A stretch of 64,000 nt of DNA from Aequorivita xiaoshiensis (GTDB lineage: Bacteria; Bacteroidota; Bacteroidia; Flavobacteriales; Flavobacteriaceae), in contig NZ_JAIRBB010000004.1 in the NCBI RefSeq assembly GCF_022008395.1, positions 1 through 64,000 on the forward strand, in the 5' to 3' direction. Both the position numbers and the translations under genes were made by a program. Under the pieces are notes generated by a model. The model searched no databases, was not told the DNA's origin, and was given only the letters and a program-made list of their open reading frames with translations. This document shows positions 1 through 64,000 of the stretch, piece after piece (position 1 is the first letter of the stretch; every line of letters starts with the position of its first letter).

Positions 1-1857
1 AGCTATATCAAGTACAACACTCCAAGCATCAAATCCAAAGTTACTTCCAATAACGGTTTGTGAATCTGGAACTAAATTTGTTTGCGAAGTAATTATGGCT
101 CCAGGAGCGCCAGAACCATCGTCTGCGTAAATAAATACATCAACATTATCAGCATTAACTCCAGAACCTTCAGCTCCAATAAATGCTGTTATTGTAATTG
201 ACTCTAAAGTCATATTCTCACCGTCAACAACAGTTAAGTCATGAGCAACAATACGTCCTAGGTTTTTAAGGAAACTCTTTCCATTTTCAAAACCATTGCT
301 TGGCCCTGTAGTAGCACAAGGACCTCCTGTTCCACCACCACCTGCAGCAGTTACATTAATAGTATAATCTTCGGCTTGTCCGTAGTTTGAACCTGGATCA
401 CAAGAATCTGTAGCATAACTAGAGAGAAATTTCTTTATAACTCGCATTCTAGTTGGTCCTTCAAGAACCCCTGCAGGAACATCAATTGTGCCAGTAGCTT
501 GTTGTCCGTCTGTACCAGTAGAACCACTTATTGTTCCAATTTCATATCGTTCACTCGCATTATCCAAAATTCCATCTTGATTCCAATCTATAAATACAGT
601 AAAACTATTTGTAAAAGTACCACCTGTATTACCCTCTAAGGCAATTGGATAAGACATTCCTTCTTCCATATCACCGCTAATTGCTGTAAAATCTTCGTGC
701 GCAGGAGACCCATCAATCGTAGCATCAGAAACATTACTAATTCCTGCTACCTCAACCAAGGTAATAGGTTCTACAGCATTGTTAAATTCTATAGGCCCAC
801 AATATGGAGCAGGGAAAGATCCTCCACCTCCACCAGAAAGAACTTCAACTTCCCATCCACAAGTATTAACTACTGAAGTGGCATAAAATTCAAAAGTTAA
901 AGCACCAGTTGTAGATGTAAATACAGCTGATCCATTTGCAGCTATCATCCCTGCAAGTTCATCTGTATCGCTATTTAAATTGCTATCGTAAATTTGAGGT
1001 GAACTTGTGTCTGGACCATCATAAATATTTAAGTAATCAAAATTCCCAAATACTCTAAACGATAAAAATTCTACAGAAAGATCAGTACCTGTCAATGTCG
1101 TAATTGTAGCACAACCACAGTTAGGATAATCACCAGGGTCTCCTGAGGATGTAGTAGAACAATCCCCACCCGGTCCTCCAGTCGTACCATCAGATGGATC
1201 ATAAAAGAAATCCCCTGGTACTACTGCAAAAGTTTCAGTTGCACCTGCAGTAGGTACAATTTGAGATAAAACTCTATTTTGAGTAGCCTGGTTTTGAACG
1301 TTAAAGTTAGGAGTACCTCTTTGCTGTGCAGCAGCTTCAGCGGCTAAAATCTCTGCTTGCTCTAAAGACGTAAGACCAATAGCGTTTTGATACCTTGGAT
1401 TACTGTTAACATATCCATTTGCAATGGCCTGTTCTGAAAGTGTTAGTGGCGCATCCGATATTCTTGCAGAATTACCGTTATTAGAAGATCTTTGGTAAAA
1501 TGGGTTCGTATTTACCGTACCATTTAACCGTGAATATTCTAAAAGACTATTCGGTGCGTCAGAATTGATAGTTGAGTTTACACCTCTTACACTATTTGTA
1601 GTGCTATTTTGAGCTTTAAAATAGGATCGCAACATTTGCTGCTCCTCTGCCGTAAAATGATCGGAAATAGAACCATTATACTTCCCGACATTATTATACC
1701 TTACCAACAAATCCTGTATGGAGGAGTTGGATTTCTTCTGGACTTCTGTCTTCGTGGTACCGGTAATGGTCGTGGAAGTAGAAGGCTGAGTAACCTGGGC
1801 ATTCATCGTAAGTGCAAGCAAGCCGATGAAGCACCCAATGAGAGTACTTTTCTTCAT
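1..1857 (-). CDS. Secreted multidomain protein with CUB-like and GEVED domains (3' end beyond window)
   Basis: The reading frame is open from an ATG at 1857 to the window edge (619 codons), so the C-terminus is not visible. Residues 1-20 are a signal peptide (lysines, hydrophobic stretch, then NAQ). Residues about 20-220 are Asn/Ser/Thr-rich linker. A CUB-like region at about 226-335 has paired cysteines and a YLNIYDGPD motif. A GEVED-type region at about 355-500 contains FIDWNQDG and later GQAEDYTINV. A further beta-sandwich-like stretch starts near 520. Glycine-rich spacers separate the domains. Such architectures in Bacteroidota are usually exported by T9SS and end in a sorting domain, which would lie outside the window. 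This is probably an adhesin or surface protein; the substrate is unknown. Confidence 0.85.
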   Translation of the reverse strand, partial: MKKSTLIGCFIGLLALTMNAQVTQPSTSTTITGTTKTEVQKKSNSSIQDLLVRYNNVGKYNGSISDHFTAEEQQMLRSYFKAQNSTTNSVRGVNSTINSDAPNSLLEYSRLNGTVNTNPFYQRSSNNGNSARISDAPLTLSEQAIANGYVNSNPRYQNAIGLTSLEQAEILAAEAAAQQRGTPNFNVQNQATQNRVLSQIVPTAGATETFAVVPGDFFYDPSDGTTGGPGGDCSTTSSGDPGDYPNCGCATITTLTGTDLSVEFLSFRVFGNFDYLNIYDGPDTSSPQIYDSNLNSDTDELAGMIAANGSAVFTSTTGALTFEFYATSVVNTCGWEVEVLSGGGGGSFPAPYCGPIEFNNAVEPITLVEVAGISNVSDATIDGSPAHEDFTAISGDMEEGMSYPIALEGNTGGTFTNSFTVFIDWNQDGILDNASERYEIGTISGSTGTDGQQATGTIDVPAGVLEGPTRMRVIKKFLSSYATDSCDPGSNYGQAEDYTINVTAAGGGGTGGPCATTGPSNGFENGKSFLKNLGRIVAHDLTVVDGENMTLESITITAFIGAEGSGVNADNVDVFIYADDGSGAPGAIITSQTNLVPDSQTVIGSNFGFDAWSVVLDIA

Positions 1858-1879
1858 AATTTGATAAGTATTTAGTTAA

Positions 1880-1918
1880 TAATACTTTAAATGTATTTAA
1901 AATATTGTTAACAAACAA
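1880..1918 (-). promoter_or_regulatory. Possible promoter of the secreted CUB/GEVED gene
   Basis: On the minus strand a TTTG is followed about 20 nt later by TACATTTA, one mismatch from the TAnnTTTG box, upstream of the ATG at 1857. It lies downstream of the fabI terminator. This is a weak call made by eye. Confidence 0.3.
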
Positions 1919-1940
1919 AAGATACAATAACAAATTTGAT

Positions 1941-1980
1941 GATAAAAAGAAAATCCTGTACAGTAAACTGCACAGGATTG
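1941..1980 (-). terminator. Intrinsic terminator after fabI
   Basis: Arms at 1952-1964 and 1967-1979 form a 13-bp stem with one mismatch, of which the innermost pairs must open as loop. On the minus strand it is followed by TTTTCTTTTT. It lies 28 nt past the fabI stop and separates fabI from the next gene. Confidence 0.8.
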
Positions 1981-2006
1981 ATAATTTCGTAAAAAAATTA
2001 GAATTT

Positions 2007-2825
2007 TTAATTCCCTTCAACAAAAGCTTCCATTACCGCATCGCTTACTCCCATATTAGAGAATCCTCCATCGTTATACAAGTTCTGTAAGGTTACTCTT
2101 TTAGTAAGATCACTAAACATTGCTACCGTATAATTTGCACAGTCAAGAGCAGTTGCATTTCCTAGTGGCGACATTTTATCAGCATAGCTCATAAAGCCAT
2201 CAAAACCTTTCACTCCTTGTCCAGCTGTAGTTGGAGTTGGAGATTGAGAAATTGTGTTTACACGCACCTTTTTATCACGCCCAAAGAAATACCCAAAGCT
2301 ACGCGCAATGCTCTCTAAATACGCTTTATTGTCGGCCATATCATTATAGTCTGGAAACACACGCTGGGATGCCATATAGGTTAGCGCAATAATACTACCC
2401 CACTCATTCATAGCATCTTTCTGATATAACACTTGCATAGTTTTGTGAAATGAACCTGCCGAAATATCCCATCCTTTATGCGTAAAGTTGTAATTCTGAT
2501 TTGTATAATGGTTACCTTTTCGAACGTTTACCGACATCCCTATTGAATGCAATACGAAATCTAATTTACCCCCTAAAATTTCAGTTGCCTTAGTAACTAG
2601 ATTCTCAAGGTCTTCCAAGTTTGTTGCATCTGCCGGAATAACTTCAGAATTTGTTTTTTCAGCAAGTTTTTTTATTTGACCCATACGCAGAGCGATAGGC
2701 GCGTTAGTAAGCACAAAGCTCCCACCTTCTTCATGTACGCGTTCAGCAGTTTTCCATGCTATAGAATTTTCGTCAAGAGCTCCAAAGATGATTCCACGCT
2801 TTCCTTTAAGTAAATTATAAGACAT
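2007..2825 (-). CDS. fabI: Enoyl-[acyl-carrier-protein] reductase (NADH), FabI
   Basis: The 272-residue protein is a divergent short-chain dehydrogenase that performs the last step of each fatty-acid elongation cycle, reducing trans-2-enoyl-ACP in the cytosol. The N-terminal nucleotide-binding segment (GIIFGALDENSIAW, residues 11-24) has the FabI rather than the classical SDR spacing. Catalytic residues are Tyr150, Tyr160 and Lys167, with the FabI Y-x6-K arrangement. The ATG at 2825 gives the usual length. The gene is 81 bp after recN and is followed by its own terminator. Confidence 0.93.
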   Translation of the reverse strand: MSYNLLKGKRGIIFGALDENSIAWKTAERVHEEGGSFVLTNAPIALRMGQIKKLAEKTNSEVIPADATNLEDLENLVTKATEILGGKLDFVLHSIGMSVNVRKGNHYTNQNYNFTHKGWDISAGSFHKTMQVLYQKDAMNEWGSIIALTYMASQRVFPDYNDMADNKAYLESIARSFGYFFGRDKKVRVNTISQSPTPTTAGQGVKGFDGFMSYADKMSPLGNATALDCANYTVAMFSDLTKRVTLQNLYNDGGFSNMGVSDAVMEAFVEGN

Positions 2826-2906
2826 ATTTTAAATGTTAATAGTTATCAATATATTATAGTGTTATACCAATATAAAAGTACACACTTTGAATCGTAAAGA
2901 TACATT

Positions 2907-4559
2907 TTAATTCAATAATTCTTTGGCATTAGCCATCGCTGCTTCGGTTACTTTTTTGCCACCAAGCATTTGGGCAATTTCTAGAATTCGTTCATCTGTA
3001 TTTAATACCTTAAGATGAGTAGATGTTATATTTTGTACATCTTCCTTGTAAATCTTAATATGCTGCTGGCCCTTTGCTGCTATTTGTGGTAAATGCGTAA
3101 TACTAATCAATTGCATTTTATCACCCATATTTCGCATTATAACAGCCATTTTGTTTGCTACTTCTCCCGAAACCCCTGTATCTATTTCATCAAAAACAAT
3201 AGTTGGTAGTTTTTTATATGAAGCAAGCACTGCTTTTATGGCAAGCATTATTCTACTCATTTCACCACCGGAAGCAACTTTTCTTAAGGGGCCAAATGCT
3301 AAACCTTTATTTGCAGTAAACAACAACTGCAATGAATCGGTACCATTCCCTTTAAAAGTTTCTGAAGCCACAAGTTCAAATTTAAATTGTGCATTCGGCA
3401 TACCTAAAGGAACTAGTGTTTCTTCAAGCTTTTTCTTTAAAACCGGAATAGCCTTTTCTCTTTTAGTATGGAGCGAATTTGCAGTTTGTAAAGCCTTAGA
3501 CCGTAGCGTAGATATTTGCTTTTCTAAGTCTTCAATTTCAGCATCTAAGCCTAAAGTTGTATTTACTTTTTCTTCAAGATTTTTTTCTATCACAAGTAAT
3601 TCTGCGACTGTAGCAACAGCATGTTTTTGCTGAAGTTTATATAGAGTTTGTAATTTTTCATTTATCCTAAAAAGTTCTTCAGGATTAGCTTCAATTTTCT
3701 CTGAAGTATTTGCTGCTTCAACTCCGATATCTTCAAGTTCGAGAATAACGCTGTTTAAACGCTCCCATAAACTTTCAAATGCTGTTGAAAACCCTTTAAT
3801 CTTCCCTAATACTACTCGAGCTTCTTTGGCCGTAGAAATTGAACCAATTTGCTCTTGGTCTAACAACTGATTTACAGTGACAAATGCTTCTTTAATAGAT
3901 TCGGCATTATTAAGAGTTTCGTACTCTTCTTCCAATTCCGTTTGATCGATTTTATCAAGCCCTGCTTGCTGTAATTCGTTATAGAGAAAACTATTGTAAT
4001 CTAATTCTTTAGCAGCTTCTTCTTTTTGGTGTTTTAGACCAGTTAGTTTTTCTGAAACATTTTTATAATCTAAAAACTGTGATTGGTAAGTGCTTAATAA
4101 TTCATCATTACCAGCCAAAGCATCAATCACCTCCATCTGAAAACTTTCAGAAACCACTTCCAAAGTTTCATGCTGACTATGAATATCTATTAAAAACGGT
4201 GCTAAGGCCTGAAGTTGAGATAAAGCCACTGGAGTATCATTTACGAATGCTCTTGATTTACCACTAGGCAAAATCTCTCTTCGAATAATAGTATGAGCGT
4301 CGTAATCTAAATCATTTTCTTCAAAAATGGATTGTAAATCATAATTTACAATTGAAAAATGACCTTCAATTATACATTTTTTTGAAGAATCTTTTATATT
4401 GCTTAGGTCTGCTCTTTTACCAAGAAGCATAGCTAAAGCACCTAGAAGTATCGACTTTCCTGCTCCAGTTTCACCGGTAATAATAGTTAATCCCTTTTGA
4501 AGATCTACACGTATATCTTCAATAAGCGCATAGTTTTTTATGGCAAGGGTAGTTAACAT
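2907..4559 (-). CDS. recN: DNA repair protein RecN
   Basis: The 550-residue SMC-like ATPase acts early in double-strand-break repair. The Walker A motif GETGAGKS is at 29-36, followed by a long coiled-coil-rich middle (about 150-390). The ABC-type signature SGGEMS is at 430-435, Walker B (IVFDEID) at about 454-460, and a THLPQIA motif lies downstream, as in the family. The length is normal. It follows the porD-like gene by 104 bp and may be co-transcribed with it. Confidence 0.95.
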   Translation of the reverse strand: MLTTLAIKNYALIEDIRVDLQKGLTIITGETGAGKSILLGALAMLLGKRADLSNIKDSSKKCIIEGHFSIVNYDLQSIFEENDLDYDAHTIIRREILPSGKSRAFVNDTPVALSQLQALAPFLIDIHSQHETLEVVSESFQMEVIDALAGNDELLSTYQSQFLDYKNVSEKLTGLKHQKEEAAKELDYNSFLYNELQQAGLDKIDQTELEEEYETLNNAESIKEAFVTVNQLLDQEQIGSISTAKEARVVLGKIKGFSTAFESLWERLNSVILELEDIGVEAANTSEKIEANPEELFRINEKLQTLYKLQQKHAVATVAELLVIEKNLEEKVNTTLGLDAEIEDLEKQISTLRSKALQTANSLHTKREKAIPVLKKKLEETLVPLGMPNAQFKFELVASETFKGNGTDSLQLLFTANKGLAFGPLRKVASGGEMSRIMLAIKAVLASYKKLPTIVFDEIDTGVSGEVANKMAVIMRNMGDKMQLISITHLPQIAAKGQQHIKIYKEDVQNITSTHLKVLNTDERILEIAQMLGGKKVTEAAMANAKELLN

Positions 4560-4663
4560 ATTTTAAATGTATGACATTAAAATTAAGTGGTGAGAGTTTA
4601 AGAAGTTAGATTAAGTAAGAATTAAAATTCTCGCGTTTAACCGTATGTAGCTTAACGTTGAAA

Positions 4664-5554
4664 TTAATACTTAATCTCGGACCAATTACTGCGTTTTGTA
4701 GGAGCAAGTCTATTTAAGTTTTCTACTAGTTTAGTAATATCAACTTTGGGCCCTCCACTGAAAACAGCTTGAATTTCATCAGTTTTTGCATCAAAGAAAG
4801 TACGAACTAAATATGAATTTGGACGTCTATCGCTAATTCCTTTTAATCTGTTAATAGCATCGGCTATAACTTTTTTACCTTCTAATTGATTAGACTCCAT
4901 TTTATCCATTCCTTCACGGTGATACATATACATTGCATCGTGAAAATCTTTATAAACAGAAGATAATAAGGCATCGTTATAACTATATCTTGTTTGGTTA
5001 CCATCAGTAGCTTTCCAACCAGAATAACTACTAGAAGCCGCAGTACTCGTTATTTGTTTAGCGATTTCAAAATAAGGCCTTCCCCCTTCAGGACTAAACG
5101 TATCGGCATCAAGCCCAATTACTGTATAAACGTGAAATGCAATAACCGAAATAAGATTAGAATCGAATGAGTTAAGATTAAGCGCTAATGGTTCAAACTC
5201 CTTATATCTAAATGTAACCTGCTTGTCGTAATAGTTGTAAACAGGAGAGTCATATGTAGAGCCATAAACAGGTCTAGAAGATTGTATTTGAAGTGTTCCG
5301 CTAAAAGTTTCACCTTCGTAACTATTGACTACCAAGGTCATATTACAATCAATTCTTTCTTGATTTTTATAAACTTTATCTGTCCATTTTGTATTGTTTA
5401 TAAACTCAAGTAATTGACTCTGTAGTGTACTAAAAACCTGTAGGTTTGGTTGTCCCGTTTTTTCAGCATCAACAGTTACCGTACAATTTAATTCTTGCGC
5501 GGTTGCAGGAACTATAATTGCGGTGCATAGTATAAAAAATAATAGTTTACGCAT
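4664..5554 (-). CDS. porD: DUF4835 family protein, probable T9SS component PorD
   Basis: The 296-residue protein begins with a signal peptide (about residues 1-19, ending ATAQ), so it is exported to the periplasm or outer membrane. It is recognised as DUF4835, a Bacteroidota family that recent annotation names PorD of the type IX secretion system; I rely on memory for that link. It contains a conserved ELNCTVTV start and an IGLDADTFSPEGG segment in the middle. It overlaps coaBC by 8 bp and is therefore translated with it. The order coaBC-DUF4835-recN is familiar in flavobacteria. The exact molecular role is not evident from sequence. Confidence 0.8.
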   Translation of the reverse strand: MRKLLFFILCTAIIVPATAQELNCTVTVDAEKTGQPNLQVFSTLQSQLLEFINNTKWTDKVYKNQERIDCNMTLVVNSYEGETFSGTLQIQSSRPVYGSTYDSPVYNYYDKQVTFRYKEFEPLALNLNSFDSNLISVIAFHVYTVIGLDADTFSPEGGRPYFEIAKQITSTAASSSYSGWKATDGNQTRYSYNDALLSSVYKDFHDAMYMYHREGMDKMESNQLEGKKVIADAINRLKGISDRRPNSYLVRTFFDAKTDEIQAVFSGGPKVDITKLVENLNRLAPTKRSNWSEIKY

Positions 5555-6773
5555 GGATGTTTTCTATAATATATTCTAAAATATCTTTAGCTACTTCTAT
5601 TTTAGGTTTAACAGGGAAAGGCAACATTTTATTGTCTTTAGCTATTAAAGTAACTTTATTGGTGTCCGATTTAAAACCAGCACCTTTATCTCGTAGCGAA
5701 TTTAGCACAATTAAATCTAAATTCTTTTTTTTGAGTTTCGATTTTGCATTTTCTTCCTCGTTTTGAGTTTCCAATGCGAATCCAACTAGAAATTGCTTTT
5801 TCTTAATCGCACCTAGTGAAGCAAGTATATCTTTTGTTTTTGTAAGCTCTATTGTAAGATTATCCGTTTTCTTTTTAATCTTTTCTGAAGAAACCTCTGC
5901 AGGTCTGTAATCTGCAACTGCTGCACTTAGTATTGCGATATCACTTGCATCGAAATATTTATGAGCCGCTTGATACATTTCTTCGGCCGAAGTAATGCGA
6001 ATTAATTTTACAAAATCATTTTCCAGCTTTAAGGAAGATGGTCCTGAAATTAGAACAACCTCAGCACCTAATTCCGCTGCTGTTTCGGCAATGGAATATC
6101 CCATTTTCCCGCTAGAGTGATTTCCAATAAACCGAACAGGATCGATTGCTTCGTAGGTTGGGCCAGCTGTGATTAATATTTTCTTAGCTCGAAGTGGAAG
6201 CTTACCAAGAATATCATTTTCTAAGAAAGAAACAATTTTCTCAGGCTCTGCCATTCTTCCTTGGCCTACTAACCCACTCGCAAGTTCACCAAAAGCCGCA
6301 GGAATCTGAATATTCCCAAAGCTTTCTAATTTTTCAAATGTTTGATTTGTAGTTGGATGCTGATACATATCCAAATCCATTGCCGGAGCATAATAAACAG
6401 GACATTTTGCAGAAAGATAACAAGCGAGTAACAAATTATCGCAGCCACCATTTGCCATTTTAGAAAGCGTATTTGCAGTAGCTGGAGCAATCAACATTAA
6501 ATCTGCCCAAAGTGCTAACTCAACATGGTTATTCCATTGTGCCTCACGGTTGCCTTCGCTGTCAGTATCTTCAATTGTAAAAGATGAAAATACTTCGTTT
6601 TTAGAAAGCGTGGCAAGCGTTAAAGGTGTAACAAAATCTTTGGCAGAAGAAGTCATTACAACTTTTACGTTAGCTCCTTTTTTAACAAGAAGCCTAACTA
6701 AAAAAGCTGCTTTGTACGCGGCAATCCCGCCGGTAATGCCAAGCAAGATATTTTTCCGGTTCAAAACAGACAT
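5547..6773 (-). CDS. coaBC: Bifunctional phosphopantothenoylcysteine decarboxylase / phosphopantothenate-cysteine ligase CoaBC
   Basis: This 408-residue fusion catalyses two consecutive steps of coenzyme A synthesis. Residues 1-180 form the flavin-binding CoaC domain (GGIAAYKA near the start, APATANTLSKMANG in the middle). Its substrate-clamp motif reads PAMDLDMY where the classical form is PAMNxxMW, so Asp replaces Asn. Residues about 195-400 form the CoaB ligase domain (ITAGPTYEAIDPVRFI, AAVADYRP, LVGFALET). The start ATG follows the rpoZ hairpin by about 26 nt. It overlaps the DUF4835 gene by 8 bp. Confidence 0.95.
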   Translation of the reverse strand: MSVLNRKNILLGITGGIAAYKAAFLVRLLVKKGANVKVVMTSSAKDFVTPLTLATLSKNEVFSSFTIEDTDSEGNREAQWNNHVELALWADLMLIAPATANTLSKMANGGCDNLLLACYLSAKCPVYYAPAMDLDMYQHPTTNQTFEKLESFGNIQIPAAFGELASGLVGQGRMAEPEKIVSFLENDILGKLPLRAKKILITAGPTYEAIDPVRFIGNHSSGKMGYSIAETAAELGAEVVLISGPSSLKLENDFVKLIRITSAEEMYQAAHKYFDASDIAILSAAVADYRPAEVSSEKIKKKTDNLTIELTKTKDILASLGAIKKKQFLVGFALETQNEEENAKSKLKKKNLDLIVLNSLRDKGAGFKSDTNKVTLIAKDNKMLPFPVKPKIEVAKDILEYIIENIHA

Positions 6774-6799
6774 TATCTAATTTTTCAAATTATAAATAT

Positions 6800-6837
6800 A
6801 TAGCTCAAAGCTAAAATAATTTTCAACTTTGAGCTAT
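6800..6837 (-). terminator. Hairpin between rpoZ and coaBC
   Basis: ATAGCTCAAAG at 6800-6810 and CTTTGAGCTAT at 6827-6837 are perfect 11-bp inverted arms with a 16-nt loop. The minus-strand tail is AU-rich but has no clean U-run. It probably attenuates transcription, or stabilises the mRNA 3' end, between bamD-rpoZ and coaBC. Confidence 0.6.
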
Positions 6838-6850
6838 TTTCTTTAAACTT

Positions 6851-7180
6851 TTACTCTACTACTTCGTCAGCTGTATTTCTGTAGTAAATTTTATTTTCTA
6901 ACCATTCTTGCACTGCTAAAGCGTGTGGTTTTGGTAATCTTTCGTAGAATTTTGAAACTTCTATTTGTTCTTTGTTTTCAAAAATCTCCTCTAAACTATC
7001 GTTATAAGTTGCAAACTCATCTAGTTTTTCTAAAAGCTCTTTCTTAATATCGGCATTTATTTGCGTCGCTCTTTTCGAAATAATAGAAATAGCTTCGTAA
7101 ATGTTGTTTGTTGGAGCATCAATTAAGTTTTTGTCTAAAGTGACAGTGTTAACAGGTGCTTCTGAGTTTTTAATATCCAT
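6851..7180 (-). CDS. rpoZ: DNA-directed RNA polymerase omega subunit (Bacteroidota form)
   Basis: The 109-residue protein carries the NIYEAISIISKRATQI segment that marks RpoZ of this phylum, where the omega fold helps assemble the beta' subunit. An extended acidic stretch follows, with a C-terminal LAVQEWLENKI segment. It starts 10 nt after the bamD stop, so the two are almost certainly co-transcribed, an arrangement common in flavobacteria. Confidence 0.88.
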   Translation of the reverse strand: MDIKNSEAPVNTVTLDKNLIDAPTNNIYEAISIISKRATQINADIKKELLEKLDEFATYNDSLEEIFENKEQIEVSKFYERLPKPHALAVQEWLENKIYYRNTADEVVE

Positions 7181-7190
7181 AGTAAATTAA

Positions 7191-8015
7191 TTAAATAGTA
7201 GGTGTTGTTTCTTCGGTTACAGTTCTGCGCTCTATATCTTCATATATTTCAACAGCTTCAGAGGCTAAATCTGTATCCTTGTAATATTTCATGAAATTTT
7301 TATAATGTCCTTTTGCAATATCTAATCGCTCTTGCACCAAACTTGGAATACTATTTATTGCAAGTTTATAAGCTGAAACGAAACGATTAAAAAACGCTTC
7401 TCTTCTATAAATAGATCCAGGATTATCTGTTATAAAATTATCAAAAGCTTCAATTGCAGACTTGTAATCCTCTACATGCAGATATTGTACTGCAGTTTTA
7501 AATTCTTTTTTCTCAAGTTTTTCACGCAATTCAGCCACAAGTTCGTTAGCTTCCATTCTCTTATCAGAGTTTGGATATGTGTTTATAAATTCCTGAAGTT
7601 TTTCCAAACCTTTATGAGTATCTCTTTGGTCTAATGAAAACCTAGGAGAAAGTTCGTAAAAACTTTTTGCCGATTTAAACGACGCTACCTCAACACTATC
7701 ACTTTGTGGATAAGCTTGTGTAAAACGCTCAAACTGATAACCAGCAAGGTAATAATCTTCTAAATTGTAGTACGTATTGGCATAGATAAACATTAGTTTT
7801 TCACCTTGTGGTTTACCTCTGTATAACGGAACAATTTGTTCCATCAATTTTAACCCTTTACGATATTTACCCATTTGATAGAGCGAATCTGCAAAAGCGT
7901 ATTTCTTACCAATGTCATCCTTACGCAACACCTCTTGGTATTGACTACAAGATGAAAGTAAAATTGTAAGACAAAGTATTATAAAAAAAGGTAATCTCAT
8001 AGGCTTAAAAAACAT
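7191..8015 (-). CDS. bamD: Outer membrane assembly lipoprotein BamD
   Basis: This 274-residue TPR-rich lipoprotein belongs to the BAM complex that inserts beta-barrel proteins into the outer membrane. A hydrophobic leader ends in a lipobox (LLSSC). Helical repeat pairs typical of BamD follow (for example YQFERFTQAYPQSD and ALEAFDNF-like units). Two starts are possible: the ATG at 8015 lies only 4 nt from a perfect promoter box, so use of it would need a leaderless mRNA; the ATG at 8000 gives a 269-residue form with an equally good leader. Coordinates use the longer form. Confidence 0.9.
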   Translation of the reverse strand: MFFKPMRLPFFIILCLTILLSSCSQYQEVLRKDDIGKKYAFADSLYQMGKYRKGLKLMEQIVPLYRGKPQGEKLMFIYANTYYNLEDYYLAGYQFERFTQAYPQSDSVEVASFKSAKSFYELSPRFSLDQRDTHKGLEKLQEFINTYPNSDKRMEANELVAELREKLEKKEFKTAVQYLHVEDYKSAIEAFDNFITDNPGSIYRREAFFNRFVSAYKLAINSIPSLVQERLDIAKGHYKNFMKYYKDTDLASEAVEIYEDIERRTVTEETTPTI

Positions 8016-8019
8016 CGTG

Positions 8020-8051
8020 CAAAAATAGGCAATTAAACGGGATTCAACAAA
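8020..8051 (-). promoter_or_regulatory. Promoter of bamD-rpoZ
   Basis: On the minus strand TTTG (8051-8048), a 20-nt spacer and TATTTTTG (8027-8020) match the Bacteroidetes TTTG / TAnnTTTG promoter exactly. The predicted transcript start falls on or next to the ATG at 8015. Confidence 0.75.
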
Positions 8052-8138
8052 ACTTATTATTACGCTAAATTATTGCCCTAAAAGCTATTATTTACACACC
8101 TTTTGAAAAATTTAACGCAATATCGAATTCTTATAGAT

Positions 8139-9014
8139 CTAGAACTCCTGAATGAAAGAATCTATTTTAGCTCTCAATCCATCACTTACACCAACCAGAG
8201 GTAGCCTTACAGTATCATTACAAATTCTTAGTTTTTTGAATACAGCTTTAATTCCAGCTGGATTTCCTTCTGCAAAAATATAATCGATTGCAGGGGCAAT
8301 TTTATAGTGAATTTCATAAGCTTCATCTACTTTTTTATCAAGACCAAGCATTACCATTTTTGAAAATTCTTTTGGAAATCCTTCTCCTATAACCGATATA
8401 ACTCCAGCACCACCCGCAAGCACCATAGGCAAGGTAATCATATCGTCGCCAGAAATAACTAAGAAATCTTTTGGGCAGCCAGAAATCAATTTCATAGCCT
8501 GAACAATATCTCCTGCAGCTTCTTTAATACCCACAATTTTATCAAAATCATTTGCTAAACGAATTACAGTTTCAGGCAACATATTTGATGCTGTTCTACC
8601 AGGTACATTATATAAAACCACAGGAAGTGGAGCTTCTTTTGCTACGGCAGCAAAATGCCGATATATTCCTTCCTGCGTTGGTTTGTTGTAAAAAGGAGAC
8701 ACTGAAAGTATTGCAGTAAAAGCAGAAAGATCACGTTGATTCATCTCAGCAATAACCTCTTTAGTGTTGTTACCTCCAATACCTATTACCAAAGGGAGCC
8801 TTCCACTATTTGTAGAAACTACGGTGTCAATAACCAACTGTTTCTCTTCTTTAGACAAGGTCGCACTTTCTGCTGTAGTTCCTAGAACTACTAAGTAATC
8901 AATACCATTATCAATATTGAAGTTTACTACATTTTTAAGTCCTTCTACATCAATCGAAAAATCACTCTTAAATGGGGTAATTAATGCAACTCCAGTCCCT
9001 ATTAATTCTTTCAT
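8139..9014 (-). CDS. dapA: 4-hydroxy-tetrahydrodipicolinate synthase
   Basis: The 291-residue TIM-barrel aldolase condenses pyruvate with aspartate semialdehyde in the first committed step to diaminopimelate and lysine. Lys164 (VGIKEAAGD) is the Schiff-base lysine. Tyr135 (LYNVPGRT) and Thr46-Thr47 (GTTAES) form the proton relay. Length is normal. It lies 37 nt after the DUF6913 gene and is probably in one operon with it. dapF, later in the same pathway, is at 23.4-24.2 kb. Confidence 0.95.
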
Positions 9015-9051
9015 GTTAGTATTTTATTATTTATTAAGATCACAATGTAAT

Positions 9052-9576
9052 CTATATTTTTTTTAAGACTTTTAAATATTTAGTTACCTCAGTTTTAAAG
9101 TCAGCTATATTTTTAGGATCTACAGCCAACATCAAGTCAAAAAGTCTTTCATCTGCTCCATTAAATCCTATTTTAAACTTTGCTTTGCTTTGTGCAATTA
9201 AGGCATCTAAAAAATCATTTTCCGTATTTGTAAATCCAATTAATACATCAAAATCGAAATCCAAAAATTCTCTAGCTATTTGATTATTAATATTACCTCT
9301 CCAGTTAAACTCTTTGTTGGTAATTTGGTTTTGCCTTAAAGTGGGCAGCTTTTTTCGGGTTTCCATAAAAGTAAAGACTTTGATATCTTTTCTTTGCAAA
9401 CCTAGGGAGGCTCCAAAATCGTAAAACCTTTGAAGGTCGTCAAAATACGACTCATCAACCAAAAAACCTAAGGACCTTAAAGGCGTATTTCTCTGAGAAA
9501 AATCGCGTGATTCTAAGCTTTTAGCAGTTTGATTTTTTAAAGATTTAAGTTTGATTTTTTTCAGCATCGAAAGCAT
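9052..9576 (-). CDS. DUF6913 family protein
   Basis: This is a roughly 174-residue cytosolic protein of unknown function that commonly sits between ligA and dapA in flavobacteria. The N-terminus is strongly basic (KKIKLKSLKNQ). The C-terminal half has a FDVLIGF strand and an FKIGFNG segment, suggesting an alpha/beta fold. The ATG at 9576 was chosen because the longer reading frame (from 9591) would begin inside a perfect promoter box at 9589-9596; an ATG at 9567 (MLKKIK) is also possible. No catalytic motif is recognised. Confidence 0.75.
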   Translation of the reverse strand: MLSMLKKIKLKSLKNQTAKSLESRDFSQRNTPLRSLGFLVDESYFDDLQRFYDFGASLGLQRKDIKVFTFMETRKKLPTLRQNQITNKEFNWRGNINNQIAREFLDFDFDVLIGFTNTENDFLDALIAQSKAKFKIGFNGADERLFDLMLAVDPKNIADFKTEVTKYLKVLKKI

Positions 9577-9588
9577 AATTTTGCCTCT

Positions 9589-9596
9589 CAAAAATA
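9589..9596 (-). promoter_or_regulatory. -7 box for DUF6913-dapA
   Basis: The minus strand reads TATTTTTG, a perfect TAnnTTTG box, 12 nt before the ATG at 9576. No clear TTTG is seen at the -33 position. Confidence 0.55.
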
Positions 9597-9702
9597 ATAT
9601 AATAAAGGATTATTAGACCTTGAAATTGAAATACATTTTTGAAGTTTTGAATTCCAAATTTAACACGATTTATTTATAAAAGCTTTTATTCTATATTTCC
9701 TA

Positions 9703-11715
<2,013 letters not shown>

Positions 11716-11829
11716 CTAAAGGACTATTATAAAAGCGAAGAGACCTAATTTACATATCGAAAAAAGCAAAATTCCTCCAATTAATTCTTTAATCCTTAAA
11801 TTAAAGAACAAATTTAATCTAAATGACTC

Positions 11830-12420
11830 TTACGTTCTATCTTCATTCAACCATTTTGGCTGTTCGGTAGGCTTAAATTTCTCCATTTTATCAAGAAGTT
11901 GCTGAGGATTAGAATCCACTAGAAGCAAATTGTAGTTATCCATAGACAGGAATCCCTTACGCACCATGGTTTCCAACATTTTTATAAGATCGTTATAAAA
12001 ACCATTGACATTTAATAACCCAATAGGTTTTGAATGTAAACCAAGCTGAAGCCAAGTAATAATTTCAAAAAGCTCTTCTAAAGTTCCCATTCCACCAGGC
12101 AGTGCAATAAAGCCATCGCTATTTTCCTGCATTTTTAATTTGCGTTGATGCATATTATCAGTAGTTATGAGCTCAGTAAGTCCTAGGTGAACAACTTCCT
12201 TTTTTTTCAAAAAGCTTGGAATAATCCCTATAACCTTTCCTTTGTTTTCCAAAACGCTTTTTGCTATAACTCCCATCACGCCAATCTTCGCAGCTCCATA
12301 TACCAATGTTATATTTCTTTCAACAAATATTTTTCCTAGTTTTTCAGCAGCAGCAGTTATTGCAAGGTCATTACCTTCACTGCTTCCACAGAAAACACAT
12401 AATTTTTCAAGTTTATTCAT
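11830..12420 (-). CDS. LOG-family nucleotide 5'-monophosphate nucleosidase (TIGR00730)
   Basis: This is a protein of about 196 residues with a Rossmann-like fold. The family hallmark PGGMGTLEELFE is present, together with the N-terminal LCVFCGSS. Family members cleave cytokinin riboside monophosphates or other nucleoside monophosphates to base plus ribose 5-phosphate; the bacterial substrate here cannot be told from sequence. The ATG at 12420 is preferred to a TTG two codons upstream. It is flanked by ligA (gap about 130 nt) and prmC (gap about 63 nt) on the same strand. Confidence 0.88.
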   Translation of the reverse strand: MNKLEKLCVFCGSSEGNDLAITAAAEKLGKIFVERNITLVYGAAKIGVMGVIAKSVLENKGKVIGIIPSFLKKKEVVHLGLTELITTDNMHQRKLKMQENSDGFIALPGGMGTLEELFEIITWLQLGLHSKPIGLLNVNGFYNDLIKMLETMVRKGFLSMDNYNLLLVDSNPQQLLDKMEKFKPTEQPKWLNEDRT

Positions 12421-12483
12421 AGTCAAATCTTTTTGCTCAGTTTTATTGGCTTTTTGTGCAACGGATATCGAATTTTAAGTAGA

Positions 12484-13341
12484 CTACTTAAAACACTTCA
12501 TCATGCGATCTTTCCCAAAAATATCCTTTTTCATCTCGATTTTTTTAAATCCTTCATCCTTTAAAAGCTGAATCATTTCATCAGCAAGGTACTCATTAAT
12601 CTCGAAAAATAGTTTTCCACCAGGCTTTAAATGTATTTTTGCTAAGCGTGAAATTGATCTATAAAATAGCAATGGATCACTATCAGTCACGTATAACGCT
12701 GAATCCGGCTCATGCCTTAGAACATTTTCTTGCATCATTTCTTTTTCCAATTCCCGCACATAAGGTGGATTAGAAACTATAATATCGTAAAGTTTTGGAA
12801 GCGCTGTTACTTTTAAAATATCTGTTTGAAAAAAATCAACCCTAACATTATTAATTTCTGCATTCTCAGTTGCGACCTGTATTGCCTTTTCTGAAATATC
12901 CAACGCGGACACTTTAGCATATGAAAGATTTTTAGCCAAAGAGACAGCAATACAACCACTCCCAGTACCTATATCAAGTATAGAAACGGACTCAGAATGC
13001 TGAGTGGTAGATTTATGATTAGAAATTATATAATCTAATAACTCCTCTGTTTCTGATCGAGGAATTAAAGTGTATTTATTCACTTTAAATGGAAGCCCAT
13101 AAAATTCTGTTTCTCCTATTATATACTGAATAGGCTCGTGATTATTCAGTTTAAACAATGCCACTTGAAACCTATCGTAATCGTTTGCTGAGACTTCTGT
13201 TTTGGGGTTTAAAGCAATATCAACCCGAGAAAGATTCAGGTATTCTTCAGCAAGTATATAGAAAAAAGCTTGAATTTCTTCCGAAGGATAAAGTCCTGAA
13301 AGTTGTTCGTGAAAGTAGTTCTTTAATTCTGAAATTTTCAA
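12484..13341 (-). CDS. prmC: Release factor glutamine methyltransferase PrmC
   Basis: The 285-residue class I methyltransferase N5-methylates the GGQ glutamine of peptide-chain release factors. The SAM-binding motif DIGTGSG is at 123-129 and the catalytic NPPY at 191-194. An N-terminal helical substrate-recognition domain covers about residues 1-75. The start codon is TTG at 13341, the first plausible start in this frame, giving the family's usual length. Confidence 0.93.
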   Translation of the reverse strand: MKISELKNYFHEQLSGLYPSEEIQAFFYILAEEYLNLSRVDIALNPKTEVSANDYDRFQVALFKLNNHEPIQYIIGETEFYGLPFKVNKYTLIPRSETEELLDYIISNHKSTTQHSESVSILDIGTGSGCIAVSLAKNLSYAKVSALDISEKAIQVATENAEINNVRVDFFQTDILKVTALPKLYDIIVSNPPYVRELEKEMMQENVLRHEPDSALYVTDSDPLLFYRSISRLAKIHLKPGGKLFFEINEYLADEMIQLLKDEGFKKIEMKKDIFGKDRMMKCFK

Positions 13342-13391
13342 AAGCTGTCTTAATTTTTACTTGAAATTGATTTTTGATAATTATATAAAAC

Positions 13392-13877
13392 TTACAACGT
13401 TTTCAGCATATGTATTTGGCAAGAATAATGCCCCGTGTCCCCCATTCTAGCCTTAATATATTTAAATCCCGATTGCTTGTAGAGTTTCTGAGCATGAGTC
13501 ATATATTCCATAGTTTCGAGATATATCTTCTCATAACCAAAATCACGCGCTTTAGACAAACAAACTTCCATCATTTGCGCCCCAATACCTCTTCCTCTTG
13601 CTTCGGGTAAAAAATACATTTTTTGAAGTTCACAAACATTTCCATCAAAATTATCCAGTTTAGCAATTCCCGCGCCTCCTATTACTTTACTATTTACTTC
13701 AACTACAAAGTATGCAGTTTTGGGTTTCTTATAGGTTTCATACATACAATCTAATGCAGTATCAGCGTAGGCAGTACCAATTTTTGGCACGTTGAAATCC
13801 TCCAAAATACTACGTATTACTTTGGCAATTTGAAGATTATCACTCTTTTTAATAAGACGAATAATTGGTGTGTTCAT
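13392..13877 (-). CDS. GNAT family N-acetyltransferase
   Basis: The 161-residue protein carries the acetyl-CoA-binding motif RGRGIGAQMM and a final SGFKYIKARMG segment typical of small GNAT enzymes. The substrate is unknown. It is divergently transcribed from ribD, and only 28 nt separate the two proposed start codons, so the promoters must overlap. Confidence 0.85.
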   Translation of the reverse strand: MNTPIIRLIKKSDNLQIAKVIRSILEDFNVPKIGTAYADTALDCMYETYKKPKTAYFVVEVNSKVIGGAGIAKLDNFDGNVCELQKMYFLPEARGRGIGAQMMEVCLSKARDFGYEKIYLETMEYMTHAQKLYKQSGFKYIKARMGDTGHYSCQIHMLKTL

Positions 13878-13905
13878 TCTAATTAAAACCTTGTATTTTT
13901 ACGCT

Positions 13906-14955
13906 GTGAAGATACACGAAAAATATATGTTGCGATGTATACAACTCGCTAAAAACGGATTAGGAACCACCTATCCAAATCCTTTGGTGGGAAGCGTTGT
14001 TGTACACAATAATATGATTATTGGCGAAGGTTGGCATTATCAAGCAGGACAACCACACGCTGAAGTTAACGCCTTAGAAAACGTAGAAAATCGAGAACTC
14101 TTAAAAGACGCTACAATATATGTAAGTTTAGAGCCTTGCAGTCATTTCGGAAAAACTCCACCCTGCGCCAATCTCATTGTTGAATCGGGGATTAAAAAAG
14201 TAGTAATTGGGAGCTTAGACCCTAACCCTCAAGTTGCCGGCCGTGGAATAAAAAGACTAATAGAAGCTGGATGCGAAGTGATTGTTGGAGTTTTAGATAA
14301 GGAATGTGACGAACTTAATAAGCGGTTTTTTACGTTTCACATGAAAAAAAGACCTTATATTTTCTTGAAATGGGCGCAAACATCGGATGGCTTTGTCGCC
14401 CCGAAGAGCGAAACACGAAATGAAAAAAAACCAGTCTGGATTACAAATACATTTTCACGACAAATTGTACATAAAATGCGAGCCGAAGAACAGGCAATTT
14501 TAGTCGGCACTAATACTGTTTTAGAAGACAATCCAACCCTCACAGTAAGAGATTGGTATGGCAAAAATCCAATACGAGTTATTATCGATAAAACCTTAAA
14601 AATTTCGCCAGAGGTTTCAGTTTTTGATGGGAGTGTAAAAACTATTGTTTTTAATAATAAAGAGAGCAAAATTTCAGATAATATTGAATTTGAGAAATTA
14701 GATTTCAAAAAGAATATTCCACAACAAATCTGTGATGTTCTTTTCAAAAACAATATTCAATCTATAATTATTGAAGGAGGATCAAAGACCTTACAATCTT
14801 TCATTGATACATCACTTTGGGATGAAGCGTATATTTTTACAGGTAAGAACACTTTTAGTGAAGGCATAAAGACTCCTATTTTTAAAGGTGATATTTTTTC
14901 GGAAAAAATGATAAAGGAAGACACATTAAAAATTTTTAAAAACCCTAGCATTTGA
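13906..14955 (+). CDS. ribD: Bifunctional riboflavin deaminase-reductase RibD
   Basis: The protein of about 349 residues catalyses the second and third steps of riboflavin synthesis. The zinc deaminase site is His51 and Glu53 (HAEVNAL) with Cys78 and Cys87 (PCSHFGKTPPC). The reductase domain covers about residues 150-345 (FLKWAQTSDGF, EGGSKTLQSF). The GTG at 13906 gives the usual N-terminus VKIHEKYM. An in-frame GTG at 13870 would overlap the divergent GNAT gene and the presumed promoter. A box TATTTTTA ends 4 nt before the GTG. The stop overlaps the next gene's TTG start. Confidence 0.92.
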   Translation: MKIHEKYMLRCIQLAKNGLGTTYPNPLVGSVVVHNNMIIGEGWHYQAGQPHAEVNALENVENRELLKDATIYVSLEPCSHFGKTPPCANLIVESGIKKVVIGSLDPNPQVAGRGIKRLIEAGCEVIVGVLDKECDELNKRFFTFHMKKRPYIFLKWAQTSDGFVAPKSETRNEKKPVWITNTFSRQIVHKMRAEEQAILVGTNTVLEDNPTLTVRDWYGKNPIRVIIDKTLKISPEVSVFDGSVKTIVFNNKESKISDNIEFEKLDFKKNIPQQICDVLFKNNIQSIIIEGGSKTLQSFIDTSLWDEAYIFTGKNTFSEGIKTPIFKGDIFSEKMIKEDTLKIFKNPSI

Positions 14956-15824
14956 TAGCACTTCTCTTTAGTATACTATCTTCCACAATGATTTTTGTGG
15001 TTTTTAAGCTCTTTTCACGGTTTAAAATCAATACTTTTCAAGCCCTTACCTTTAATTATGTTACTGCTTGTATCTGCGGAATCATACTTCAGGAAGATTC
15101 AATAAAATTTTCTGACGTACCACATTTTGAATGGTTTCCATTTGCCCTTGGTTTAGGTGGATTATTTATTTTGGTTTTTAACCTAATGGCGATAACAACA
15201 CAGCGCAGTGGACTTTCGGTGGTTTCAGTAGCCACAAAAATGAGTGTAGTTATCCCAATTCTATTCGGGTTATTATACTATAAAGAAAGTCTAGGGCTTT
15301 TTAAAATTATTGGAATTATCCTCGCTTTGGTTGCTGTGTACCTGGCTTCTATTAAAACTAAAGAAGGAATTAAAATAAAATTATCAAATTTTATTTTTCC
15401 TGTTCTTGTATTTTTAGGGAGTGGCACTATTGACACGACTATCAAATATTTAGAAGGCGAGTTTATTGCCAAAAGCGATATCCCAATATTTTCAGCAACA
15501 ATTTATGCAATGGCTGGCCTTATTGGATTTGGAATACTAATATTTCAACTAGTTAAAGGAAGTTTTACGTTTGAATTTAAAAACCTTGTTGGTGGAATTG
15601 CTTTAGGTATTCCAAACTATTTCTCGGTTTACTTTTTAGTTGAAGCCCTACGCAGCAATATACTAGAAAGCTCTGGAGTTTTTACCGTTAATAACGTTGC
15701 AATTGTAATGACTTCAACAATATTAGGTATTTTACTATTTAAGGAAAAACTATTGAGAAAAAACTGGATTGGAATTGGGTTGGCTGTGCTAAGTATATTA
15801 TTTATAGCTTTGGAAAAATGGTAG
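14952..15824 (+). CDS. EamA/DMT-superfamily transporter
   Basis: The 290-residue protein has about ten hydrophobic segments and the internal duplication of EamA proteins. It is an inner-membrane metabolite permease of unknown substrate. Translation starts at a TTG within the ribD stop region (TTGA overlap), which implies translational coupling. Coupling to ribD could suggest a flavin-related substrate, but that is inference only. Confidence 0.82.
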   Translation: MIALLFSILSSTMIFVVFKLFSRFKINTFQALTFNYVTACICGIILQEDSIKFSDVPHFEWFPFALGLGGLFILVFNLMAITTQRSGLSVVSVATKMSVVIPILFGLLYYKESLGLFKIIGIILALVAVYLASIKTKEGIKIKLSNFIFPVLVFLGSGTIDTTIKYLEGEFIAKSDIPIFSATIYAMAGLIGFGILIFQLVKGSFTFEFKNLVGGIALGIPNYFSVYFLVEALRSNILESSGVFTVNNVAIVMTSTILGILLFKEKLLRKNWIGIGLAVLSILFIALEKW

Positions 15825-15847
15825 TTTAAAAAATTAAATACACACTT

Positions 15848-16474
15848 TTGGAAACGGAAAAAGACACATACAAAACCATTTTAAAACCATCGAAAGAAGT
15901 TCTTTATAAAGAGAAAGGAAGTAAGTTTTTTGGCTATGCTTTTCCTGTTACTTCAGAAGAAAAAATTAAAGAGCATTTAGAAGACCTTAAAAAGCAACAT
16001 TACAGTGCACGACATTGGTGTTATGCTTGGCAATTAGGAAAAAGTTACGAACAGTATCGCGCAAATGATGATGGAGAACCTTCAAATAGCGCTGGAATGC
16101 CAATTTACGGTCAGTTGCAATCTTTTGACGTTACTAATATATTGGTGGTGGTTGTGCGCTATTTTGGCGGAACAAAACTTGGCGTGGGCGGATTAATTCA
16201 AGCGTATAAAACTACTGCGCAAATGGCATTAGAAACTTGCAGAATTCACACTAAAACTATAGACGAAATCTTTTTCATACAATGTGAATATCCTGAAATG
16301 AATACTGTAATGCGAATTTTAAAAGACGAAAACATCAAAATCGTAAATCAGAAACTTGAACTGAGTTGTGAGTTCGAAATTTCTGTTAGAAAAAAAGATG
16401 CAGATAGAATTTTTGAACTTTTTGAAAACACTTACAAAGTAAAAATCATCAAGGAAGAAGATAAAAAAGAATAG
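15848..16474 (+). CDS. IMPACT/YigZ (UPF0029) family protein
   Basis: The 208-residue protein has the N-terminal IMPACT domain (RHWCYAWQLG, DDGEPSNSAGMPI, VRYFGGTKLGVGGL) and a C-terminal DUF1949-like ferredoxin-fold domain (about residues 140-205). YigZ homologues are linked to translation control, but the biochemical role is not settled. The start is a TTG at 15848. It lies 23 nt after the transporter and is probably co-transcribed with ribD. Confidence 0.88.
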   Translation: METEKDTYKTILKPSKEVLYKEKGSKFFGYAFPVTSEEKIKEHLEDLKKQHYSARHWCYAWQLGKSYEQYRANDDGEPSNSAGMPIYGQLQSFDVTNILVVVVRYFGGTKLGVGGLIQAYKTTAQMALETCRIHTKTIDEIFFIQCEYPEMNTVMRILKDENIKIVNQKLELSCEFEISVRKKDADRIFELFENTYKVKIIKEEDKKE

Positions 16475-16490
16475 TCTCAAAAAAGCTAAC

Positions 16491-16516
16491 GTCTAATCCA
16501 AAATTAGATGATTTTT
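16491..16516 (+). terminator. Weak hairpin after the IMPACT-family gene
   Basis: GTCTAAT (16491-16497) and ATTAGAT (16503-16509) pair with a 5-nt loop and one G-U, followed by GATTTTTTAA. The stem is AT-rich and short. Confidence 0.45.
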
Positions 16517-17076
16517 TAATTACAGCAACTTGGAATAGTCATGGAAAGTATTGCACTTTTCAACAACCTGTATCAACAATTTACAGCTTAAAAAGCTAAT
16601 TGCAAATTTCATAAACCTACCTAAATGTCAATGTTTCTTTTTTTATAATTACGATTTAAATTTATCAATTTTAAAACAGTTTAGATTGATTATAAATTTT
16701 ATAAAAAATTTGAAAACAGAAACTTTATTTTTTCAGAAAAAAGAAATTAATTTCGAATAATTTTTCCGCAAAAAATGTTTAACAATTGACTGAAAAACAC
16801 AAACAGTTATCGCGCTTACAACCAGAAACTTAAAACACATCCCACTGCCTATAAGTCTTTACGTTTAATTCGTTTAAAACCTAAAACTTAACTGACTAAA
16901 ATAAAACAAGCAACTAATTAATTTATTTCAAACGCTTTCTTATTTTTACAATTGTCTTCTTGCAAATATTTGGGTGTTTGATAAAAGTTTTTTGTAGCTT
17001 TATCGAAAGTGGAGTATGACGAAAAAAATTGAATATTTCAACCCCAAAGTGGTTTTTTTTATAACTATTTTGTTCA

Positions 17077-17084
17077 CATATTTG
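17077..17084 (+). promoter_or_regulatory. Possible dnaA -7 box overlapping a DnaA-box-like site
   Basis: CATATTTG followed by C is one mismatch from TAnnTTTG. The DnaA-box-like TTGTTCACA at 17070-17078 overlaps its first two bases, which would fit autoregulation. The implied leader is about 80 nt. Confidence 0.35.
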
Positions 17085-17169
17085 CACTGTTAGGAAATAG
17101 GTCGGAAACTCTCCATCCGTTATTTTTTAGCCACATCTAAAATTAAAATAAATTATTCAAGATTAAATT

Positions 17170-18597
17170 ATGAGCAAGACTGCGGAATCGGTTTGGAATA
17201 ACTGCTTGGCTTTTATAGAGGACAACATTTCCTCTCAAGCATATAAAACATGGTTCGAACCAATTAAAGCCGTTAAACTAGCTGACTGCTCTCTCAGCAT
17301 ACAAGTGCCAAGTAAGTTTTTTTACGAATGGCTAGAAGAGCACTATGTGAAAATATTAAAAGTTGCTCTTACCAAAGAATTAGGTAAGAACGCAAAGTTG
17401 GTTTATATAATCCGTATGGAAAATACATATGGTAATAAGCAACCCTTTACTGAAAAAATTCCTAGTGCAAACCGCAGCAATTTACGATCACAAGAAATTG
17501 ATGTACCATTAAAAAATAAAAGTCCTGAATTAAAAAATCCATTTGTAATTCCTGGAATTAGAAATGTTAAAATAGAATCTCAATTAAATCCTAATTACAA
17601 CTTTGAAAACTTCCTAGAAGGAGAGTCTAATCGTTTGGCACGCTCTGCAGGTTTAGCAGTGGCAAACAAACCAGGGGGAACATCATTTAACCCATTGTTG
17701 ATATTTGGAGGAGTTGGTTTAGGAAAAACTCACTTAGCCCACGCTATTGGCGTTGACATAAAAGATAAATATCCAGAAAAAACTGTTCTGTATATTTCTG
17801 CTGAAAAATTCACACAACAATATATAGAATCGGTTACTAAGAATAATAGAAACGACTTTATTCACTTCTATCAAATAATAGATGTGTTAATAGTTGATGA
17901 CATTCAATTGCTTTCGGGTAAAGCTGGAACACAAGATGTTTTCTTCCATATTTTCAATCATTTACACCAAAATGGAAAGCAGGTTATATTAACAAGTGAT
18001 AAAGCACCTGTAGATATGATCGATATCGAACAACGACTACTATCACGCTTTAAGTGGGGGTTATCTGCAGAATTGAATCACCCAGATTACGCCACAAGAA
18101 TTGCAATTATAAAGAGTAAATTATACCGTGATGGTGTTGATATGCCTGAAGAAATTATAGAGTTTTTGGCAAACAACATCAAAACCAATATTCGTGAACT
18201 TGAAGGCGCTATTATTTCTTTAATAGCTCATTCATCATTTAACAAAAAGGAAATTACAATTGATCTTGCTCGTAAGATTGTAGATAACTATGTGAAACAC
18301 ACCAAACGTGAGGTTTCTATAGAATACATCCAAAAAGTAGTTAGTGATTATTTCCAAATGGACGTAAGCACGCTTCAGTCTAAAACGCGAAAAAGACATA
18401 TTGTACAAGCTAGACAATTAGCGATGTTCTTTGCTAAAAAACTAACCAAAGCATCACTAGCTTCCATCGGCTCACAAATAGGTCAGCGAGATCACGCAAC
18501 TGTATTACACGCATGTAAAACTGTTGATAATCTTTCTAGTACCGACAAGCAGTTCCGTAAATATGTTGAAGATCTAAACAAAAAGTTGACTTTATAA
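17170..18597 (+). CDS. dnaA: Chromosomal replication initiator DnaA
   Basis: The 475-residue initiator binds oriC and melts it. Domain I covers about residues 1-85 and a flexible linker about 86-140. The AAA+ domain has Walker A GGVGLGKT (180-187) and Walker B VLIVDDIQ. The C-terminal DNA-binding domain carries the signature RDHATVLHACKTV. All parts are intact. The ATG at 17170 gives the canonical N-terminus with SVWNNCLAFIE. It lies after a 695-bp gap and before a phosphatase gene. Confidence 0.98.
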   Translation: MSKTAESVWNNCLAFIEDNISSQAYKTWFEPIKAVKLADCSLSIQVPSKFFYEWLEEHYVKILKVALTKELGKNAKLVYIIRMENTYGNKQPFTEKIPSANRSNLRSQEIDVPLKNKSPELKNPFVIPGIRNVKIESQLNPNYNFENFLEGESNRLARSAGLAVANKPGGTSFNPLLIFGGVGLGKTHLAHAIGVDIKDKYPEKTVLYISAEKFTQQYIESVTKNNRNDFIHFYQIIDVLIVDDIQLLSGKAGTQDVFFHIFNHLHQNGKQVILTSDKAPVDMIDIEQRLLSRFKWGLSAELNHPDYATRIAIIKSKLYRDGVDMPEEIIEFLANNIKTNIRELEGAIISLIAHSSFNKKEITIDLARKIVDNYVKHTKREVSIEYIQKVVSDYFQMDVSTLQSKTRKRHIVQARQLAMFFAKKLTKASLASIGSQIGQRDHATVLHACKTVDNLSSTDKQFRKYVEDLNKKLTL

Positions 18598-18664
18598 TTT
18601 GGTTCTCATTTAGAATTAAACACATAATTGTTTACCTTATTTTAAAAATTTTTAAATTTTCATT

Positions 18665-19120
18665 TTGGCAAAAACAAAAATTTTAATGGTATGTTTAGGC
18701 AATATTTGCCGTTCGCCTTTAGCCGAAGGTATTTTAAAAGCTAAAGTTGATTCGTCAAAGGTAATTGTAGACTCAGCAGGTACTGGTAGCTGGCACGTAG
18801 GAAGTAAACCAGACAGCAGAAGTATTGCAGTGGCTAAAAAAAATAATTTAGACATAACCGATCAACGCGGAAGACAATTTAGCGTTAGTGATTTTGATGA
18901 GTTTGACCACATATACGTCATGGATAACTCCAACAAAGAAAATGTGTTGGATCTTGCGAAAAATGAAGAACATAGAGGTAAAGTAAAACTTATTTTAAAC
19001 GAGATTTTCCCTGGAGAAAATGTAGATGTTCCAGATCCCTATTACGGAGGAGATTCAGGCTTTGATGATGTTTATAAGATGCTGGAAGAAGCCTGCGAAG
19101 TAATTGCTAATAAGCTTTAA
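18665..19120 (+). CDS. Low-molecular-weight protein-tyrosine phosphatase
   Basis: The 151-residue protein has the P-loop CLGNICRS (CX5R, Cys10 to Arg16) near the N-terminus and the general-acid motif DPYYGG near residue 119. Family members dephosphorylate phosphotyrosine on kinases and exopolysaccharide proteins, or arsenate; here no kinase is nearby. The start is a TTG at 18665, because the first ATG lies inside the catalytic strand. It is 67 nt after dnaA. Confidence 0.9.
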   Translation: MAKTKILMVCLGNICRSPLAEGILKAKVDSSKVIVDSAGTGSWHVGSKPDSRSIAVAKKNNLDITDQRGRQFSVSDFDEFDHIYVMDNSNKENVLDLAKNEEHRGKVKLILNEIFPGENVDVPDPYYGGDSGFDDVYKMLEEACEVIANKL

Positions 19121-19191
19121 TGGATATTTATAGCTTTTTAGTAGTTATTAATATATAACGCTTATATGTATTAACACTCAATCTTACCTAA

Positions 19192-19317
19192 TTTGAGGAA
19201 TACATACTTTCAGATAACAAGGAAATAAAGGTATCAAGTTTAAGGTCTGGTATATACCTCACCAAAATAACTTCTGAAAAAGAACAAATTGTTGTCAAAA
19301 GATTAATAATTCAATAA
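19192..19317 (+). pseudogene. Orphan remnant of a T9SS type A C-terminal sorting domain
   Basis: An open stretch of 41 codons with no start codon encodes a C-terminal half of a Por secretion tail: the pattern VSSLRSGIYLTKI followed by a basic KRLIIQ and stop at 19317 matches the end of such domains. The preceding in-frame codon is a stop (19189-19191), and the usual YPNP half is absent. It is therefore a decayed 3' end of a lost cell-surface protein gene, left between the phosphatase and the methyltransferase. Confidence 0.7.
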
Positions 19318-19325
19318 TATCAGTA

Positions 19326-20039
19326 ATGAATCCCGAAAAAGGAAAATTATACCTTATCCCCTGTCCAATGGGAGATGTTCCTCCATTAGCTGTACTTCCT
19401 ATTTCTATTAAAAATACTATTGAAAAAATAGATCATTATATTGTAGAGCATCAAAAAAACGCTAGAAGGTTTATAAAAAGTATTTCCCCAGAGAAAGAAC
19501 AATTTTCTTTAAAGCTTCAAGAAATAAACAAATACACTCAGCCTGAGGAAATTCCAGCTATGCTCAATCCCTGCTTAGAAGGATTTGATGTGGGAGTTAT
19601 AAGCGATGCTGGTTGCCCTGGTATTGCCGACCCTGGTGCAAGAGCGGTGCATTACGCTCACGATAAAGGTATAAAAGTAGTACCTCTAGTAGGACCATCT
19701 TCTATTTTACTAGCCATGATGGCTAGTGGATTGAACGGACAAAACTTCACCTTCAATGGATATTTGCCTATCGACAAAAGTGAAAGAAAATCTGAATTAA
19801 AGCGCCTTGAAAAGCTGTCTAAAGATTTCGATCAATCACAGCTTTTTATTGAAACGCCATATCGCAACAATCAGATGCTTCAAAGTTTGACAGACATCTT
19901 AAATCCACAAACTAGAATTTGTGTTGCTTGTGATATTACTTTGCCTTCAGAGTATATTAAAACAGCTCCAACGAGTGTGTGGAAAAAAATAAAGGTGGAC
20001 CTTCATAAAAGACCCACCTTATTTATCATTCACGGATAG
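19326..20039 (+). CDS. RsmI-like SAM-dependent methyltransferase (tetrapyrrole methylase fold)
   Basis: The 237-residue protein resembles 16S rRNA (cytidine-2'-O)-methyltransferase RsmI: KLYLIPCPMGD at the start, VISDAGCPGIADPGA and LVGPSSILLAMMASG in the middle, and IETPYRNN near residue 178. Flavobacteria have this shorter form, which is often annotated simply as SAM-dependent methyltransferase. Its last codons also contain the terminator of the convergent neighbour; only 7 nt separate the two stops. Confidence 0.85.
   Translation: MNPEKGKLYLIPCPMGDVPPLAVLPISIKNTIEKIDHYIVEHQKNARRFIKSISPEKEQFSLKLQEINKYTQPEEIPAMLNPCLEGFDVGVISDAGCPGIADPGARAVHYAHDKGIKVVPLVGPSSILLAMMASGLNGQNFTFNGYLPIDKSERKSELKRLEKLSKDFDQSQLFIETPYRNNQMLQSLTDILNPQTRICVACDITLPSEYIKTAPTSVWKKIKVDLHKRPTLFIIHG
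19982..20020 (-). terminator. Minus-strand terminator inside the 3' coding end of the RsmI-like gene
   Basis: AAGGTGG (19992-19998) and CCACCTT (20014-20020) form a 7-bp stem. On the minus strand it is followed by TATTTTTTT. It sits 27 nt past the stop of the minus gene at 20047 and lies wholly within the neighbour's coding sequence. Confidence 0.65.
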
Positions 20040-20046
20040 TATTTTA

Positions 20047-20697
20047 TTACATTATCCTTGGTTTTCTGTTAGGCACAATATGTGAAGTATCATAACCTGA
20101 AAATTTTCGTAGATAGTAACGGATTGAAGTACCATTTGCATCTTCAAAACCAACCGCACCACCACTTCTAAGGAACTTTTTTACATTTCCTGCTCCTGCT
20201 AAATGCGCTGCAGCTAGGATACCAGATTCTGTAACTTTAACCCCTCCCACTACTTTACCTACAGTTCGTTTAATATCTTTACGTAAAATCCACTTGTTTA
20301 AAGAAGTGTAAGCCATAAAAGCTGCTTCTTGTTGACGAGTGTTATAAAGAAAGTTATCAGCATCTCTAAGTCCCATCATTTTCAGGGTATTTTTTGAAAA
20401 CTGATATTTTCCCATATACCCATAAGGGTTAACCACGTGATAATCCCCTCTAGATTCTTTAAAACCAAGAGCTTCTTTAAATCCTAAGTAAGATTTTCCT
20501 AAGAATAAATAGTACTTAGGTTTCAGAGGAGCGTCTAATGGAATTACTTCCTCTTCGGTGGGCACATTGTAGTTCAACTCCATCCCTTCAGTACTAAAAA
20601 CTGAAAGATCGTAGTTGCTTTCATTCGAATTAAAACCTGTCCCCACTATTACGGTAACAACAAGTAAAGTGATAATAAAATAATATCTTTTTTTCAT
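20047..20697 (-). CDS. Secreted lysozyme-like / lytic-transglycosylase-like protein (paralogue A)
   Basis: The 216-residue protein starts with an N-terminal hydrophobic signal or anchor (residues 4-21). A globular domain at about 64-190 contains ES at 81-82 (FKESRGDY), followed by GYMGKYQF. This E-S plus G-x-YQF pattern is that of lysozyme-fold transglycosylases, with Glu81 the probable catalytic acid. GILAAAHLAGAGNVKKFL follows. It is a close paralogue of the next gene and lies beside mltG, so a role in peptidoglycan cleavage is inferred. Activity is unproven. Confidence 0.7.
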   Translation of the reverse strand: MKKRYYFIITLLVVTVIVGTGFNSNESNYDLSVFSTEGMELNYNVPTEEEVIPLDAPLKPKYYLFLGKSYLGFKEALGFKESRGDYHVVNPYGYMGKYQFSKNTLKMMGLRDADNFLYNTRQQEAAFMAYTSLNKWILRKDIKRTVGKVVGGVKVTESGILAAAHLAGAGNVKKFLRSGGAVGFEDANGTSIRYYLRKFSGYDTSHIVPNRKPRIM

Positions 20698-20742
20698 TCA
20701 TTCTAAAATTCAGAAGTACTGCTACCTCTTATTTTGAGGGCG

Positions 20743-20750
20743 CAAAGATA
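20743..20750 (-). promoter_or_regulatory. -7 box of paralogue A
   Basis: The minus strand reads TATCTTTG followed by CGC, an exact TAnnTTTG, 45 nt upstream of the ATG at 20697 and downstream of the terminator of paralogue B. Confidence 0.6.
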
Positions 20751-20792
20751 ACGCTTTTTTTATTAACTTGATTTACAGCATGTTAAAATATT

Positions 20793-20826
20793 GATAATAA
20801 AAAAACCAGGCTTGTCAACCTGGTTT
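20793..20826 (-). terminator. Intrinsic terminator between the two paralogues
   Basis: AACCAGG (20804-20810) and CCTGGTT (20819-20825) form a 7-bp stem with an 8-nt loop. On the minus strand it runs into a seven-U tract. Confidence 0.8.
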
Positions 20827-20835
20827 CTTCAATAA

Positions 20836-21477
20836 TTATAATGTCGCTTTTGCGTTATTATCAGGAAGTATTTCAGAGATATCATAGCCTCCAAAGCGTT
20901 TCATGTACTTAGTGATTGGTACACGATTTGCATCTCTAAAGACAATCTCTCCCTTACTATCCAGAAATTTTTTAACATTTCCGGCACCTCCTAGATGAGC
21001 CGCAGCCACTAGGCCCGATTCGGATATTTTAATACCACTAATTGTTTGGCCCACATATTGGTCGATATAATCTCTCAAAACCCATTTGTTTTTAGAAATT
21101 AAAGCCTTAAAAGCTCTTTCTTGTAACAATGGGCTATTCAAAAATTGAGTAGTATTATAAATTCCTACCCAATTAAGAGTTGAACGGCCAAACTGGTATT
21201 TGCCCATATATCCTAATCTGTTTACGGCTTTGTAATTTCCACTGCTTTCACTAAAGCCGAGGTCATAACAGAACCCAAGGAACGACTTGCCAAGATAGGG
21301 AATCCTATCTTGAGAATTCAAATTCACTTCATATTCGTAGGGAACATGGGCTACGTCACCTACAATATCTGTAGTGAATATAGAACTGCTATAATCTTCT
21401 TTCTTAGAAGAGAAAGCCATAGCAACAAAAATTGCAACAGCTAGCAGCGCAGACAATTTCATAAAACGTTTCGTCAT
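20836..21477 (-). CDS. Secreted lysozyme-like / lytic-transglycosylase-like protein (paralogue B)
   Basis: The 213-residue protein has an N-terminal hydrophobic leader (residues 7-23) and the same fold as its neighbour: YLGKSFLGF, then FSESSGNY (Glu77), GYMGKYQF, GLVAAAHLGGAGNVKKFL. The globular parts align throughout without large gaps, whereas leaders and linkers differ, as expected of an old tandem duplication. Each copy has its own terminator, so they are separately transcribed. A function in cell-wall turnover is inferred from fold and from mltG next door. Confidence 0.7.
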   Translation of the reverse strand: MTKRFMKLSALLAVAIFVAMAFSSKKEDYSSSIFTTDIVGDVAHVPYEYEVNLNSQDRIPYLGKSFLGFCYDLGFSESSGNYKAVNRLGYMGKYQFGRSTLNWVGIYNTTQFLNSPLLQERAFKALISKNKWVLRDYIDQYVGQTISGIKISESGLVAAAHLGGAGNVKKFLDSKGEIVFRDANRVPITKYMKRFGGYDISEILPDNNAKATL

Positions 21478-21742
21478 GTTTTATTTAGTTTTAAATTATA
21501 ATTATTGCGTCATCGCCGTGTGCGAGACGAAATAAACTTTTTAAAAACAAACATTGTGATCGACAAAATTTGTTCGTCGCGTATTATGAAAATATTGTGC
21601 CAAATATCATCGCAAACAATTCAACCATACCTGATGGTCAATTGATTACATCAAAAAAGTTACAATAATTAGAAAAAACTAAAGCGGTCTTAACAAAATT
21701 TAACCTTGTTTTTTAAAATGTTTTAACAGAAGAAAGAGACTA

Positions 21743-22786
21743 TTACCTTTTTAAACCTTGGCTGTTTACCCATCGCACATACTCCGTCTTATTGCGATTG
21801 TGCTGAGCAAGGGTTTTAGCAAATTTATGGTAACCGAAGTTAGTAACATCTGCTACAAAATAATAATAGTTGTGCTGCTCGGGGTTCAAAACTGCATCAA
21901 TAGAAGAGATATCAGGCATTGTAATTGGACCAGGCGGAACCCCTGCATATTTATACGTGTTATAAGGCGAATCAAGTTCTAAATCTTTATATAATACACG
22001 TTTAATCACTCGATCATAATCATTTGCCTCACGTTTTAAAGCATATATAACTGTAGGATCTGCTTGAAGTAACATCCCCACTTTTAATCGATTAAGATAA
22101 ACCCCGGCAACTCTAGGGCGTTCATCTATTTTTGCAGTTTCCTTTTGAACAATTGCTGCTAAAGACATTACCTGCTCCTTTGTGAGGTTTTGTTTCTTAG
22201 CCTTTTCGATTCGTGAATCACTCCAAAAACGTTCGTATTCTTTTTTCATTCGTTCACGAAAAGTTTCTGCTGAAGTGTTCCAATAAAACTCATAGGTATT
22301 TGGAATATAGAGCGAAAGTGCTGTATCATCATTTAATCCTACTTCTTTTAAAAATTCAGGATCACGCATAGCGGTAATAAGTGAAGTGCTATCCGCTTCA
22401 ATTTGTGCAGAAATGTGTCCTGCCAAATTTTCCAATCGTTCCTGATTATTGAACTTTATATTTATAGGAATATTTTTACTTCTAAGAGTATTTATAATAT
22501 CGTTATTACTCATCCCTTTTCTAATAATAAAATGACCAGCTTTAATATTAGAAGAGTATTGTTTTCTGTTTGCTATTGCTAAAAAAGAATCTGGATTATC
22601 TATTAGCGGTTCTAATTCCTCAATAACATCATGAATTGTGGCATTGGTTGGAATATATACGTGAGCTTCATTATTGTTGAATGCAGTATTTGGCGTAAAA
22701 GCTGTGTTGTAAACGTACCAAGCAAACCCACCCATAGCAACGGCACCTAATAATACTATGGCTACTAATATTTTTTTTATGTACAT
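21743..22786 (-). CDS. mltG: Endolytic murein transglycosylase MltG
   Basis: The 347-residue membrane-anchored enzyme cuts nascent glycan strands and so sets their length. It has one N-terminal transmembrane helix (about residues 5-25), a LysM-like region (about 40-105), and the YceG catalytic domain with Glu216 in AAIVQKETA followed by RPRVAGVYLNRL and ADPTVIYAL. Length is typical. It follows a GNAT gene (85-nt gap) and dapF on the same strand, so this is a cell-wall cluster. Confidence 0.94.
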   Translation of the reverse strand: MYIKKILVAIVLLGAVAMGGFAWYVYNTAFTPNTAFNNNEAHVYIPTNATIHDVIEELEPLIDNPDSFLAIANRKQYSSNIKAGHFIIRKGMSNNDIINTLRSKNIPINIKFNNQERLENLAGHISAQIEADSTSLITAMRDPEFLKEVGLNDDTALSLYIPNTYEFYWNTSAETFRERMKKEYERFWSDSRIEKAKKQNLTKEQVMSLAAIVQKETAKIDERPRVAGVYLNRLKVGMLLQADPTVIYALKREANDYDRVIKRVLYKDLELDSPYNTYKYAGVPPGPITMPDISSIDAVLNPEQHNYYYFVADVTNFGYHKFAKTLAQHNRNKTEYVRWVNSQGLKR

Positions 22787-22871
22787 TTTATTTGATTAAA
22801 AATTAACTGGTTATTGTTATTAAGAAAGCAGGTAGCTTCAGTAAGCCTTAGTTTGCAGTGCATCATAAAGG

Positions 22872-23399
22872 TTAAGCTTGAATTCTTTGATAAATATATT
22901 CACTTTTGAATTTCCTGTCGGAATAAATCCAATCTTTTTTAAGTCCGTTTTGTAAGAATCCCGCTTTTTCAAAAAGTTTCATACTCCCTATATTATCTTC
23001 AGTAATGCCTGCGTGAATTTGATGAAGATTTAAATGTTTAAAAGCATAATTACAGGTTAGTTCTAACGCTTCATAAGCAAAACCTTTTCGTTTATTTTCA
23101 TCAGAAAATATAACAATTCCCACCCCTGCTCTTAGATGTTTGGGATCAAAATCGAAAAGATCTATAAAGCCGATAATCGATTCGTCATCACTTTTACAAA
23201 TTGTTAGACGCAATTGCTTTACATCGTAGATGTCGCGGTGACTGTTTTGTAAATATTGTTGAAGGATAAATCTAGAAAACGGTGTAGTAGTGTTACTAAC
23301 TTCCCAAAGCGATTCGGTGTTTTCTAAAATATAGAGGAAATCTATATCGGAAGGTTCTAAAGCACGTAAATATAAATTCTCTCCTATTAGTGTCTTCAT
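22872..23399 (-). CDS. GNAT family N-acetyltransferase (RimJ/RimL-like)
   Basis: This is an acetyltransferase of about 175 residues with the RimJ/L pattern: LYLRALEPSDIDFLY at the start and NIGSMKLFEKAGF near the end. The substrate is unknown. The ATG at 23399 overlaps the dapF stop as ATGA and is preferred to the TTG two codons upstream. It sits between dapF and mltG in what looks like one operon. Confidence 0.85.
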   Translation of the reverse strand: MKTLIGENLYLRALEPSDIDFLYILENTESLWEVSNTTTPFSRFILQQYLQNSHRDIYDVKQLRLTICKSDDESIIGFIDLFDFDPKHLRAGVGIVIFSDENKRKGFAYEALELTCNYAFKHLNLHQIHAGITEDNIGSMKLFEKAGFLQNGLKKDWIYSDRKFKSEYIYQRIQA

Positions 23400-24169
23400 T
23401 TCCAAATTCCTTTAAAAACTTGAGTTGCTGGCCCTTCTAGATATACATTCTTATAACCTTTAGCAGTTTTTTCAAAACTAACCTGAAGGTTTCCTCCTGG
23501 GGTAATTAATGTTATATCGTTACTTGATGTCTTTCCAGTTTCAAACATTGCTATTGCTACAGCTGTAACACCTGTTCCACAGGATAGTGTTTCATCTTCA
23601 ACACCGCGTTCATATGTTCTAACTGAAAAAGTGTCAGGATTTTCTTGTTCAACAAAATTTACATTTGAACCATTTTTACCATAAATATTATTGCGGATTT
23701 CTTTTCCTTGTCCAAAAACATTGAAGGTCTCAAGGTCGGAAACCAACTGAACGTGATGTGGCGACCCAGTATTTAAATAGATATAGTTTTCTGCAGTAGT
23801 TATCGTGTTAATATTATTCATCTTCAAAGAAACCCAATCACCTTCAACTGATGCTTCATGCAAACCATCTACAGCTTCAAAATTTGTGTTTTTTGAAATA
23901 ATCCCCAAAAACTTTGCAAAGTGCACTATACATCTTCCACCGTTACCACACATTGTACTTAAGTTTCCATCACTATTATAGTACACCATTGTAAAATCTG
24001 CCGATGGATTGTTTTCTAATAACAATAAACCATCCGCACCAACTCCGAAACGACGGTCACAAATTTTTGCTACAAGAGCCGTATCTTCTTTCGGGAAGAA
24101 CAAATCGCGATTATCTATAATCACAAAATCATTTCCTGTTCCTTGGTATTTATAAAAGGTGAATTCCAT
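23396..24169 (-). CDS. dapF: Diaminopimelate epimerase
   Basis: The 257-residue enzyme converts LL- to meso-diaminopimelate for peptidoglycan and lysine. The two catalytic cysteines are Cys74 (MCGNGGRC) and Cys197 (LSCGTG). The N-terminal YQGTGNDFV motif is intact. Its ATG lies 7 nt from a perfect promoter box, so the leader is almost absent. It is followed by GNAT and mltG genes. Confidence 0.96.
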   Translation of the reverse strand: MEFTFYKYQGTGNDFVIIDNRDLFFPKEDTALVAKICDRRFGVGADGLLLLENNPSADFTMVYYNSDGNLSTMCGNGGRCIVHFAKFLGIISKNTNFEAVDGLHEASVEGDWVSLKMNNINTITTAENYIYLNTGSPHHVQLVSDLETFNVFGQGKEIRNNIYGKNGSNVNFVEQENPDTFSVRTYERGVEDETLSCGTGVTAVAIAMFETGKTSSNDITLITPGGNLQVSFEKTAKGYKNVYLEGPATQVFKGIWK

Positions 24170-24176
24170 ATCTGCG

Positions 24177-24184
24177 CAAAGATA
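24177..24184 (-). promoter_or_regulatory. -7 box of dapF
   Basis: The minus strand reads TATCTTTG followed by CGC, 7 nt before the ATG at 24169. The predicted transcript would have a leader of only a few nucleotides. Confidence 0.6.
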
Positions 24185-24428
24185 TAAAAAGCCACTACGA
24201 GTTGAAGGATAGTAATTGAGTTAAATACAAGTTAAATCAGATATTATGGCACACTATTTTCAGATAATGCTTGTTAAATTTGTTAAGCTGTGATAAAATT
24301 TGTTAGCAAAATGATTTTTCAATACATCTTACTCTTAGACAAGAAACATCTGAATTGCAGAATAATACAGCGTAAATGAAAAATATATTGAATTTAAAAA
24401 ATTAGTATTAATTAAAAAATGTTATACA

Positions 24429-25817
24429 ATGAAACAAACATTCCGTTTATTTCTAGTAGCGCTATTTGCGGGCGCCATTACACTAGGAGGCTATAAGTAT
24501 CTAGAAGGCGAAGAGCGTATTTCATTTGCTCCGCAAGAAACATCAAAATTTATCCCGACTACCTATTTAGGAACTGCAGCTGAAATGAGTACCGATTTTA
24601 CTGAAGCTGCTGAAAAAACAGTTCATGCGGTAGTTCACGTGAAAAATATTACTGTAAGTAGACAACCTACTAATATATTCGAGTTTTTTCAAGGTGGTGG
24701 TCAGCCAAGAGCTATGGTAGGTAGTGGTAGCGGAGTAATTATTTCGCCTGATGGATATATTATTACTAACAACCACGTAATTGCCAATGCTTCGAACCTA
24801 GAGGTTACTTTGAATAACAATAAGGTTTATAAAGCAAAACTAATAGGTACAGATCCTTCAACAGATATTGCACTTTTAAAAATTGATGATGATGAGGAAC
24901 TTCCATTTATCCCCTTTGGAGATTCAAACAATATAAAGATTGGCGAATGGGTTCTCGCAGTAGGAAATCCATTTAATCTTACTTCAACAGTAACGGCAGG
25001 AATTATTAGTGCTAAAGCTCGGGATTTAAATCAATTTGATGGGAATCCACAGTCCTTTATTCAAACTGATGCTGCTGTAAATCGCGGAAATAGTGGAGGT
25101 GCTTTAGTAAATACGAGAGGTGAATTAATTGGGATAAATACCGCAATAACCTCAGAAACTGGGAGTTTTGTTGGATATTCCTTTGCTGTACCTTCAAACA
25201 ATGCACGAAAAGTGATTGAAGATATTCTTGAATACGGTAATGTACAACGCGGAATTTTAGGTATACAAGTTGGCAACATAAATCCTCAAATCGCTGAAAA
25301 ATATGGAATCACAGATACGGAAGGAGTTTTTGTTGGAGGCATAGAAAAAGGCAGCGGTGCAGACAAAGCTGGAATAAAAGAAGGTGACGTTATTAAGCAA
25401 TTGGATGGATTTAAAGTTTCAAAATTTGCTGATCTTTCAGGGTATTTAGGTTCTAAAAGACCTAATGACATAGTTGAAGTAACTGTACTTCGAAACGGAA
25501 ATGTGAAAACTCTAGCTGTTAAGCTTATAAAGCTAGAAACATTTTCAATGGATGATTTAGGATTAGAAGTAAAGAATATTACTGCTGAAGAATTAAAAGA
25601 ACGCGGACTTAAAAACGGAGTAATTGTAACTCGTGCACTTACCCCTGAAATCGCACAATACAAGCTTGAAGGAATAATAATTACAAAAATCAACGATGAA
25701 ACCGTAAAAGACATTGATGATGTAAAGCGAATTATGATGAATCGCAACACCCGCACACCTATTAAAATGACTTTCATGGATACAGCAGGAAGTATTAACA
25801 CCTTTATATTTAGATAG
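24429..25817 (+). CDS. DegP/HtrA-family periplasmic serine protease
   Basis: The 462-residue protein has an N-terminal signal or anchor (residues 6-21) and a trypsin-like domain with catalytic His116 (TNNHVIAN), Asp146 (STDIALLKI) and Ser222 (GNSGGALV). PDZ domain 1 covers about 270-360. A degenerate second PDZ covers about 375-460 (GVIVTRAL, IITKINDETVKDI). Family members degrade or refold misfolded envelope proteins. The long form with two PDZ domains is DegP-like. It stands alone, with dapF divergent upstream. Confidence 0.93.
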   Translation: MKQTFRLFLVALFAGAITLGGYKYLEGEERISFAPQETSKFIPTTYLGTAAEMSTDFTEAAEKTVHAVVHVKNITVSRQPTNIFEFFQGGGQPRAMVGSGSGVIISPDGYIITNNHVIANASNLEVTLNNNKVYKAKLIGTDPSTDIALLKIDDDEELPFIPFGDSNNIKIGEWVLAVGNPFNLTSTVTAGIISAKARDLNQFDGNPQSFIQTDAAVNRGNSGGALVNTRGELIGINTAITSETGSFVGYSFAVPSNNARKVIEDILEYGNVQRGILGIQVGNINPQIAEKYGITDTEGVFVGGIEKGSGADKAGIKEGDVIKQLDGFKVSKFADLSGYLGSKRPNDIVEVTVLRNGNVKTLAVKLIKLETFSMDDLGLEVKNITAEELKERGLKNGVIVTRALTPEIAQYKLEGIIITKINDETVKDIDDVKRIMMNRNTRTPIKMTFMDTAGSINTFIFR

Positions 25818-25867
25818 ATTATTTTCCAACAAAATTTGAATCAACTAAATGAAAAGGATTCTTGTTG

Positions 25868-25886
25868 GTTGAACGCAGTCGAGAAC
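25868..25886 (+). repeat. Dispersed intergenic repeat, copy 1
   Basis: The core GGTTGAACGCAGTCGAGAAC lies immediately after the protease gene. A second copy, inverted and with two substitutions, is at 45800-45817. Confidence 0.5.
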
Positions 25887-25920
25887 GTATAAGTGATATT
25901 TAACTTTTGGTTCTCGACTG
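25876..25920 (+). terminator. 11-bp perfect inverted repeat after the HtrA gene
   Basis: CAGTCGAGAAC (25876-25886) and GTTCTCGACTG (25910-25920) are perfect arms around a 23-nt loop, followed by TTCTTTTAC. It probably terminates the protease transcript. The left arm is part of a dispersed motif also found at about 45.8 kb. Confidence 0.6.
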
Positions 25921-25976
25921 TTCTTTTACAGTCTTTTATATACTTTTCAAGTATTGATTTTTATTTACTGTTTATA

Positions 25977-26008
25977 TTTCTTCAAAATGATGAAAAAGAG
26001 TACTTTTG
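25977..26008 (+). promoter_or_regulatory. Promoter of gapA
   Basis: TTTC (25977-25980), a 20-nt spacer and TACTTTTG (26001-26008) followed by C give a near-perfect Bacteroidetes promoter with a leader of about 25 nt. Confidence 0.65.
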
Positions 26009-26038
26009 CAACAAATTTAAACCCTTAAATCCTTCCTT

Positions 26039-27487
26039 ATGAGTTTTGATGACGTTTATGAAAAAGAACTGTCTTTTCAAACTGATCGCCGAAAAGCTTC
26101 AGTAGAATTTATTAAAATCATTAGCGACCTTTGGTACGATAAGTCCATTGAACTAGTTCTTTTCCGTAACCAACTTATAGACCGCAATGTGAGCGAAATA
26201 TTAAACCTTCACGAATATGCGGGTGAATTTGTACAAAAGCCAATTTCAATTTTTGACTCTGTTGAAATTGCTCAAGCAATAAAAACGCTAGATCTTCCAC
26301 CAGCTAAATTAGATATTGGAAAACTTACTTACGAATTCCACTTGGAAGACGATAAGTATTCAAACGCTCTTGCGTTTGTATCAGCAAAACTAAAAGACGC
26401 AAAAGAAGCTAAAACTGTTGTTCCTAAAGACGTAGTACTTTATGGATTTGGTCGTATTGGTCGTTTATTAGCTCGTGAGCTAATGGGCCGCACTGGTCAA
26501 GGTAATCAACTTCGTCTTCGTGCAATTGTAGTTCGCGGGAATGTAGATCAAACTGTATTAGATAAGAGAGCTTCATTACTTCAAAACGACTCTGTTCACG
26601 GTGAATTCCCAGGAACTGTTCGTACAGATCTTGAAAACAGTGCGTTAATTATTAATGGTACTAGAGTTCATATCATTTCAGCAAACAATCCTGAAGATAT
26701 CGACTATACTAAATATGGAATTGAAGACGCCTTAATTATTGACAACACAGGAGCTTTCCGTGATGAAGAAGCTTTAGGCCGTCACTTAAAAGCTAAAGGT
26801 GCTTCAAAAGTATTATTAACTGCACCAGGTAAAGGAGTTCCAAATATCGTTCACGGTGTAAACCAAAACGAGCACGACCCTAACACAACTGATATATTTT
26901 CAGCTGCTTCTTGTACTACCAACGCTATAACGCCTATTTTAAAAGCGGTAGAAGATTCTTTTGGTGTAGTTCGTGGTCATCTAGAAACTATTCACGCATA
27001 CACAAACGATCAAAATCTTGTAGATAATATGCACAAAAAATACCGTCGTGGTCGTGCTGCTGCATTAAACATGGTTATTACCGAAACTGGTGCTGGAAGT
27101 GCTGTTGCTAAAGCATTACCAGAATTAGCTGGTAAACTTACAAGCAATGCTATTCGTGTTCCTGTTCCTAATGGTTCACTTGTAGTATTAAACCTTGAGC
27201 TTGCTAAGCCAACTTCAGTTGAAGATATTAATTCTGTAATGAAGAAATACGCTTTAGAAGGTGATTTAGTTGAGCAAATTAAATACTCGTTAAGCAATGA
27301 GTTGGTATCTAGCGATATTGTTGGTTCTTCTGCTCCTGCCATTTACGATAGTAATGCAACTATCGCTACTGAAGATGGTAAAAACGTTGTACTATACATC
27401 TGGTATGATAATGAATACGGATATAGTCACCAAGTAATTCGCTTGGCGAAATATATTGCACAAGTAAGAAGATATACTTATTACTAG
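26039..27487 (+). CDS. gapA: Glyceraldehyde-3-phosphate dehydrogenase (long Bacteroidota form)
   Basis: The 482-residue enzyme carries an N-terminal extension of about 125 residues before the Rossmann fold (VVLYGFGRIGRLLAREL). The catalytic cysteine is Cys292 in SAASCTTNAI. HAYTNDQN and the C-terminal WYDNEYGYSHQ are conserved. It interconverts glyceraldehyde 3-phosphate and 1,3-bisphosphoglycerate. The extended form is familiar in Bacteroidota. Codons are biased towards a small preferred set, consistent with high expression. It is monocistronic with its own promoter and strong terminator. Confidence 0.94.
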   Translation: MSFDDVYEKELSFQTDRRKASVEFIKIISDLWYDKSIELVLFRNQLIDRNVSEILNLHEYAGEFVQKPISIFDSVEIAQAIKTLDLPPAKLDIGKLTYEFHLEDDKYSNALAFVSAKLKDAKEAKTVVPKDVVLYGFGRIGRLLARELMGRTGQGNQLRLRAIVVRGNVDQTVLDKRASLLQNDSVHGEFPGTVRTDLENSALIINGTRVHIISANNPEDIDYTKYGIEDALIIDNTGAFRDEEALGRHLKAKGASKVLLTAPGKGVPNIVHGVNQNEHDPNTTDIFSAASCTTNAITPILKAVEDSFGVVRGHLETIHAYTNDQNLVDNMHKKYRRGRAAALNMVITETGAGSAVAKALPELAGKLTSNAIRVPVPNGSLVVLNLELAKPTSVEDINSVMKKYALEGDLVEQIKYSLSNELVSSDIVGSSAPAIYDSNATIATEDGKNVVLYIWYDNEYGYSHQVIRLAKYIAQVRRYTYY

Positions 27488-27802
27488 TAGTTAAATACAA
27501 GGGTAGATTTTAAATTCCCTTAGTTTATATCTTTGCGTCCTCACTGATTCTGTGATAAATTATCTCGAAATCATTAGGACGCAAAGTTTTTTTTATGACT
27601 TCAGTAACCGAACGTTAATAGGCTTTCTCTCAAATTTGTTTGATCATATATAGACGTATATACCACTCGAGATTGAGCGATTATACTTCAAAAAAAAGTG
27701 ATTTATAATTTCATTTAAATTTTAAATTCTAATTTTCGCTTTTATCTTCCTTTTTTATTTAATAATCATTTAAATAAAACGCTAAATAATATTTCAGAAT
27801 AA
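27488..27802 (+). other. Gap between gapA and a pseudogene
   Basis: Apart from the gapA terminator I see only AT-rich sequence with frequent stops in all frames. It may include the eroded 5' part of the following pseudogene. Confidence 0.5.
27531..27594 (+). terminator. Strong intrinsic terminator of gapA
   Basis: CTTTGCGTCCT (27531-27541) and AGGACGCAAAG (27576-27586) are perfect 11-bp arms followed by eight T. The 34-nt loop can fold further. A perfect -7 box, TATCTTTG (27528-27535), overlaps the left arm. Confidence 0.85.
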
Positions 27803-28706
27803 TACAGTAAAATTGAAGATGTAAATGTTTTTATATTTCGCGGGGCTTCCAATATAAAAGAACTACACTTAAATAAAAACACTACAAAATCTCAAAAAAC
27901 GCTTCTTAACATACCTTAAACTGATATTTTTATTGAAAGGAAAATGTTGTTTAAAACCTAATTAGTGAGTGATGTTGTTTTGAATAATCCAGAAGTGGCC
28001 TTTTCTTTAAAAAAAAATGAAACTAATGAAATAAGCATAAATGATTTGCCATTATCGTTTATGGAGCTCATAATGACAGACATTAACCGTCTGGAATTTT
28101 AACAGGGAAAATTGACTTTCTTAGAAAATTATAAGCAACTCAATATAATTTTTGAAATTAACGATTTAGCTCTTTACCCCGACAATTTGAGTAAGGTTGT
28201 TAAAAAGAAAGAACTACTTCCCCCTATCCGAACATCAGGTTTCACGCTTAGCAATACCAAGGTATTCTTAGAAGGTTATATAAATTTTTCAAAAAAGATC
28301 CCTGACATGAATCTGGTTTTTACAGCAGGTAACCCAGAAACAAGTAGTTTAACCGATTTCACAATTCACTACACAGGTTTAGAGTTTATGTAACGTAAAT
28401 TCAGTATTAAATGTGAGGTAACCGTTATAAATGAATCATCAAAGGTTATGCTAGACAAATGTTTTCAAATACGGAATCAACAAGAAAGGCAGAAAATTTA
28501 CAGTTGAATTCTGGGGTGGATATTCTGAGATTTTTAATTTTCTTTTAAAGAATCAGAACGCTGAAACATTCGAACAAACAGTGTTTTATGAAGGCAGTTT
28601 AAAAAATAAAAAATCGGATGCTTGGTTTCGTTTTGATGAATTTTTAAAAAGGCGTATTTATAAACTTTTTCTAAAAGCAACTACAAAATTAAAAATAAAC
28701 TTATGA
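27803..28706 (+). pseudogene. Eroded gene, possibly AsmA/DUF748-like envelope protein
   Basis: One frame reads protein-like sequence from 27803 to 28393 but is broken by stops at 27917, 27959 and 28100. It continues past the stop at 28391 for about 20 codons, and coding then resumes one frame over from about 28455 to a stop at 28704-28706. The pieces (VSDVVLNNPEVAFSLKKNE, PPIRTSGFTLSNTKVFLEG, KKIPDMNLVFTAGNP, RKFTVEFWGGYSEIF) have the amphipathic-strand rhythm of AsmA/DUF748-like proteins. That assignment is tentative. The 93-codon frame at 28112-28393 is the longest surviving piece and is not a gene of its own. Confidence 0.7.
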
Positions 28707-28801
28707 AACTTATGCCACAACAAGAACGTAAGGTATATAAGATGGTCCGAGATGAAGAACGCGCTAAACGCAAAAAGGAACGAGAAATCAAAAATAGTTG
28801 A
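28703..28801 (+). CDS. Possible 32-residue basic peptide
   Basis: An ATG overlapping the stop of the pseudogene (ATGA) opens a 32-codon frame rich in Lys, Arg and Glu (MKLMPQQERKVYKMVRDEER at the start). It ends 62 nt before trmD. It could be a relic of the same decayed locus or a genuine small protein. No family is recognised. Confidence 0.25.
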   Translation: MKLMPQQERKVYKMVRDEERAKRKKEREIKNS

Positions 28802-28827
28802 TTTTAAGAGTCAATTCCTTACTTTTA
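28798..28827 (+). promoter_or_regulatory. Possible promoter of trmD
   Basis: TTG (28798-28800), a 19-nt spacer and TACTTTTA (28820-28827), one mismatch from TAnnTTTG. The leader would be about 30 nt. Confidence 0.4.
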
Positions 28828-28863
28828 CCCTATTAAAATCACTCATCAATTAAGTTTATCCTA

Positions 28864-29538
28864 ATGCGAATCGATATAATTACCGTCCTACCAGAATTAC
28901 TTAAAAGTCCGTTTGAAGCATCTATTTTAAAACGTGCCATAGAAAAAGGGTTAGTAGAAGTTCACACTCACAATCTTCGCGATTGGTCTACCAATGCTTA
29001 TAAACAAATTGATGATTATCAATATGGTGGTGGTGCTGGAATGGTAATGATGATTGAACCCATTGATAAATGTATATCCGAATTAAAAGCAGAGAGAGAT
29101 TACGATGAAATAATCTATATGACCCCAGATGGTAAAACTTTTAACCAACAAGTTGCTAATGAGCTTTCGCTAAAAGGAAACATTATTATCCTTTGCGGAC
29201 ACTACAAGGGTGTAGACCAACGTGTTCGCGATCATTTTATCACTAGGGAAATTTCTGTGGGCGATTTCGTGTTAAGCGGTGGCGAACTTGCTGCAGCCTT
29301 AGTTTGCGATGCAGTTATCCGATTGCTTCCTGGCGTATTAGGTGATGAAACTAGTGCTTTGACAGATTCTTTTCAAGATAATTTATTAGCACCACCTATC
29401 TATACCCGTCCAGCAGATTACAAAGGCTGGACTGTCCCTGAAGTTCTTACTAGTGGTCATGCTGCAAAAATTGAAGAATGGCGTGAAGAACAAGCTTATA
29501 AACGCACAAAAGATCGCAGGCCCGATTTATTAGATTAA
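28864..29538 (+). CDS. trmD: tRNA (guanine-37-N1)-methyltransferase TrmD
   Basis: The 224-residue SPOUT methyltransferase modifies G37 beside the anticodon and prevents +1 frameshifting. The sequence shows the start [22 protein letters not shown] near residue 60, the SAM-binding trefoil-knot segment [13 protein letters not shown] followed by [12 protein letters not shown], and the C-terminal RRPDLL. Length is typical. Flanked by the decayed locus and a cobalamin adenosyltransferase gene. Confidence 0.96.
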
Positions 29539-29641
29539 CATTTTATAAAACTATAAACTAATTAGTTTCTTATACCAAAGCACTTACTATTTAGTATAGT
29601 ATTTTGTAAATTTGGTAATCACAAATAGGAATATAATTAAA

Positions 29642-30214
29642 ATGAAAATATATACAAAAACTGGTGATGCAGGTACTACAGCTCTTTTCGGTGGCACACG
29701 CGTTCCTAAGCACAATATTAGAATTGAAAGTTACGGAACTGTAGATGAGCTAAATTCGTATTTAGGGTTAATTCGCACACAAGATATCGATTCTCGTAGT
29801 AAAGAAATTCTCACATTTATTCAAGATAGGTTATTTACACTCGGAGCAATTTTAGCTACTGATCCTGCGAAAGCTACTTTAAAAAGCGGAAAAGAGCGGT
29901 TAAACATCCCTAAAATTAAAGAAGAGGACATTGTCTTATTGGAAACGGAAATGGACAAAATGAATGATACACTACCCCCTATGACGCATTTCATTTTGCC
30001 AGGTGGTAACACCACAGTGTCATATTGTCACATTGCCCGTACGGTATGTCGTCGAGCTGAACGTAGAGCAACGCTTTTAAATGAAAATGAACCTGTTGAC
30101 CACAGTGTGCTTATGTATTTAAACCGACTATCTGACTACCTATTTGTACTGGCACGAAAGTTGTCTAACGATAGCAACGCGGAAGAAACAAAGTGGATTC
30201 CGGAAAAATTATAA
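29642..30214 (+). CDS. Cob(I)yrinic acid a,c-diamide adenosyltransferase (PduO type)
   Basis: The protein of about 190 residues transfers adenosyl from ATP to cob(I)alamin to make the B12 coenzyme. It starts MKIYTKTGDAGTTALFGG (the PduO-type ATP-binding motif), has VDELNSYLG, and near the C-terminus CRRAERR and YLNRLSDYLFVLAR. The ATG at 29642 is chosen over the longer frame from 29612, whose extra ten codons overlap a TAAATTTG promoter box at 29607-29614. It fits functionally with meaB at 40.5 kb. Confidence 0.93.
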   Translation: MKIYTKTGDAGTTALFGGTRVPKHNIRIESYGTVDELNSYLGLIRTQDIDSRSKEILTFIQDRLFTLGAILATDPAKATLKSGKERLNIPKIKEEDIVLLETEMDKMNDTLPPMTHFILPGGNTTVSYCHIARTVCRRAERRATLLNENEPVDHSVLMYLNRLSDYLFVLARKLSNDSNAEETKWIPEKL

Positions 30215-30354
30215 TTGAATTAATTAAAAACTAGAAATAGCAGTATAACAGCATTTTAGCAAAAACAACTTATTAACAATGCCATGTACAACTGCTTGAT
30301 AATCAAAGTTTAAAAAACGTTCTTTAAAATATTGTAGAAATAATTTAGTTTTTA

Positions 30355-30385
30355 CTTGACTTTCTAAACTAAAAAATTATTTTTG
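30355..30385 (+). promoter_or_regulatory. Promoter of the DUF2795 gene
   Basis: CTTG (30355-30358), a 19-nt spacer and TATTTTTG (30378-30385) followed by C, with a leader of about 20 nt. Confidence 0.7.
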
Positions 30386-30409
30386 CAGAAAACTAAAACC
30401 TAAAGTGCT

Positions 30410-30631
30410 ATGTACTGGACATTAGAATTAGCATCATATTTAAGCGATGCACCCTGGCCCGCAACCAAAGATGAATTGATTGATTACGCGATCAGGACTG
30501 GTGCTCCACTAGAAGTAGTGGAAAACCTTCAGGCAATTGAAGACGAAGGAGACTCTTACGACTCTATTGAAGAGATTTGGGCGGATTATCCTACCGACGA
30601 CGATTACCTTTGGAACGAGGATGAGTATTAA
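30410..30631 (+). CDS. DUF2795 domain-containing protein
   Basis: The 73-residue strongly acidic protein starts MYWTLELASYLSDAPWPATK and ends in an Asp/Glu/Tyr-rich tail (DDDYLWNEDEY). It is recognised as the small DUF2795 family conserved in Bacteroidota and often found next to secA. Function unknown. It has its own promoter and terminator, so it is transcribed separately from secA. Confidence 0.8.
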   Translation: MYWTLELASYLSDAPWPATKDELIDYAIRTGAPLEVVENLQAIEDEGDSYDSIEEIWADYPTDDDYLWNEDEY

Positions 30632-30633
30632 TA

Positions 30634-30649
30634 CCCAAAACGTTTTGGG
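30634..30649. repeat. 16-bp perfect palindrome after the DUF2795 gene
   Basis: CCCAAAACGTTTTGGG begins 2 nt after the stop codon and precedes the terminator. It may be part of the mRNA 3' end structure or a protein-binding site. Confidence 0.5.
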
Positions 30650-30671
30650 AAACATTAAAAAATAATATAAA

Positions 30672-30698
30672 AAGTCTCTTCAAAGGGGCTTTTTTTTT
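30672..30698 (+). terminator. Intrinsic terminator of the DUF2795 gene
   Basis: AAGTCTCTT (30672-30680) pairs with AAGGGGCTT (30683-30691) using G-U pairs, followed by a run of T. Confidence 0.75.
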
Positions 30699-30729
30699 AT
30701 TCAAATTTTATTGAAAATAAACCACTATT

Positions 30730-30763
30730 CACGAATGCAAAATATAGTATTCGTGTATTTTTG
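30730..30763 (+). promoter_or_regulatory. Inverted repeat abutting the secA -7 box
   Basis: CACGAAT (30730-30736) and ATTCGTG (30749-30755) are perfect 7-bp arms with a 12-nt spacer. They end directly at TATTTTTG (30756-30763), a perfect -7 box. The repeat occupies the -33 to -12 region, where an operator would act. The leader to secA is about 100 nt. Confidence 0.5.
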
Positions 30764-30868
30764 GTGAAAAAACAATTATTGCAGATTCACAGTTGTAGGA
30801 TTCTGAAATAATTCAACATTGACGAAATAGTGCTCTGCATCTGCATCACTTCAAAATAAATTAATATC

Positions 30869-33800
30869 ATGGGAATATTAGATAATGTATTAAAAATATT
30901 TGTTGGCGATAAGTCTAAAAAAGACATCGGCCAAATACAACCGTTGGTGAACGAGGTAAAAAAACACGAAGCAGCCCTTGAAAAATTATCCCACGATGAG
31001 CTACGCGCAAAATCAGAGTTCTTTAAAAAAGAAATAAAAGACGCTCAAGCTGATATCCAAAAGCAAATTGATGATCTTGAAAAAGAGTCTGAAAACGAAG
31101 ATGATATCAATAAGAAAGAAGAAATCTATAATCAAATAGATAAACTTAAGGACGATCGCTACGAGGTAGAAAAAGCGACTCTTACTAAAATTCTTCCTGA
31201 AGCTTTTGCTGTTATGAAAGAAACCGCAAAACGCTTTAAAAACAACGAAACAATTACTGTAACCGCTTCACCTTTCGATCGCGAGATTTCAGCAAATAAA
31301 GATTACGTAACGCTTGATGGCGATAAGGCTATTTGGAAGAACTCTTGGGATGCTGCCGGAAAACCTATTACCTGGGATATGGTGCATTACGATGTTCAGC
31401 TAATTGGTGGTATTGCACTCCACGAAGGGAAAGTTGCAGAAATGCAAACTGGGGAAGGTAAAACGTTAGTTGCTACCCTACCTATGTACCTAAATGCACT
31501 TGCTGGAAATGGAGTTCACCTCGTAACCGTAAACGATTATCTTGCAAAACGTGATAGCGCTTGGATGGCACCTTTATTCAATTTCCACGGAATGACAGTG
31601 GATTGTATAGATTATCATCGCCCAAATTCAGAAGAAAGAAGAAAAGCATATTTAGCCGATATTACGTACGGAACAAACAACGAATTTGGTTTCGATTACC
31701 TACGTGATAACATGGCGCACTCACCAAACGATCTTGTTCAACGCCCACATCACTACGCAATTGTCGATGAGGTTGATTCTGTATTAATTGATGATGCGCG
31801 TACACCACTTATTATTTCAGGACCAGTTCCAGAAGGTGATCGTCACGAATTCAACGAATTGAAACCACAGATTAAAAATATCGTTGAAGTTCAGAAAAAA
31901 TATTTAACAGGTGTTCTAGCCGAAGCGAAGAAACTTATTAAAGAAGGAAACGAAAAAGAAGGTGGTTTCCAATTACTACGTGTTTATCGTGGATTACCAA
32001 AAAATAAAGCACTTATTAAATACCTTTCAGAAGAAGGTGTTAAGCAAATTCTTCAGAAAACGGAGAATCATTATATGAGTGATAACAATCGCGAAATGCC
32101 GAAGGTAGATGCCGAGCTGTATTTCGTGATTGATGAGAAAAACAATCAGATAGAACTTACCGACAAAGGTGTAGACTATCTATCAGGCGAAGGAGACTCT
32201 AATTTCTTCGTAATGCCAGAAATAGGATTAGAGATAGCTCAAATTGAAGCTAAAGGTCTTTCGAAAGAAGACGAGGTAGCAGCAAAAGAAGAGCTTTTTC
32301 GCGAATTCTCTGTTAAGAGTGAGCGTATCCACACTATGAATCAGCTTTTAAAAGCTTATACGCTTTTTGAAAAAGACGATCAATATGTAGTGATGGATAA
32401 TAAAGTTATGATTGTAGACGAACAGACCGGTCGGATAATGGATGGTCGTCGTTACAGTGATGGACTTCACCAAGCAATTGAAGCGAAAGAAGATGTGAAA
32501 ATTGAAGCAATGACTCAAACATTTGCGACAGTTACACTTCAAAATTACTTCCGTATGTACCGCAAATTATCTGGTATGACGGGTACAGCTGTTACAGAAG
32601 CAGGAGAACTTTGGGAAATCTACAAACTTGATGTGGTAGAAATTCCAACCAACCGCCCAATTGCACGTTTTGACCGCGAAGATAAAATTTATAAAACTAA
32701 ACGTGAAAAATACAATGCTGTTGCCGAAGAGGTTACCGCACTTTCACAAGCAGGACGTCCGGTACTAATTGGTACCACTTCAGTAGAAATTTCAGAATTG
32801 TTAAGTAGAATGTTGAGTATTCGTAATATTCCTCATAACGTACTTAACGCGAAACTTCACAAACGTGAAGCAGATATCGTTGCTGAAGCTGGTAAAGCTG
32901 GTATTGTAACTATTGCTACAAACATGGCAGGTCGTGGTACCGATATTAAGTTAAGCAAAGAAGTAAAAGATGCCGGTGGACTAGCAATTATAGGTACCGA
33001 GCGTCACGATTCACGTCGAGTTGATAGACAGTTGCGTGGTCGTAGTGGTCGTCAAGGAGATCCAGGAAGTTCACAATTCTACGTTTCCTTGGAAGACAAC
33101 CTAATGCGATTGTTCGGAAGCGAGCGTATTGCGAAGATGATGGATAGAATGGGCTTGAAAGAAGGCGAAGTTATTCAGCATAAAATGATTTCAAAATCTA
33201 TTGAACGTGCCCAGAAAAAAGTAGAAGAAAATAACTTTGGTGTTCGTAAAAGACTACTTGAATATGATGATGTAATGAATGCGCAACGTGAAGTTGTTTA
33301 CAAACGTCGTTACAATGCATTATTCGGAAACAGACTTCGAGTAGATATCGCAAATATGATTTTCGATACTTCTGAAGTGATCACTGAGTCTAACAAAATG
33401 GCTCAAGATTTCAAGAATTTTGAGTTCGAACTTATTCGTTATTTCTCAATGAGTTCTCCAATTACTGAAAAGGAATTTGAGAAAATGGATAGTAAGACCA
33501 TTGCAGGTAAAGTTTACAAAGCTGCTTATGTTCATTATCAAGATAAAATGGCGCGTAACGCTGAAATGGCTTACCCAGTAATTAAGAATGTTTACGAGAC
33601 TCAAAAAGATGTATACAAGCGAATCTTAGTGCCATTTACTGATGGTGTAAAAACATTAAATGTAGCGACAGATCTTGAGAAAGCATATGAAACTGAAGGA
33701 AAGCAATTAGTTAACGATTTTGAGAAAAACATCACCCTTGCTATTATAGACGATGCTTGGAAAACACATCTACGTAAAATGGATGAACTTAAGCAATCGG

Positions 33801-34228
33801 TACAACTTGCGGTTCACGAACAAAAAGATCCTTTATTAATTTATAAGTTTGAAGCTTTTGAATTGTTTAAGGAGATGATTGAGAAAGTAAATAAAGATGT
33901 TATTTCTTTCTTATTCAAAGGTGAGCTACCACAAGAAAACCAACAGCAAATTCAAGAGGCACGTGAAGTTAAACGTAAGGAAAAGCTAAGTGAACAGAAA
34001 GATGAAATCCCAAATATGGACGAGCGTGCTGCTCAATCTCGTGCGGCCGGAAATACGCAATCACAACAGCAGCAGGTAACTGAAACTATTGTACGCGAAC
34101 ATCCAAAAATCAATCGTAACGACAAAGTAACTATCAAACACGTTATGAGCGGCGAAAATAAGACCCTGAAATACAAACAAGCCATACCAATGCTAGACAA
34201 AGGTGATTGGGTATTGGTAAATGAATAA
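30869..34228 (+). CDS. secA: Preprotein translocase ATPase SecA
   Basis: The 1119-residue motor drives proteins through SecYEG. NBD1 carries Walker A MQTGEGKT (192-199) and the DEVDSVLIDDARTPL motif. The preprotein-crosslinking region is enlarged by insertions around residues 340-420, and an N-terminal insertion (about 50-85) is Lys/Glu-rich, explaining the length above the roughly 900 residues of E. coli SecA. IATNMAGRGTDI, RQLRGRSGRQGD and the helical scaffold are intact. The C-terminus lacks the cysteine zinc-binding tail and ends in LDKGDWVLVNE, as in other Bacteroidota. Confidence 0.97.
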   Translation: MGILDNVLKIFVGDKSKKDIGQIQPLVNEVKKHEAALEKLSHDELRAKSEFFKKEIKDAQADIQKQIDDLEKESENEDDINKKEEIYNQIDKLKDDRYEVEKATLTKILPEAFAVMKETAKRFKNNETITVTASPFDREISANKDYVTLDGDKAIWKNSWDAAGKPITWDMVHYDVQLIGGIALHEGKVAEMQTGEGKTLVATLPMYLNALAGNGVHLVTVNDYLAKRDSAWMAPLFNFHGMTVDCIDYHRPNSEERRKAYLADITYGTNNEFGFDYLRDNMAHSPNDLVQRPHHYAIVDEVDSVLIDDARTPLIISGPVPEGDRHEFNELKPQIKNIVEVQKKYLTGVLAEAKKLIKEGNEKEGGFQLLRVYRGLPKNKALIKYLSEEGVKQILQKTENHYMSDNNREMPKVDAELYFVIDEKNNQIELTDKGVDYLSGEGDSNFFVMPEIGLEIAQIEAKGLSKEDEVAAKEELFREFSVKSERIHTMNQLLKAYTLFEKDDQYVVMDNKVMIVDEQTGRIMDGRRYSDGLHQAIEAKEDVKIEAMTQTFATVTLQNYFRMYRKLSGMTGTAVTEAGELWEIYKLDVVEIPTNRPIARFDREDKIYKTKREKYNAVAEEVTALSQAGRPVLIGTTSVEISELLSRMLSIRNIPHNVLNAKLHKREADIVAEAGKAGIVTIATNMAGRGTDIKLSKEVKDAGGLAIIGTERHDSRRVDRQLRGRSGRQGDPGSSQFYVSLEDNLMRLFGSERIAKMMDRMGLKEGEVIQHKMISKSIERAQKKVEENNFGVRKRLLEYDDVMNAQREVVYKRRYNALFGNRLRVDIANMIFDTSEVITESNKMAQDFKNFEFELIRYFSMSSPITEKEFEKMDSKTIAGKVYKAAYVHYQDKMARNAEMAYPVIKNVYETQKDVYKRILVPFTDGVKTLNVATDLEKAYETEGKQLVNDFEKNITLAIIDDAWKTHLRKMDELKQSVQLAVHEQKDPLLIYKFEAFELFKEMIEKVNKDVISFLFKGELPQENQQQIQEAREVKRKEKLSEQKDEIPNMDERAAQSRAAGNTQSQQQQVTETIVREHPKINRNDKVTIKHVMSGENKTLKYKQAIPMLDKGDWVLVNE

Positions 34229-34255
34229 TCGATATTAATTTCTTATAAAATATTA

Positions 34256-34287
34256 AATCCCGAAACTATTCTTTTCGGGATTTTTTA
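34256..34287 (+). terminator. Intrinsic terminator of secA
   Basis: AATCCCGAA (34256-34264) and TTCGGGATT (34274-34282) form a 9-bp stem with a run of T. Confidence 0.85.
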
Positions 34288-34333
34288 TGTTTAAAAAAGC
34301 TATCTTTAGTTTAATTTTCTCAAAATAAGAGCG

Positions 34334-34810
34334 ATGAAAAAAATTTATATAGAAATAAAATGGGCTTTTATTTATAGCATTACACTTTTAGCTTGGATGC
34401 TTTTAGAAAACACCCTTGGGTGGCATCAAGAAAGAATTGCAGATCAGTGGTGGCTGACATTATTATTTATTCCTTTCGCAGTTTTTATTTATTTACTAGC
34501 AGTAAGAGAAAAACGAAGAAGAGTTTACGACAGAAAAATGACTTGGCCTCAAGCATTTCTTTCAGGAGCAATTTTAAGTGTTTTTATAGCACTCCTCACT
34601 CCTATTAGTAGTTATATTATAAACAACTACATTACTCCTGAGTTATTTTTTAATGCTATGGATTACTCCACAAAAAATGTAGGAATGACGCAATCGGATG
34701 CAAATGAGTACGTTTTACTTACTACTTATTTATGGCAGTCTCCCATTGGAGCCTTAGCTTTTGGATTAGCAACTGCAGCAATTGTGGCGTTATTTGTTAG
34801 AAAGAAGTAA
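34334..34810 (+). CDS. DUF4199 family membrane protein
   Basis: The 158-residue protein has about four transmembrane helices (near residues 9-25, 42-60, 75-95 and 132-155). It is recognised as DUF4199, a small inner-membrane family of Bacteroidota with unknown function. A TATCTTTA box (34301-34308) lies 25 nt upstream. Confidence 0.8.
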   Translation: MKKIYIEIKWAFIYSITLLAWMLLENTLGWHQERIADQWWLTLLFIPFAVFIYLLAVREKRRRVYDRKMTWPQAFLSGAILSVFIALLTPISSYIINNYITPELFFNAMDYSTKNVGMTQSDANEYVLLTTYLWQSPIGALAFGLATAAIVALFVRKK

Positions 34811-34875
34811 AAGCCATTGTTTTTGAAAATGGTAACTTTGACGTAAACTAGTCCTAATAGGCTATTTTCTATTTT

Positions 34876-36402
34876 ATGCGATTTTTATTCACTTTTTTAA
34901 TGGCTTTTTTTATTTCTGCTGCGACCCATGCTCAGGAAAATATTGCCATTAATGATTTGCTTAATGAAGCAAATGCTTCTACGTATTCTCATCCTGAACA
35001 GGCAGGAAAAATTGCTTCGTATATAGTTTCCCAAAATGAAAGCGATAAAATTCACGCACAAGCTAAATTAATACTTGCTAAGAGCTATTACGTTCGTGGA
35101 ATCTACAACACAGCAATAAAAAATGCTTTGGAAGCTAAAGTTCTTGCTCAAAAGACTAACGATGAGGCTATAAAGTTTGAAACCCTAGTTTTCGCCATAA
35201 AATTGCTGCGAATTCTAGATTTAGAAACTGTAGCTGAAAAATATACAAACGAATTAATTACCTTAAAAAAGCATACAAAGAATAATGAGCTTATCCTAAA
35301 AATTGATGGGAAGTTAAAACAAGACGATGCTCTTGTACTTCTAAAAAGTGGCAAGTATTTGAAAGCTGATAAAAGCTTAAAAAACGCAGCCTCTTTGATT
35401 TCTAAAACTAAAGATAGTATTGCAAAAAATGAAATTGATATTGCAAAGTTTGATTTGCTACTAAAAAGTGAAAAACAACAGCCAAAGGATATAGCTTTAA
35501 AAGATTTTGAAACAATAAGCACTTCCGATTTTGAGAAGATACAAGTTTTAGATATTATTGGAAGACAGTATTTTCACGACAAGGAATACCAAAAAGCTAT
35601 TTCAGGTTTTGAAGATGCTTTAGCCCTTTCTATTAACCTCCCTAATATTCAATTCAAAAATAAAAGCTTAGAAGGCTTATCTCTAAGCTATTTAGCTCTG
35701 GAAGACACTGATAGCTTCTTTAAATACAAACAGCAATCAAATTTGGTTTCAACACAAATTGTAACCGATAAAAATCTAGCTACAAATACAGTCTTTAATT
35801 TCATTAATTCATATTTAAATGATATTTCAGAAAGTAAAGTTCAACAATCTTATACTTCAATTTACGTTTTAGGTGGTTCATTAATTCTCCTGATTTTAAT
35901 CGGTGTTAGTATAAATTATATGTACACCTCAAAAGCGAAAGAATATTTAACGATTTATAAATATATTTCTCCTAAACAAACTGATGAAAAACCTCAACCT
36001 AAAGTTGAGAACATTGATAAAAGCTCTATTATCCCAGAAGAAACAGAGCAAATGCTTCTTCAGAAGCTATCCAAGTTTGAAATGGGAAAAAAGTATACTA
36101 AACAAGAAATGAGTATTGCATTATTAGCTTCTCAATTTGATACAAATACTAAATATCTCTCAGAAGTAATTAATAGGCATAAAGGAAAAAACTTTAATGG
36201 ATACATCAACGAACTGCGCATCAACTACATCATAGAAAAGCTTAAAACAGATCCTATTTATTTCAACTATAAAATAAGCTATCTAGCCGAAGAATGTGGT
36301 TTTTCATCACATAGTAGTTTTACTACCGTTTTTAAATCCGTTACCGGTATTTCCCCTACCAAGTTTATGAATTACCTACAGCATCAAAAAGAGTCGGCAT
36401 GA
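34876..36402 (+). CDS. Membrane-anchored TPR sensor with AraC-type DNA-binding domain
   Basis: The 508-residue protein has a signal peptide (1-19), a periplasmic helical TPR-like region (about 20-320), one transmembrane helix (about 330-350) and a cytosolic AraC-type helix-turn-helix domain (about 405-508: IALLASQFDTNTKYLSEVI, YLAEECGFSSHSSFTTVF, GISPTKFMNYL). The design is a one-component transmembrane regulator: the TPR part senses an envelope signal and the HTH part binds DNA. Target genes and signal are unknown. The stop overlaps the next gene (ATGA), which encodes a similar protein without the HTH. Confidence 0.85.
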   Translation: MRFLFTFLMAFFISAATHAQENIAINDLLNEANASTYSHPEQAGKIASYIVSQNESDKIHAQAKLILAKSYYVRGIYNTAIKNALEAKVLAQKTNDEAIKFETLVFAIKLLRILDLETVAEKYTNELITLKKHTKNNELILKIDGKLKQDDALVLLKSGKYLKADKSLKNAASLISKTKDSIAKNEIDIAKFDLLLKSEKQQPKDIALKDFETISTSDFEKIQVLDIIGRQYFHDKEYQKAISGFEDALALSINLPNIQFKNKSLEGLSLSYLALEDTDSFFKYKQQSNLVSTQIVTDKNLATNTVFNFINSYLNDISESKVQQSYTSIYVLGGSLILLILIGVSINYMYTSKAKEYLTIYKYISPKQTDEKPQPKVENIDKSSIIPEETEQMLLQKLSKFEMGKKYTKQEMSIALLASQFDTNTKYLSEVINRHKGKNFNGYINELRINYIIEKLKTDPIYFNYKISYLAEECGFSSHSSFTTVFKSVTGISPTKFMNYLQHQKESA

Positions 36403-37529
36403 GAGTAGAAAGTTTCTTTAAAGTCGTTTTGTGTTTTCATCTGTTGTTATTAGGAGTGGTTTCTACTGCTCAAAAAGACTTAGATAGTAGTATTACTGCC
36501 TCAAAGAATAAAATATTCGAAGATCCAGATAGGGCTATTTCTATTGGGAATGAAATTTATCTAAAAGCAACCCAACCAGAAACGAAGGTAAACGCTTTAA
36601 TGCTTATAAGCAACGCTTATCTTTCTAAAAGAGATAATTTAAAATCGCTAGAATACGCTTTAAAAACCCGTGAATTTTTAAATGAAATAAGCAGTTTAAG
36701 AACTCGTATAAACGTTTTGAATACAATTGGAATGCAACATCAGCAACTTCGAATATACGACAAGTCTATTGAGTATCTAGATGAGGCGCTGCAATTGTCT
36801 AAGCAAATAACAAATCCAGATAGTCTATTTTCGGTTTTAGGATACAATTACACCATTCGCGGCTTTATTTATCGTGAACAAATGAGTTGCGAAATTGCTT
36901 TAAGCTATTTTGATAAAGCTTTTAATGAATTCGAAAAAAAACCCGAAGACAAAACCATGATTGCTAACTTGAGTACAATTACTTACAACAAAGGCAATTG
37001 TTTTCTTCAGCTTTCACAAGTTGATTCGGCTCGCGTGAATTTTAACAAATCTATAATTTACGCAGATGAAGTTGGTGCAAAAAGTTTATATGCTTTTGCT
37101 AAAAAAGGTTTAAGTGAAGTTTATACAATTGAAGGAAAGTATACCGAGGCCATAAAAGAATTAAAAGAAGCTGAGGAGGCTTCGAGTAATGTTGGCGATT
37201 TAATTTTAAATCAAGGTATCTATAAAAATTTATCCGATAATTATCTTGCAATAAACGATCATAAATTTTACAATTTATACTTCAAAAAGTATTCAGAAGT
37301 CCAAAAACGAATTACTAAAAAAGAACAAACAACTATTAACTCTTCAATAAATAATCTAATAGAAGATAGTTACTCATCCACTGAAAAAACACTATCAAAT
37401 TTAAAAATTGTTCGGTGGGTGCTAATAATATTACTATTAATTTCAATTATAATTTTTGGAAGTTTCAGTATCAAAAATCATAAAAAATACAAAGAAGCTA
37501 AGGAAAAATTAGAAACTTTGAAGGCATAA
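36399..37529 (+). CDS. TPR-repeat membrane protein, HTH-less partner of the preceding regulator
   Basis: The 376-residue protein has a signal peptide (about 1-24, ending STAQ), several TPR units (for example YDKSIEYLDEALQLSKQ and YTEAIKELKEAEEASSN), and one transmembrane helix at about 338-358 followed by an 18-residue Lys-rich cytosolic tail. The layout equals the sensor half of the upstream AraC-type regulator, but no DNA-binding domain follows. The 4-bp overlap implies translational coupling. It may bind the regulator and tune it; this is inference. Confidence 0.75.
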   Translation: MRVESFFKVVLCFHLLLLGVVSTAQKDLDSSITASKNKIFEDPDRAISIGNEIYLKATQPETKVNALMLISNAYLSKRDNLKSLEYALKTREFLNEISSLRTRINVLNTIGMQHQQLRIYDKSIEYLDEALQLSKQITNPDSLFSVLGYNYTIRGFIYREQMSCEIALSYFDKAFNEFEKKPEDKTMIANLSTITYNKGNCFLQLSQVDSARVNFNKSIIYADEVGAKSLYAFAKKGLSEVYTIEGKYTEAIKELKEAEEASSNVGDLILNQGIYKNLSDNYLAINDHKFYNLYFKKYSEVQKRITKKEQTTINSSINNLIEDSYSSTEKTLSNLKIVRWVLIILLLISIIIFGSFSIKNHKKYKEAKEKLETLKA

Positions 37530-37614
37530 ACTTTGAAATCCTATTTCTGCGTTTAATATCTGTAAACGAACTTATTAAAGAGCTTTTATACTTTCAAATT
37601 TCGTGAATTTAAAA

Positions 37615-37648
37615 AGGACTACCCTTTTATTAAGGTAATTTAAGTCCT
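37615..37648. repeat. Nested inverted repeat upstream of the T9SS protein gene
   Basis: AGGACT (37615-37620) and AGTCCT (37643-37648) enclose a second pairing, ACC with GGT and CCTT with AAGG. It lies 47 nt before the ATG at 37695. Operator or 5'-leader hairpin are both possible. Confidence 0.35.
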
Positions 37649-37694
37649 ATATTCGACATCGTAAAATTTAAGCTAATTTATCTAATATTTAAGA

Positions 37695-38981
37695 ATGAAA
37701 AAAAATACTTTTTTAATCAAAAGTTTGTTTTTAGGAGCTGCACTTTTTTTTGCCTCTAATACACAAGCGCAAGTAGAATTAAAAATACTTACCGAAATGG
37801 GTACTCGTTTTAGCGATGTAAACGATGACGGGAAAGGTGTAACAACAGCACAGTATTACGATTTTGCAACAGGAGAATTAACCCCAATGGAACCAGAAGC
37901 CCTATTATTAACTTCCATTAATAATGATGAGAATGTTGCCGGAATTATAGAGGTTAACAGTAATATGGAAGCTGGTTATAAAATTAATGGAGAGTGGAAA
38001 GGTGTTGGTTTTACGCCACAACAAGATCCTTCGAACGATCAAAATTTCCCATATGGGATTTCTGATGATAGTCGCTATATAACTGGTCAAGGTAATGAAG
38101 GTGTAAATTATGGAGGTTTTCTTTTCGATACACAAACTGAAGAATTAGTTGTAAGATTAGATCCTCAAGGTGAAGCAGGAGCTTCTTATGGAGTAAATAA
38201 TAACGGAATCATGGTTGGCTGGGTTGATCGTCCTGACGGAGGTGGAACTTTACGCGTACCAGCTTATATAACTACAGATGGTGAGTTCCATACTATTCCC
38301 GAAAATCAATCCCCAACAGTGTCTTGGGATAATGCAATTTACGGAATTAACAATAACAACGTAATGGTAGGAAGTTTTGATTTAGAACCATTTATGTACG
38401 ACCTTACAGCAAACACTTTCACTAGTTTCGAAATTCCTCAAGACGCATTGAGCGCAGCTTTCTCTACAATATCAGATAACGGAGTTGCAGTAGGATATGC
38501 CGAAGTAGACTTTCAAGTAAGAGATGCTATAATTTATCACCCAACATTGGGTGAGCAACCATTGTATTTAAAAGACGTATTGGCAGACAATGGAATAACA
38601 GTCGATACTCCTGACGGCTATTTAGGAACGGCAATTTCAGTATCATCTAATGGAAAGTACATTGCCGGGTGGTTAAATGGACCACCGATGAATGCCGAAG
38701 GATGGATGGTAAATCTTGACGATTTAATACTTGGAACTGCTACATTACAAACTACAACAGTTTCTTACTACCCTAATCCAGTAAAAGATGTTCTAAACTT
38801 AAATACTAAAGAAGCGATTAGTTCGGTTGCCGTTTACAATGTAACAGGTCAGAAAGTTGCTAACGTAAGTATAAGCGAAAACAATACTCAAGTAGATTTT
38901 TCAAATCTTGCCTCTGGTGTTTACTTTGTAGAAGTAAAAAGCAATGGAAGTGTAGAAAATTTAAAAGTAATTAAAGAGTAA
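37695..38981 (+). CDS. T9SS-exported protein with HAF-like repeats and type A sorting domain
   Basis: The 428-residue protein starts with a signal peptide (about 1-25, ending TQAQ). The body has repeated short units with the pattern GI(S/N)(D/N)(D/N)...(V/I)G, for example YGISDDSRYITGQG, YGVNNNGIMVGW and YGINNNNVMVGS, as in HAF-type extracellular repeats that fold into beta-blades. A C-terminal Por secretion tail covers about 350-428 (YYPNPVKDVLNL to VKSNG...LKVIKE). It is secreted across the outer membrane and probably surface-attached. Ligand unknown. It may be regulated by the TPR/AraC pair upstream. Confidence 0.85.
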   Translation: MKKNTFLIKSLFLGAALFFASNTQAQVELKILTEMGTRFSDVNDDGKGVTTAQYYDFATGELTPMEPEALLLTSINNDENVAGIIEVNSNMEAGYKINGEWKGVGFTPQQDPSNDQNFPYGISDDSRYITGQGNEGVNYGGFLFDTQTEELVVRLDPQGEAGASYGVNNNGIMVGWVDRPDGGGTLRVPAYITTDGEFHTIPENQSPTVSWDNAIYGINNNNVMVGSFDLEPFMYDLTANTFTSFEIPQDALSAAFSTISDNGVAVGYAEVDFQVRDAIIYHPTLGEQPLYLKDVLADNGITVDTPDGYLGTAISVSSNGKYIAGWLNGPPMNAEGWMVNLDDLILGTATLQTTTVSYYPNPVKDVLNLNTKEAISSVAVYNVTGQKVANVSISENNTQVDFSNLASGVYFVEVKSNGSVENLKVIKE

Positions 38982-39009
38982 TTAGACTCCCCCTCTAGTT
39001 TTTATTAAC

Positions 39010-39048
39010 AAAAAGCCTCTTTTTAAGTTTTAAAAAGAGGCTTTTTTA
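39010..39048 (+). terminator. Intrinsic terminator of the T9SS protein gene
   Basis: Arms at 39011-39026 and 39030-39045 form a long AT-rich stem around a GCCTC core, ending in a T-run. Confidence 0.85.
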
Positions 39049-39336
39049 TTGTTTTTCCTAAAATACTCTCTTATAGGAATTAAGGTTCCTATAGCTAGCA
39101 TCTTTTTTGGTATAAACAATTTAATAAAAGTCATTTACAGATTATCTTAGATATGGTAATCAGTCGAATAATTTGTTTTTTAATAAACTTGAAATTCTCA
39201 CAAAACTATGGGATTCTCAATATCCTTAACAAATACTCACAATAAACGTTAAATCACTAGAATTTTTTTATAATAAAAATAAGATAACATTACAAAACAT
39301 TTAAGATATAAAATTTCAATTGCCGCTTATTTATAG

Positions 39337-39344
39337 TAACTTTG
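39337..39344 (+). promoter_or_regulatory. -7 box of the DUF2383 gene
   Basis: TAACTTTG, an exact TAnnTTTG, 16 nt before the ATG at 39361. A TTTC lies at about the -33 position with a 19-nt spacer. Confidence 0.55.
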
Positions 39345-39360
39345 ATAAAATTGAAAAAAT

Positions 39361-39882
39361 ATGAAACAGAAATACGCAGACTTTGATAAACTTAACCGTT
39401 TATTGGTGGCATGTTTTGAAGCAGAAAAGTTATATTACAATGCTGCTTTAGATGCCCAAACCACAGAATTAAAGCGGTTTTTGAACTATATGGCGGTTGA
39501 GAGAAATAGAATGAGCCATGATATTAGCAACGAACTTCATTCGCGTGATATTGAACCTTTAAAAGAAGATTCTAACAAGGGTAATTTAGACCGTACTTGG
39601 CAAGAAATAAAAGAAGCTTTAGAAAATTTTCACGCTGAAACAATTGTAAATTCTTGTATTAGCCGAGATCGCAACAATATTAAACGATATGACGAACTTT
39701 TGGAACGAAGGGAATTACCAGATGGTATTCTTAAATTACTAGAAAAGCACAAGTATCAGTTAGAATGGTACATAAAACAAGCTAAACAACATACTCAAAC
39801 ATCCCCTTTTGCGGAAGGTGATAAAGAAGATAATCAAAACGAACAGAAAGATTCCAAAGTCATTAATCTCAAAGCTATGTAA
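39361..39882 (+). CDS. DUF2383 ferritin-like protein
   Basis: The 173-residue helical protein has the DUF2383 pattern, a four-helix ferritin-like bundle: FEAEKLYYNAA, ERNRMSHDISNEL, DRNNIKRYDELL, KHKYQLEWYIKQA. Conserved Glu and His positions suggest a di-metal or stress-related role, but function is unproven. The C-terminal 25 residues are hydrophilic and disordered. It ends at a bidirectional terminator shared with ohr. Confidence 0.75.
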   Translation: MKQKYADFDKLNRLLVACFEAEKLYYNAALDAQTTELKRFLNYMAVERNRMSHDISNELHSRDIEPLKEDSNKGNLDRTWQEIKEALENFHAETIVNSCISRDRNNIKRYDELLERRELPDGILKLLEKHKYQLEWYIKQAKQHTQTSPFAEGDKEDNQNEQKDSKVINLKAM

Positions 39883-39883
39883 T

Positions 39884-39915
39884 AAAAAAAGCCCTGACTC
39901 ACAGGGCTTTTTTTT
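39884..39915. terminator. Bidirectional terminator between the DUF2383 and ohr genes
   Basis: GCCCTG and CAGGGC (39891-39907) are flanked by A7 on the left and T8 on the right, so it works for both convergent genes. Confidence 0.88.
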
Positions 39916-39932
39916 ATTGTTTAATTTTAAAA

Positions 39933-40361
39933 TTACTCGTCCAGCAGTAAATTTAAAGTTACGGTAATATTATCACGAGTTGCTCTGGAATATGGACAAA
40001 CTTCATGTGCCATATTCACTAAATTTTCACCAGTTTCAACATCCACTCCTGGTAGGTAGCAATCTAAAGTTGCTTTTAACTGAAGGTTATCCTCCTTTGT
40101 CTTTCCAATTTCAATATTGGCCGTTACACTCACATCACCTTCAAGTTTTACATTTTCTCTTTCTGCAACTAACTGTAGTGCGCCACCAAAGCACGCAGCA
40201 TAGGCACTTCCAAAAAGCTGCTCTGGGTTAGTACCCTTTCCACCATCACCTCCAAGTCCCTTAGGAGTTGAAAGTTCTAAATCTATTTTTTTATCCTCTG
40301 ATGATACGTGACCTTTTCTTCCTCCTACCGCTGTAGATGAAGCTTCATATAACTTTTTCAT
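39933..40361 (-). CDS. ohr: Organic hydroperoxide resistance protein Ohr
   Basis: The 142-residue OsmC-superfamily thiol peroxidase reduces organic hydroperoxides. The two redox cysteines are Cys57 (YAACFGGAL) and Cys122 (EVCPYSRATR). Length and spacing are typical of Ohr rather than OsmC. It is transcribed singly. No OhrR regulator is seen nearby. Confidence 0.93.
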   Translation of the reverse strand: MKKLYEASSTAVGGRKGHVSSEDKKIDLELSTPKGLGGDGGKGTNPEQLFGSAYAACFGGALQLVAERENVKLEGDVSVTANIEIGKTKEDNLQLKATLDCYLPGVDVETGENLVNMAHEVCPYSRATRDNITVTLNLLLDE

Positions 40362-40454
40362 TTCTTTGTAATTTTGTTAATATTAAATTCCAATATACTA
40401 TGTTAAACCCGTTTTTAAAAAAACATATTCATAAATTTGTCCTAAATTCACGGT

Positions 40455-41531
40455 GTGGCTAAGAAAATTAAAAATACAAGTGCATTAAAAGAGAAAGAAG
40501 GCGTTACACAACCTAATACATTGAATATGGAGGTTGTTAATAAACTTCGAACTCTAAAAAAGAAGGAATTAAATGTTGATGGTTTAATTTCAGGAATCTT
40601 AAATGGAAATCAAACTGCCTTAAGCCAAGGAATTACTATAATCGAAAGCAAGGCTAAAAAACACCAACTTCTAGCTAAATCGCTAATTGAAAAGTCTTTG
40701 CCCCACGCAAATAAATCAATCCGTATTGGGATTACAGGGGTTCCAGGGGTTGGTAAAAGCACCTTTATTGAAAGTTTTGGAAAGTTATTAATTTCCAAAG
40801 GCAAAAGAGTCGCAGCACTTACGGTAGATCCTAGTAGCAGTATTAGCAAAGGAAGTATATTAGGTGATAAAACCCGAATGGAAGAATTGGTTAAAGAGCC
40901 TAATGCCTTTATTAGACCTTCCGCAAGTGGAAGCACTTTAGGTGGTGTAGCGAGAAAAACGCGTGAAACAATTATTTTGTGTGAAGCTGCAGGGTTTGAT
41001 GTTATTTTAATTGAAACTGTTGGTGTTGGTCAAAGTGAAACAGCAGTTCACTCTATGACCGATTTCTTTCTTTTGTTAAAACTTGCTGGTGCAGGTGATG
41101 AATTACAAGGAATAAAACGCGGTATAATGGAAATGGCAGATTCCATAGTTATTAATAAAGCTGATGGAGAAAACCTCAAGGCTGCTAAGATGGCTAAAAA
41201 TGAATTTAACCGCGCCCTGCACCTCTACCCTCCCAAAGAAAGTGGATGGAATCCAAAAACTCTTTTGTCTAGCGCATTGAATAACGAAGGCATTGAGGAA
41301 GTCTGGGAAGTTGTTTCTAAATATTTTGAAAAAACTCAGGAAAACGGGTATTTTCAACATAAAAGAAAAGAACAGAACAAGTTTTGGCTTATGCAGACTA
41401 TTGAAAGCAGGCTGAAAAGTAATTTTTATGCTCGACCTTCAATTAAAATTGAATTAGAGAAGCAATTAATCGCTATCGATGAAAATAGAACTACCCCTTT
41501 TGAAGCTGCGGAAAAGTTATTAAATCTATAA
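40455..41531 (+). CDS. meaB: Methylmalonyl-CoA mutase-associated GTPase MeaB
   Basis: The 358-residue G3E-type GTPase protects methylmalonyl-CoA mutase and gates delivery of adenosylcobalamin. Walker A GVPGVGKS is at 95-102, with a [18 protein letters not shown] switch region, [10 protein letters not shown] (Walker B) and NKAD (guanine specificity). The start is a GTG at 40455, 15 nt after a TAAATTTG box (40432-40439). The mutase is not in the window. The B12 adenosyltransferase at 29.6 kb belongs to the same pathway. Confidence 0.93.
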
Positions 41532-41536
41532 TAATC

Positions 41537-42478
41537 TTACTTAAAATTCTTTTTAAACCATTCAACTTGAGCTTCTAAGCCTTTGCGTAAATCTGTTTTT
41601 GGATTGTAATTTAAAAGATTTCTTGCCTTATCGATATTAGCCTTAGTTCTCGATTGATCCCCGGCACGAGGTGGTTTCTTATCAAAATTTATTTTTTCTT
41701 TGAGAATATCTTCAACCGTTGAAATTCCTTCAGCAGTTGTACTTTCTGTTTCAGTACCTAAATTGAAAATCTCCCCATTACAAATAACTTCTTTACCGAT
41801 AACGCTTATAATTCCGTCGACAATGTCTTGCACATAAGTAAAACTACGAAGGTGCTTTTCACTTCCATTAAATAAAGGAAACGGTTTATTATTTAAAGCA
41901 CAATCTATTAATCTTGTGTATAGTTTATCAGGTCTTTCTCGAGGTCCATATACCGAAAAAAGTCTTAGAGAAGTTGCTTGTAATTTCATTTCACGGCTTT
42001 TTGCCAAAGCTAATTGCTCGGCGGCTAATTTTGTAACCCCATACCAAGACGCAGGTTTTGCAGTAGTTGTTTCAGGAAATGTAGCTTCAAGACCGTATAT
42101 CGATGAAGTTGCAATATTTACAAAAAACGGTTTTTGTGATAAGCTTTCCGCAAATTCTAATAAACGTTGAGTTCCCAAAATATTATTACTGCAATAATCT
42201 TCGAAAGTGGAAGTATTTGAAATGCCCGGATGTGCAGCAAAATGAAATATATAATCTAGGTTTTCAGGAATTTTGCTGCTTAAATCATCAGTCCGTAGGT
42301 CTAGTTTTAGAACTTCAATATGTTTTTCGGCTAAGGCTTTCGCATTTAACTCTTTTAACTGTATATTGTAATAAGGTGAAAAATTATCAACCCCAATTAC
42401 ATCATGACCCACAGCCTTCAATCTTTCTGCAGTATGTGAACCTATAAACCCGGCAGCTCCTGTAACAAGTATTTTCAT
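41537..42478 (-). CDS. NAD-dependent sugar epimerase/dehydratase, UDP-glucuronate 4-epimerase-like
   Basis: The 313-residue extended SDR has a nucleotide-binding GAAGFIGSHTAERL near the N-terminus and catalytic YxxxK in SWYGVTKLAAEQ, with an upstream Ser in ATSSIYG. GVDNFSPYYNIQLK near residue 35 and the overall layout resemble UDP-glucuronate 4-epimerases, which make UDP-galacturonate. Substrate specificity is inferred. It is divergent from a glycosyltransferase operon and only 5 nt from meaB's convergent end. Confidence 0.82.
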   Translation of the reverse strand: MKILVTGAAGFIGSHTAERLKAVGHDVIGVDNFSPYYNIQLKELNAKALAEKHIEVLKLDLRTDDLSSKIPENLDYIFHFAAHPGISNTSTFEDYCSNNILGTQRLLEFAESLSQKPFFVNIATSSIYGLEATFPETTTAKPASWYGVTKLAAEQLALAKSREMKLQATSLRLFSVYGPRERPDKLYTRLIDCALNNKPFPLFNGSEKHLRSFTYVQDIVDGIISVIGKEVICNGEIFNLGTETESTTAEGISTVEDILKEKINFDKKPPRAGDQSRTKANIDKARNLLNYNPKTDLRKGLEAQVEWFKKNFK

Positions 42479-42482
42479 TTAT

Positions 42483-42677
42483 TTATTTTTCAATCAAGAC
42501 TGAAGAAAATCCCAAACCACAACAAGTACAATATTTAAATCTCATTTTATTGCTCTTAGGGCTTGTGTACACTTTTCTTTTCCTTGCAAAATAACATCTT
42601 TTTAAACAAACACTTTTACCTTTCGCAACTTTACTTTCATTAAACAAAGTAAAATTTTGACGATGCTCGATATTCAT
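42483..42677 (-). CDS. Possible small cysteine-containing protein
   Basis: An ATG at 42677 opens a 64-codon frame that ends 4 nt before the epimerase ATG. It overlaps no other gene and its codons are ordinary for this genome. The product is very basic and has CLKRC and YCTCCG, a spacing that might bind zinc. No family is recognised. A real small gene co-transcribed with the epimerase, or a chance frame, remain open. Confidence 0.4.
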   Translation of the reverse strand: MNIEHRQNFTLFNESKVAKGKSVCLKRCYFARKRKVYTSPKSNKMRFKYCTCCGLGFSSVLIEK

Positions 42678-42713
42678 CAATTAATAAACCTATAAACTTC
42701 TCAACTAAAAACT

Positions 42714-42721
42714 TACATTTG
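42714..42721 (+). promoter_or_regulatory. -7 box of the glycosyltransferase operon
   Basis: TACATTTG followed by C, an exact TAnnTTTG, 23 nt before the ATG at 42745. No clear -33 element. Confidence 0.5.
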
Positions 42722-42744
42722 CAAAAATCTTTTCAATTTATTAC

Positions 42745-43455
42745 ATGTACGAATTCACAATCATTGTACCCGTTTATAACGAGGAAGAAAACTTAGAAAG
42801 AGTTGAAAAGGAACTATTAGCATATACCAAAATCGCTTCTAAAAAGACATCCATACTGTTTGTTAACGATGGTTCAAGTGATAATAGCCAAACTTTAATT
42901 GAAGCTATATGTAAAAGGAATAATGCTTTTAATTTTATTTCTTTCAAAGATAATCGAGGGTTAAGCGCAGCAATTAAAGCTGGATTTGACACTGTTGAAA
43001 GTCCGTTAGTGGGTTACATTGACAGTGATTTACAAACCGACCCAGAAGATTTCAACCTACTTTTAAAACACATTGGTGAGTACGATCTTGTTACTGGGGT
43101 TCGTGCCGATAGAAAAGACAAGTTTGTAAAAAACATGTCGTCTAAAATTGCAAACGGTATCCGCCGCACATTTACTCATGATGGAATGGACGACACAGGA
43201 TGTCCTTTAAAAGTTATAAAAACAGACTATGCCAAACGTATTCCTATGTTTAAAGGGCTTCATCGTTTTTTACCTGCAATGATTTTATTACAAAACGGAA
43301 AAATTATCCAAGTTCCTGTTAAGCATTTTCCTAGAATGGCGGGTACGGCTAAATTCGGGCTATGGAATCGTTTGATTGGGCCTTTAATAGATTGTTTTGC
43401 GTACTTATGGATGAAAAAGAAATACATCAATTACGAGATTAAAAGTAAAGGATGA
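42745..43455 (+). CDS. Family 2 glycosyltransferase (polyprenyl-phosphate sugar synthase type)
   Basis: The 236-residue GT-A enzyme starts FTIIVPVYNEEENL and has NDGSSD, GYIDSDLQTDPED (the DxD region) and GMDDTGCPLKV. It resembles dolichol- or undecaprenyl-phosphate mannose synthases and ArnC/RgtE-type enzymes, which load a sugar on a lipid carrier at the inner membrane. It lacks the two C-terminal transmembrane helices found in ArnC. A 4-bp overlap links it to the LAB_N gene. The sugar is unknown. Confidence 0.85.
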   Translation: MYEFTIIVPVYNEEENLERVEKELLAYTKIASKKTSILFVNDGSSDNSQTLIEAICKRNNAFNFISFKDNRGLSAAIKAGFDTVESPLVGYIDSDLQTDPEDFNLLLKHIGEYDLVTGVRADRKDKFVKNMSSKIANGIRRTFTHDGMDDTGCPLKVIKTDYAKRIPMFKGLHRFLPAMILLQNGKIIQVPVKHFPRMAGTAKFGLWNRLIGPLIDCFAYLWMKKKYINYEIKSKG

Positions 43456-44084
43456 GTAGCTGGCTTATTTATAGCATTGGTTTTTTAGCTCAAATTCTTT
43501 TTAGCGGAAGACTATTACTTCAATGGATTCTTTCCGAAAAAAGCAAGCGAATTATCACTCCTTCCACATTTTGGAAACTAAGTTTATTCGCTTCATTTCT
43601 ACTTTTTGTTTACGGATATCTAAGAGACGACTTCGCAATAATGTTAGGGCAAGCGCTCACTTATTACATCTATATTCGAAATTTACAACTACAAGGGGAA
43701 TGGCAGAAATCTCCTAAGTTATTGCAACTATTTCTAATTATATTTCCGGTGCTTATTGTAATATTCGCTTATAACAACGGCCAATACGACCTCAATAAAC
43801 TCTTTAATAACCAAAATATTCCGTTTTGGTTACTTTTACTTGGTATTGTTTCGCAGGTTTTGTTCACTCTAAGATTTATTTATCAATGGTTTGTATCAGA
43901 AAGAACAAGAAAATCTCAGCTTCCTGTAGGATTTTGGAGAATGAGCGTAATAGGAGCTTCACTAATTTTAATCTATGCCATATTTAGAAAAGATCCTGTG
44001 TTATTTGTTGGGCATATAGCTGGATTGGTAATTTATGTTCGAAATATTTTCATTTGGAAAAAACAAGTTGATAATGAAAATTGA
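43452..44084 (+). CDS. Membrane protein with two LAB_N (lipid A biosynthesis N-terminal) domains
   Basis: The 210-residue protein has about six transmembrane helices and an internal duplication: GFLAQILFSGRLLLQWILSE (residues 10-29) and GIVSQVLFTLRFIYQWFVSE (about 132-151) are two copies of the LAB_N motif. The motif is named for its occurrence at the N-terminus of some lipid-A-disaccharide synthases. Stand-alone versions accompany glycosyltransferase pairs and may help flip or present lipid-linked sugar. It overlaps both neighbours. Confidence 0.85.
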   Translation: MSSWLIYSIGFLAQILFSGRLLLQWILSEKSKRIITPSTFWKLSLFASFLLFVYGYLRDDFAIMLGQALTYYIYIRNLQLQGEWQKSPKLLQLFLIIFPVLIVIFAYNNGQYDLNKLFNNQNIPFWLLLLGIVSQVLFTLRFIYQWFVSERTRKSQLPVGFWRMSVIGASLILIYAIFRKDPVLFVGHIAGLVIYVRNIFIWKKQVDNEN

Positions 44085-45720
44085 AAGAAATTATTTAGTG
44101 CTTCTTATAATTACTTGCGCAGCCATTTTCTTTGTAAACTTAGGCTCTTTGCCTGTAAATATAATGGAAGCTCGCAACTTCATTACGGCACGCGAAATGC
44201 TTACCGACGGCAATTGGTTGCTAACCACAATAAACGGAGAGCCACGCTATCAAAAACCTCCATTGCCCACTTGGTTAACGGCTTTTTCTGCAGCAATTTT
44301 CGGAATAAAATCAGTTTGGGCTTTACGTCTTCCCGCAGCCATTATGTCGCTTGTTCTAGTTTTAATCTCATTCAAATTTGCACAAAAACTTACATCTGAA
44401 AAGCTGTATTCTTTTATCAGTGCGCTGGTTATGGCAACTTCATTTTATATAGTGGCATCTGCACGCGACGGCCAATGGGATATTTACACTCATGGATTTA
44501 TGATGTTGTGTATTTATATGTTGTTTCGCTTTTTTTCTGATGACATAACTAGACATCGTGAAGAAAATAACCAATATCGAAATGCACTTTTAGCAGGACT
44601 GTTTTTTGGATTTTCATTTTTAAGCAAAGGCCCTGTTTCATTTTATGCATTACTTCTACCTTTTCTAATTTCGTTTGGGATAGTTTATAGGTTTAGAGAT
44701 TTAAAATCAAGATGGCTTCCTTTATTGCTATTTGTTGTAGTTGCAGCTATTATTTCTAGTTGGTGGCACTGGTACACCCTTACTTTTGATCCTGTAGCAA
44801 TAGAAATCACCAAAAAAGAAACTACCAACTGGATTAGTTACGAAATAAAACCGTTTTATTACTATTGGAGCTTTTTTACTCAAAGTGGCGTTTGGACTAT
44901 CCCAGCATTTGTAGCATTACTATATCCTTATTTAAAAAATCGCGTATTCAATAAAAAAGCTTATCTCTTTACTTTTCTTTGGACGATGATTTCAGTTGTC
45001 TTACTTTCTTTAATTCCAGAAAAAAAATCGAGATACTTATTGCCCGTCCTTATTCCAATGGCACTAAACACTGGATTTTATATTGAATATCTTTTCAGAA
45101 AGTTTAAGGAATTAACTGAAAAACGAGAAACAATTCCAGTTTATTTTAACTTCGGACTTATCGCTTCTATAGGAATAATTTTTCCAATTGGCGGATATCT
45201 GTTTTTGGAAGATGGTCTCGAAGGAAATTGGCTTTGGTTTGTGCTCCTTTCAATAACTCTTGTGATAATTGGAGTTTTTATGTTCCGAAACCTTTTCAGA
45301 AGAAAAATATCAAATGTATTTTATTTAACAATTGCATTTATTGTTGCAGTTATTTGGTTTGGACTACCACTAAGTAATGCTATTACAAACAATCCTGAAT
45401 ACAAATCATTTTCAGAATTATATACTTTTGGCAAAACTGAAGGGTTACGTATTTATGAGTTTTCTGATATGACTCCAGAACTTATTTGGGATTACGGTGA
45501 AAAGATGACGATTTTAAAAGAAGATGATAATGTTATGATTCCAGAAGAAAGCAAGTTTGGTGTTATGGTTTCTGAAAACAATCTAGAGAATTTCAATAAT
45601 ACTTTTGTCGATTACCACAAAGAACTTGTAAAGCGATACGATATGAATCCAAAAGATTCTGACAGCCGCACTCACAAAAACAGATTGTATAGAGATTTGT
45701 TTATTGTATCGAAAAAATAA
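44074..45720 (+). CDS. ArnT-like family 39 glycosyltransferase
   Basis: This integral-membrane enzyme of about 548 residues has roughly 12 helices. The first periplasmic loop carries the acidic motif MEARNFITAREML and the QKPPLPTWL segment typical of ArnT/PMT proteins, and a SKGPVSFYALLLPF region follows. It uses polyprenyl-phosphate sugars as donors, often to modify lipid A or glycoproteins. The ATG at 44074, inside the end of the LAB_N gene (11-bp overlap), gives the best N-terminus; 13 further codons upstream are possible. Confidence 0.86.
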   Translation: MKIERNYLVLLIITCAAIFFVNLGSLPVNIMEARNFITAREMLTDGNWLLTTINGEPRYQKPPLPTWLTAFSAAIFGIKSVWALRLPAAIMSLVLVLISFKFAQKLTSEKLYSFISALVMATSFYIVASARDGQWDIYTHGFMMLCIYMLFRFFSDDITRHREENNQYRNALLAGLFFGFSFLSKGPVSFYALLLPFLISFGIVYRFRDLKSRWLPLLLFVVVAAIISSWWHWYTLTFDPVAIEITKKETTNWISYEIKPFYYYWSFFTQSGVWTIPAFVALLYPYLKNRVFNKKAYLFTFLWTMISVVLLSLIPEKKSRYLLPVLIPMALNTGFYIEYLFRKFKELTEKRETIPVYFNFGLIASIGIIFPIGGYLFLEDGLEGNWLWFVLLSITLVIIGVFMFRNLFRRKISNVFYLTIAFIVAVIWFGLPLSNAITNNPEYKSFSELYTFGKTEGLRIYEFSDMTPELIWDYGEKMTILKEDDNVMIPEESKFGVMVSENNLENFNNTFVDYHKELVKRYDMNPKDSDSRTHKNRLYRDLFIVSKK

Positions 45721-45731
45721 ATATTTCAAAC

Positions 45732-45756
45732 CTGACAAGTTTTAAAAACCTGTCAG
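45732..45756. terminator. Bidirectional hairpin between the GT39 and PAP2 genes
   Basis: CTGACAAGTTTT (45732-45743) and AAAACCTGTCAG (45745-45756) are inverted arms with one mismatch. T-rich sequence flanks both sides. Confidence 0.65.
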
Positions 45757-45799
45757 ATTTACAGAAAGTTAAGAATTAAATTTTCGTTGTAAAAAAGAG

Positions 45800-45817
45800 G
45801 TTTCGACTGCGCTCAAC
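45800..45817 (-). repeat. Dispersed intergenic repeat, copy 2
   Basis: On the minus strand it reads GGTTGAGCGCAGTCGAAACC. It matches copy 1 at 25868-25886 with two substitutions and again lies at a gene 3' end. Confidence 0.5.
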
Positions 45818-45827
45818 CTGACAGCAT

Positions 45828-46394
45828 TTAGGTATTAAACTTTCGTTGTCCCCACAGCTGCAACAAATAAAAGCCCCAGCCTAATAGACCACCAATGGCC
45901 ATTCCTGTAATAACATCTAAGGGATAGTGAACACCTAGGTAAATTCGGCTGTACCCAGTCATAACTGCCCATATTAAAAGGAGAAAAGGCAAATATTTAT
46001 ACCATTTTTGAAGACTCAATCCTAGAAATACGGCTGCTGCCATTGAACTTGCTGCGTGTGCTGAAAAGTACCCATATCTTCCACAACCATCTGCAACGTA
46101 GCGCATAGTTTCTTTAAGCTCGGCTACCTGGCAAGGTCTAGGACGTTTAATTCCGTATTTAAAAAGATTAGCTAGTTGATCTGTTGCAGTAATCATTAAA
46201 GCTACACTTATAACTATTACAAGCATTCCTTTTAATCCGTAATGCTTATATATTAAATAAAGTAAAACTGCGTATAAAGGAATAGATGACCATTTTTCAG
46301 TTACAAAACGCCAAAACCCATCCCAAGAGGTATTTCCTAGGTTATTGAGAAATAAAAATAGTTCGGTGTCGTATTCTAATAATTGGTCGAGCAT
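45828..46394 (-). CDS. PAP2-family membrane phosphatase
   Basis: The 188-residue protein has about five transmembrane helices and the three phosphatase motifs: KYGIKRPRP, YFSAHAASS (SAH in place of SGH, with the catalytic His) and SRIYLGVHYPLDV. It acts on lipid phosphates or pyrophosphates facing the periplasm. Candidates are undecaprenyl pyrophosphatase or an LpxE-type lipid A phosphatase. It is convergent with the GT39 gene. Confidence 0.88.
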   Translation of the reverse strand: MLDQLLEYDTELFLFLNNLGNTSWDGFWRFVTEKWSSIPLYAVLLYLIYKHYGLKGMLVIVISVALMITATDQLANLFKYGIKRPRPCQVAELKETMRYVADGCGRYGYFSAHAASSMAAAVFLGLSLQKWYKYLPFLLLIWAVMTGYSRIYLGVHYPLDVITGMAIGGLLGWGFYLLQLWGQRKFNT

Positions 46395-46484
46395 TTTTTT
46401 AATTCTTTTGTAAAAATTCAGGAATTCGCTTTCAGCACGAATAAAATAACAGTTTAATATTATTTGTGTAGTTGTAAAAGTTAA

Positions 46485-46715
46485 TTAATCTTCTTCGTAC
46501 AAGGCAATCTCACGATCATAAAAATCGGTAGCGCCTTGGATTAAGTTTTCTGCTTCAGCTTCTAATTCGTTTTGATCTTCCTTGTCAAAATCTTCCAGCC
46601 ATTCTACTTCATCATTTTCAAGGTTTATGATAAAACGCGGAAATTCTGTGTGAATCACAAAAATTGCATTAGGGTAATCGCTATTGTCGCCAAGTAAGTA
46701 TTTTGGGAAATCCAT
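46485..46715 (-). CDS. Conserved small acidic protein of unknown function
   Basis: The 76-residue protein starts MDFPKYLLGDNSDYPNAIF and contains FPRFIINLENDEVEW; the last third is Glu/Asp-rich. I recall similar small proteins in flavobacteria but know no function. It has the codon use of its neighbours and lies between the PAP2 and MATE genes on the same strand. Confidence 0.65.
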   Translation of the reverse strand: MDFPKYLLGDNSDYPNAIFVIHTEFPRFIINLENDEVEWLEDFDKEDQNELEAEAENLIQGATDFYDREIALYEED

Positions 46716-46783
46716 TTTTAGTTATAAGTTTAGAGTTATGAGTTTTTTTAATCAGGATTCAGTTAAACATTTTCCTTCTGTTA

Positions 46784-48163
46784 TTATTTTGCAGCCAACC
46801 TAATTAATTTCTTCGAAAGATAGTTAAATCTGATGAATAACATAATTCCGCTCGCACTTAGACCGGCCAGTAATCCTATCCAAATTCCCATACTTTCTAA
46901 TGAAGTGTGCATACTTAAGTAATACGAAACTGGGAATCCAATAATCCAATAAGATATAAAGGTTAATACTGTAGGAATTTTCACATCTTGCATTCCACGT
47001 AATGCCCCTAGAGCAACCACTTGTAACGCATCAGTAAATTGGAATATAGCAGCAATTATCAATAACTGTGAAGCTAATATTACTACTTCATTGTTATCGG
47101 CAAATTGTGCTAAATTATCATAATCAAGGAATATTTTTGGTAATTCACCATTAAAAATGATAAACCCAGCTACAAACACCAGCGATAAAATAGAAGTCAA
47201 TAAGAAAATAGAAATGGCTACACGACGTAACTCAACATAGTTTTTTAAACCTTTTTGATTACCCACTCGTATCATTGCAGCTACACTAAATCCCATTGCT
47301 ACCATAAAGGTCATAGATGAAAGATTTAGTGCTATCTGATTGGCAGCCTGTGGATTCTTACCCAATATTCCCGAAAGCCAAACAGCAGAAGTAAAAATCC
47401 CTACCTCAAAAAACATTTGCATAGCCGAAGGAAAACCAAGGTTTAAAAGTTTTTTAAGCATTGCTTTACTAAGGGTGAAAATCTTAATTTCGGTAACAAA
47501 GAAGCGCGACTTTTCTTTTCGACTTAGCAAATACCATAAAGAACCTACCAACACAACACGCGATGCCAAAGTGCCAATTGCAGCACCAACAACACCTAGC
47601 TCTGGTGCACCAAACTTTCCAAAAATGAACATATAGTTTAGTAAAATGTTTACCAAGTTTGCTATAATTGTAGCATACATAGGCAGTCGTGTCATCGACA
47701 TTCCATCACTAAACTGTTTAAATGCTTGAAATATAATCATTGGAACCAATGATGCTGCAACCAAAGTAAGATACGGCATAGCTAAGTCCACCACCTCTGG
47801 GGGTTGTTTCATCATATACATCAAAGGTTTTGAGAACATCACTAAGGCAAATAAGGCAATCCCCAAAGCAATACACAAAAACAGTCCGTGCTTAAACGAA
47901 GATTTCCCTTTCTCTCTATTTCCTTCTCCATCAGCTTCAGCAACCAATGGCGTTATAGCTGTAGAAAACCCAATACCTAAGGACATTGCTACAAACATAA
48001 AACTATTCCCAAGTGAAACAGCAGCAAGTTCGGCACTCCCCAACTGCCCCACCATAATATTATCTACCAAGGCCACCACCTGATGTCCCAGCATACCCAA
48101 AATAACTGGGGTTGCCAGTTTGGTGTTGTATTTGAATTCGCGAGTATAATCTGAAAGTGCCAA
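46784..48163 (-). CDS. MATE family cation/multidrug exporter
   Basis: The 459-residue protein has about 12 transmembrane helices. The N-terminal half has ATPVILGMLGHQVVALVDNI and MVGQLGSAELAAVSLG, hallmarks of MATE. The pseudo-repeat in the C-terminal half carries FPSAMQMFFEVGIFTSAVWL. It exports drugs or organic cations in exchange for Na+ or H+; the substrate is unknown. A TATCTTTG promoter box lies 15 nt upstream of the ATG. Confidence 0.92.
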   Translation of the reverse strand: MALSDYTREFKYNTKLATPVILGMLGHQVVALVDNIMVGQLGSAELAAVSLGNSFMFVAMSLGIGFSTAITPLVAEADGEGNREKGKSSFKHGLFLCIALGIALFALVMFSKPLMYMMKQPPEVVDLAMPYLTLVAASLVPMIIFQAFKQFSDGMSMTRLPMYATIIANLVNILLNYMFIFGKFGAPELGVVGAAIGTLASRVVLVGSLWYLLSRKEKSRFFVTEIKIFTLSKAMLKKLLNLGFPSAMQMFFEVGIFTSAVWLSGILGKNPQAANQIALNLSSMTFMVAMGFSVAAMIRVGNQKGLKNYVELRRVAISIFLLTSILSLVFVAGFIIFNGELPKIFLDYDNLAQFADNNEVVILASQLLIIAAIFQFTDALQVVALGALRGMQDVKIPTVLTFISYWIIGFPVSYYLSMHTSLESMGIWIGLLAGLSASGIMLFIRFNYLSKKLIRLAAK

Positions 48164-48178
48164 AATTTAAATTTTGCG

Positions 48179-48186
48179 CAAAGATA
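48179..48186 (-). promoter_or_regulatory. -7 box of the MATE gene
   Basis: The minus strand reads TATCTTTG followed by CGC, an exact TAnnTTTG, 15 nt before the ATG at 48163. Confidence 0.6.
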
Positions 48187-48262
48187 GTAGTTGTCTAATT
48201 TAGAATAGCTTTGTATTTTAAAAATTATGAATTCATACTTCATAATTCAGAATTAAAAAGAA

Positions 48263-50101
48263 ATGGCCAGACGTATCCCAAAATCTATAACCGATAAGAA
48301 AGAAAAAACTAGCGTTAAAGACTCCTTTAAAGCGCTAAAAACGATTCCTAGATTTTTTAGAGAAATATTTAAAAGTAGTCCGAAACTTTTCTTACTTAAT
48401 ATCATCAGTAGGTTAATCAATGCTTTTACTCCTGTTGTAATTCTTTGGGTAGGTAAAATGATTATTGATGAAATTATACTTCAAGTTTCGTTAGAGGATA
48501 AAGATTTTTCTCAATTATGGAATTTGGTGCTTGTTGAATTTTCTGTGGTAGTCCTTTCAGATTTGTTGGGCAGGTTGATAAATCTAACCGATGGACTTTT
48601 AGGAGACCTCTACTCCAATGACTCTTCCGAAAAGATAATCAGAAAAACTGCCGAACTGACTATTGCCCAACTAGAAGATCCTGAGTTTTACGACAAACTA
48701 GAACGTGCTAGAACCCAAACCAACAGTAGAGTTGAATTAATGAGTAACGCTTTAGGACAGGCTGAAAGCGTTATCTCTATATTTTCATTAATAGCAGGAT
48801 TGGTATATTTTGAACCTATTTTAATTTTAATACTTATACTTAGTATTATCCCTTCTTTTATTAATGAAGCCAAATTTAGCAGTACCCGCTATTCACTTGC
48901 GAGAAGTTGGACTGCAGAAAGAAGAGAATTAGACTATTTGCGCTATATTGGAGCTAATAACCAAACCGCTAAGGAAGTTAAACTTTTTGGACTTACCGAT
49001 TTTATTGCTGAGCGATTTAAAAATCTTTCCAATGAATATTATCACCTCAATAAAAATCTTTCGTTAAAACAAAGTTTATATGGTTCGTTGTTTAACATTT
49101 TGGGAATTTTGAGTTATTATGGCGCATATGTTTATATTATTTTAAGAGTGCTTACTGGAGCTATTTCCATCGGAGAACTTACTTTCCTTTCGGGATCATT
49201 CAATAGATTACGGAACAATCTACAAGGCTTTTTCTCTCGATTTACTCGTATTTCGGAAAGTGCGTTATACCTTCAGGATTATTTCGATTTCTTAGATTTA
49301 AAAATCGAACGAACTTCCGAAGCGAAAACACCTATTCCCGAAACCATAACACAAGGTTTTCAAATAAACGATTTACATTTTGCTTATCCCGGTAGTAAAA
49401 CTGAAGTTTTAAAAGGTGTTACTTTTACAATGAAAGCAGGAGAAAAAATGGCTTTTGTAGGACAAAATGGAGCTGGTAAAACCACACTTATAAAGCTCTT
49501 CCTACGTTTTTACGAACCTACTCAAGGTGAAATTTTACTAGATGGAATAAACATCAATAAGTTTGATGTTGACGATTACCGAAAACGTTTTGGCGTGATT
49601 TTCCAAGACTTTTTTAAATATGAATTTACCCTCCGTGAAAACATTGCTGTAGGCAACATTTCCGAAATCGATAATGATGAAACCATAGGTTACGCGGCCA
49701 GTAAAAGTTTAGCCGAACAAGTGGTAAGCGAAATGGAAGACGGTCTAGAACAACGTCTTGGAAGGCGTTTCTACCAAGGGCAAGAACTAAGCGGTGGACA
49801 ATGGCAAAAAGTAGCCCTCGCTCGTGCCTACATGAAAGACGCCGATATTATGGTACTAGATGAACCTACCAGCGCTCTTGATGCACAAGCAGAATACGAT
49901 GTTTTTGAACGATTTATCGCACTTACCAAAGGAAAAACTAGTATTATTATCAGCCATCGTTTTAGCACGGTACGTATGGCAGACCGAATTCTGGTGTTGC
50001 AAAACGGACAAGTATTAGAGCTGGGCACTCACCAAGATTTGATGGCTAACCCTAAATTGTACTCGGAGTTGTTTAAGTTGCAGGCAGCGGGGTATCAGTA
50101 G
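48263..50101 (+). CDS. ABC exporter with fused membrane and ATPase domains
   Basis: The 612-residue half-transporter has a membrane domain (about residues 30-345, six helices) and a nucleotide-binding domain with Walker A GQNGAGKT (400-407), signature LSGGQWQKVALARA and Walker B MVLDEPTSALD. It would work as a homodimer, exporting a lipid, peptide or drug. No accessory gene is adjacent, so the substrate is open. A 12-bp tandem repeat follows the stop. Confidence 0.9.
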   Translation: MARRIPKSITDKKEKTSVKDSFKALKTIPRFFREIFKSSPKLFLLNIISRLINAFTPVVILWVGKMIIDEIILQVSLEDKDFSQLWNLVLVEFSVVVLSDLLGRLINLTDGLLGDLYSNDSSEKIIRKTAELTIAQLEDPEFYDKLERARTQTNSRVELMSNALGQAESVISIFSLIAGLVYFEPILILILILSIIPSFINEAKFSSTRYSLARSWTAERRELDYLRYIGANNQTAKEVKLFGLTDFIAERFKNLSNEYYHLNKNLSLKQSLYGSLFNILGILSYYGAYVYIILRVLTGAISIGELTFLSGSFNRLRNNLQGFFSRFTRISESALYLQDYFDFLDLKIERTSEAKTPIPETITQGFQINDLHFAYPGSKTEVLKGVTFTMKAGEKMAFVGQNGAGKTTLIKLFLRFYEPTQGEILLDGININKFDVDDYRKRFGVIFQDFFKYEFTLRENIAVGNISEIDNDETIGYAASKSLAEQVVSEMEDGLEQRLGRRFYQGQELSGGQWQKVALARAYMKDADIMVLDEPTSALDAQAEYDVFERFIALTKGKTSIIISHRFSTVRMADRILVLQNGQVLELGTHQDLMANPKLYSELFKLQAAGYQ

Positions 50102-50112
50102 GATTTAAGAAC

Positions 50113-50160
50113 GAAATTGAAGTTGAAATTGAAGTTGAAATTGAAGTTGAAATTGAAGAT
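50113..50160 (+). repeat. 12-bp tandem repeat, four units
   Basis: Four head-to-tail copies of GAAATTGAAGTT, the last ending in AT instead of TT, start 12 nt after the ABC gene stop. Perfect repetition suggests a site prone to slippage. Confidence 0.85.
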
Positions 50161-50198
50161 GAAAATGATTTTATAAATTAGACGTAAAAGCAGTGCAA

Positions 50199-50597
50199 AT
50201 GAAACAGCTCCCAAAGTTCACAACAGCAATAAGCTTTCTAATACTTTTAGCAGTTGTTTTTGCTTTATATCAAGGTAGAAAAAGTGAATGGATTAGAATA
50301 CAAAACATCAATAATTTTCTACCCGATTTCTATTCTCATATTTCAAATTTCTGTTTAAGCTATATACTGTACTCAGGGATTGGATATTTCTGGATTATGG
50401 CAGGTGTAAGATTTAAATATATAGTAGGCTTAGGAATCGTAATATTAGCAAGCAATTTTACATTCGAACTTTTTATAAATGTTTTAAATACTCCAGATAT
50501 TATAGACGCATATTATGGCACTGCAGGAACTGTAGTGGCATTTTTGTTTCTTTTAGTCAGTTATAAGTTCGGTTTTAAAGTAATAAATCGAGAATAG
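50199..50597 (+). CDS. Small integral membrane protein of unknown function
   Basis: The protein of about 132 residues has four predicted helices (near residues 8-25, 45-65, 72-92 and 105-125) and little outside the membrane. The layout recalls VanZ-like or DUF2809-like proteins, but I cannot assign a family. The ATG at 50199 is chosen over a GTG two codons upstream. Confidence 0.6.
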   Translation: MKQLPKFTTAISFLILLAVVFALYQGRKSEWIRIQNINNFLPDFYSHISNFCLSYILYSGIGYFWIMAGVRFKYIVGLGIVILASNFTFELFINVLNTPDIIDAYYGTAGTVVAFLFLLVSYKFGFKVINRE

Positions 50598-50688
50598 TTC
50601 TTTTAATTAATTAAAGAATATATCCGAATCACCCACGATTCTTCTGTAAAAACTTTAATTTTAGCCCAACAGAATCAAAACTCGCATT

Positions 50689-51144
50689 ATGCAATCTAAA
50701 GCTACCACAGCAGACCAATATATTTCTGAACTTCCTGAAGATCGACAGGAAGTAATGAAAAAACTAAGAGAAGCGGTAAAGTCTAATCTCCCTAAAGGTT
50801 TTGAAGAAAATATGCAATACGGAATGATTAGCTATGTGGTTCCCCACAGTATTTATCCAGACGGCTATCATTGTAAACCGACCGATGCCCTACCGTTTTT
50901 AAGTATTGCTTCTCAAAAAAATCATATTGCATTTTACCATTCTGGAATTTATACAGATCCTGAACTTTCAGATTGGTTTGTTAATGAGTATCCTAATCAC
51001 GCCACAGGAAAACTTGATATGGGCAAAAGTTGTGTTCGATTTAAAAACTTTAAAAACATTCCATTTAAACTCCTAGGTGAGCTTAGCTCAAAAATAACAG
51101 TTGAGCAATGGATTGAAAAATATGAGAGTGTCATAAAGAAGTAG
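50689..51144 (+). CDS. DUF1801 (YdhG-like) domain protein
   Basis: The 151-residue cytosolic protein starts with a helical VDQYISELPEDRQEVMKKLR-like segment and has a YGMISYVVP strand and the LPFLSIASQKNHIAFYH segment typical of DUF1801. The family fold binds small ligands or iron in some members; function here is unknown. It is followed by an AAA ATPase gene with its own promoter. Confidence 0.8.
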   Translation: MQSKATTADQYISELPEDRQEVMKKLREAVKSNLPKGFEENMQYGMISYVVPHSIYPDGYHCKPTDALPFLSIASQKNHIAFYHSGIYTDPELSDWFVNEYPNHATGKLDMGKSCVRFKNFKNIPFKLLGELSSKITVEQWIEKYESVIKK

Positions 51145-51187
51145 AAATTACTTCTTTGCAACCTGACGTTCATTTCAAAACCTTCGC

Positions 51188-51195
51188 TATTTTTG
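51188..51195 (+). promoter_or_regulatory. -7 box of the AAA ATPase gene
   Basis: TATTTTTG followed by C, an exact box, 21 nt before the ATG at 51217. It overlaps an alternative TTG start at 51193, which argues against that start. Confidence 0.6.
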
Positions 51196-51216
51196 CATTC
51201 TCAAATAAAGAGGCAA

Positions 51217-51966
51217 ATGGCTATATCAGACTATATTCTCAACTCAAATGAAACTACTATTGGATTAGATGAAATCCATTTGAGTGATTTTAACAAAAAT
51301 GCTTTATCCCAGTTATTAAAAGAATTTAAGCATTTGGAGATTTTAAGCAAGTATAAACTTCCTATTGATAATAAAATATTTCTTTTTGGCCATACAGGTT
51401 GTGGCAAAACAACTACTGCTAAAGCCATTGCACAAGCTTTAAACAAAAAAATAATTATCTTAAATCTTGGAACTGTGGTCTCTTCCCGATTGGGCGAAAC
51501 CGCCAAAAACATTACAGATGTTTTTAAAAAAGCTATGCGCGAAAAGGCGGTGTTGTTTTTAGATGAATTTGATTCCATCGGAAAACTTCGAGATCACGAC
51601 GACAAAGATTCTTCAGAAATGAAACGTCTTGTAAACACTGTTATTCAGCTTATTGATGAAATGCCTAATGAAACCATGTTAATCGCTGCAACAAACCATC
51701 CTAAGGTGATTGATTCAGCTTTGTTAAGAAGATTTCAATTAAGACTGGAGTATGTTTTGCCAACCGATAAACAACTAGATAACTATTACGATACGCTGTT
51801 AAAACCTTTCCCTGAGGAATTTCGAAATATTAAACGCAGCTATAACATTTCGTATGCTGAAGTAAAAGATATAACCTTCAGCGCAGTAAAAAATGCCATT
51901 ATAGCAAGTGAAGAGGCTAAGGAAAAAGCAGGGATCCGTGAAAATATTGAGCAAGAAGCTAAGTAA
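51217..51966 (+). CDS. Stand-alone AAA ATPase
   Basis: The protein of about 249 residues is a single classical AAA module: Walker A GHTGCGKT (58-65), Walker B VLFLDEFDSIG and the second region of homology AATNHPKVIDSALLRRF with its arginine finger. It resembles small ATPases related to proteasomal or FtsH-type modules but has no protease or adaptor domain. The partner is unknown. The frame could be read from a TTG at 51193, but that codon lies in the promoter box. Confidence 0.82.
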   Translation: MAISDYILNSNETTIGLDEIHLSDFNKNALSQLLKEFKHLEILSKYKLPIDNKIFLFGHTGCGKTTTAKAIAQALNKKIIILNLGTVVSSRLGETAKNITDVFKKAMREKAVLFLDEFDSIGKLRDHDDKDSSEMKRLVNTVIQLIDEMPNETMLIAATNHPKVIDSALLRRFQLRLEYVLPTDKQLDNYYDTLLKPFPEEFRNIKRSYNISYAEVKDITFSAVKNAIIASEEAKEKAGIRENIEQEAK

Positions 51967-52016
51967 AGAGAGAACAGTGAAGATTGTAGTATCTTTACAG
52001 TTCTAAACAACTACTC

Positions 52017-52862
52017 GTGCATCCAAAAAACCCATTCAATAAAGATTATAATTTCAATAATCTTATAGCAAAACATCCCCCATTAAAGTCTTACGTATTT
52101 GTAAATGAATACGGAAATCAAACAATAAAATTTGCCGACAGCCAAGCTGTAAAAGCACTAAACACTGCTCTACTTAAGGAGCATTTTGGTGTAAACTATT
52201 GGAATATTCCTGAAAATAATCTCTGTCCTCCAGTTCCTGGGAGATTAGACTACCTATTGCATGTTTCAGATTTAGTTTCAGAGAAAGACATCCATTTATT
52301 AGATATTGGTACTGGAGCAAACCTTGTTTATCCTATTCTGGCAAGTACTCATTTTAATTGGAAATGTACAGCCAGCGAAGTAAATACAGATTCTTTAAGT
52401 AATGCACAGGAAATAATTGATAAAAACGAAGCTTTAAAAAGCATTGAACTTCGACACCAACAGTTCAAAAGCAATATTTTAAAACATATAATTTTGCCTA
52501 CCGACACTTTTGATGTTGTAGTTTGTAACCCACCTTTTTTTAAAAACCGAACTGATGCCGAAAAGAGCAACTTAAGAAAATTTAAAAATTTAAAGCTCAG
52601 GGAGAATAAAACTCAAAATTTTGGCGGTTTAAGCAATGAACTTTGGTACAGAGGAGGCGAAGAAGCCTTCATTAAAAAAATGGCTGAAGAAAGTGTTCAG
52701 TTTAAAGATCAAGTACATTACTTTACCTCTATTGTTTCACAAAAAGAAAACCTTAAAAACATAAAACGCGCCATCAATAAAACGAAACCAACTGAAGTGA
52801 AAATTATTGAGATGGAGCAAGGCAATAAACACAGTCGCTTTGTTGCTTGGACCTTTAAATAA
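52017..52862 (+). CDS. rlmF: 23S rRNA (adenine-1618-N6)-methyltransferase RlmF
   Basis: The 281-residue enzyme methylates A1618 of 23S rRNA. It has a SAM-binding LLDIGTGANLVYPIL, the catalytic NPPFFKN, and an N-terminal HPKNPFNKDYNF start shared by the family. The start codon is a GTG at 52017. It lies 50 nt after the AAA ATPase and 27 nt before the DUF1853 gene. Confidence 0.92.
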   Translation: MHPKNPFNKDYNFNNLIAKHPPLKSYVFVNEYGNQTIKFADSQAVKALNTALLKEHFGVNYWNIPENNLCPPVPGRLDYLLHVSDLVSEKDIHLLDIGTGANLVYPILASTHFNWKCTASEVNTDSLSNAQEIIDKNEALKSIELRHQQFKSNILKHIILPTDTFDVVVCNPPFFKNRTDAEKSNLRKFKNLKLRENKTQNFGGLSNELWYRGGEEAFIKKMAEESVQFKDQVHYFTSIVSQKENLKNIKRAINKTKPTEVKIIEMEQGNKHSRFVAWTFK

Positions 52863-52889
52863 ATTTCTTTTTTAAAATTCGTTTATCTT

Positions 52890-53717
52890 TTGAATCCAAA
52901 AGTGCCAAATATTTTAAACTCATTCCTTAAAGCTCCCGTTTTAAAAATTACCACGGAACAGTATCCTTTTTCTAATTTTGATTTTTTAGCGGAAAAAGTA
53001 TCTGATAGTAAATTCATTTTCCCATCAAATCTAGTTCTCGGTATGCAAGCGGAAGCTTGTTTTAAAGCAATTTTAAGGATGTCTGAAAAGCATGAATTGC
53101 TACTTGCAAACCTTCAAATTCATGCATCGAAGACTGTCAATAATCAAAAAGAAACTTTAGGAGAAATAGATTATATTGTTAAGGATTTAATTACTAAGGA
53201 AGTCAGCCATATAGAGTTAGCCTGCAAGTTCTATTTATACGATAAAAACTATAGCACTACAGAGGAAGAAAAATGGATTGGTCCGAATAGAAAAGATACT
53301 CTTTACGACAAACTGGAAAAGGTAAGGCTTAAGCAATTCCCTTTACTTCATAACCCTGAAACCATTCAAAATTTAGAAGCCCTAAATGTTGAATTTCCTA
53401 CTTCGCAGAAATTATGCATAAAAGCATTTCTATTTCTCCCCAAGGAAATTAGCAGTGACTCATTCCCAAAAAGTTTCACTAACTGTATTGTAGGATATTG
53501 GATAAAGCACCAGGATTTCAATAAGGAGGATAAAATTGCCAAGTACGCCATCCCGGCAAAAAAAGAATGGCTTTTACCAATTGAAACTATTGAAGAATGG
53601 TATACTTTTTCGGAAATTGAAACCCTGATAAATGAACAGATTCAAAATAAAAGGTCACCCTTAATTTATAAAAAAACGCCCCATACAATGGAGCGTTTCT
53701 TTGTGGTTTGGTGGTAG
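52890..53717 (+). CDS. DUF1853 family protein with a PD-(D/E)XK-like core
   Basis: The 275-residue protein is recognised as DUF1853. Around residues 90-115 it has LGEIDYIV followed about 15 residues later by HIELACKFYLY. This D...E-x3-K arrangement resembles the active site of PD-(D/E)XK nucleases; nuclease activity is inference. The start is a TTG at 52890. The last 15 codons contain a terminator for the convergent M28 peptidase gene. Confidence 0.72.
   Translation: MNPKVPNILNSFLKAPVLKITTEQYPFSNFDFLAEKVSDSKFIFPSNLVLGMQAEACFKAILRMSEKHELLLANLQIHASKTVNNQKETLGEIDYIVKDLITKEVSHIELACKFYLYDKNYSTTEEEKWIGPNRKDTLYDKLEKVRLKQFPLLHNPETIQNLEALNVEFPTSQKLCIKAFLFLPKEISSDSFPKSFTNCIVGYWIKHQDFNKEDKIAKYAIPAKKEWLLPIETIEEWYTFSEIETLINEQIQNKRSPLIYKKTPHTMERFFVVWW
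53665..53698 (-). terminator. Minus-strand terminator inside the 3' coding end of the DUF1853 gene
   Basis: AAACGCCCCAT (53674-53684) and ATGGAGCGTTT (53688-53698) form an 11-bp stem with one mismatch and a 3-nt loop. On the minus strand it runs into TTTTTTTATAA. It lies 57 nt past the stop of the M28 peptidase gene. Confidence 0.75.
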
Positions 53718-53755
53718 CTTTTTTTTTTAATCGTCAATACCCAACAAAATTAAGT

Positions 53756-55147
53756 TTATTTAGCTCCGTAAGTATCCATTAGATACATCAAGCTTGCCAT
53801 AGTTGCAGCACCGAGTTCCAGCTCCCGCTTATTAATTTTATCGAAAGTGTCATTTTCGGAATGGTGAATATCGAAATATCTTTGCGAGTCTGGCTGTAGC
53901 CCAGCAAGTACATCAATATTTCCTTTCATTGGGCGAATATCTGCACCACTATAACCTTCGGTAAATAAATGAATAAAATAGGGCTCAAATAAAGGTGCCC
54001 AAGAGCGAATTTGTGCAACATTAGCCGCATCAGTTTCAAGAGAAAAACCTCTTGGTGTAAACCCACCGCTATCACTTTCTAAGGCAAAAACGTGTTTTTC
54101 ATTTTTACTTTTAATTTCCTCAGCATATTTTCTTCCGCCGCGCAAGCCGTTTTCTTCATTCATAAACAACACAACGCGAATGGTGTGTTTTGGTTTGTAG
54201 TTAAGCTTTTTAAATAGGCGTAAAACCTCCATACTTTGCGTTACTCCTGCCCCATCATCGTGTGAGCCATCGCCATTATCCCAACTATCTAAATGACCGC
54301 CTACAACCATATATCGATCTGGGTAAACACTACCTTTAATTTCACCTATTACATTGTACGACAAAACATCGTCCCAAATTTTACAGTTTTGTTTAAAATA
54401 GAATTTCAAATTTGGGTCAAGTTTTAATAAGCTGCTAAGTAATTCTGCTCCGTTTGTACTAATGGCAGCCGCTGGAATATATTTAGATTCTGGGGTACTT
54501 CCATAGCTCATAGCACCAGTGTGAGGTGCATCGTCCATTTTATGTGAAAGGGAACGAACAATTACACCTACAGCTCCGAATTTTGCCGCGTGTTCGGCTC
54601 CAGAAAAGCGTTGATCTGATGCTCCACCATAAGCATAACCCGTATGGATAAATTCGGGATTCATTGGCCTATTAAAAAATACAATTTTCCCTTCAATCTT
54701 TTCTTTTCCTAATGCTGCCAATTCGTCGAAGCTATGAACTTCAATCACTTCAGCTTTTAAACCTAGATTTGGTGTGGGTATGGAACCACCTAAAGCGCTA
54801 ATATGTGTTACAGTTTTAATACCTGAACTTCCTTCGATATATGCGTATTCTTTAAAACCGCGCGTCCATTTTGGGACCATTACAGGCTGTAGCCAAACTT
54901 TGTCTAAACCAAGCTCGTTAAGTTGAGCTTCGGTGTATTTTACAGCGTATTCCGCTTCAACTGAACCAGAAAGTCTTCCACCAATTTCGTTGGATAAGTA
55001 ATCTAACCATTCATAAGCTTTTCCATCGGTTAAAGCTGTATTATACAGCTTCTTCAACATAATTGAATCCTTAGTAGGATTTTGTGAAATTGCTAAAAAT
55101 GAAAAAAGAAATGTAAAAATTATAGTGGGGAAAAGTTTTATTTTCAT
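53756..55147 (-). CDS. M28-family secreted metallopeptidase (carboxypeptidase Q-like)
   Basis: The 463-residue exopeptidase has a signal peptide (about 1-21). A protease-associated insert covers about 120-250. The di-zinc catalytic domain has GGHLDSWDNGDGSHDDGAG (His and Asp ligands), NEENGLRGGRKYAEE (catalytic Glu) and HHSENDTFD. It releases amino acids or dipeptides outside the cytoplasm. It follows ppk2 by 18 nt and may be the last gene of a seven-gene operon. Confidence 0.92.
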   Translation of the reverse strand: MKIKLFPTIIFTFLFSFLAISQNPTKDSIMLKKLYNTALTDGKAYEWLDYLSNEIGGRLSGSVEAEYAVKYTEAQLNELGLDKVWLQPVMVPKWTRGFKEYAYIEGSSGIKTVTHISALGGSIPTPNLGLKAEVIEVHSFDELAALGKEKIEGKIVFFNRPMNPEFIHTGYAYGGASDQRFSGAEHAAKFGAVGVIVRSLSHKMDDAPHTGAMSYGSTPESKYIPAAAISTNGAELLSSLLKLDPNLKFYFKQNCKIWDDVLSYNVIGEIKGSVYPDRYMVVGGHLDSWDNGDGSHDDGAGVTQSMEVLRLFKKLNYKPKHTIRVVLFMNEENGLRGGRKYAEEIKSKNEKHVFALESDSGGFTPRGFSLETDAANVAQIRSWAPLFEPYFIHLFTEGYSGADIRPMKGNIDVLAGLQPDSQRYFDIHHSENDTFDKINKRELELGAATMASLMYLMDTYGAK

Positions 55148-55165
55148 TGTATTTTGTTGAGAGTA

Positions 55166-56044
55166 TTAGTCATTTTTAAGCCTATCACGATATTCTGAAA
55201 TTTTCGATTTTATATCATCATCCAATTCAGGCTCTTTAATATCAGTGTATTTTTGTAATTCTTGAAGCATTATTTCTGCCACAATATACCGTGCAGCTTT
55301 TTTATCATCTGAAGGAATTATATACCAAGGTGCTTTAGGTTTTGAAGTACGGTTAATCGCTTCTTCGTAATATTTTTGGTATTCACTCCAAAGTTCGCGC
55401 TCATCTAAATCACCTGGAGAAAACTTCCAGTTTTTATTTGGTTTGTTTAAACGACGCAATAGGCGATATTTTTGTTCCTCTTTTGAAAGATTTAAAAAGA
55501 ATTTGAAAATAATAGTGCCATTTTCCTGAATGGTTTTTTCAAAATTATTTATTTGCTGAAAACGTTTGTCCCAAAATTCATCGGTGATGTCATCCAAGCT
55601 ATTTACATCTGGTAAATTTTCACCTAGAATATATTCTGGATGTACACGTGTAACCAAGACGTTTTCGTAGTGGGTACGATTAAATACACCAAACTTTCCA
55701 CGTTCAGGTAGCGCTATATAATGACGCCATAAATAATTGTGGCGTTTCTCTAAAGACGTAGGTGTCTTGAAGCTATGAACTACTACTCCACGAGCATTGA
55801 AATCTTTAAAAACTTCACGTATTAAACTGTCTTTTCCTGCTGTATCCATTCCTTGAATACACACTAAAACACCATATTTCCCGTGAGCATAAAGTGTATC
55901 TTGAAGATCTCCAAGTTTCTTTCGAGTTTTTTTCAATGCTTTCTTTAACTTCTTTTCTGAAGCATCTAAATCTACTTTTGTTTTTGTGTCTTTTATAATT
56001 ATACTTTCAGAAACCTTAAAGTCTTCGATTTTTATGTCTTTCAT
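55166..56044 (-). CDS. PPK2-family polyphosphate:nucleotide phosphotransferase
   Basis: The protein of about 292 residues moves phosphate between polyphosphate and nucleotides. It has the Walker A-like GMDTAGKDSLI, a VVHSFKTPTSLE lid and NRTHYENVLVTRVHPE. The ATG at 56044 (MKDIKIEDF) is preferred; ten more codons upstream are possible. It belongs to the class that phosphorylates AMP or ADP with polyphosphate; specificity cannot be read off. It follows the sigma-54-type regulator by about 70 nt. Confidence 0.9.
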   Translation of the reverse strand: MKDIKIEDFKVSESIIIKDTKTKVDLDASEKKLKKALKKTRKKLGDLQDTLYAHGKYGVLVCIQGMDTAGKDSLIREVFKDFNARGVVVHSFKTPTSLEKRHNYLWRHYIALPERGKFGVFNRTHYENVLVTRVHPEYILGENLPDVNSLDDITDEFWDKRFQQINNFEKTIQENGTIIFKFFLNLSKEEQKYRLLRRLNKPNKNWKFSPGDLDERELWSEYQKYYEEAINRTSKPKAPWYIIPSDDKKAARYIVAEIMLQELQKYTDIKEPELDDDIKSKISEYRDRLKND

Positions 56045-56115
56045 ATTTAATATTTTTAAAGAGAAGAATGTCAACCCCTCTACAATTACTATTTGAATTC
56101 CGCTGTTAGCACATC

Positions 56116-57279
56116 TTATTTACTAGCAAATAACTTTACATCCTCTTCGCTTATTTCTTTACCACCAAGGATAATCAAGCGCTCTACAACATTTCGCAAC
56201 TCACGAATATTCCCTGTCCAATCAAAATCTTGTAATAGTTCAATAGCTTTTTTAGAAAATTTCTTTTTAGCCGTTCCGTGATCTGTTGATATTTTTTCTG
56301 AAAAATACTCAACTAATAATGGAATATCGTCTCTTCTATTGTTTAAAGAAGGAACTTTTATTAAAATAACCGCTAATCTGTGATATAAATCTTCACGGAA
56401 ATTGCCTTCTGCTATTTCTTTTTTTAAGTCTTTATTGGTAGCAGCAATAACACGAACATCTACTTTTATGTCTTTATCACTTCCTACTCTTTGAACTTTA
56501 TTTTCTTGTAAAGCTCTTAGCACTTTAGCTTGGGCAGATAGACTCATATCTCCAACTTCATCGAGGAAAATAGTTCCCTTATTAGCGGCTTCAAATTTTC
56601 CAGCTCGATCTTTATTTGCAGACGTGAAAGCACCTTTAACGTGACCGAAAAGCTCACTTTCTATCAATTCACTTGGAATGGCAGCACAGTTTACTTCTAT
56701 CATTGGCCCCTTACTTCTGTCGCTTTTTTGATGAAGCCAATGTGCTACAAGTTCTTTTCCTGTTCCGTTTGGTCCTGTGATTAAAACGCGGGCTTCCGTT
56801 GGAGCCACCTTTTCAATCATATCTTTTATTTTCTCTATTTCTGGAGAATCCCCAATCATCTGATAGTTTTTAGATACCTTCTTTTTAAGACGAGTATTTT
56901 CAACTACTAATTCTTTTCGATCAAGAGCTATTCGTACAGTATTTAGTAAACGGTTTAAATCTGGTGGTTTTGAAATATAATCGAAAGCTCCTAATCGCAT
57001 GGTGTTAACAGCTGTATCAAGATCACCGTGTCCAGAAATCATTACCATTGGTATTTCGGGCTTTATCTTTTTTACAGCTTCTAAAACCTCAACACCATCC
57101 ATTTTTGGCATTTTAATATCACACAGCACAAGATCAAAATCTTCTTTTTTAATAATCTCCATTCCCGCAAGACCGTCTTCAGCTTCAAAAACTTCATAAT
57201 CTTTATTCTCTTCAGTAAGAATTTTAACTAAAACTCTTCTGATTGCTGCTTCGTCTTCTATAATGAGTATTCTTGACAT
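56116..57279 (-). CDS. Sigma-54-type response regulator without a DNA-binding domain
   Basis: The 387-residue protein has a receiver domain (1-120) with phospho-acceptor Asp54 and Lys104, a linker, then an AAA+ domain with Walker A GPNGTGKE (169-176), GAFTSA (216-221) and Walker B FLDE (238-241). GAFTSA replaces the usual GAFTGA sigma-54-contact loop. The sequence ends at DVKLFASK directly after the AAA lid, and the Fis-type HTH present in NtrC is missing. It starts 2 nt after the barrel gene stop. No histidine kinase is adjacent. Confidence 0.88.
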   Translation of the reverse strand: MSRILIIEDEAAIRRVLVKILTEENKDYEVFEAEDGLAGMEIIKKEDFDLVLCDIKMPKMDGVEVLEAVKKIKPEIPMVMISGHGDLDTAVNTMRLGAFDYISKPPDLNRLLNTVRIALDRKELVVENTRLKKKVSKNYQMIGDSPEIEKIKDMIEKVAPTEARVLITGPNGTGKELVAHWLHQKSDRSKGPMIEVNCAAIPSELIESELFGHVKGAFTSANKDRAGKFEAANKGTIFLDEVGDMSLSAQAKVLRALQENKVQRVGSDKDIKVDVRVIAATNKDLKKEIAEGNFREDLYHRLAVILIKVPSLNNRRDDIPLLVEYFSEKISTDHGTAKKKFSKKAIELLQDFDWTGNIRELRNVVERLIILGGKEISEEDVKLFASK

Positions 57280-57281
57280 TT

Positions 57282-58202
57282 TTAATATTTAAATTTTATT
57301 CCTGCCCTAAAATAAGGCGATTTTCTTGAATTTATCTGATATATCTTATCTCCATCACCATCTTCCAGTCTAAAATTGTTATAAACCGAATGCGCGGCAT
57401 ATGCATAAAACACTAAGTGATCTGTAAAAAAATGTTCGTAACCCAATCCTGTTAAAACTATAGTTGTTTGAATACTTTCTGCAACTTTTGTTCCTGAACT
57501 TTGTATAGAAATGGGCACAAAATTTTGTTGTAAATTGGCATAATCGTTATCTAAAGTTGCAAACGCCTGAATTGCATCTTTATGATTATCATTTAAATAA
57601 TGCCTGATATTTGTTTTAGGCACACCGATTGTAAAAGTCCAATTAGGATGAAATTCTTCATAATAATTCAAAATTGGCAATGGCAACCATCTTCCTGGTG
57701 TGGTAGAGTAAGTAAGTCCAGCAATTAATCTATATGGATTTTTACCCTTTGGTACATTTTTTCTTTTATCATTAATAGCGTAAACTCCAACTTCATACGT
57801 AAAATCATCTGCTATTAAACTACTTTCAAGATCACTCTGAACTTTAGCCCCAACCTTCATTCCTAGGCGCCATTCATCACTATATTTCCATGTATACCCC
57901 AAGTAAAGAGATATACGTTTTATAGAACTAACCTGATGTGATCCAAATGCAAGTTTATCATTATCATCTTTAATATTTACATCAAGATAACGATACTCTG
58001 CACCAACAACAAAAAAATCACTTCTACCCTTTTTCAAAGGAATTGGAGATTGCATCAAAATTCTATATCTCTGAATGGAATTATCGGATTTTGATAGTGG
58101 TACATTCAAAAACTCAACTCTAGCCAAATCGGTAGTTTGAGCATTCACTCCCAAACCGATTAATTCGATAAAGACAATTAACAAATTGAGCCTATAGTTC
58201 AT
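57282..58202 (-). CDS. DUF6268-like outer-membrane beta-barrel protein
   Basis: The 306-residue protein has a signal peptide (about 1-21, ending NAQ) followed by alternating amphipathic strands: RISLYLGYTWKYSDEWRLGM, YRLIAGLTYSTT, TTIVLTGLGYEHFF, and a final strand ending in aromatic-rich YFRAGIKFKY, a proper barrel C-terminus for BAM. I place it in DUF6268 from memory. It sits 7 nt from the MscS gene and 2 nt from the regulator. Cargo unknown. Confidence 0.72.
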   Translation of the reverse strand: MNYRLNLLIVFIELIGLGVNAQTTDLARVEFLNVPLSKSDNSIQRYRILMQSPIPLKKGRSDFFVVGAEYRYLDVNIKDDNDKLAFGSHQVSSIKRISLYLGYTWKYSDEWRLGMKVGAKVQSDLESSLIADDFTYEVGVYAINDKRKNVPKGKNPYRLIAGLTYSTTPGRWLPLPILNYYEEFHPNWTFTIGVPKTNIRHYLNDNHKDAIQAFATLDNDYANLQQNFVPISIQSSGTKVAESIQTTIVLTGLGYEHFFTDHLVFYAYAAHSVYNNFRLEDGDGDKIYQINSRKSPYFRAGIKFKY

Positions 58203-58209
58203 AAATGTT

Positions 58210-59133
58210 TTATTCTTCTGAAGAAATCTTTAAATCTTTATTATTACTTGTTGTTCTTGCGAACATATGTATGTCACTTTGGGGGTAGGGTATTGCAATT
58301 TTATTTTCTCTGAGCTTAGCGTCGATTTTAAATCGTAATTCACTTTTTATTTTTGGCTCGGAAAAACTGTCGTTAATAAAGAAATATACACCAAACTCAA
58401 GAGCCCATTCCCCAAACTCATTAAAGAAAACAAATGGTTTTGGATTCTTTAGTACTCCTTTTTGAGTAGACACTGTTTCAATTAAAATGCGCTCTACTAA
58501 CCTTGTATCGCTTCCGAAAGGAATTCTCACTTTAATAAACTCCCGCGTTGTTGTATGATTTTGAGTGTAATTCTTAAAAGTATTAATTAAAAACTTGTGA
58601 TTAGGAATAATTAATATTTTATCATCACGTGTTATTGCTCTGGTACTACGAAGTTTTATTTCTATAATCCTACAAACCTTATCTTCAATTTTTATAATGT
58701 CGCCAATTAAAAGCGACTTATCCATAATGATATAAATTCCTCCAATTATATCTTGAAAAAGTTCTTTTAAAGCTAACCCTAAACCAACTAATAAAGCAGC
58801 AGAAGCAGCGAGTATAGGAGTTATATTAAAATTTGCTAAACTTAAAACCGTAAAAAAAACAATTATATAAACGGCTGCTTTAATATATTTAAACAAGCTG
58901 ATAAATTTTTGCTTATCAGTTGAGTCCATTTGCCTAGTAATAAGCGAACGTGTAATTTTTAAAGCGAAATGAGTTATAATGTAAGAAACTATAAGTAATA
59001 ACAATAATCCAATGGTGACTCCCACTTGGTTATCACCTTCACCAAAGTAGAACCCTAGATCCAAAAATCTCTTTATTGTACCTAGAATATCTTCTTTAAC
59101 TACTGCTTCTATTTTAGTTACTTTATTATTCAC
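58210..59133 (-). CDS. MscS-family mechanosensitive channel
   Basis: The 307-residue protein has three helices (about 35-60, 80-105 and 110-135), the last being the pore-lining Gly/Ala-rich segment (ASAALLVGLGLALKELFQDI). It then has the cytosolic beta domain (IEDKVCRIIEIKLRSTRAI) and an alpha/beta vestibule. It opens under membrane tension to release solutes. The embedding in a NatAB-like operon is unusual. Gaps to neighbours are 5 and 7 nt. Confidence 0.9.
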   Translation of the reverse strand: MNNKVTKIEAVVKEDILGTIKRFLDLGFYFGEGDNQVGVTIGLLLLLIVSYIITHFALKITRSLITRQMDSTDKQKFISLFKYIKAAVYIIVFFTVLSLANFNITPILAASAALLVGLGLALKELFQDIIGGIYIIMDKSLLIGDIIKIEDKVCRIIEIKLRSTRAITRDDKILIIPNHKFLINTFKNYTQNHTTTREFIKVRIPFGSDTRLVERILIETVSTQKGVLKNPKPFVFFNEFGEWALEFGVYFFINDSFSEPKIKSELRFKIDAKLRENKIAIPYPQSDIHMFARTTSNNKDLKISSEE

Positions 59134-59138
59134 ATCTA

Positions 59139-60446
59139 TTAATACTTAAGCCATTTAAAAATTTCTTTATACGACGGCTTCTTCCCATACATCAAAATTC
59201 CTACACGATATATTTTTGCAGCAAACCAAACCATCCCTATGAAAGTACCAAATAAAATTAATACTGATAGAACTTGTTGCCAGATTGGTACACCAAAAGG
59301 TATACGCATAAGCATCACTACGGGAGATGTAAAAGGAATATAAGAAAAAACTTGTGATACTGTACCATGTGGATTATCTATCACTGTAAAGAAACCTACG
59401 TAAACTGCTAAAATAAGGGGCATTAAAATAGGCATCATAAATTGTTGGGTATCGGTTTCGCTATCAACAGCAGCTCCCACAGCGGCATATAATGAAGCAT
59501 ACAATAAGTAACCTCCAACAAAAAATAGAACAAACATTATAATAAGGTTTGTAATTGGCAAATTATTAATTTCTATTAAAATATCGTTTAAAACCTGCTG
59601 AGTCCCTCCGTCTATAGTACTTTCAATTGCTTGTTGAGAGGGTGAGCCAGCTGAAGGGTCTATTCCGAAAATTGATGTCACTACCGTCATTAATACCAAT
59701 ATTAAAATTACCCAAATTAAAAATTGGGTAATACCGGCAAGCGTGGTTCCAAATATCTTTCCTAACAATAATAAACGAGGTTTTACCGATGAAATTATCA
59801 CTTCAATGACCCTACTCGTTTTTTCTTCAATAACACTTCGCATTATCATATTACCATAAATTATGATAAACATAAACAGCAGATAACCTGCCGCTCCACC
59901 GAAGATTAGTTTTAAGCCTGAGCCTAGTTTTGACGTTTCCTCGCCTTTAAAAGTTTCTTGATTAGCATTAATGTTAATACGAAGGTTTTTTATAATATCA
60001 GAATCCATTCCGGCTTCTTTTAACTTCAGCGTATTCACTTTACTTTCAAGCATTTTATTAATACTATTCATTAAAGGAAGCGACGGTGATTCTTCAGAAA
60101 AAAATGTAATCCCTTTTGAAATAGATTCTAGACTTTCTGAATCGGGAATGTATAAAAGCCCATAAGTTTCATCGGTTTGAGCACCTTTTTTAGCTTCATC
60201 TAATGAAATATTTGGCAGTAATTTATAATGCGTTTGTGCTGTACTTTTAAATTCAGTTAAGAACAATCCGCTCTCGTCCAAAACTGAAATCTTGCGAACT
60301 GTGTCATTATTTAAATTAGATAAATAAGCAACTAATGCAAAAATCCCAACGAATATAATGGGACTCAAAAAAGTCATAATAACAAACGACTTGTTGCGGA
60401 CCTTGGTAAGGTATTCTCTTTTTATAATTAATGGAAGATGATTCAT
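59139..60446 (-). CDS. ABC-2 type permease, NatB-like
   Basis: The 435-residue protein has an N-terminal helix (about 20-42), a large periplasmic domain (about 45-180) and five to six C-terminal helices. The motif MRSVIEEKTSRVIEVIISSVKP at about 205 is the ABC-2/NatB signature. It forms the membrane part of an exporter, with the next gene upstream as its ATPase, 6 nt away. NatAB exports sodium in Bacillus; here the substrate is open. Confidence 0.9.
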   Translation of the reverse strand: MNHLPLIIKREYLTKVRNKSFVIMTFLSPIIFVGIFALVAYLSNLNNDTVRKISVLDESGLFLTEFKSTAQTHYKLLPNISLDEAKKGAQTDETYGLLYIPDSESLESISKGITFFSEESPSLPLMNSINKMLESKVNTLKLKEAGMDSDIIKNLRININANQETFKGEETSKLGSGLKLIFGGAAGYLLFMFIIIYGNMIMRSVIEEKTSRVIEVIISSVKPRLLLLGKIFGTTLAGITQFLIWVILILVLMTVVTSIFGIDPSAGSPSQQAIESTIDGGTQQVLNDILIEINNLPITNLIIMFVLFFVGGYLLYASLYAAVGAAVDSETDTQQFMMPILMPLILAVYVGFFTVIDNPHGTVSQVFSYIPFTSPVVMLMRIPFGVPIWQQVLSVLILFGTFIGMVWFAAKIYRVGILMYGKKPSYKEIFKWLKY

Positions 60447-60452
60447 CTATAA

Positions 60453-61379
60453 TTAGTTGTTTTGGATGGTTTCAATAAAAATGTCGCTCGCTGATGGAAT
60501 TACTTCAACAAAGTGAGTTAATTGTCCTTGAGACGTAAGATAGTTCACAAACTCATTAGTAGATACCGAGGCTGGCAACTTCACTTTGTATTTAAGTTCC
60601 TCGTTTATACTTTTGAATGTTGTAGGGAAAATTTCAAACTTCTCTTTTAAGGAAGCAGTTGTTGCTGTGTGATTAGGAGTTATTAGTCCAATTTCAAAAA
60701 TGTTGTTTTTGTATTGTCTTTTAATATCCACTAGCTTCCCATCTAGAATTTTATTGGATTTATTAATTAACGCAATATGATCGCACATTTCTTCTACCGA
60801 TTCCATTCGGTGTGTAGAAAAAATAACAGTTGCTCCATCATCGCGTAATTTTAATATTTCATCTTTAATTAAATTGGCGTTAATAGGATCAAAACCACTA
60901 AAAGGCTCATCAAATATCAATAATTTTGGGTTGTGTAGAACGGTAACCACAAATTGAATTTTTTGTGCCATTCCTTTTGAAAGTTCTTGGATTTTTTTAT
61001 CCCACCAATCCCCGATATCCAGTCTATTAAACCAATATTTTAATCTTTCCTTAGCTTCTCGTTTTGAAAGTCCTTTTAATTGAGCCAAATACAATGCTTG
61101 CTCCCCTACTTTCATGGTTTTATACAAACCTCGTTCTTCAGGCAAATATCCTATATATCTTATATGATCTGGTTTAAGTGGTTCACCATCTAATATTACC
61201 GAACCAGTATCTGGCATTGTAATTTGATTGATGATTCGAATTAAAGTTGTTTTTCCAGCACCATTTGGCCCTAACAGCCCAAAGATACTTCCTTTTTCCA
61301 CCGCTATAGAAACATCGTTAAGCGCCTTGTAATCTCCGTAGTTTTTGGATACATTATTAACTACTAAAAGTTTTTCCAT
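60453..61379 (-). CDS. ABC transporter ATP-binding protein, NatA-like
   Basis: The 308-residue ATPase has Walker A GPNGAGKTT (about 36-44), signature LSKGMAQKIQ and Walker B LLIFDEPFSGFDP. A C-terminal DUF4162-like domain (about 225-305) is typical of NatA. The first gene of a tight minus-strand run: natA, natB, mscS, barrel, regulator, then ppk2 and M28 peptidase. Confidence 0.91.
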   Translation of the reverse strand: MEKLLVVNNVSKNYGDYKALNDVSIAVEKGSIFGLLGPNGAGKTTLIRIINQITMPDTGSVILDGEPLKPDHIRYIGYLPEERGLYKTMKVGEQALYLAQLKGLSKREAKERLKYWFNRLDIGDWWDKKIQELSKGMAQKIQFVVTVLHNPKLLIFDEPFSGFDPINANLIKDEILKLRDDGATVIFSTHRMESVEEMCDHIALINKSNKILDGKLVDIKRQYKNNIFEIGLITPNHTATTASLKEKFEIFPTTFKSINEELKYKVKLPASVSTNEFVNYLTSQGQLTHFVEVIPSASDIFIETIQNN

Positions 61380-61535
61380 AAAATTTATTTGTAAGATGTA
61401 AATATATTGATTTGAGAGCCTAACAGCACTTTTTACAGTTAACTTTTAAGAAATTTTTAGACTCTAGTATAATAACAATATTTGTAGACTAATTGATATA
61501 GTTATCTAAAAGACAAAAATGCTATAAATGCAAAA

Positions 61536-61565
61536 CCCACCCAAAAACCTAAGCTTTTGGGTGGG
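61536..61565. terminator. Strong GC-rich hairpin downstream of dnaJ
   Basis: CCCACCCAAAA (61536-61546) and TTTTGGGTGGG (61555-61565) are perfect 11-bp arms. Plus-strand A7 and minus-strand TTTT flank it. It backs up the dnaJ terminator and insulates the natA promoter region. Confidence 0.7.
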
Positions 61566-61579
61566 AAAAAAATTGCTAT

Positions 61580-61619
61580 GAAAAAGAAAAATTGCCGCCT
61601 CTTAGACGAAGCGACAATT
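61580..61619 (-). terminator. dnaJ terminator
   Basis: AATTGCCGC (61590-61598) and GCGACAATT (61611-61619) pair with one U-G on the minus strand, followed by TTTCTTTTTC. It lies 36 nt past the dnaJ stop. Confidence 0.7.
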
Positions 61620-61654
61620 CAAATATATACAAATTATTTTAATTTAACGTTTGT

Positions 61655-62773
61655 TTAAGAAAACATGTCTTTAACTTTTTCAAAAAATGACTTGTCTTCC
61701 TTTTCTGGGTTTGGTTCAAAATGTTGATCGTTGGCCATTTTTTCAAAAAATTCTCTTTGCTCTTTCGAAAGAGATTTTGGTGTCCAAACATTAACGTGAA
61801 CTAGCAAATCACCAGTACCGTAACCATTTATACTTGGTATACCTTTACTGCGGAGTCTTAATATTTTTCCACTTTGTGTACCCGCTTCAACTTTAATTCT
61901 AACTTTTCCTGTTACAGTTTCTATTTCTTTGGAAGTTCCTAAAGCTGCATCAGAAAAACTTATATATAAATCGAAATGTAAGTTGTCGCCTTCACGTTGT
62001 AAACTTGGATGCGGTTTTTCTTCAATAGCCACCAATAGATCGCCAGGAACTCCATTTCCCGGAGCATCGTTTCCTTTTCCGGAAACCTTTAACTGCATTC
62101 CATCTACAACACCAGCTGGAATTTTAATTGAAACTGTTTCCTCAGTCGCTAACATTCCGTCAGCATCTGCATTTGCAGGCTTTGAATCTACAATTTGCCC
62201 TAATCCTCCACAAGCATTACAAGGAGCTGAAGTTTGCATCCGCCCCAGAATTGTATTTTGGATACGGGTAACTTGCCCTTGTCCATTACAAGTAGGACAA
62301 GTTTTATAAGTTGTTCCTTGGGCTAGTTTCTTGCGTTTTACTTTAATTTTCTTTTCTACACCGGTAGCAATCTCTTCTAAGGTAAGTTGTACACGAATAC
62401 GCAAGTTACTCCCTTTTACAGTTCTACGTCCGCCGCCTCCGCCGAAGCCACCGCCTCCGAAGCCACCACCGAATGCGCCGCCAAAGATATCGCCAAACTG
62501 GCTGAATATGTCATCCATATTCATACCACCGCCTCCGAAGCCACCACCGCCTTCAAAGGCTTGATGACCAAATTGGTCGTAACGTGAACGTTTGTTGGGG
62601 TCGCTAAGCACTTCGTAAGCTTCTGCAGATTTTTTAAACATTACTTCCGCTTCATCATCCCCAGGATTTTTATCAGGGTGATATTGAATTGCCTTTTTAC
62701 GATATGCCTTTTTTATTTCGGCAGTCGTTGCATTTTTTGAGATTCCTAATATTTCGTAATAATCTTCCTTCAT
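61655..62773 (-). CDS. dnaJ: Chaperone DnaJ with a half zinc finger
   Basis: The 372-residue Hsp40 has a J domain with HPD at 32-34 and a Gly/Phe-rich linker (75-116). Only two of the four canonical CxxCxGxG motifs remain (Cys159/Cys162 and Cys185/Cys188), so one zinc site rather than two is expected. The substrate-binding beta domains and C-terminus are intact. It stimulates DnaK ATPase. It lies 1 nt after grpE, with which it forms an operon. I recall the same reduced zinc finger in other flavobacteria. Confidence 0.95.
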   Translation of the reverse strand: MKEDYYEILGISKNATTAEIKKAYRKKAIQYHPDKNPGDDEAEVMFKKSAEAYEVLSDPNKRSRYDQFGHQAFEGGGGFGGGGMNMDDIFSQFGDIFGGAFGGGFGGGGFGGGGGRRTVKGSNLRIRVQLTLEEIATGVEKKIKVKRKKLAQGTTYKTCPTCNGQGQVTRIQNTILGRMQTSAPCNACGGLGQIVDSKPANADADGMLATEETVSIKIPAGVVDGMQLKVSGKGNDAPGNGVPGDLLVAIEEKPHPSLQREGDNLHFDLYISFSDAALGTSKEIETVTGKVRIKVEAGTQSGKILRLRSKGIPSINGYGTGDLLVHVNVWTPKSLSKEQREFFEKMANDQHFEPNPEKEDKSFFEKVKDMFS

Positions 62774-62774
62774 A

Positions 62775-63323
62775 TTATTGTCCTATAACCACTTTTGGGT
62801 AGCGGATAATTTTCTCACCTAAAGTGTATCCCTTTTCTACCACATCAATTATTTTTCCTTTTAATTTTTTGTCTGGAGCTGGAATCTGAGTAACTGCTTC
62901 GTGTGCTTCAGAATCAAAAGTGTCGCCCTGCTTAACCTCCATCATCTCTAATCCTTTAGAACGAAGAGTTTCACGCAGTTTATTATTGATAAGTTCTACA
63001 CCCTTAAAGTGATCGTCTCCTATTTTTTCAATTTCTTTTAGCGCTCGTTCAAAGTCGTCTAAAACTGGTAATAATGAAATTATCACCTCTTCACCTGCTG
63101 TTTTAAACATTTCTATGCGTTCGCGAGAGGTACGCTTTTTATAATTTTCAAATTCTGCGAAAAGACGCAAGTAGCGATCTTTTTCATTTTGAAGTTGATC
63201 TTGCAATTCAGCTAAAGGATCTGTTTCGTTTTCTTCAGCAATCTCCTGCTCATTATTCATTTGTTCGTCTAAACCTACTTCTTCCTGAAATTCGGTTTCT
63301 TTGTTTTTATCATTTTTGCTCAT
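62775..63323 (-). CDS. grpE: Nucleotide exchange factor GrpE
   Basis: The 182-residue protein has an acidic disordered N-terminus (1-45), a long coiled coil (about 35-100, RYLRLFAEFENYKKRTSRER) and the C-terminal beta domain (GVELINNKLRETLRSKG, VVEKGYTLGEKIIRYPKVVIG). It exchanges nucleotide on DnaK. It leads the grpE-dnaJ operon under a well-formed promoter of the housekeeping type; no CIRCE-like element is seen. Confidence 0.96.
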   Translation of the reverse strand: MSKNDKNKETEFQEEVGLDEQMNNEQEIAEENETDPLAELQDQLQNEKDRYLRLFAEFENYKKRTSRERIEMFKTAGEEVIISLLPVLDDFERALKEIEKIGDDHFKGVELINNKLRETLRSKGLEMMEVKQGDTFDSEAHEAVTQIPAPDKKLKGKIIDVVEKGYTLGEKIIRYPKVVIGQ

Positions 63324-63355
63324 AGCGAGAATTCTTTCAGTTTTTCAAGAGGGAG

Positions 63356-63388
63356 CAAAAGTACTGCCAATTGTTGTAAAATGTCAAA
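63356..63388 (-). promoter_or_regulatory. Promoter of grpE-dnaJ
   Basis: On the minus strand TTTG (63388-63385), a 21-nt spacer and TACTTTTG (63363-63356) followed by C match the Bacteroidetes consensus exactly. The leader is about 28 nt. Confidence 0.75.
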
Positions 63389-63442
63389 ATGTCACAGCTT
63401 TTAATTTAATATTAATTTAAGATATAATGATTCAATTAATAT

Positions 63443-63450
63443 TACTTTTG
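63443..63450 (+). promoter_or_regulatory. -7 box of the YceI gene
   Basis: TACTTTTG followed by CGC, exact TAnnTTTG, 27 nt before the ATG at 63478. Confidence 0.6.
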
Positions 63451-63477
63451 CGCTCCATTAAACATTTAAAATAAACT

Positions 63478-64000
63478 ATGAAACCTACAACCTTAAAAAT
63501 TACATTACTAGCCTTTTTGGCAGCAGCAACATTCTCTTGTAAAAATGCTGAAAAAGAATCTGAAGTTGCAGTAGAAACTCCAGCAGAGGCAACTGAAGCA
63601 GCAGTAGAATACAACGTAGACCCAGCAGCTTCTGAGATTAAGTGGGAAGGTGAAAAGCCTACTACAAAACACTTCGGAACTATTTCACTTAATTCTGGTG
63701 TATTCCATTTAAACAATGGAGTTGTTGAAGCTGGAAAATTCGAAATAGATATGAACACAATCAACGTTCAAGACTTAGAAGGTGAATACAAAGATAATTT
63801 AGAAGCTCACTTAAAAGGAACAGTTGAAGGTAAAGAAGGAGACTTTTTCAATATTAAAAAATATCCAACTGCAAAATTTGAGTTGACTGGTATGGAAAAC
63901 AACATAGTGAAAGGTAACTTAACTATTAAAGGTAAAACTAACGCTATCGAGTTTCCTGCAACTGTTGTTACTGAAGGAGATAAAATGACATTAAAGAGTG
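63478..64000 (+). CDS. YceI-family lipoprotein (3' end beyond window)
   Basis: 174 codons are visible. A hydrophobic leader ends in a lipobox-like ATFSC at about residue 21, so it is a lipoprotein. An Ala/Glu-rich linker follows, then the YceI lipocalin-like barrel: YNVDPAASEIKWEGEKP, GVFHLNNGVVEAGKFEIDM, LKGTVEGKEGDFFNIKKYPTAKFEL and NLTIKGKTNAIEFPA. YceI proteins bind isoprenoid-like lipids in the periplasm. Reading runs off the right edge. Confidence 0.9.
   Translation, partial: MKPTTLKITLLAFLAAATFSCKNAEKESEVAVETPAEATEAAVEYNVDPAASEIKWEGEKPTTKHFGTISLNSGVFHLNNGVVEAGKFEIDMNTINVQDLEGEYKDNLEAHLKGTVEGKEGDFFNIKKYPTAKFELTGMENNIVKGNLTIKGKTNAIEFPATVVTEGDKMTLKS

Follow-up and report, generated by a model that had tools for sequence, protein, structure and literature searches.

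A candidate locus for lipid-linked sugar transfer in Aequorivita xiaoshiensis, centered on a tandem LAB_N protein

Genes of the locus

The window, that is, the whole stretch of 64,000 nucleotides of Aequorivita xiaoshiensis DNA analyzed here, contains five open reading frames between positions 41537 and 46394, all of them present where the first-pass annotation had placed them and with family assignments that agree: the Pfam scores are 161.9 bits for Epimerase, 86.8 for Glycos_transf_2, 190.8 for LAB_N (two stretches), 65.3 for PMT_2, and 88.3 for PAP2. The firm core of the locus is an overlapping trio on the plus strand, in which the genes for GT2 (42745..43455) and the tandem LAB_N protein (43452..44084) share four bases (ATGA), and the GT39 gene (44074..45720) starts either at ATG 44074, overlapping the LAB_N gene by 11 bases, or alternatively at 44035. 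According to direct reading of the sequence, a divergent intergenic region (42479..42744) separates the trio from the epimerase gene, EPI (41537..42478, minus strand); a PAP2 phosphatase gene (45828..46394, minus strand) is the neighbor on the other side.

GT2 (236 aa) resembles polyprenyl-phosphate sugar synthases and is ArnC-like, as had been proposed, its best solved relative being ArnC (chain 9hwj, 6.5e-27, residues 4–218). Both aspartates of its DSD motif are invariant among 21 relatives. No membrane helix is predicted in GT2, and no 19-mer exceeds 1.6 on the hydropathy scale.

For GT39 (548 aa), sequence, profile, and fold all put ArnT nearest, in line with the earlier description of this protein as ArnT-like. 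Within the limits applied, no solved sequence other than ArnT (5ezm) is matched (4.5e-8 by sequence, 1.4e-23 by profile), and ArnT is also the best Foldseek match of the AF2 model (pLDDT 91.0; E 1.9e-15, TMq 0.67); the protein has a PMT_2 domain above the cut-off of 26.1 bits and the GT-C fold. Other Foldseek matches of the model are oligosaccharyltransferases (4.0e-6) and Pmt4 (6.3e-5); hence, clustering with protein O-glycosylation enzymes, which would speak against a lipid A role, is not seen among solved folds. Counting against the pathway proposed below, GT39 has Met in place of the Asp that precedes Glu in ArnT, an Asp with a catalytic role.

The LAB_N protein (210 aa; PF07578, score above the cut-off) consists of two repeats, and both LAB_N matches in the genome fall within this one protein. 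Its AF2 model (pLDDT 88.8) has seven long helices arranged as 3+1+3, which is the plan of full-length SWEETs. Profile comparison retrieves SemiSWEET chains (4qnd, E 1.4e-4, and another at 5.6e-4), and by its sequence the protein is kin to the SWEET/PQ-loop superfamily; the score against NCBIfam SemiSWEET_3 is 32.9 bits, below the cut-off of 100. Fold comparison yields Z 8.0 over 87 residues for SemiSWEET and Z 9.6 over 153 residues for PnuC, designed helical repeats scoring alike, and a Foldseek search of the PDB with the model gave no match below 0.001. Arg, Glu, Asp, and an Arg-Asn pair are invariant in LAB_N.

The closest solved relatives of EPI, an SDR epimerase (313 aa), are PDB 6zl6 (2.8e-53) and MoeE5, 6kv9 (8.4e-43); 6ZLD, 6ZLJ, and 6ZLL are given as UGAepi structures in the accessible text of PMC11519531. 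The UGAepi site comprises Thr-Ser-Ser residues at the carboxylate and a product-side Arg, the third residue being Glu in decarboxylases (PMC7984243, PMC12338863). In the alignment, the T, S, S, and product-side R are each kept in 26 out of 26 EPI proteins. Since relatives and site residues agree, EPI is probably a UDP-glucuronate 4-epimerase, the function suggested for it in the first pass, presumably yielding the galacturonate nucleotide sugar.

Conservation of the trio and its neighbors

The GT2–LAB_N pair is present in 38 out of 40 fetched loci of the family, and GT39 scores above 150 bits in 35 out of 40; thus, the trio arrangement is not a matter of chance. In a set of 150 loci, where a few organisms are counted twice, GT2 lies directly upstream of LAB_N on the same strand at 135, with 129 of these pairs at most 10 bases apart. 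Among the best 80 of 547 named LAB_N loci, 68 from several families have LAB_N preceded by GT2 and followed by, or fused to, GT39, LAB_N–GT39 fusions accounting for 20; the 13 fusions placed in a tree form one group with 99% support. In 80 LAB_N-negative genomes from the Cyclobacteriaceae-type family, the GT39 profile has a match at E 1 or better in 46, and GT39 clusters were read in G752 and G812. Weak single LAB_N matches elsewhere in the genome, without the trio, were noted in G113 and G094 (L087, L088). In open-access literature, at the level of search listings, queries on LAB_N beside glycosyltransferases and on MPDU1 with flippase found no description of the trio.

Of the five-gene neighborhood assumed initially, the trio recurs across Bacteroidota, and PAP2 does not appear to belong to it. 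PAP2 relatives occur in 20 out of 20 LAB_N-negative genomes (identities 33–59%, the weakest possibly being paralogs), and at 14 of these 20 loci they adjoin a relative of the MATE gene from the window. As the PAP2–MATE pair exists without LAB_N, it is an older pair standing beside the trio rather than part of a five-gene unit, and we rejected the phosphatase as a member of the modification system. The best NCBIfam match of PAP2 is SepP, at 53 of 250 bits.

EPI is found in 30 out of 39 LAB_N-positive and two out of 20 LAB_N-negative genomes (Fisher 9e-7, uncorrected for kinship), the latter two retaining EPI without the trio. A second epimerase subfamily (type 2) has an SSS site in 24 out of 24 proteins, and the locus has an SSS-type epimerase in 15 of the best 80 of 547 named cases, Pontibacter, Marinifilum, Labilibaculum, and Ancylomarina among them; either type is nearby in only 16 of these 80. 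Genome-wide, one type or the other occurs in 37 out of 39 LAB_N-positive vs. 11 out of 20 LAB_N-negative genomes (p 5e-4), the two EPI-positive LAB_N-negative genomes having been left out of the type-2 test. Type 2 by itself was discarded as a marker of LAB_N, being present in seven out of nine EPI-less LAB_N-positive genomes and nine out of 18 LAB_N-negative ones. Genome G000 has three genes of the PF03721 UDP-sugar dehydrogenase family and no type-2 epimerase at 1e-50. At the locus, EPI and a membrane protein of ~222 aa are mutually exclusive (both in none of 23), which does not hold genome-wide; for the latter protein, tested from two loci (L037, L041), there is no match in Pfam or NCBIfam.

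Proposed pathway and its alternatives

We suggest a pathway of four steps. In the cytoplasm, EPI would convert UDP-glucuronate to UDP-galacturonate, as its sequence strongly indicates; the soluble GT2, judging by its kinship to ArnC, would attach the sugar to polyprenyl phosphate on the cytoplasmic side of the membrane; the SWEET-like seven-helix LAB_N protein may dock GT2 and flip or hand over the sugar lipid, holding the place of MPDU1 in eukaryotes, as its kinship, the tight coupling, and the fusion to GT39 suggest; and, on the periplasmic side, GT39 would pass the sugar to an envelope acceptor, most likely LPS (lipid A 4' or the inner core). For the whole pathway with LPS as the acceptor, we estimate a probability of about 0.5.

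A part of LAB_N in carrier handling, as proposed in the first-pass annotation, is reasonable given the SemiSWEET kinship and the fusion to GT39, and our best reading of the protein is that of a putative MPDU1-like carrier-handling partner. Alternatively, LAB_N could simply anchor or activate the soluble GT2 in the membrane, as DPM2/DPM3 do for DPM1, without moving any sugar lipid. This would suit a GT2 with no predicted membrane helix and the fact that the GT2–LAB_N pair is the most constant part of the locus, retained even without a nearby GT39 (L053, L060, L152, L161), and membrane targeting of DPM1 does depend on DPM2/3 according to the accessible text of PMC4281381. However, the sequence profile relates LAB_N to transporters, and its partner in the fusions examined is always GT39, never GT2, so that we consider the anchor role rather doubtful. 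Genes for PF04018 polyprenyl-phosphate translocase-like proteins adjoin the GT2–LAB_N pair at loci L051, L143, L152, and L161.

As to the acceptor, lipid A of Echinicola carries D-GalA on the non-reducing GlcN (PMC8707317) and that of Cellulophaga D-mannose (PMC11065906), and lipid A with one phosphate, no sugar being named in the accessible text, is described for Zunongwangia (PMC9470727) and Polaribacter (PMC12177697); none of these four genera is among the best 80 of 547 named LAB_N loci. In Arenibacter certesii, lipid A has phosphates at C1 and C4', and GalA is mentioned in the LPS (review PMC4052302, section 3.6). Arenibacter sp. 6A1, a different species, has the trio with no EPI nearby (L187). 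Since A. certesii keeps the C4' phosphate along with GalA in its LPS, while sp. 6A1 has the trio without a nearby EPI, the core fits better than lipid A 4'. The 4'-position as the sole acceptor is a minority prospect, albeit a plausible one.

The same chemistry could also serve an acceptor other than LPS, for instance a protein (secreted or on the surface), a capsule, or some other glycan of the envelope, given that the GT39 model also resembles Pmt4 and oligosaccharyltransferases and that general protein O-glycosylation is reported for Bacteroidota. We regard this as improbable, because ArnT is by far the best solved fold as well as the only solved sequence match, and because transfer of a monosaccharide from a lipid monophosphate would differ from en bloc transfer of an oligosaccharide. 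It is similarly unlikely that the sugar is not galacturonate, with EPI acting on another UDP-sugar or remaining a side gene of a trio that carries mannose or another hexose: where the ~222-aa protein is present, EPI is missing from the locus, and Cellulophaga has mannose on its lipid A, but EPI has the UGAepi site and strongly co-occurs with LAB_N, and all seven family genomes with the ~222-aa version encode an epimerase elsewhere (EPI in three, type 2 in the rest).

Relation to known systems

The predicted activities of the galacturonate pathway are like those of the rhizobial Rgt system, namely, a uronate placed on polyprenyl phosphate and transferred to LPS, with GalA replacing phosphate; this likeness is drawn from published roles. 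In the accessible text of PMC7663294, RgtE is a polyprenyl-phosphate-GalA synthase, RgtD/RgtF are lipid A GalA transferases, and putative homologs are noted in Caulobacter and Aquifex. Unlike Rgt, the locus has a LAB_N partner (elsewhere fused to GT39), a GT2 without membrane helices, and an adjacent epimerase. Among solved structures, GT2 and GT39 are closest to ArnC and ArnT, which place L-Ara4N on lipid A, but the C-terminal part of ArnC has no counterpart in GT2, and an epimerase stands in place of ArnA. An Arn operon proper was rejected on NCBIfam scores (103.8 of 529 bits for GT2 as ArnC, 64.4 of 567 for GT39 as ArnT, 34.8 of 777 for EPI as ArnA).

The eukaryotic DPM1–MPDU1–PMT system has the same triad of a synthase, a PQ-loop-type membrane protein, and a GT-C transferase, LAB_N being likened to MPDU1 by role rather than by direct comparison of sequence or fold. 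MPDU1 is needed for the use of Dol-P-Man/Glc by a mechanism that is unsolved according to the accessible texts of PMC4281381 and PMC3281891. With SemiSWEETs and SWEETs, LAB_N shares the profile match and the modeled helix plan, but it is a tandem within one bacterial protein, has its own invariant residues, and likely handles a lipid-linked substrate.

More boldly, and only tentatively, LAB_N could be a full-length SWEET-type flippase or presenter for polyprenyl-phosphate monosaccharides, a counterpart of MPDU1, and the constant center of a module whose other parts can be exchanged (with at least two GT39 lineages, and two epimerase subfamilies or the ~222-aa protein) that adds galacturonate or another sugar to the LPS of many Bacteroidota and accounts for the lipid A in which marine species have a sugar instead of a phosphate. 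In some marine Bacteroidota, galacturonate or mannose replaces a lipid A phosphate; the Echinicola study left the genes behind this lipid A for later investigation (PMC8707317), and the locus offers candidate genes. If LAB_N indeed moves the sugar lipid, it would provide a small bacterial model for the role of MPDU1 and for the movement of lipid-linked monosaccharides.

Organization and conservation of the module

The position and domain scans confirmed all five genes of the first-pass annotation: the epimerase gene EPI (41537–42478, minus strand), GT2 (42745–43455, plus), LAB_N (43452–44084, plus), GT39 (44074–45720, plus), and PAP2 (45828–46394, minus). An ATGA overlap joins GT2 and LAB_N, and GT39 starts at ATG 44074, 11 bases inside the 3′ end of LAB_N, or earlier, at 44035. 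By eye, the intergenic region 3′ of GT39 (45729–45830) contains AACCTGACA/TGTCAG words, some repeated and some inverted, together with a TTTCGACTGCGCTCAACCTGACA element.

PF07578 was present in 59 of 120 Flavobacteriaceae genomes (56 above the cut-off), and among 40 LAB_N loci taken from 39 PF07578-positive genomes, relatives scoring above 150 bits were found for GT2 in 38, GT39 in 35, PAP2 in 31, and EPI in 25. GT2 is missing from L067 and L074; L051 has a GT39 of a different type, L053 has none, and in L060 a GT9-type protein takes its place. L067 carries a tandem LAB_N paralog without GT2 or GT39, neighboring deoxyhypusine synthase, arginase, decarboxylase, and UbiA genes and a convergent, weakly GT87-like gene; the upstream ORFs of L074 are of similar size, perhaps reflecting the same arrangement.

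The tandem-protein profile matched 13 of 395 genomes in a phylum-wide draw, the window genome among them, and 114/200, 39/196, and 22/121 genomes of three other sampled families (f9, f8, and f11, respectively). A separate scan of named genomes (the best 80 of 547 relatives) covers, among other genera, Algoriphagus, Cyclobacterium, Pontibacter, Marinifilum, Labilibaculum, Lutibacter, Winogradskyella, Tenacibaculum, and Arenibacter. In these 80 loci, GT2 lies directly upstream in 73, GT39 is fused or at most four genes downstream in 71, both hold in 68, and LAB_N and GT39 are fused in 20; one of the 80 had no LAB_N ORF when read. Spacing is tight: among 150 loci, with some organisms represented twice, 129 of 135 GT2–LAB_N neighbors and 84 of 98 unfused LAB_N–GT39 neighbors are at most 10 bases apart. 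In one LAB_N-negative genome (L203:743–1462), a GT2 gene (239.6 bits) lies between MeaB and PAP2 without LAB_N or GT39, representing either partial loss or an older form.

The putative carrier-handling partner and the transferases

GT2 proved ArnC-like, ArnC chains matching residues 4–218 with E-values from 6.5e-27, followed among solved proteins by sll0501 (4.9e-15); yet, despite ArnC being its best solved relative, the window GT2 has no predicted membrane helix.

The LAB_N protein, the product of the sole LAB_N gene found in the window genome, consists of two repeats alignable to each other. Modeling (pLDDT 88.8) predicts for it seven long helices arranged 3+1+3, the plan also of full-length SWEETs. 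A profile of 51 relatives matches SemiSWEET chains (1.4e-4 and 5.6e-4). The structural evidence is weaker: Foldseek with the model gave no match below 0.001, and structural alignment yielded Z 8.0 over 87 residues for SemiSWEET and Z 9.6 over 153 residues for PnuC, with designed helical repeats scoring similarly. Eukaryotes need MPDU1 to use Dol-P-Man and Dol-P-Glc (PMC4281381, PMC3281891); by analogy with that system, the combination of a synthase, a PQ-loop-type protein, and a GT-C transferase appears to recur here. Four divergent PF04018 genes, polyprenyl-phosphate (undecaprenyl-phosphate) translocase-like, lie beside GT2–LAB_N (L051:5217–7175, its protein above the NCBIfam equivalog cut-off; L143:624–1547; L152:6210–7136; L161:6212–7129), which is consistent with a polyprenyl phosphate carrier.

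The suggested ArnT likeness of GT39 was upheld: ArnT was the sole match among solved sequences (limits 0.1 and 0.01), and the fold search with the model (pLDDT 91.0) placed ArnT first (1.9e-15), followed by oligosaccharyltransferases (from 4.0e-6) and Pmt4 (6.3e-5). Where ArnT has Asp-Glu, the Asp being catalytic, the profile alignment shows Met-Glu in GT39; the lysine of KPP and the later Asp are both retained. A tree of 108 GT39 proteins contains a group of 65 (support 99%; loop motif mostly MEARN), including the window protein, and a group of 30 (96%; mostly SEARY or SDARY), which includes all 13 fusions used. Thus, the transferase lineage changes while LAB_N and GT2 stay; the tree says little about GT39s at large, since its rows were picked around LAB_N and it is midpoint-rooted. 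The 13 rows outside both groups include five PAP2 neighbors and four other proteins from LAB_N-negative genomes; LAB_N loci L102 and L103, an extra Lutibacter row, and the long-branched second GT39-like protein of the window genome also fall outside.

Epimerases and two locus versions

The closest solved relatives of the window EPI are UDP-glucuronate 4-epimerases, as which the 6ZL entries (PMC11519531) and MoeE5 (PMC7984243) are identified. Both the carboxylate-binding Thr-Ser-Ser, at whose third place decarboxylases have Glu (PMC7984243), and the product-side Arg (PMC12338863) are retained in 26 of 26 aligned EPI proteins. Of 39 LAB_N-positive genomes, 30 carry EPI, at the locus in 25 and elsewhere in five (the latter at E 1e-60 or better), versus two of 20 LAB_N-negative ones, the first 20 listed of 61 (Fisher p = 9e-7, kinship ignored). 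In these two (L204, L209), EPI is flanked by MeaB and PAP2, and the trio is absent from that interval.

In other families, a second epimerase subfamily, type 2, is found at the locus: at 15 of the named loci (the best 80 of 547) and at L075, L077, L082, L102–L106, and L108. The two type 2 proteins compared had 5u4q as the top match and 6zl6 as the second; 5u4q, deposited as a dTDP-glucose 4,6-dehydratase, is presumably a Klebsiella UDP-glucuronate epimerase. The site reads SSS in 24 of 24 type 2 proteins, as in MoeE5. Type 2 is common without LAB_N (nine of 18 LAB_N-negative genomes); either type occurs in 37 of 39 LAB_N-positive versus 11 of 20 negative genomes (p = 5e-4), type 2 being scored in the 18 negatives that lack EPI. 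The window genome has no type 2 epimerase at 1e-50; its three PF03721 genes, of a family broader than UDP-glucose dehydrogenase, make UDP-glucuronate supply plausible.

A multi-helix membrane protein of ~222 aa is encoded in 23 loci (L058 and L148 being the same organism). Its gene immediately follows GT39 at 22 of these loci, and EPI is absent from all 23. Two of these proteins (L037:5466–6134 and L041:9953–10627) had no match in Pfam/NCBIfam; a GAGEE[IV]SWGQR motif was seen in two sequences. In the family sample, seven loci have this protein, 25 have EPI, and none of 38 has both. The exclusion holds at the locus level only: three of the seven genomes carry EPI elsewhere (G096, G117, G030) and the other four carry type 2 (G021, G077, G113, G003). 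With an epimerase elsewhere in all seven, we infer that this version may also use galacturonate, with a different finishing step.

PAP2 and the candidate acceptors

The first-pass annotation proposed a five-gene lipid A sugar-modification locus; this idea is supported in part. The module is widespread and compact, and PAP2 is not one of its defining parts, as PAP2 relatives (identities of 33–59%, the weakest perhaps being paralogs) occur in 20 of 20 LAB_N-negative genomes, adjoining MATE in 14 of these 20 loci. Most MATE-bearing LAB_N-negative loci have an ORF of 74–76 aa between PAP2 and MATE (93 aa in L206), and the window has space for a small ORF there (about 46485–46720, minus strand). 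Five LAB_N-negative genomes (L205, L206, L208, L210, and L214) have, overlapping PAP2 or next to it, a GT39-like gene of another, long-branched kind (~500 aa). PAP2 could be a lipid A 4′-phosphatase, because published reports describe lipid A with a single phosphate, on the reducing sugar, in Zunongwangia (PMC9470727) and Polaribacter (PMC12177697), and without the 4′-phosphate in Capnocytophaga; an undecaprenyl pyrophosphatase is as likely.

In the lipid A of two Echinicola species, the non-reducing glucosamine bears D-GalA where a phosphate would otherwise be, the genes being deferred to future work (PMC8707317); in Cellulophaga pacifica, one or two mannoses are reported on this glucosamine (PMC11065906). 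These data show that sugar-for-phosphate chemistry exists in the phylum, its link to the trio being a candidate one. For Arenibacter certesii, a review (PMC4052302, section 3.6) describes lipid A phosphorylated at both C1 and C4′ and notes a GalA residue alongside the core structure. The trio is present, with no EPI nearby, in another species, Arenibacter sp. 6A1 (L187); taken together, these observations speak against the trio acting simply at lipid A 4′ and favor the core.

Relative to the first-pass annotation, it is new that the partner protein is related to SemiSWEETs and can be fused to the transferase, that the module is associated with two subfamilies of epimerase, that the locus exists in two versions, and that PAP2 is not among the defining parts of the system.
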